Source of the DNA: Moraxellaceae bacterium
GTDB lineage: Bacteria > Pseudomonadota > Gammaproteobacteria > Pseudomonadales > UBA3067
Assembly (NCBI GenBank): GCA_002401525.1
Contig: NVTH01000216.1
Span: 1-10,783 of the forward strand
DNA length: 10,783 bases
Reading direction: 5' to 3'
Shown: piece by piece, positions 1 through 10,783 of the stretch
How the letters are laid out: each line of letters opens with the position of its first letter
Numbering within the stretch: position 1 is the first letter of the stretch
Notes under the pieces: generated by a model
What the model was told of the DNA's origin: nothing
What the model saw: the letters and a program-made list of their open reading frames with translations, nothing else
The model's database searches: none
Translations under genes and position numbers: made by a program

Positions 1-2
1 AG

Positions 3-617
3 CCAGAGTTCCAAACCTACTGGATGTCACTGTTTTGGATACAGCTGGTAGTTATTTTCTCCTTTGGTGCATTCATAGTGCCTTATCTTTGGTTCACTCG
101 CGAAAAAGTACTCGATATATCCCCCCAGGAAGAATTAAATCGCTATTACATTATTCTTACAATTCTTTCTGTCGGCGGACTCGCACTCTATTTTGCATTG
201 AATCTATTTACTGAAGCCGACGCAGCTTGGCATCAAGTCACCATTCGCGACACCGACTTCACTCCGACCCATATCGTGCTTTTCTACGCCTTTATACCTC
301 TAATGGCGGTTGGCTTAGTGTTTGCCTTCATTTGGATTCACACGCGTATGCCTGATTACGTCGGCCGAGTATCTGCGCCCTTAGCAGTACTTGTAGCAGG
401 ACCTCTTTTGATCGGTCCAAACTTAGGCTACAACGAATGGGGCCATACATTTTTCTACGCAGAAGAATTATTTGGTGCACCCATTCACTGGGGCTTTGTC
501 ACCTTAGGCTGGGCTTTTCTAGCGCTGGCAGGATTTTTGTACCAATGCTTTGCTCGCATGGCTCGACTCACCGATTTGATAGGAGAAAATTACCTCGAAG
601 ACCCGATAAAAATGTAA
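3..617 (+). CDS. pmoC: Copper membrane monooxygenase subunit C (PmoC/AmoC-like), 5' partial
   Basis: Membrane subunit C of a particulate methane/ammonia/hydrocarbon monooxygenase, which inserts oxygen into a small apolar substrate using copper. The frame is open to the left edge (codons from position 3 read PEFQTYW before the Met at 24), so the true start lies upstream; about 204 codons are visible against roughly 250-290 for the family. Numbering from that Met, D66-x3-H70 and H83 match the spacing of the CuC ligands (Asp156, His160, His173 of Methylococcus PmoC), and N137-x3-H141 and H155 match the CuD ligands (Asn227, His231, His245). The core motif IRDTDFTPTH is at residues 74-83. Several hydrophobic membrane segments are evident. 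It is first in a C-A-B operon. Family assignment is firm; substrate (methane, ammonia or C2-C4 hydrocarbon) cannot be read from this subunit alone. Confidence 0.93.
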   Translation, partial: PEFQTYWMSLFWIQLVVIFSFGAFIVPYLWFTREKVLDISPQEELNRYYIILTILSVGGLALYFALNLFTEADAAWHQVTIRDTDFTPTHIVLFYAFIPLMAVGLVFAFIWIHTRMPDYVGRVSAPLAVLVAGPLLIGPNLGYNEWGHTFFYAEELFGAPIHWGFVTLGWAFLALAGFLYQCFARMARLTDLIGENYLEDPIKM

Positions 618-632
618 TTTAAGCACTTTAAT

Positions 633-690
633 AGTAATCGCCACCGACTCTATAACGCCAATATGAGTTATAGAGTCGGTGGCAATTATT
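633..690 (+). promoter_or_regulatory. Intercistronic hairpin between pmoC and pmoA
   Basis: The arms 640-656 (GCCACCGACTCTATAAC) and 667-683 are perfectly complementary over 17 bp around a 10-nt loop. After one C/A mismatch the stem continues for about 6 more pairs (633-638 with 685-690, one of them G-T). No T-run follows it, so it is a poor intrinsic terminator. An RNA-processing or mRNA-stabilising stem that lets pmoC be expressed at a different level from pmoAB is the likelier role (inference). Confidence 0.75.
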
Positions 691-710
691 GAAATCGCTC
701 ATACGATAAT

Positions 711-752
711 AAAAATAAAGTCCAAAAAAATAAAGTCCAAAAAAATAAAACC
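711..752 (+). repeat. Tandem 15-nt AT-rich repeat, about three copies
   Basis: Units at 711-723 (shortened), 724-738 and 739-752 (degenerate) share the core AAAAAAATAAAGTCC. It lies in the untranslated part of the pmoC-pmoA gap, directly 3' of the intercistronic hairpin. It looks like a slippage-type expansion; no function can be assigned. Confidence 0.75.
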
Positions 753-794
753 TAATCACTAATAACCAATAACTAGTAACTGATGAATAGTCAC
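753..794 (+). repeat. Degenerate 7-nt tandem repeat, six units
   Basis: The sequence splits into heptamers TAATCAC, TAATAAC, CAATAAC, TAGTAAC, TGATGAA and TAGTCAC, close to a TARTMAC consensus. The fifth unit is poor. The repeat directly follows the 15-nt repeats and ends 26 nt before the pmoA start. It could be chance in AT-rich DNA, a decayed slippage repeat or a protein-binding array. Confidence 0.5.
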
Positions 795-820
795 GTTGTC
801 AGATAGTTCTGGAGACTAAA

Positions 821-1630
821 ATGAGTTCAAGCTACCCACAAAATAAAACACCAAAAAAAGAGACAGGGATTTACAGCAGCGAAGTAAGAGAAGCCTCCTC
901 AGCCTTGACCACCATCGAGCAACAGATCAAGGCATACAAAACCATCGACTTTGCCACCATACCGGCGTTATTCCTCCTTTTTGGAGGCGTCTCTGTCTTT
1001 CTATTCGCTCTGACTGTTGGGGATTGGGATTTTTGGATGGATTGGAGGGACAGGCGCTGGTGGCCATTAGTCACACCATTCTCTCTTATTCTATTGCCTG
1101 CGGTATTGGGTGTTTTCATGTGGAACATGTTCCGACTTCCCATTGGAGCAACGTTTGCGGTCGCCAGTTTTCTAGTGGCATCCTGGGTCAGTAGGATAAT
1201 GAATTTCCATAATTTTGCGGGCTTTCCGCTCAATTTTGTTTCCCCTTCTACCTGGATTGGACTCGGAGTGCTCATTGACATCGTTTTACTGCTTACTAAA
1301 AGCTGGTTTGCAGCGGGTTTTATTGGTGCGTTTTTATTTGGCCTTCTCTCTTATACGATCAACTGGCCTATCTTTGCGCCCTACCGATTACCCGTCGAAT
1401 ATAACGACACCATGGTCTCAGTCGCTGATTTAATGGGCTACATGTACATTCGTACCGCCATACCGGAATACGTGCGAATTATCGAAGAAAGTACATTAAG
1501 GACCTTTGGCGAAGCAGTCACACCGCTCACCGCCATCTTTGCTGGCTTCGTGACCATACTCCATTACTACTTATGGGTTTGGGTCGGTAATAAAATTGTC
1601 GCCAGCGTGTGGATTCGAAAGGTTATCTAG
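821..1630 (+). CDS. pmoA: Copper membrane monooxygenase subunit A (PmoA/AmoA-like)
   Basis: Integral membrane subunit of a pMMO/AMO-superfamily monooxygenase. The diagnostic motif GDWDFWMDWRDRRWWP (residues 67-82, the region used for family-wide pmoA/amoA primers) and the C-terminal block from PVEYNDTMVS through RTAIPEYVRIIEESTLRTFG (191-230) are present, with several membrane spans between and after them. At 269 residues it is longer than the roughly 247 of Methylococcus PmoA, mainly through a polar N-terminal extension that puts the first motif about 20 residues later. A GGAGA ribosome site lies 5 nt before the ATG. Departures from methanotroph PmoA include VEYND instead of VEYNG, RTAIPEY instead of RTGTPEY, and TAIFAGF in the region that reads AFFSAF. 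These suggest a divergent clade, perhaps a hydrocarbon monooxygenase; that needs a tree. Confidence 0.94.
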   Translation: MSSSYPQNKTPKKETGIYSSEVREASSALTTIEQQIKAYKTIDFATIPALFLLFGGVSVFLFALTVGDWDFWMDWRDRRWWPLVTPFSLILLPAVLGVFMWNMFRLPIGATFAVASFLVASWVSRIMNFHNFAGFPLNFVSPSTWIGLGVLIDIVLLLTKSWFAAGFIGAFLFGLLSYTINWPIFAPYRLPVEYNDTMVSVADLMGYMYIRTAIPEYVRIIEESTLRTFGEAVTPLTAIFAGFVTILHYYLWVWVGNKIVASVWIRKVI

Positions 1631-1639
1631 TAAACAACA

Positions 1640-1662
1640 TTATTGAGAACACTTTCTAATAA
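1640..1662 (+). promoter_or_regulatory. Small AT-rich hairpin between pmoA and pmoB
   Basis: TTATT-AGAA pairs with TTCT-AATAA across a 4-nt loop, with one bulged G at 1645. It is a weak 9-bp AT-rich stem within the 66-nt pmoA-pmoB spacer. It may be chance, but it gives the operon a stem in both spacers. Confidence 0.3.
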
Positions 1663-1696
1663 CAAAAATAATTTAACAAATTTCTAGGCGGATCGT

Positions 1697-2944
1697 ATGT
1701 GGAAATTAAAAACCAAAATTTTACCTCGTCTGATGGCGAGCCTATTACTGTTTTGTCTGAGCGACCTTGCTCTTGCCCATGGGGAAAGAGCACAACAAGC
1801 TGGATTACGAACTCGAACCATTCAATGGTTTGATACCGAAGTTTATCCAAGAAACGCAAAAATCAATGAAATCGTCACCGTCAAGGGTAGATTTATACCC
1901 TCTAAATGGTGGCCCAAACACATGGCCCAACCCGATGGATTAGAGGGTGCGGCTTACCTCAACGTCGGCGTCCCAGGGCCTGTGTTCGTGCGTGTAGATT
2001 CCAGAGTCAATGGAGTCCCCATGATTCGTTCCACCACCTTCGAAAAAGGCAGGGAATACGAATACGAAATTAAATTAAAAGCGAGACGACCTGGTAAGTA
2101 CCATGTCCATCCCGTCATTAGCATTCGAGATGCAGGCCCCATCATTGGCCCTGCCTATTGGGTGGAAGTCACCGGTGATCCAGCGGACTTTGAAAATAAG
2201 ATCGAAACATTGACCGGTCAAGTGATCGATCTAGAAACCTGGGGAATGGACAATACTATTTTCTGGCATACCTGCTGGTTCTTAGTGTTTGTAGCATGGA
2301 TAGGGTACTGGTTCCGAAAGCTACCGGTATTGATGCCACGCTATAAGAAGGTCATGGTACTGGGAGAGGATGCTGATCAGCTAATCGAATTCAAAGACAT
2401 GGTGGTGGGCGCCGTATTCTTTGTCTTTATACTCACCGCCATCGGAGGCTCCTACCTATGGGCACAAAACGAATACCCCATTACCATCCCGTTGCAAACA
2501 GGGGAAGTTGAAGTCATTCCGTTGCCTGAACCTCCTGTAATCGCTGAAGTAAAAGTGAATAAGGCAAGATACAGAATCCCAGGCCGAAGCTTTAAGTTGG
2601 ATCTGACTGTCACCAATCACGGAGACTCCCCCATTCAGGTAGGCGCATTTTACATTGGTGGAATACGCTTTATGAATCCGAAAATCATTACCGGTGCGAT
2701 CAAGGAAGAAAAAGGTGACCTGATAGCGCCCGACGGCCTCACCGTTAATACACCACCGATACAACCTGGAGAAACTAGAGACATTGTGGTCTTTGCAGAC
2801 GATGCACTCTGGGAAACTTATCGACTCACTAGCTTAATCTACGATCCTGACAGCCGCTTTGCAGGGTTGTTAATGTTCTACGACGAAGAAGGCAATCGAT
2901 ATATCAAAGAAATAGGCGGCGGCATGGTACCGGTATTCACCTAA
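1697..2944 (+). CDS. pmoB: Copper membrane monooxygenase subunit B (PmoB/AmoB-like)
   Basis: Periplasmic copper subunit of the same monooxygenase. An N-terminal signal peptide ends in LALA before HGE, so the His at residue 28 becomes the mature N-terminus, as in PmoB. H28, H136 and H138 (KYHVHP) correspond to the CuB ligands His33, His137 and His139 of Methylococcus PmoB. Domain order is N-terminal cupredoxin (about 28-180), membrane helices at about 186-206 and 234-256, and a C-terminal cupredoxin-like domain (about 265-415). Length 415 is almost the same as the 414 of Methylococcus PmoB. The ATG follows an AGGCGG ribosome site 5 nt away, and the gene lies 66 nt after pmoA. It is the last gene of the operon: a strong terminator follows and no pmoD-like gene is seen. 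Confidence 0.94.
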   Translation: MWKLKTKILPRLMASLLLFCLSDLALAHGERAQQAGLRTRTIQWFDTEVYPRNAKINEIVTVKGRFIPSKWWPKHMAQPDGLEGAAYLNVGVPGPVFVRVDSRVNGVPMIRSTTFEKGREYEYEIKLKARRPGKYHVHPVISIRDAGPIIGPAYWVEVTGDPADFENKIETLTGQVIDLETWGMDNTIFWHTCWFLVFVAWIGYWFRKLPVLMPRYKKVMVLGEDADQLIEFKDMVVGAVFFVFILTAIGGSYLWAQNEYPITIPLQTGEVEVIPLPEPPVIAEVKVNKARYRIPGRSFKLDLTVTNHGDSPIQVGAFYIGGIRFMNPKIITGAIKEEKGDLIAPDGLTVNTPPIQPGETRDIVVFADDALWETYRLTSLIYDPDSRFAGLLMFYDEEGNRYIKEIGGGMVPVFT

Positions 2945-2966
2945 CCATCCAGTCATCTTAGCAATC

Positions 2967-3006
2967 AAAAAAGGGCCATTCTAAACATTAGAATGGCCCT
3001 TTTTTT
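2967..3006 (+). terminator. Rho-independent terminator after pmoCAB, symmetric
   Basis: An 18-bp perfect stem (2967-2984 with 2988-3005) contains AAGGGCCATTCTAA around a 3-nt ACA loop and ends in a run of T. A run of A precedes the 5' arm, so it should also stop transcripts arriving from the convergent lipoprotein operon on the minus strand. Confidence 0.93.
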
Positions 3007-3119
3007 ACCCATTATTTTTAACTCAGCACATAAAATGGTTCACTCGTCATGCTGATATTCCCAGACTTAATCAAAGCGCCGATTATACCAAACCTGATCG
3101 AGCGATCGCCCCAAAAAAT

Positions 3120-3710
3120 TTATCGAGTAACGGTTTCTATGGCAGGAAGCAAGATCACACTTTCGCCACCACTTATGCTAACAATACCGCTCTTATTGCT
3201 GCTCACCGACCTAGAATTTTTGATTTGCTGAGAGGAACCCGCGTAAATAGCCATTGCAAATGCCCTGTCTCGAGCCTGCCCGCCAGACACGAGCCTAGTG
3301 TGAATATTTAAGTAATATTTGCCAGCACTGAAGGCTTGTACTGCAACAGGGATAGTCACTGTTTGTCCGGCCGTCACCGACTGAACGACTTCGATATCCG
3401 AGTCACCCAAAAGAATACTTTCCGGAGCAGAAATGGTAACGCTCAGCTCTCCTGCAGATTGCGCCACCAGCTGTATTTCAAATGGCTCTTCTTCCCCCAA
3501 TTCAGTGGTGCCATCATAGTTGCTCGAAAACCCAACGGCCGCGCCAGGTTTCTGATAGCCCCCAGCAGTTTGCATCGTCTTATGATCAACACTCACTGGA
3601 CTAACGCTAATGCTCGCCGGTGAACAGGCCCCTAAAATCAATCCAGCAGAAACAACAGCGGAGAGAGAGAGGGAACGTACTAAAAAATATTTACTGTCAA
3701 AATTCATCAT
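3120..3710 (-). CDS. Small predicted lipoprotein of unknown function
   Basis: I do not recognise the family. The protein (about 196 residues) begins with a basic/hydrophobic signal sequence ending in a lipobox, LILGAC, with Cys29 as the lipidation site. The residue after it is Ser rather than Asp, which favours outer-membrane sorting. The mature part looks all-beta: alternating strands around 75-155 include a GKYYLNIHTRL stretch, resembling an Ig-like or adhesin-accessory sandwich, and the C-terminus is Ser/Gly/Val-rich. The frame also has a TTG at 3713; the tandem ATGs at 3710 and 3707 sit 4 and 7 nt after a TAGG ribosome site that overlaps the upstream stop codon. It is separated from the upstream lipoprotein gene by only 8 nt, so the two are almost certainly co-transcribed and translationally coupled. 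Confidence 0.75.
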   Translation of the reverse strand: MMNFDSKYFLVRSLSLSAVVSAGLILGACSPASISVSPVSVDHKTMQTAGGYQKPGAAVGFSSNYDGTTELGEEEPFEIQLVAQSAGELSVTISAPESILLGDSDIEVVQSVTAGQTVTIPVAVQAFSAGKYYLNIHTRLVSGGQARDRAFAMAIYAGSSQQIKNSRSVSSNKSGIVSISGGESVILLPAIETVTR

Positions 3711-3718
3711 CAAACCTA

Positions 3719-5398
3719 TTAATTTACTTCAAATTCAAAACAAACATCCCCGGACTGAGAATCATCCATATTACCGTATTCAAAAATTTCAATAATGTGA
3801 ACGCCTGCCGTTAACGAAAACAGTTTTTCCTCGGAGTTTTCCTCCATGCTACCCGCATAGTCAACCAACGCTCCGTTCCTCCATACACCGAAATCAGGAT
3901 CAGAAGGATCCATTCCCGACACCCGGTTCACTGATAACGAATAAGAAGCACTGCTACTAATCGTCAATTCTACAAATTGAGTATTGCCTAGCTTATTGAA
4001 CACCCCAAAATCGTTAATACTGCAAACCTCAACAGCGGGCCCGCCTACCGAAACAGTTTTATAGAGAGGGAGCACCGAGGGTTTTCCACCGTCATTGGTC
4101 TCATCGGTCGCCTTAGCATCAATGACCGTAATGTCTTGCTGATTGGCCAATGCATCCACTTCGGCACTTAAATTAGGAAACTGGGCTTTAAGCTCACTTA
4201 AAAACAAATGAATGCCTGTCATGGTGCTGGAATTCTTAAAGGCCGCAGAAGTCACCACCGAATAGAATTCAAAAAAAGCGTTATCAATGGTATCAACCCC
4301 ATCATCCACACTATTGGAGTCATAAAGATCGTATAAAATAGACTGCACCGATGACTCGCTATACCAGCCTGGAACGAAAACCACATTCTCTTCCAAATCA
4401 AACGTAAAACCGCGCAACTGGCCATCACCTAGGCTGTCGACATAAATAGGGTCATCCAATACCATTCCAGAAAACGCATTCCCCGCACCCTCGGAATAAG
4501 CGACTCGGAAATCGAGTAAATCCCCGCCGCCATGCGGCCCACCGATGGAATCTGTTCGAGAGAAATTATCTTCAAAGTAATGCCAAAATTCGTGGGCAAT
4601 GACGTGTTGATCGTATTCGTCCGTGTCATCATTTTCCCGCCCTAGCAAATAGATATACTTCGAATCAGGGTCGTAGAAACTTGAAGCAATATCCCCTTCA
4701 GCAAGATCGCCAAGGGTCGTGTTATTTAACGTACTCCATCGTAATTCGGTGCTGACAAAATCTGCCGCACTATCCACTGAGGTAATTAATTGAATCGAAT
4801 CGTAGACCGTATCGAGAATCGCAAAAGGAGCCGCCGATCGAACCGCTGAATAGTTCTCCCCGCCCCATCCCGAAGCTGCGTGTAAATCACGGCTAGAGTC
4901 GTCACTGCTACTAGTAAGGTTTGCACCCTGTAAAACATATAAGGCATCGTCATTAGTATTATCCGTGACGCTAAAATCCCAAGAGGCATTGCCAGTCGAC
5001 AGCAATCTCGCCTTGACTCGAACACTCACCTCAACATTGGCCTCAACATCATCAAAACGGTACTCACCCACACTGTTAGTAATACTGCTCTTCAGTTCTT
5101 CACTGCATTGATCAAGCAAAACCACTTCAACCCCTCTAGCGGGCTTAGCAATCATCGCATCGTAATCTAAAGCGCTGCCTCTCGTTCGATGCGGGACAAA
5201 ATCAAAACTAACGACCCCTGAAATAGCAACCGCATCCCCTGGAGCACTAGACTCTTCAACGACGCACTCCTCGACAACAAATTCGCTCGAATTAAGATTC
5301 AACGGCGGAGAACTACTGCCCCCGCAAGCGGCGAGATATAAAATCGAGATAAATACAATGAATAAACGAGGCATAAAGCGAAATATCGTGAGCAACAT
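3719..5398 (-). CDS. Predicted lipoprotein with zincin-like (HEFWH) domain
   Basis: Probably a surface or periplasm-facing lipid-anchored metallopeptidase-like protein of 559 residues. The hydrophobic leader ends in LAAC (Cys25), followed by GGSSS, compatible with outer-membrane sorting. Residues about 57-135 look like a carboxypeptidase-regulatory-type beta-sandwich (KPARGVEVVLLD ... SVGEYRFDDVEANVEV). A central domain holds VIAHEFWHYFED, giving H269-E270-x2-H273, and AYSEGAGN, where E303 could be the third zinc ligand about 30 residues later. The last ~120 residues form another beta domain resembling pre-peptidase C-terminal (PPC) folds. Translation from the ATG at 5398 is preferred over the in-frame TTG at 5407, because a GGAAGAG ribosome site lies 9 nt before the ATG. 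Peptidase activity and substrate are inferred only from the motif. The partner lipoprotein follows 8 nt downstream. Confidence 0.82.
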   Translation of the reverse strand: MLLTIFRFMPRLFIVFISILYLAACGGSSSPPLNLNSSEFVVEECVVEESSAPGDAVAISGVVSFDFVPHRTRGSALDYDAMIAKPARGVEVVLLDQCSEELKSSITNSVGEYRFDDVEANVEVSVRVKARLLSTGNASWDFSVTDNTNDDALYVLQGANLTSSSDDSSRDLHAASGWGGENYSAVRSAAPFAILDTVYDSIQLITSVDSAADFVSTELRWSTLNNTTLGDLAEGDIASSFYDPDSKYIYLLGRENDDTDEYDQHVIAHEFWHYFEDNFSRTDSIGGPHGGGDLLDFRVAYSEGAGNAFSGMVLDDPIYVDSLGDGQLRGFTFDLEENVVFVPGWYSESSVQSILYDLYDSNSVDDGVDTIDNAFFEFYSVVTSAAFKNSSTMTGIHLFLSELKAQFPNLSAEVDALANQQDITVIDAKATDETNDGGKPSVLPLYKTVSVGGPAVEVCSINDFGVFNKLGNTQFVELTISSSASYSLSVNRVSGMDPSDPDFGVWRNGALVDYAGSMEENSEEKLFSLTAGVHIIEIFEYGNMDDSQSGDVCFEFEVN

Positions 5399-5843
5399 CC
5401 GTAACAACTCTTCCTATAATTATTGATTTTTGGAATACCGATCTAGGTCATCCCGGACTCGGATTATCCCATACTTCAGCGGCCCACATTTGTTAAATAT
5501 GGATGGCTTTTAGTGGCTCTAATTTACATAACATTACTGGAGGGTATAAAACCAAGCTACAGTGTAATTTCTGCATTGTGACTCAAGCACTAAACCAAGC
5601 GCGCCGATCACCCATAGATAATGGCAAGAACTTGACCTCAAAATGTCTTTAAATCAAATACCTAGTGGTTAATTGAGCGTAAAAACCCCGTCAATCCAAG
5701 CATCGCCTATACTCAGCTAACCACACCAATTTGGATTCTTTATCGCTAGGCGCGATAAGGCACGCCGCGCCTTTTAGGTTGAGCTCAGCGGGATTGCTGA
5801 CCTTAGCAATATTCCACTTTTCCGCTTGGGTAAAAAATACCTT
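5399..5843. other. Divergent intergenic region, 445 nt
   Basis: It separates the lipoprotein operon (-) from the radical SAM operon (+), so it should carry promoters for both. I find no convincing ORF or RNA gene. A TTGACC at 5632-5637 could be a -35 element for the rightward operon, but the AT-rich sequence about 17 nt later is a poor -10, so no promoter is called. The last 110 nt hold a cluster of stems listed separately. Confidence 0.6.
5738..5806 (+). promoter_or_regulatory. Stem-rich leader before the radical SAM gene
   Basis: The first hairpin pairs CTTTATCGC (5738-5746) with GCGATAAGG (5752-5760), nine pairs with one wobble and a 5-nt loop. The second pairs AAGGC (5757-5761) with GCCTT (5769-5773) and is followed by two more T. 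The two share 5757-5760, so they exclude each other, as in attenuators. A third imperfect stem uses CAGC and GCTG at about 5786-5800, with AGGT/ACCT outside. The stems are short, so a regulatory role is only a possibility. Confidence 0.35.
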
Positions 5844-6710
5844 ATGGAACCCATAAAATTAAGGCCTGCAATTGAAGTACGGGAGATTGATAAATTTCAC
5901 TTTGAACTAGTGCATGGGTGTCAACTGCGCTGCGTTGGCTGCCCTATTTCAACCCTAAAACCAAAAGTAAAACACACCCCAGTCGATGTGTTTGAGCAAT
6001 GCATGCTCAATGTCGACGTCCAGTTAATAAGGTATCTTCGTTTATTTAATTTCGGAGAAACCTTGCTGCACCCGCAACTTGCCGATTGCTTTGACGTCCT
6101 ACAACGGCTGCCTTACAAAATTGGCCAAGTAGAAATCTCCACCAATGGCCAGCATGCCTATTGGGATGACCTAAAGGATGTTTTTAAATCTGGACGCTTG
6201 GACATTTTAGCCGTCAGCTGCGATGGCGATGGCAGCGCAGAAGAATATGAACGACTTCGTCCCCCGGGAAAGTGGAGTAAATTAATTGAGTTTCTAAAAA
6301 CAGCGAAAGACTTACAACTCCAATACGCGCCCAATATGAAATTACTCACTCGCACTATTTGTACGGACCCCTCCGATCAAGCGCGTTGGTCAGCAATCTT
6401 AACCCCCCTCGGTTGGCAACCCGAATTTAGAGGCTGGCTATCACTCCCTGAGAGTATTGAAAACTTAGGCAACCAAGGCCAATTCCCACAAAATGTGTGC
6501 CGCTACTTACAACGACTCAACAGCCTCTACGTCGACTGGGACGGGACCGTGATCCCTTGCTGCGCCCATCCCAATGCAGGTCAATTTGGCAGTCTAAAAA
6601 CCGACACCTTTAACTCCATAGTGAATGGATTCCAACGCCAAGACATGTCAACCACCATGCAACACGGCCGAAAAAAAATGGCCATTTGCGGGCAATGCGG
6701 AATGACATAA
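5844..6710 (+). CDS. Radical SAM protein with SPASM-like C-terminus
   Basis: Radical SAM enzymes reductively cleave S-adenosylmethionine at a [4Fe-4S] cluster to start radical chemistry. From the ATG at 5844 (288 residues), HGCQLRCVGCP supplies C26-x3-C30-x2-C33, the cluster-binding CX3CX2C motif. FNFGET (69-73) is the usual glycine-rich/Glu motif after strand 2, and STNG (99-102) follows strand 3. The C-terminus resembles a SPASM or Twitch region binding an auxiliary cluster: C219, then VDWDGTVIPCCAHP with C239 and C240, then C282 and C285 near the end. An in-frame TTG at 5826 is an alternative start; neither has a clear ribosome site. The substrate is unknown: SPASM proteins act on peptides, sugars or other small molecules. 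A methyltransferase gene follows 34 nt later, so the two probably act in one pathway. Confidence 0.88.
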   Translation: MEPIKLRPAIEVREIDKFHFELVHGCQLRCVGCPISTLKPKVKHTPVDVFEQCMLNVDVQLIRYLRLFNFGETLLHPQLADCFDVLQRLPYKIGQVEISTNGQHAYWDDLKDVFKSGRLDILAVSCDGDGSAEEYERLRPPGKWSKLIEFLKTAKDLQLQYAPNMKLLTRTICTDPSDQARWSAILTPLGWQPEFRGWLSLPESIENLGNQGQFPQNVCRYLQRLNSLYVDWDGTVIPCCAHPNAGQFGSLKTDTFNSIVNGFQRQDMSTTMQHGRKKMAICGQCGMT

Positions 6711-6744
6711 TAACCTTGAAACCGGCACGGATAATCAAACCCTT

Positions 6745-7410
6745 ATGTCAGATCTCTATCAATACTTTCAAAATAATCCCGGTCGACTGATTCATAAATG
6801 GTTGCACTACTTTCCAATCTACGAACACCACTTCGCGCGCTTCAGAAACAAACCCGTGACACTGCTGGAATTTGGGGTGTTTCACGGCGGATCTTTGCAA
6901 ATGTGGAAACAATATTTAGGCCCCCAAGCCAAAATTATCGGCGTCGACATCGACCCGCAATGCAAAGCCCTTGAGGAAGAACAAATCGAGATTATTATTG
7001 GCGATCAAGACAACCGGCAATTTCTAGCGGACTTAGGCAATTCCATTGCGCCGATTGACATCTTAATCGATGACGGCGGGCATCGCATGAGTCAGCAAAT
7101 TGCCACCTTTGAGGAACTTTACAGTAAAGTAGCAGCGAACGGGGTTTACCTCTGTGAAGACACCATGACCAGCTATTGGAATCGCCACGGCGGTGGCTAT
7201 CGCAACCCTAACTCATTTATCGAGTACAGCAAAAATCTAGTGGACTTATTGCATGCCTGGCACTCCAAAGACCAAGAAAGCTTTAACGTCACACCCTTTA
7301 CTCAAATGACAGATTCAATTCATTTTTATAACAGCGTCGTCGCCATCGAAAAAGCCCCGCAGCAACCACCCTCACATCAAAAAACAGGCACACTCTCTTT
7401 CTCTAACTAA
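6745..7410 (+). CDS. Class I SAM-dependent methyltransferase (MycE/CmcI-like)
   Basis: A 221-residue Rossmann-fold methyltransferase. Motif I is LLEFGVFHGGS (40-50), the acidic strand-2 end is GVDID (66-70), IGDQ follows at 85-88, and IDDGGH (108-113) with YLCEDTMTSYW (135-145) matches the metal-dependent sugar/antibiotic O-methyltransferase group typified by MycE and CmcI-like proteins, where the acidic pair and His help bind a divalent metal and the substrate. The best guess is O-methylation of a sugar or small hydroxylated substrate (inference from motif resemblance). It starts 34 nt after the radical SAM gene without a strong ribosome site, and a large inverted repeat follows it. Codon and base use look like the neighbours. 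A glycan-modification role is plausible, but no glycosyltransferase is seen nearby. Confidence 0.85.
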   Translation: MSDLYQYFQNNPGRLIHKWLHYFPIYEHHFARFRNKPVTLLEFGVFHGGSLQMWKQYLGPQAKIIGVDIDPQCKALEEEQIEIIIGDQDNRQFLADLGNSIAPIDILIDDGGHRMSQQIATFEELYSKVAANGVYLCEDTMTSYWNRHGGGYRNPNSFIEYSKNLVDLLHAWHSKDQESFNVTPFTQMTDSIHFYNSVVAIEKAPQQPPSHQKTGTLSFSN

Positions 7411-7420
7411 ATTTAATTCC

Positions 7421-7471
7421 ATGCCTCAGAACACGCACAAAGAATTTTTCTTTCTGCGTGCTCTGAGGCAT
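7421..7471. terminator. Bidirectional terminator-like inverted repeat
   Basis: The 24-nt arms 7421-7444 and 7448-7471 pair at 22 of 24 positions around a TTT loop; the outer part includes ATGCCTCAGA/TCTGAGGCAT. It sits between the convergent methyltransferase and BVMO genes, where a shared terminator is expected. No long T-run follows on either strand, so termination may depend on the long stem or on other factors. Confidence 0.7.
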
Positions 7472-7522
7472 CCTGCTCGGCAACTAAAAATAGGGTTGGT
7501 TTGCTTCTGTCGTCCTTAGCGC

Positions 7523-9361
7523 TTAAGACTGAGCGACTTCTAACTCAAGCCCTTCAAGAGAGCCTTCTTCCCGCCAACTTTTCATCAATCTGAAAAACTC
7601 ATCGGAGCTGCCGCCGTAAAATCCGTCTTGACCGCTGCGCTCTCCGGGCTTGCCTTCATTATTATAATACCCAGGTGTACAGGCTTCGAAAAACCGAGTG
7701 CCCATGCGCGCTTTACTAATAATGGTTTCCACCCATTTCGCTTCAGCGGCTTCCGAGGCTTCCAGAGTCCGAATGTCATTGTCTATCGCATGCTTGACGG
7801 TGTACGCAATATTAATGCCCTGCTCACTTAAGGCATGAGGATAATTGGCAGTAAAAGCCGTCTGGGCCGTGCCCATAATAAACAGATTTGGAAATCCGCG
7901 ACTGTGCAGGCCGTGCAGGGTAGCAATTCCGCCGTCCCATTTTTCGCCCAAACTGATCCCGCCGCGACCGTAAATTTCATAACCCGCCCGACGCGTGTAA
8001 GCAGTGCCCACTTCAAACCCAGTGGAATAGATTAGGCAATCCACGGGGTACTCAACCCCCGCCACCACCACACCCTTCTCGGTGATGCGCTCTACGCCTT
8101 TGCCATCAGTATCGACAATGTGCACGCTGGGCTTATTGTACGTGGCAAGGTAATCGTCATGAAAACAGGGTCGTTTACAAAACTGACGATAATACGGCTT
8201 GAGCACCGCCGCATCGTCTTGATTAGCTACCTCGCCTTCCACTCGGCCCCTGATTTCCTCCATCTTAAGATGATCGGCTTTTTCCATCATTCCAAACAGC
8301 GCGTCGATATCCATCGCACCGTCAGTTTTTTTCTTTAACAACTCCATCATGTTGCCAACAATATCGGTCCAACCGTCATCGACTAAATCTTCCGACTCAA
8401 ATCCCCCACTAAGAAGGCTGTTAAAATTATTCATGCGATGTTGGTGCCAACCTGGCTCCAAGGTTTCCGCCCACTGCGTGTCGGTGGGTTTATTGTTTCT
8501 AAAATCGACCGAAGAAGGAGTTCGCTGAAACACAAATAATTCTTTCGCGCCTTCTCCTAAATGAGGCACACATTGCACCGCAGTTGCGCCTGTTCCAATA
8601 ATGCCCACGACTTTATCTTTTAGGCCATCTAGTTTGCCGTACATGTCGCCACCGGTGTAATCGTAATCCCAACGGCTGGTGTGAAAAGCATGGCCTTTGT
8701 ATTCTTGAATGCCGGGAATCCCCGGTAATTTAGGTTTATTAAGCGGTCCATTCGACATACAAACAAAGCGCGCACGCATCTTGTCGCCATGATTGGTTTC
8801 AACCGTCCACCGCGCAAAATCCTCATCCCAATTTAATTCCGTCACTTCAGTTTGAAAACAGGCGTCTTTATAAAGATCATATTTCTTACCAATGGCCTGA
8901 CTGTGAGCAAATATTTCATCGCCTTTAGAATATTTCTCGACCGGCATATAGCCCACTTCCTCTAACAGGGGCAAGTAAATATACGATTCAATATCACAGG
9001 CAATTCCTGGGTAGCGATTCCAATACCAAGTGCCTCCAAAATCCCCGCCTTTTTCAATCACGCGAATATCCTTCACCCCCGCCTCACGTAATCGTGCAGC
9101 GGCAAGCAGCCCCCCGAACCCTCCGCCAATAATCACCACATCCACTTCATCGCTTAATGGCGCTCGTTTAAAACCAGGTTCAACATAGGGATCATCCATG
9201 TACTGGGCAAACTGATCTTCAAACTGTAAATACTGTTCATTACCATCGTCACGGATTCGCTTATCTCGTTCCTCACGGTATTTTTCATTTAATTTATCAG
9301 CGTCAATTTCGGACTCTTGAGGTGCGGACGACGAGCCACTGTTGGTATCTTTTTGGGTCAT
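7523..9361 (-). CDS. Type I Baeyer-Villiger monooxygenase (flavin-dependent)
   Basis: A FAD- and NADPH-dependent enzyme that inserts oxygen next to a ketone carbonyl, giving an ester or lactone. It has 612 residues with a charged N-terminal extension of about 70. The FAD-binding Rossmann motif is [10 protein letters not shown] (75-84), followed by [15 protein letters not shown] (109-123), typical of BVMOs. The fingerprint FxGxxxHxxxW(P/D) is present as [12 protein letters not shown] (221-232), with Tyr in place of the first Phe. The NADPH Rossmann motif is [11 protein letters not shown] (253-263). Length and the [12 protein letters not shown] and [12 protein letters not shown] stretches recall the large-ketone or cyclopentadecanone-type group, though substrate cannot be read from motifs. 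The start is supported by AGGGGAT about 8-10 nt upstream. It is divergent from the SDR gene across 694 nt and lies about 4.5 kb from the CuMMO operon; it may oxidise a ketone derived from that enzyme's product (inference). Confidence 0.92.
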
Positions 9362-9535
9362 AGGTAGATCCCCTGATCATTTTCAAATAAATCTGGCAGT
9401 TAGATGGAAGAGCAGTGAATGATTTAAAAAAACAGCGTATTTACCGGACGAAACATCAATTTTACTTAGGCATCCTTACCTGAAGCATTCGCACGACGTC
9501 TATTCCACGCTGATCAATCAATAATTATTATTTTG

Positions 9536-9548
9536 ATGCTTGAAGCAT
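9536..9548. promoter_or_regulatory. Small palindrome ATGCTTGAAGCAT, possible operator
   Basis: Perfect 6-bp arms surround a central G. The half containing TGAAGCAT also occurs at 9481-9488, exactly 60 bp upstream. It could be a regulator half-site pair in the divergent BVMO-SDR promoter region, or chance. Confidence 0.25.
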
Positions 9549-9586
9549 ATTGCGTAATATTTATAGTAGGCGCTTTACTAGTTTGC

Positions 9587-9656
9587 TTTTATTGACTAGA
9601 TTTTACTGACTAATTTTTACTGACTAATTTTTACTGACTAATTTTTACTGACTATT
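9587..9656. repeat. 14-bp tandem repeat, five copies
   Basis: Units start at 9587, 9601, 9615, 9629 and 9643. The three middle copies are identical (TTTTACTGACTAAT); the first and last each differ at two positions. The repeat is non-coding, between the BVMO and SDR genes. Identical central copies with diverged ends suggest recent slippage expansion. The count may vary between strains. Confidence 0.93.
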
Positions 9657-9726
9657 TCATACATAACGACGGACACGAAATGAATTTTCGAAGTTAGCCT
9701 TTATAAATAGGAAGCTATTTTTTTAC

Positions 9727-9768
9727 ATTGAGAGTGAGCTTTTATAAATTGAGAGTGAGCTTTTATAA
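9727..9768. repeat. 21-bp perfect direct tandem duplication
   Basis: Copies at 9727-9747 and 9748-9768 are identical and share the core TTGAGAGTGAGCTTTTATAA. A partial relative of the 3' half (CTTTATAAAT) is seen at about 9698-9707. The duplication lies about 70 bp from the 14-bp repeat array, in the same divergent gap. Confidence 0.92.
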
Positions 9769-10055
9769 AACAGCAGACTAATCTTCTCCCTCATTAGATT
9801 GCATTTAAAAACGGAATTCAAATAATATTAATGGATTGTGATAAATTCGGCCAATAAGCTGTTTTTTATTGTCACCTTAGACCCAATTGCACAAACAAAA
9901 ACAACTAAAACACCTAAACATTTTCAATCCATAAAAAAACACTGCCGATTATCCTAACCAGGACATATACTGGCCCTAGAAGTTGAACATTGCTCACGAT
10001 CGAAGTTTTTAAAAAAATACCATCGAAAAACAAAAATATAATCAGGGAGCTAGCA

Positions 10056-10783
10056 ATGAATGAACTCAATGGAAAGGTGGCTTTCGTCACCGGTGGCGCC
10101 AGTGGTATCGGGTTTGGGATCGCCTCCGCACTGGTGGACGCCGGCGTTAAAATAGCGCTTGCTGACGTCGAATTGGGCGCCCTTAATAAGGCTGTCAAAG
10201 AGTTAAAAAGAAAGGGAGCCGACGTATTACGAGTCCACATCGACGTCACTGATCGTATTGCCTTAAATAATGCAGCGATCAAAGTCCAAAATCATTTTGG
10301 GAATATCCATATCCTGTGTAATAACGCCGGGGTCGCATCGGGCGGACCGATTCATAAAGCGTCCTACAAAGACTGGGACTGGGTATTAGGCGTTAACCTA
10401 GGGGGCGTTGTGAATGGTGTAATGACCTTTGTCAAATACATCAAAGCCCACGGCGAAGGCGGGCATATCGTTAATACCGCTTCATTAGCGGGCCATATGG
10501 CCGCACCTGGATTAGGCGTCTATAACACCAGCAAATTCGCCGTAGTGGGACTGTCTGAAACCCTGCGCGCCGACCTTGCTCAAGACAAAATCGGCGTATC
10601 CGTTTTATGCCCGGGCATAGTCTCGACTCAAATTCATAAAAGCACACGAAACCGCCCCCAAAAATTAGCCGATAAAAATTCAGTCGGGCTAATTGCTGGA
10701 GACGAGAAAAAAGCCGATGAATTAATGAAACAAGCGGATCAGCGAATGTATAGTGATAAAAATAAAAATAAAAATAAAAACTC
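10056..10783 (+). CDS. Short-chain dehydrogenase/reductase (SDR), 3' partial
   Basis: An NAD(P)-dependent oxidoreductase, most likely of an alcohol/ketone pair. From the ATG at 10056, which has a GGGAG ribosome site about 7 nt upstream, 242 codons are open to the window edge with no stop. TGGASGIG (12-19) binds the nucleotide. D37 at the end of strand 2 favours NAD over NADP. NNAG (89-92), N114, S143 (NTASLAG), Y156 and K160 (YNTSK) complete the classical catalytic tetrad, and PG (186-187) follows. It is divergent from the BVMO gene, so a role in the same pathway, supplying or consuming the ketone, is plausible (inference). The visible C-terminal end is odd: codons from 10758 are a hexanucleotide repeat encoding Lys-Asn pairs, where related SDRs continue with ordinary helical sequence. 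The true length cannot be seen. Confidence 0.9.
   Translation, partial: MNELNGKVAFVTGGASGIGFGIASALVDAGVKIALADVELGALNKAVKELKRKGADVLRVHIDVTDRIALNNAAIKVQNHFGNIHILCNNAGVASGGPIHKASYKDWDWVLGVNLGGVVNGVMTFVKYIKAHGEGGHIVNTASLAGHMAAPGLGVYNTSKFAVVGLSETLRADLAQDKIGVSVLCPGIVSTQIHKSTRNRPQKLADKNSVGLIAGDEKKADELMKQADQRMYSDKNKNKNKN
10758..10781 (+). repeat. In-frame hexanucleotide repeat (AAAAAT) inside the SDR gene
   Basis: Three AAAAAT units and one AAAAAC encode Lys-Asn repeats at the end of the visible SDR sequence. Six-base units keep the frame, so copy-number change would lengthen or shorten a Lys-Asn stretch without breaking the gene. The repeat may continue beyond the window edge. Confidence 0.8.

Follow-up and report, generated by a model that had tools for sequence, protein, structure and literature searches.

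A pmoCAB operon of likely hydrocarbon-oxidising function in an uncultured Pseudomonadales-type lineage, and the weakly supported coupling of a neighbouring BVMO and SDR to it

Does a CuMMO operon that lies close to a type I BVMO and an SDR mark a pathway of subterminal short-alkane oxidation? The window analysed here is an entire contig of 10,783 nucleotides (NVTH01000216.1) from a metagenome-assembled genome (MAG; 3.37 Mb, 74% complete; G000) of a Moraxellaceae bacterium. The original prediction was that its CuMMO converts propane or butane to a secondary alcohol, its SDR oxidises this to a ketone, and its BVMO turns the ketone into an ester. The comparisons drew on the MAG of a sister species (G001, 89% complete), on three genomes of another genus in the same family (G002–G004), and on a set of 56 genomes. 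All of the named parts were located in the window, with PmoC, PmoA and PmoB above their Pfam cut-offs, and the predicted spacing between pmoB and the BVMO gene was measured at 4.6 kb, with four intervening genes:

3–617, plus strand: CuMMO subunit C of the pmoC type, truncated 5′ at the contig edge (PF04896, AmoC, 205 bits; 16-row tree)
821–1630, plus strand: pmoA-type CuMMO subunit A, 269 aa (PF02461, AMO, 251.6 bits; 61-row tree; AU test)
1697–2944, plus strand: pmoB-type CuMMO subunit B, 415 aa (PF04744, Monooxygenase_B, 438 bits; 3rgb_A alignment; 25-row tree)
3120–3713, minus strand: short protein without a family match that resembles a lipoprotein by eye; G001 counterpart at 38% identity
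3719–5407, minus strand: protein resembling a lipoprotein and, by eye, a metalloprotease through its HEFWH motif; G001 counterpart at 52% identity
5826–6710, plus strand: radical SAM/SPASM protein (PF13186 and PF04055 over cut-off)
6745–7410, plus strand: Methyltransf_24-type methyltransferase (PF13578 over cut-off)
7523–9361, minus strand: type I BVMO of 612 aa whose closest matches are PtlE and 5mq6 (NCBIfam PtlE 807 bits; 5mq6 449.8 bits; motifs)
10056–10781, plus strand: classical SDR, truncated 3′ at the contig edge (PF00106, 177.5 bits; G001 orthologue 89–90% identical)

The order pmoCAB and the presence of all three subunits place the operon in the CuMMO superfamily. PmoB starts with a signal-peptide-like stretch (by eye), followed by HGERAQ, and carries an HxH motif. 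Its N-terminal His and HxH (Cu_B) align with the solved chain 3rgb, and the D/H/H and N/H/H positions of PmoC (Cu_C/Cu_D) align with 3rfr_C, in line with the predicted conservation of the copper ligands; we take the aligned residues to have these metal-ligand roles. At the sister-species locus (L047), pmoC and pmoA are full-length and pmoB is split into two pieces at an ambiguous base. Family scans of the nine window proteins gave no match to a PQQ dehydrogenase or HAO, and tblastn found no PmoD-family gene in the window, as had been noted for methanol dehydrogenase, hydroxylamine oxidoreductase and pmoD. On contig C129, the pmoCAB operon is followed by a PmoD-family gene whose product matches a Nitrosomonas protein at 42%. 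The window's genome holds three divergent pmoCAB operons, and CuMMO genes are present in all five family genomes examined, and in seven of the 56 genomes overall (G000–G004, G024 and G028).

That the CuMMO is a methane or ammonia monooxygenase is an extremely unlikely reading. The superfamily and its ligands are held in common with those enzymes, and PmoB exceeds the cut-offs of both NCBIfam AmoB_BACT and CH4_NH3mon_ox_B, but PmoA and the truncated PmoC fall under the corresponding cut-offs and the phylogeny is contrary. In the 61-row tree, which used 43 of 236 PmoA matches, PmoA lies outside the methanotroph pMMO/Pxm, Nitrosomonas AMO and actinobacterial HMO rows (split 100/99), with HmoA in a separate clade, and its clade-mates are Pseudomonadales, Porticoccaceae and Solimonas-type sequences. 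A grouping of PmoA with three Methylogaea pMMO-clade rows was rejected by the AU test (p-AU 1e-10). The PmoB (25-row) and PmoC (16-row) trees are concordant, and the Nitrosomonas rows fall outside the window's clade in all three. These placements are relative to the rows included: EmoA (Haliea), BmoA (Nocardioides), Cycloclasticus, Nitrosococcus, Nitrospira and alphaproteobacterial or verrucomicrobial PmoA are absent from the trees, as are the CuMMOs of G004 and G064. The PmoB tree also omits G003, both G001 operons (read in pieces) and one Nitrosomonas AmoB; the PmoC tree omits G002:C169 and G003 and lacks Solimonas-type rows. The AmoA row of Burkholderiales AOB4 was retained although two stops precede its start; these were treated as gaps. 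Fae, of the C1 pathway, was found in none of the seven CuMMO genomes, in a search that matched two archaeal controls. The part of the original prediction that set this CuMMO apart from methanotroph and nitrifier enzymes is therefore borne out against the methanotroph and Nitrosomonas sequences included. The literature found gives a proven substrate for no member of the window's CuMMO tree clade, and Solimonas and Polaromonas CuMMOs are listed as of unknown function in PMC8630023. Judged from sequence relationships, hydrocarbon oxidation would be the likeliest function.

The second half of the prediction depends on the BVMO and the SDR. The identification of a type I BVMO divergent from an NAD-type SDR agrees with their strands (minus and plus), their motifs and an Asp after beta-2 of the SDR (by eye), as in NAD-type enzymes. 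In the BVMO a ten-residue motif is intact, and two Rossmann motifs (GGGFGG and GTGATA) flank a twelve-residue fingerprint, as expected of type I enzymes save for a Y in place of the canonical first F of FxGxxxHxxxW(P/D). The strict fingerprint pattern is unmatched because of this Y, which occupies the same position in seven of 14 BVMO sequences, the window's included. The SDR carries TGGASGIG, NNAG and YNTSK, and its sister-species orthologue is 303 aa long. The best solved relative of the BVMO is 5mq6 (449.8 bits, nearly full length), presumably PockeMO, a polycyclic-ketone enzyme; against the NCBIfam PtlE model it resembles PtlE-type BVMOs by score (807 bits), yet lies under the equivalog cut-off of 1100. 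The nearest relatives of the SDR are 3ioy and C-alpha-dehydrogenases. From these matches, we take the nearest relatives of both proteins to be bulky-substrate enzymes, a point against the subterminal route.

Three enzyme types inside 10 kb, in a layout kept in the sister species (BVMO 89%, SDR 90%), are what the subterminal route would predict. Gene order in the genus is, however, collinear elsewhere too (C129/C69 and C85/C112), so the conserved order of BVMO, SDR and pmoCAB says little. The genes also lie on different strands. BVMO and SDR homologues both occur near only two of 14 CuMMO operon loci (three of these 14 loci being short, at 3.6 to 11.6 kb), both from a single genus, and are missing together from the other 12; the survey of co-occurrence thus went against the proposed coupling. 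A fifteenth locus outside that count, L081, where a contig end leaves only a pmoA fragment, has neither gene. Conversely, among 16 fetched BVMO loci, picked from the best matches rather than from all, one has a CuMMO and 15 do not. Uniform placement would put 0.15–0.23 BVMO/FMO-type genes per genome within 10 kb of a pmo operon, and G001 has at least 15 such genes; the observed proximity is not far from chance level.

Close BVMOs are present in the CuMMO genomes G000, G001 and G024 and absent from G028 and, despite their CuMMOs, from G002–G004; among the 56 genomes they also occur without a CuMMO in G012, G020, G030, G042 and G055. A naive count mildly favours association, but the independent cases are too few. 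The BVMO together with the orthologous SDR was seen only in G000 and G001, both with the operon, rather than in many relatives lacking a CuMMO, the outcome that would have refuted the original prediction; this speaks for the subterminal route. Matches to the SDR queries occur in four of the 15 CuMMO-free BVMO loci (L016, L062, L063 and L069), at no more than 35% identity to the window SDR or its orthologue, and SDR relatives at up to 47% are found in 15 further genomes of the 56.

A search for flanking esterase and acyl-CoA genes had also been proposed. In the 52 kb of G001:C112 around the operon, inspected mostly by eye for an esterase, acetol or acyl-CoA module, no esterase is visible by eye in the first 20 kb, and the sole lead near the SDR is a GDSL stretch, scoring under cut-off, within a fatty-acyl-AMP-ligase (FAAL)-like protein. 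On the G001 flank, an AMP-binding acyl-activating gene (L048 12385–14205) and a DUF4442 gene (L048 1640–2140) lie more than 15 kb away. Recurrent clustering of monooxygenase, ADH, BVMO and esterase genes was not found; an unclustered pathway remains compatible with these data. A literature search, its broader part judged by the titles and abstract openings of the papers listed, showed no description of a CuMMO-to-BVMO route.

The neighbourhood also admits a second account, in which BVMO and SDR belong to a gene cluster for the biosynthesis of a lipid, glycan or natural product and pmoCAB adjoins it by chance. The radical SAM/SPASM and Methyltransf_24 genes adjoin the BVMO gene, the genes after the SDR in G001 encode the FAAL-like protein and a methyltransferase-domain protein of 671 aa, and the NCBIfam matches include the biosynthetic pair PtlE (BVMO) and, weakly, PtlF (SDR). 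Both Ptl matches are nevertheless under cut-off, PtlF stands far down the SDR list, and the BVMO homologues of several relatives sit in catabolic-looking surroundings of acyl-CoA dehydrogenases, CaiB, crotonases and MBL hydrolases (partly by eye). We regard this account as rather unlikely and the subterminal route from CuMMO through SDR to BVMO as quite unlikely. A narrower version, in which the window CuMMO has in this genus become specialised for subterminal attack on C3–C5 or cyclic hydrocarbons, with SDR and BVMO leading through the ketone to an ester or lactone, appears improbable; if true, it would constitute a CuMMO-to-BVMO route and give the window operon a role distinct from that of its sister operons.

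For the alcohol step, a type II quinohemoprotein ADH is the better candidate; it scores 746 bits against 1kv9 and at most 315 bits against methanol dehydrogenase chains. Quinohemoprotein ADHs of this type serve many alcohols. The gene exceeds the TIGR03075 cut-off in four of the five family genomes (G000–G003); no ADH does so in the CuMMO-bearing G004 and G028. In the sister species the ADH gene shares a contig with the orthologous pmoCAB; some 35 kb separate it from pmoB, with the acyl-activating gene in between. In G000 it lies on a contig other than the operon's. PrpB is over cut-off in four of the five family genomes, and the window's genome has no more than a fragment. PF02332 (soluble di-iron monooxygenases) matched none of eight genomes, in a scan in which no positive control matched either.

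We favour, as the probable account, a pHMO-type CuMMO, one of three in the genome, that most likely acts from the periplasmic side of the membrane to hydroxylate small hydrocarbons. Its alcohol product would most likely pass to the quinohemoprotein ADH encoded elsewhere in the genome and the resulting acid would enter central metabolism, propionate via the methylcitrate cycle, while BVMO and SDR would serve other ketone chemistry. This account builds on gene identities, ligand positions, tree position, the three operons, the ADH gene and the lack of Fae matches. Of the original pathway, the CuMMO identity stands; the coupling of BVMO and SDR to it is weakly supported, given the locus counts, the near-chance proximity, the likeness to 5mq6 and the alternative ADH. 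Most likely the BVMO is an incidental neighbour of the CuMMO and not its partner, and such adjacency, unless backed by expression data, should not be read as a sign of subterminal oxidation.

Several known systems invite comparison. In Methylacidiphilum, according to PMC8630023, one of three pmo operons (PMO3) has a specialised role and acts on acetone. With three operons here as well, the window CuMMO could by analogy be an acetone- or ketone-oxidising paralogue; we consider this very improbable since, unlike at PMO3, no C3 gene cluster was seen beside the window operon, and by eye neither a GMC oxidoreductase nor a lactate dehydrogenase gene lies next to it, here or in G001. Returning to the favoured hydrocarbon monooxygenase, Cycloclasticus MAGs are described in PMC12510462 as having several divergent phmo copies, a PQQ-ADH and methylcitrate enzymes. 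The likeness in these three respects is by description and not from the trees, and the PQQ-ADH here is encoded outside the window. Actinobacterial HmoCAB (M. chubuense NBB4 and Rhodococcus ZPP) is likewise a three-subunit CuMMO in the order CAB, but is only ∼37% identical over the matched part of PmoA, falls in a separate clade, and its operons have an mdo gene for an NDMA-dependent methanol dehydrogenase nearby. Closest are the CuMMOs of Solimonas aquatica, Sinimarinibacterium, Panacagrimonas and Hydrogenophaga/Nevskia MAGs, which share a 42-row PmoA clade with the window, and the PmoB of Sinimarinibacterium, Panacagrimonas and Nevskiales, which share a 19-row clade with the window PmoB. At 53–56% identity to the Solimonas-type CuMMOs, the window PmoA belongs to a separate Pseudomonadales sub-lineage. 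In our reading the operon extends the non-methanotroph CuMMOs by one member, which probably feeds a periplasmic alcohol route and through which an uncultured Pseudomonadales-type lineage joins the candidates for small-hydrocarbon oxidation outside the methanotrophs.

The gene content of the window is as originally predicted: gene calls and family scans place an operon for a copper membrane monooxygenase (CuMMO) in the same stretch as a Baeyer-Villiger monooxygenase (BVMO) and a short-chain dehydrogenase (SDR).

Genes of the window
+ strand: pmoC (cut), pmoA, pmoB
3120-5407, - strand: two lipoprotein-like genes, named by eye
+ strand: radical SAM/SPASM gene, methyltransferase
7523-9361, - strand: BVMO
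+ strand: SDR, cut

The window spans all of contig C118 from a MAG (G000; 3,370,091 bases, 250 contigs, 74% complete). The copper-ligand positions of PmoB and PmoC are kept, aligning with those of solved methane monooxygenases. Between the pmoB stop and the end of the BVMO gene lie 4.6 kb, and between the starts of BVMO and SDR 0.7 kb. The lipoprotein-like genes are fast-diverging and convergent with pmoB, and one has an HEFWH motif; they are kept in the sister species (G001) at 38% and 52% identity, and the family scan gave neither an assignment over cut-off. At the contig edge (10737-10783) the SDR frame terminates in a simple repeat, KNKNKN, past the last position aligning with the sister protein and possibly an assembly edge effect.

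The window CuMMO is a real, well-placed enzyme, one of three in its genome, and a further member of an already known CuMMO kind. In a PmoA tree of 61 rows it falls inside a 42-row clade (support 100/99) with names including Solimonas, Sinimarinibacterium, Panacagrimonas, Hydrogenophaga, Nevskia, Porticoccaceae and Pseudomonadales; the 19 rows across the split include methanotroph PmoA and PxmA, Nitrosomonas AmoA and actinobacterial HmoA. Constraining the three window-type rows to group with three Methylogaea-clade rows carries a penalty of 162 log units (AU test, p-AU 1e-10). The other subunits agree, PmoB (25 rows) grouping in a 19-row clade with Sinimarinibacterium, Panacagrimonas and Nevskiales (100/100), and PmoC (16 rows) in a 9-row clade solely of the window and relatives of its order (96/99). 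The position outside the methanotroph, Nitrosomonas and actinobacterial HmoA rows is supported on these references, which cover part of the comparison first proposed (no EmoA, BmoA, Nitrosococcus, alphaproteobacterial or verrucomicrobial PmoA among them). Passages of two sources (PMC8630023, PMC6215863) call the Solimonas CuMMO an enzyme of unknown function, and the substrate of the window enzyme, probably small hydrocarbons, is accordingly inferred. Within the order, PF02461 turned up in 8 genomes out of 390, the five family members among them, and the C1-pathway marker Fae was found in none of seven CuMMO genomes, which argues against growth on C1 compounds.

The three pmoA and three pmoB genes of G000 lie in operons on C118, C163 and C129, the last followed by further genes.

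3' genes of the C129 operon
L014 9008-12668 (G000:C129): PmoD-family gene, multicopper oxidase, His/Met-rich protein

The product of the gene directly behind this pmoCAB shares 42% identity with a protein whose gene follows the Nitrosomonas amo operon, and we take it to belong to the PmoD/AmoD family. Of 14 CuMMO loci, 8 carry such a gene, and it was not found in the other six: three of the window type (window, G001:C112, G002:C1) and three of the C163 type (L013, L051 and L079, of which L079, on a contig of 8 kb, is classed by PmoD absence and kinship to G024 rather than by tree). By eye, the C129 arrangement lies between clpB- and ilv-type genes and similar ORFs follow pmoCAB in G001, G002 and G003; since it recurs in these three genomes, this is apparently the operon ancestral to the family and the window copy an extra one. 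Window PmoA has counterparts at 86% in G001 and 75% in G002, where the neighbours of the operon differ strongly.

The original prediction joined CuMMO, SDR and BVMO in a subterminal route from propane or butane through secondary alcohol and ketone to ester. G001 does keep the gene order (BVMO 89%, SDR 90% identical), which is weak evidence because two further regions of the genomes are also collinear. Homologues of both enzymes occur in 2 of 14 CuMMO loci of the order, window and G001 (three loci being shortened by contig ends to 3.6, 8.0 and 11.6 kb), and 1 of 16 BVMO loci fetched from the best matches, G001 again, has a CuMMO. Elsewhere, several BVMO homologues have acyl-CoA dehydrogenases, CaiB, crotonases and MBL-type hydrolases as neighbours (some identified by eye), as in a cluster of G000 itself that mostly recurs in G001:C118.

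BVMO cluster of G000
L016 3015-10332 (G000:C173): second PtlE-like BVMO, cut by contig end, with crotonase, acyl-CoA dehydrogenase, amidohydrolase, SDR, MBL hydrolase

In G024:C104 (L051 6463-11630), a pmoCAB operon and an amidohydrolase gene lie convergently, and the amidohydrolase shares 79% identity with that of this cluster, the only indirect link between CuMMO and BVMO cluster seen outside the genus.

Chance may plausibly be the source of the neighbourhood. By our own count G000 has 11 distinct BVMO/FMO-type genes and G001 at least 15, with 37 and 50 SDR matches; under uniform placement, which ignores gene clustering, 0.23 and 0.15 (the latter from at least 15 genes) BVMO/FMO-type genes are expected no more than 10 kb from one or other pmo operon, and about 0.25 SDRs near one operon, both together being less likely than either alone. 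The closest solved relative of the window BVMO is 5mq6 (PockeMO; 449.8 bits); phenylacetone monooxygenase (269 bits) and cyclohexanone monooxygenases (about 195 to 208 bits) come lower, in a set without ACMO and MEKMO, and the PtlE model gives 807 where 1100 are required. Among solved structures, 3ioy and C-alpha-dehydrogenases come nearest to the SDR. On these relatives, C3 or C4 substrates are neither indicated nor ruled out for either enzyme. Drawing on one genus-level neighbourhood, the subterminal route is possible but improbable.

A candidate for oxidising the alcohol is encoded on G000:C85, where a 753 aa protein matches type II quinohemoprotein alcohol dehydrogenases (ADH; 1kv9, 746 bits).

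Quinohemoprotein ADH regions
L075 2328-6234 (G000:C85)
L076 4007-8184 (G001:C112)

Genes of this type pass the cut-off of TIGR03075 in G000 to G003 and in G024, and not in G004 or G028. On the pmoCAB contig of G001 the ADH gene lies at 39.4 to 41.0 kb, with the pmoB end near 5.0 kb and an AMP-binding gene at about 32.4 to 34.2 kb; G000:C85 is collinear with the ADH part. After the ADH gene come genes for a LuxR-type regulator, whose autoinducer-binding domain is PF03472, and for an autoinducer synthase (PF00765), which suggests density-dependent control close to alcohol oxidation. The active sites of CuMMO and quinohemoprotein ADH are expected on the periplasmic side and the SDR in the cytoplasm. 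Methylisocitrate lyase passes its cut-off in four of the five family genomes; G000 has a fragment of the gene. Together, CuMMO, quinohemoprotein ADH and methylisocitrate lyase resemble the scheme proposed, in the available passages of the source, for Cycloclasticus blooming on n-pentane (PMC12510462).
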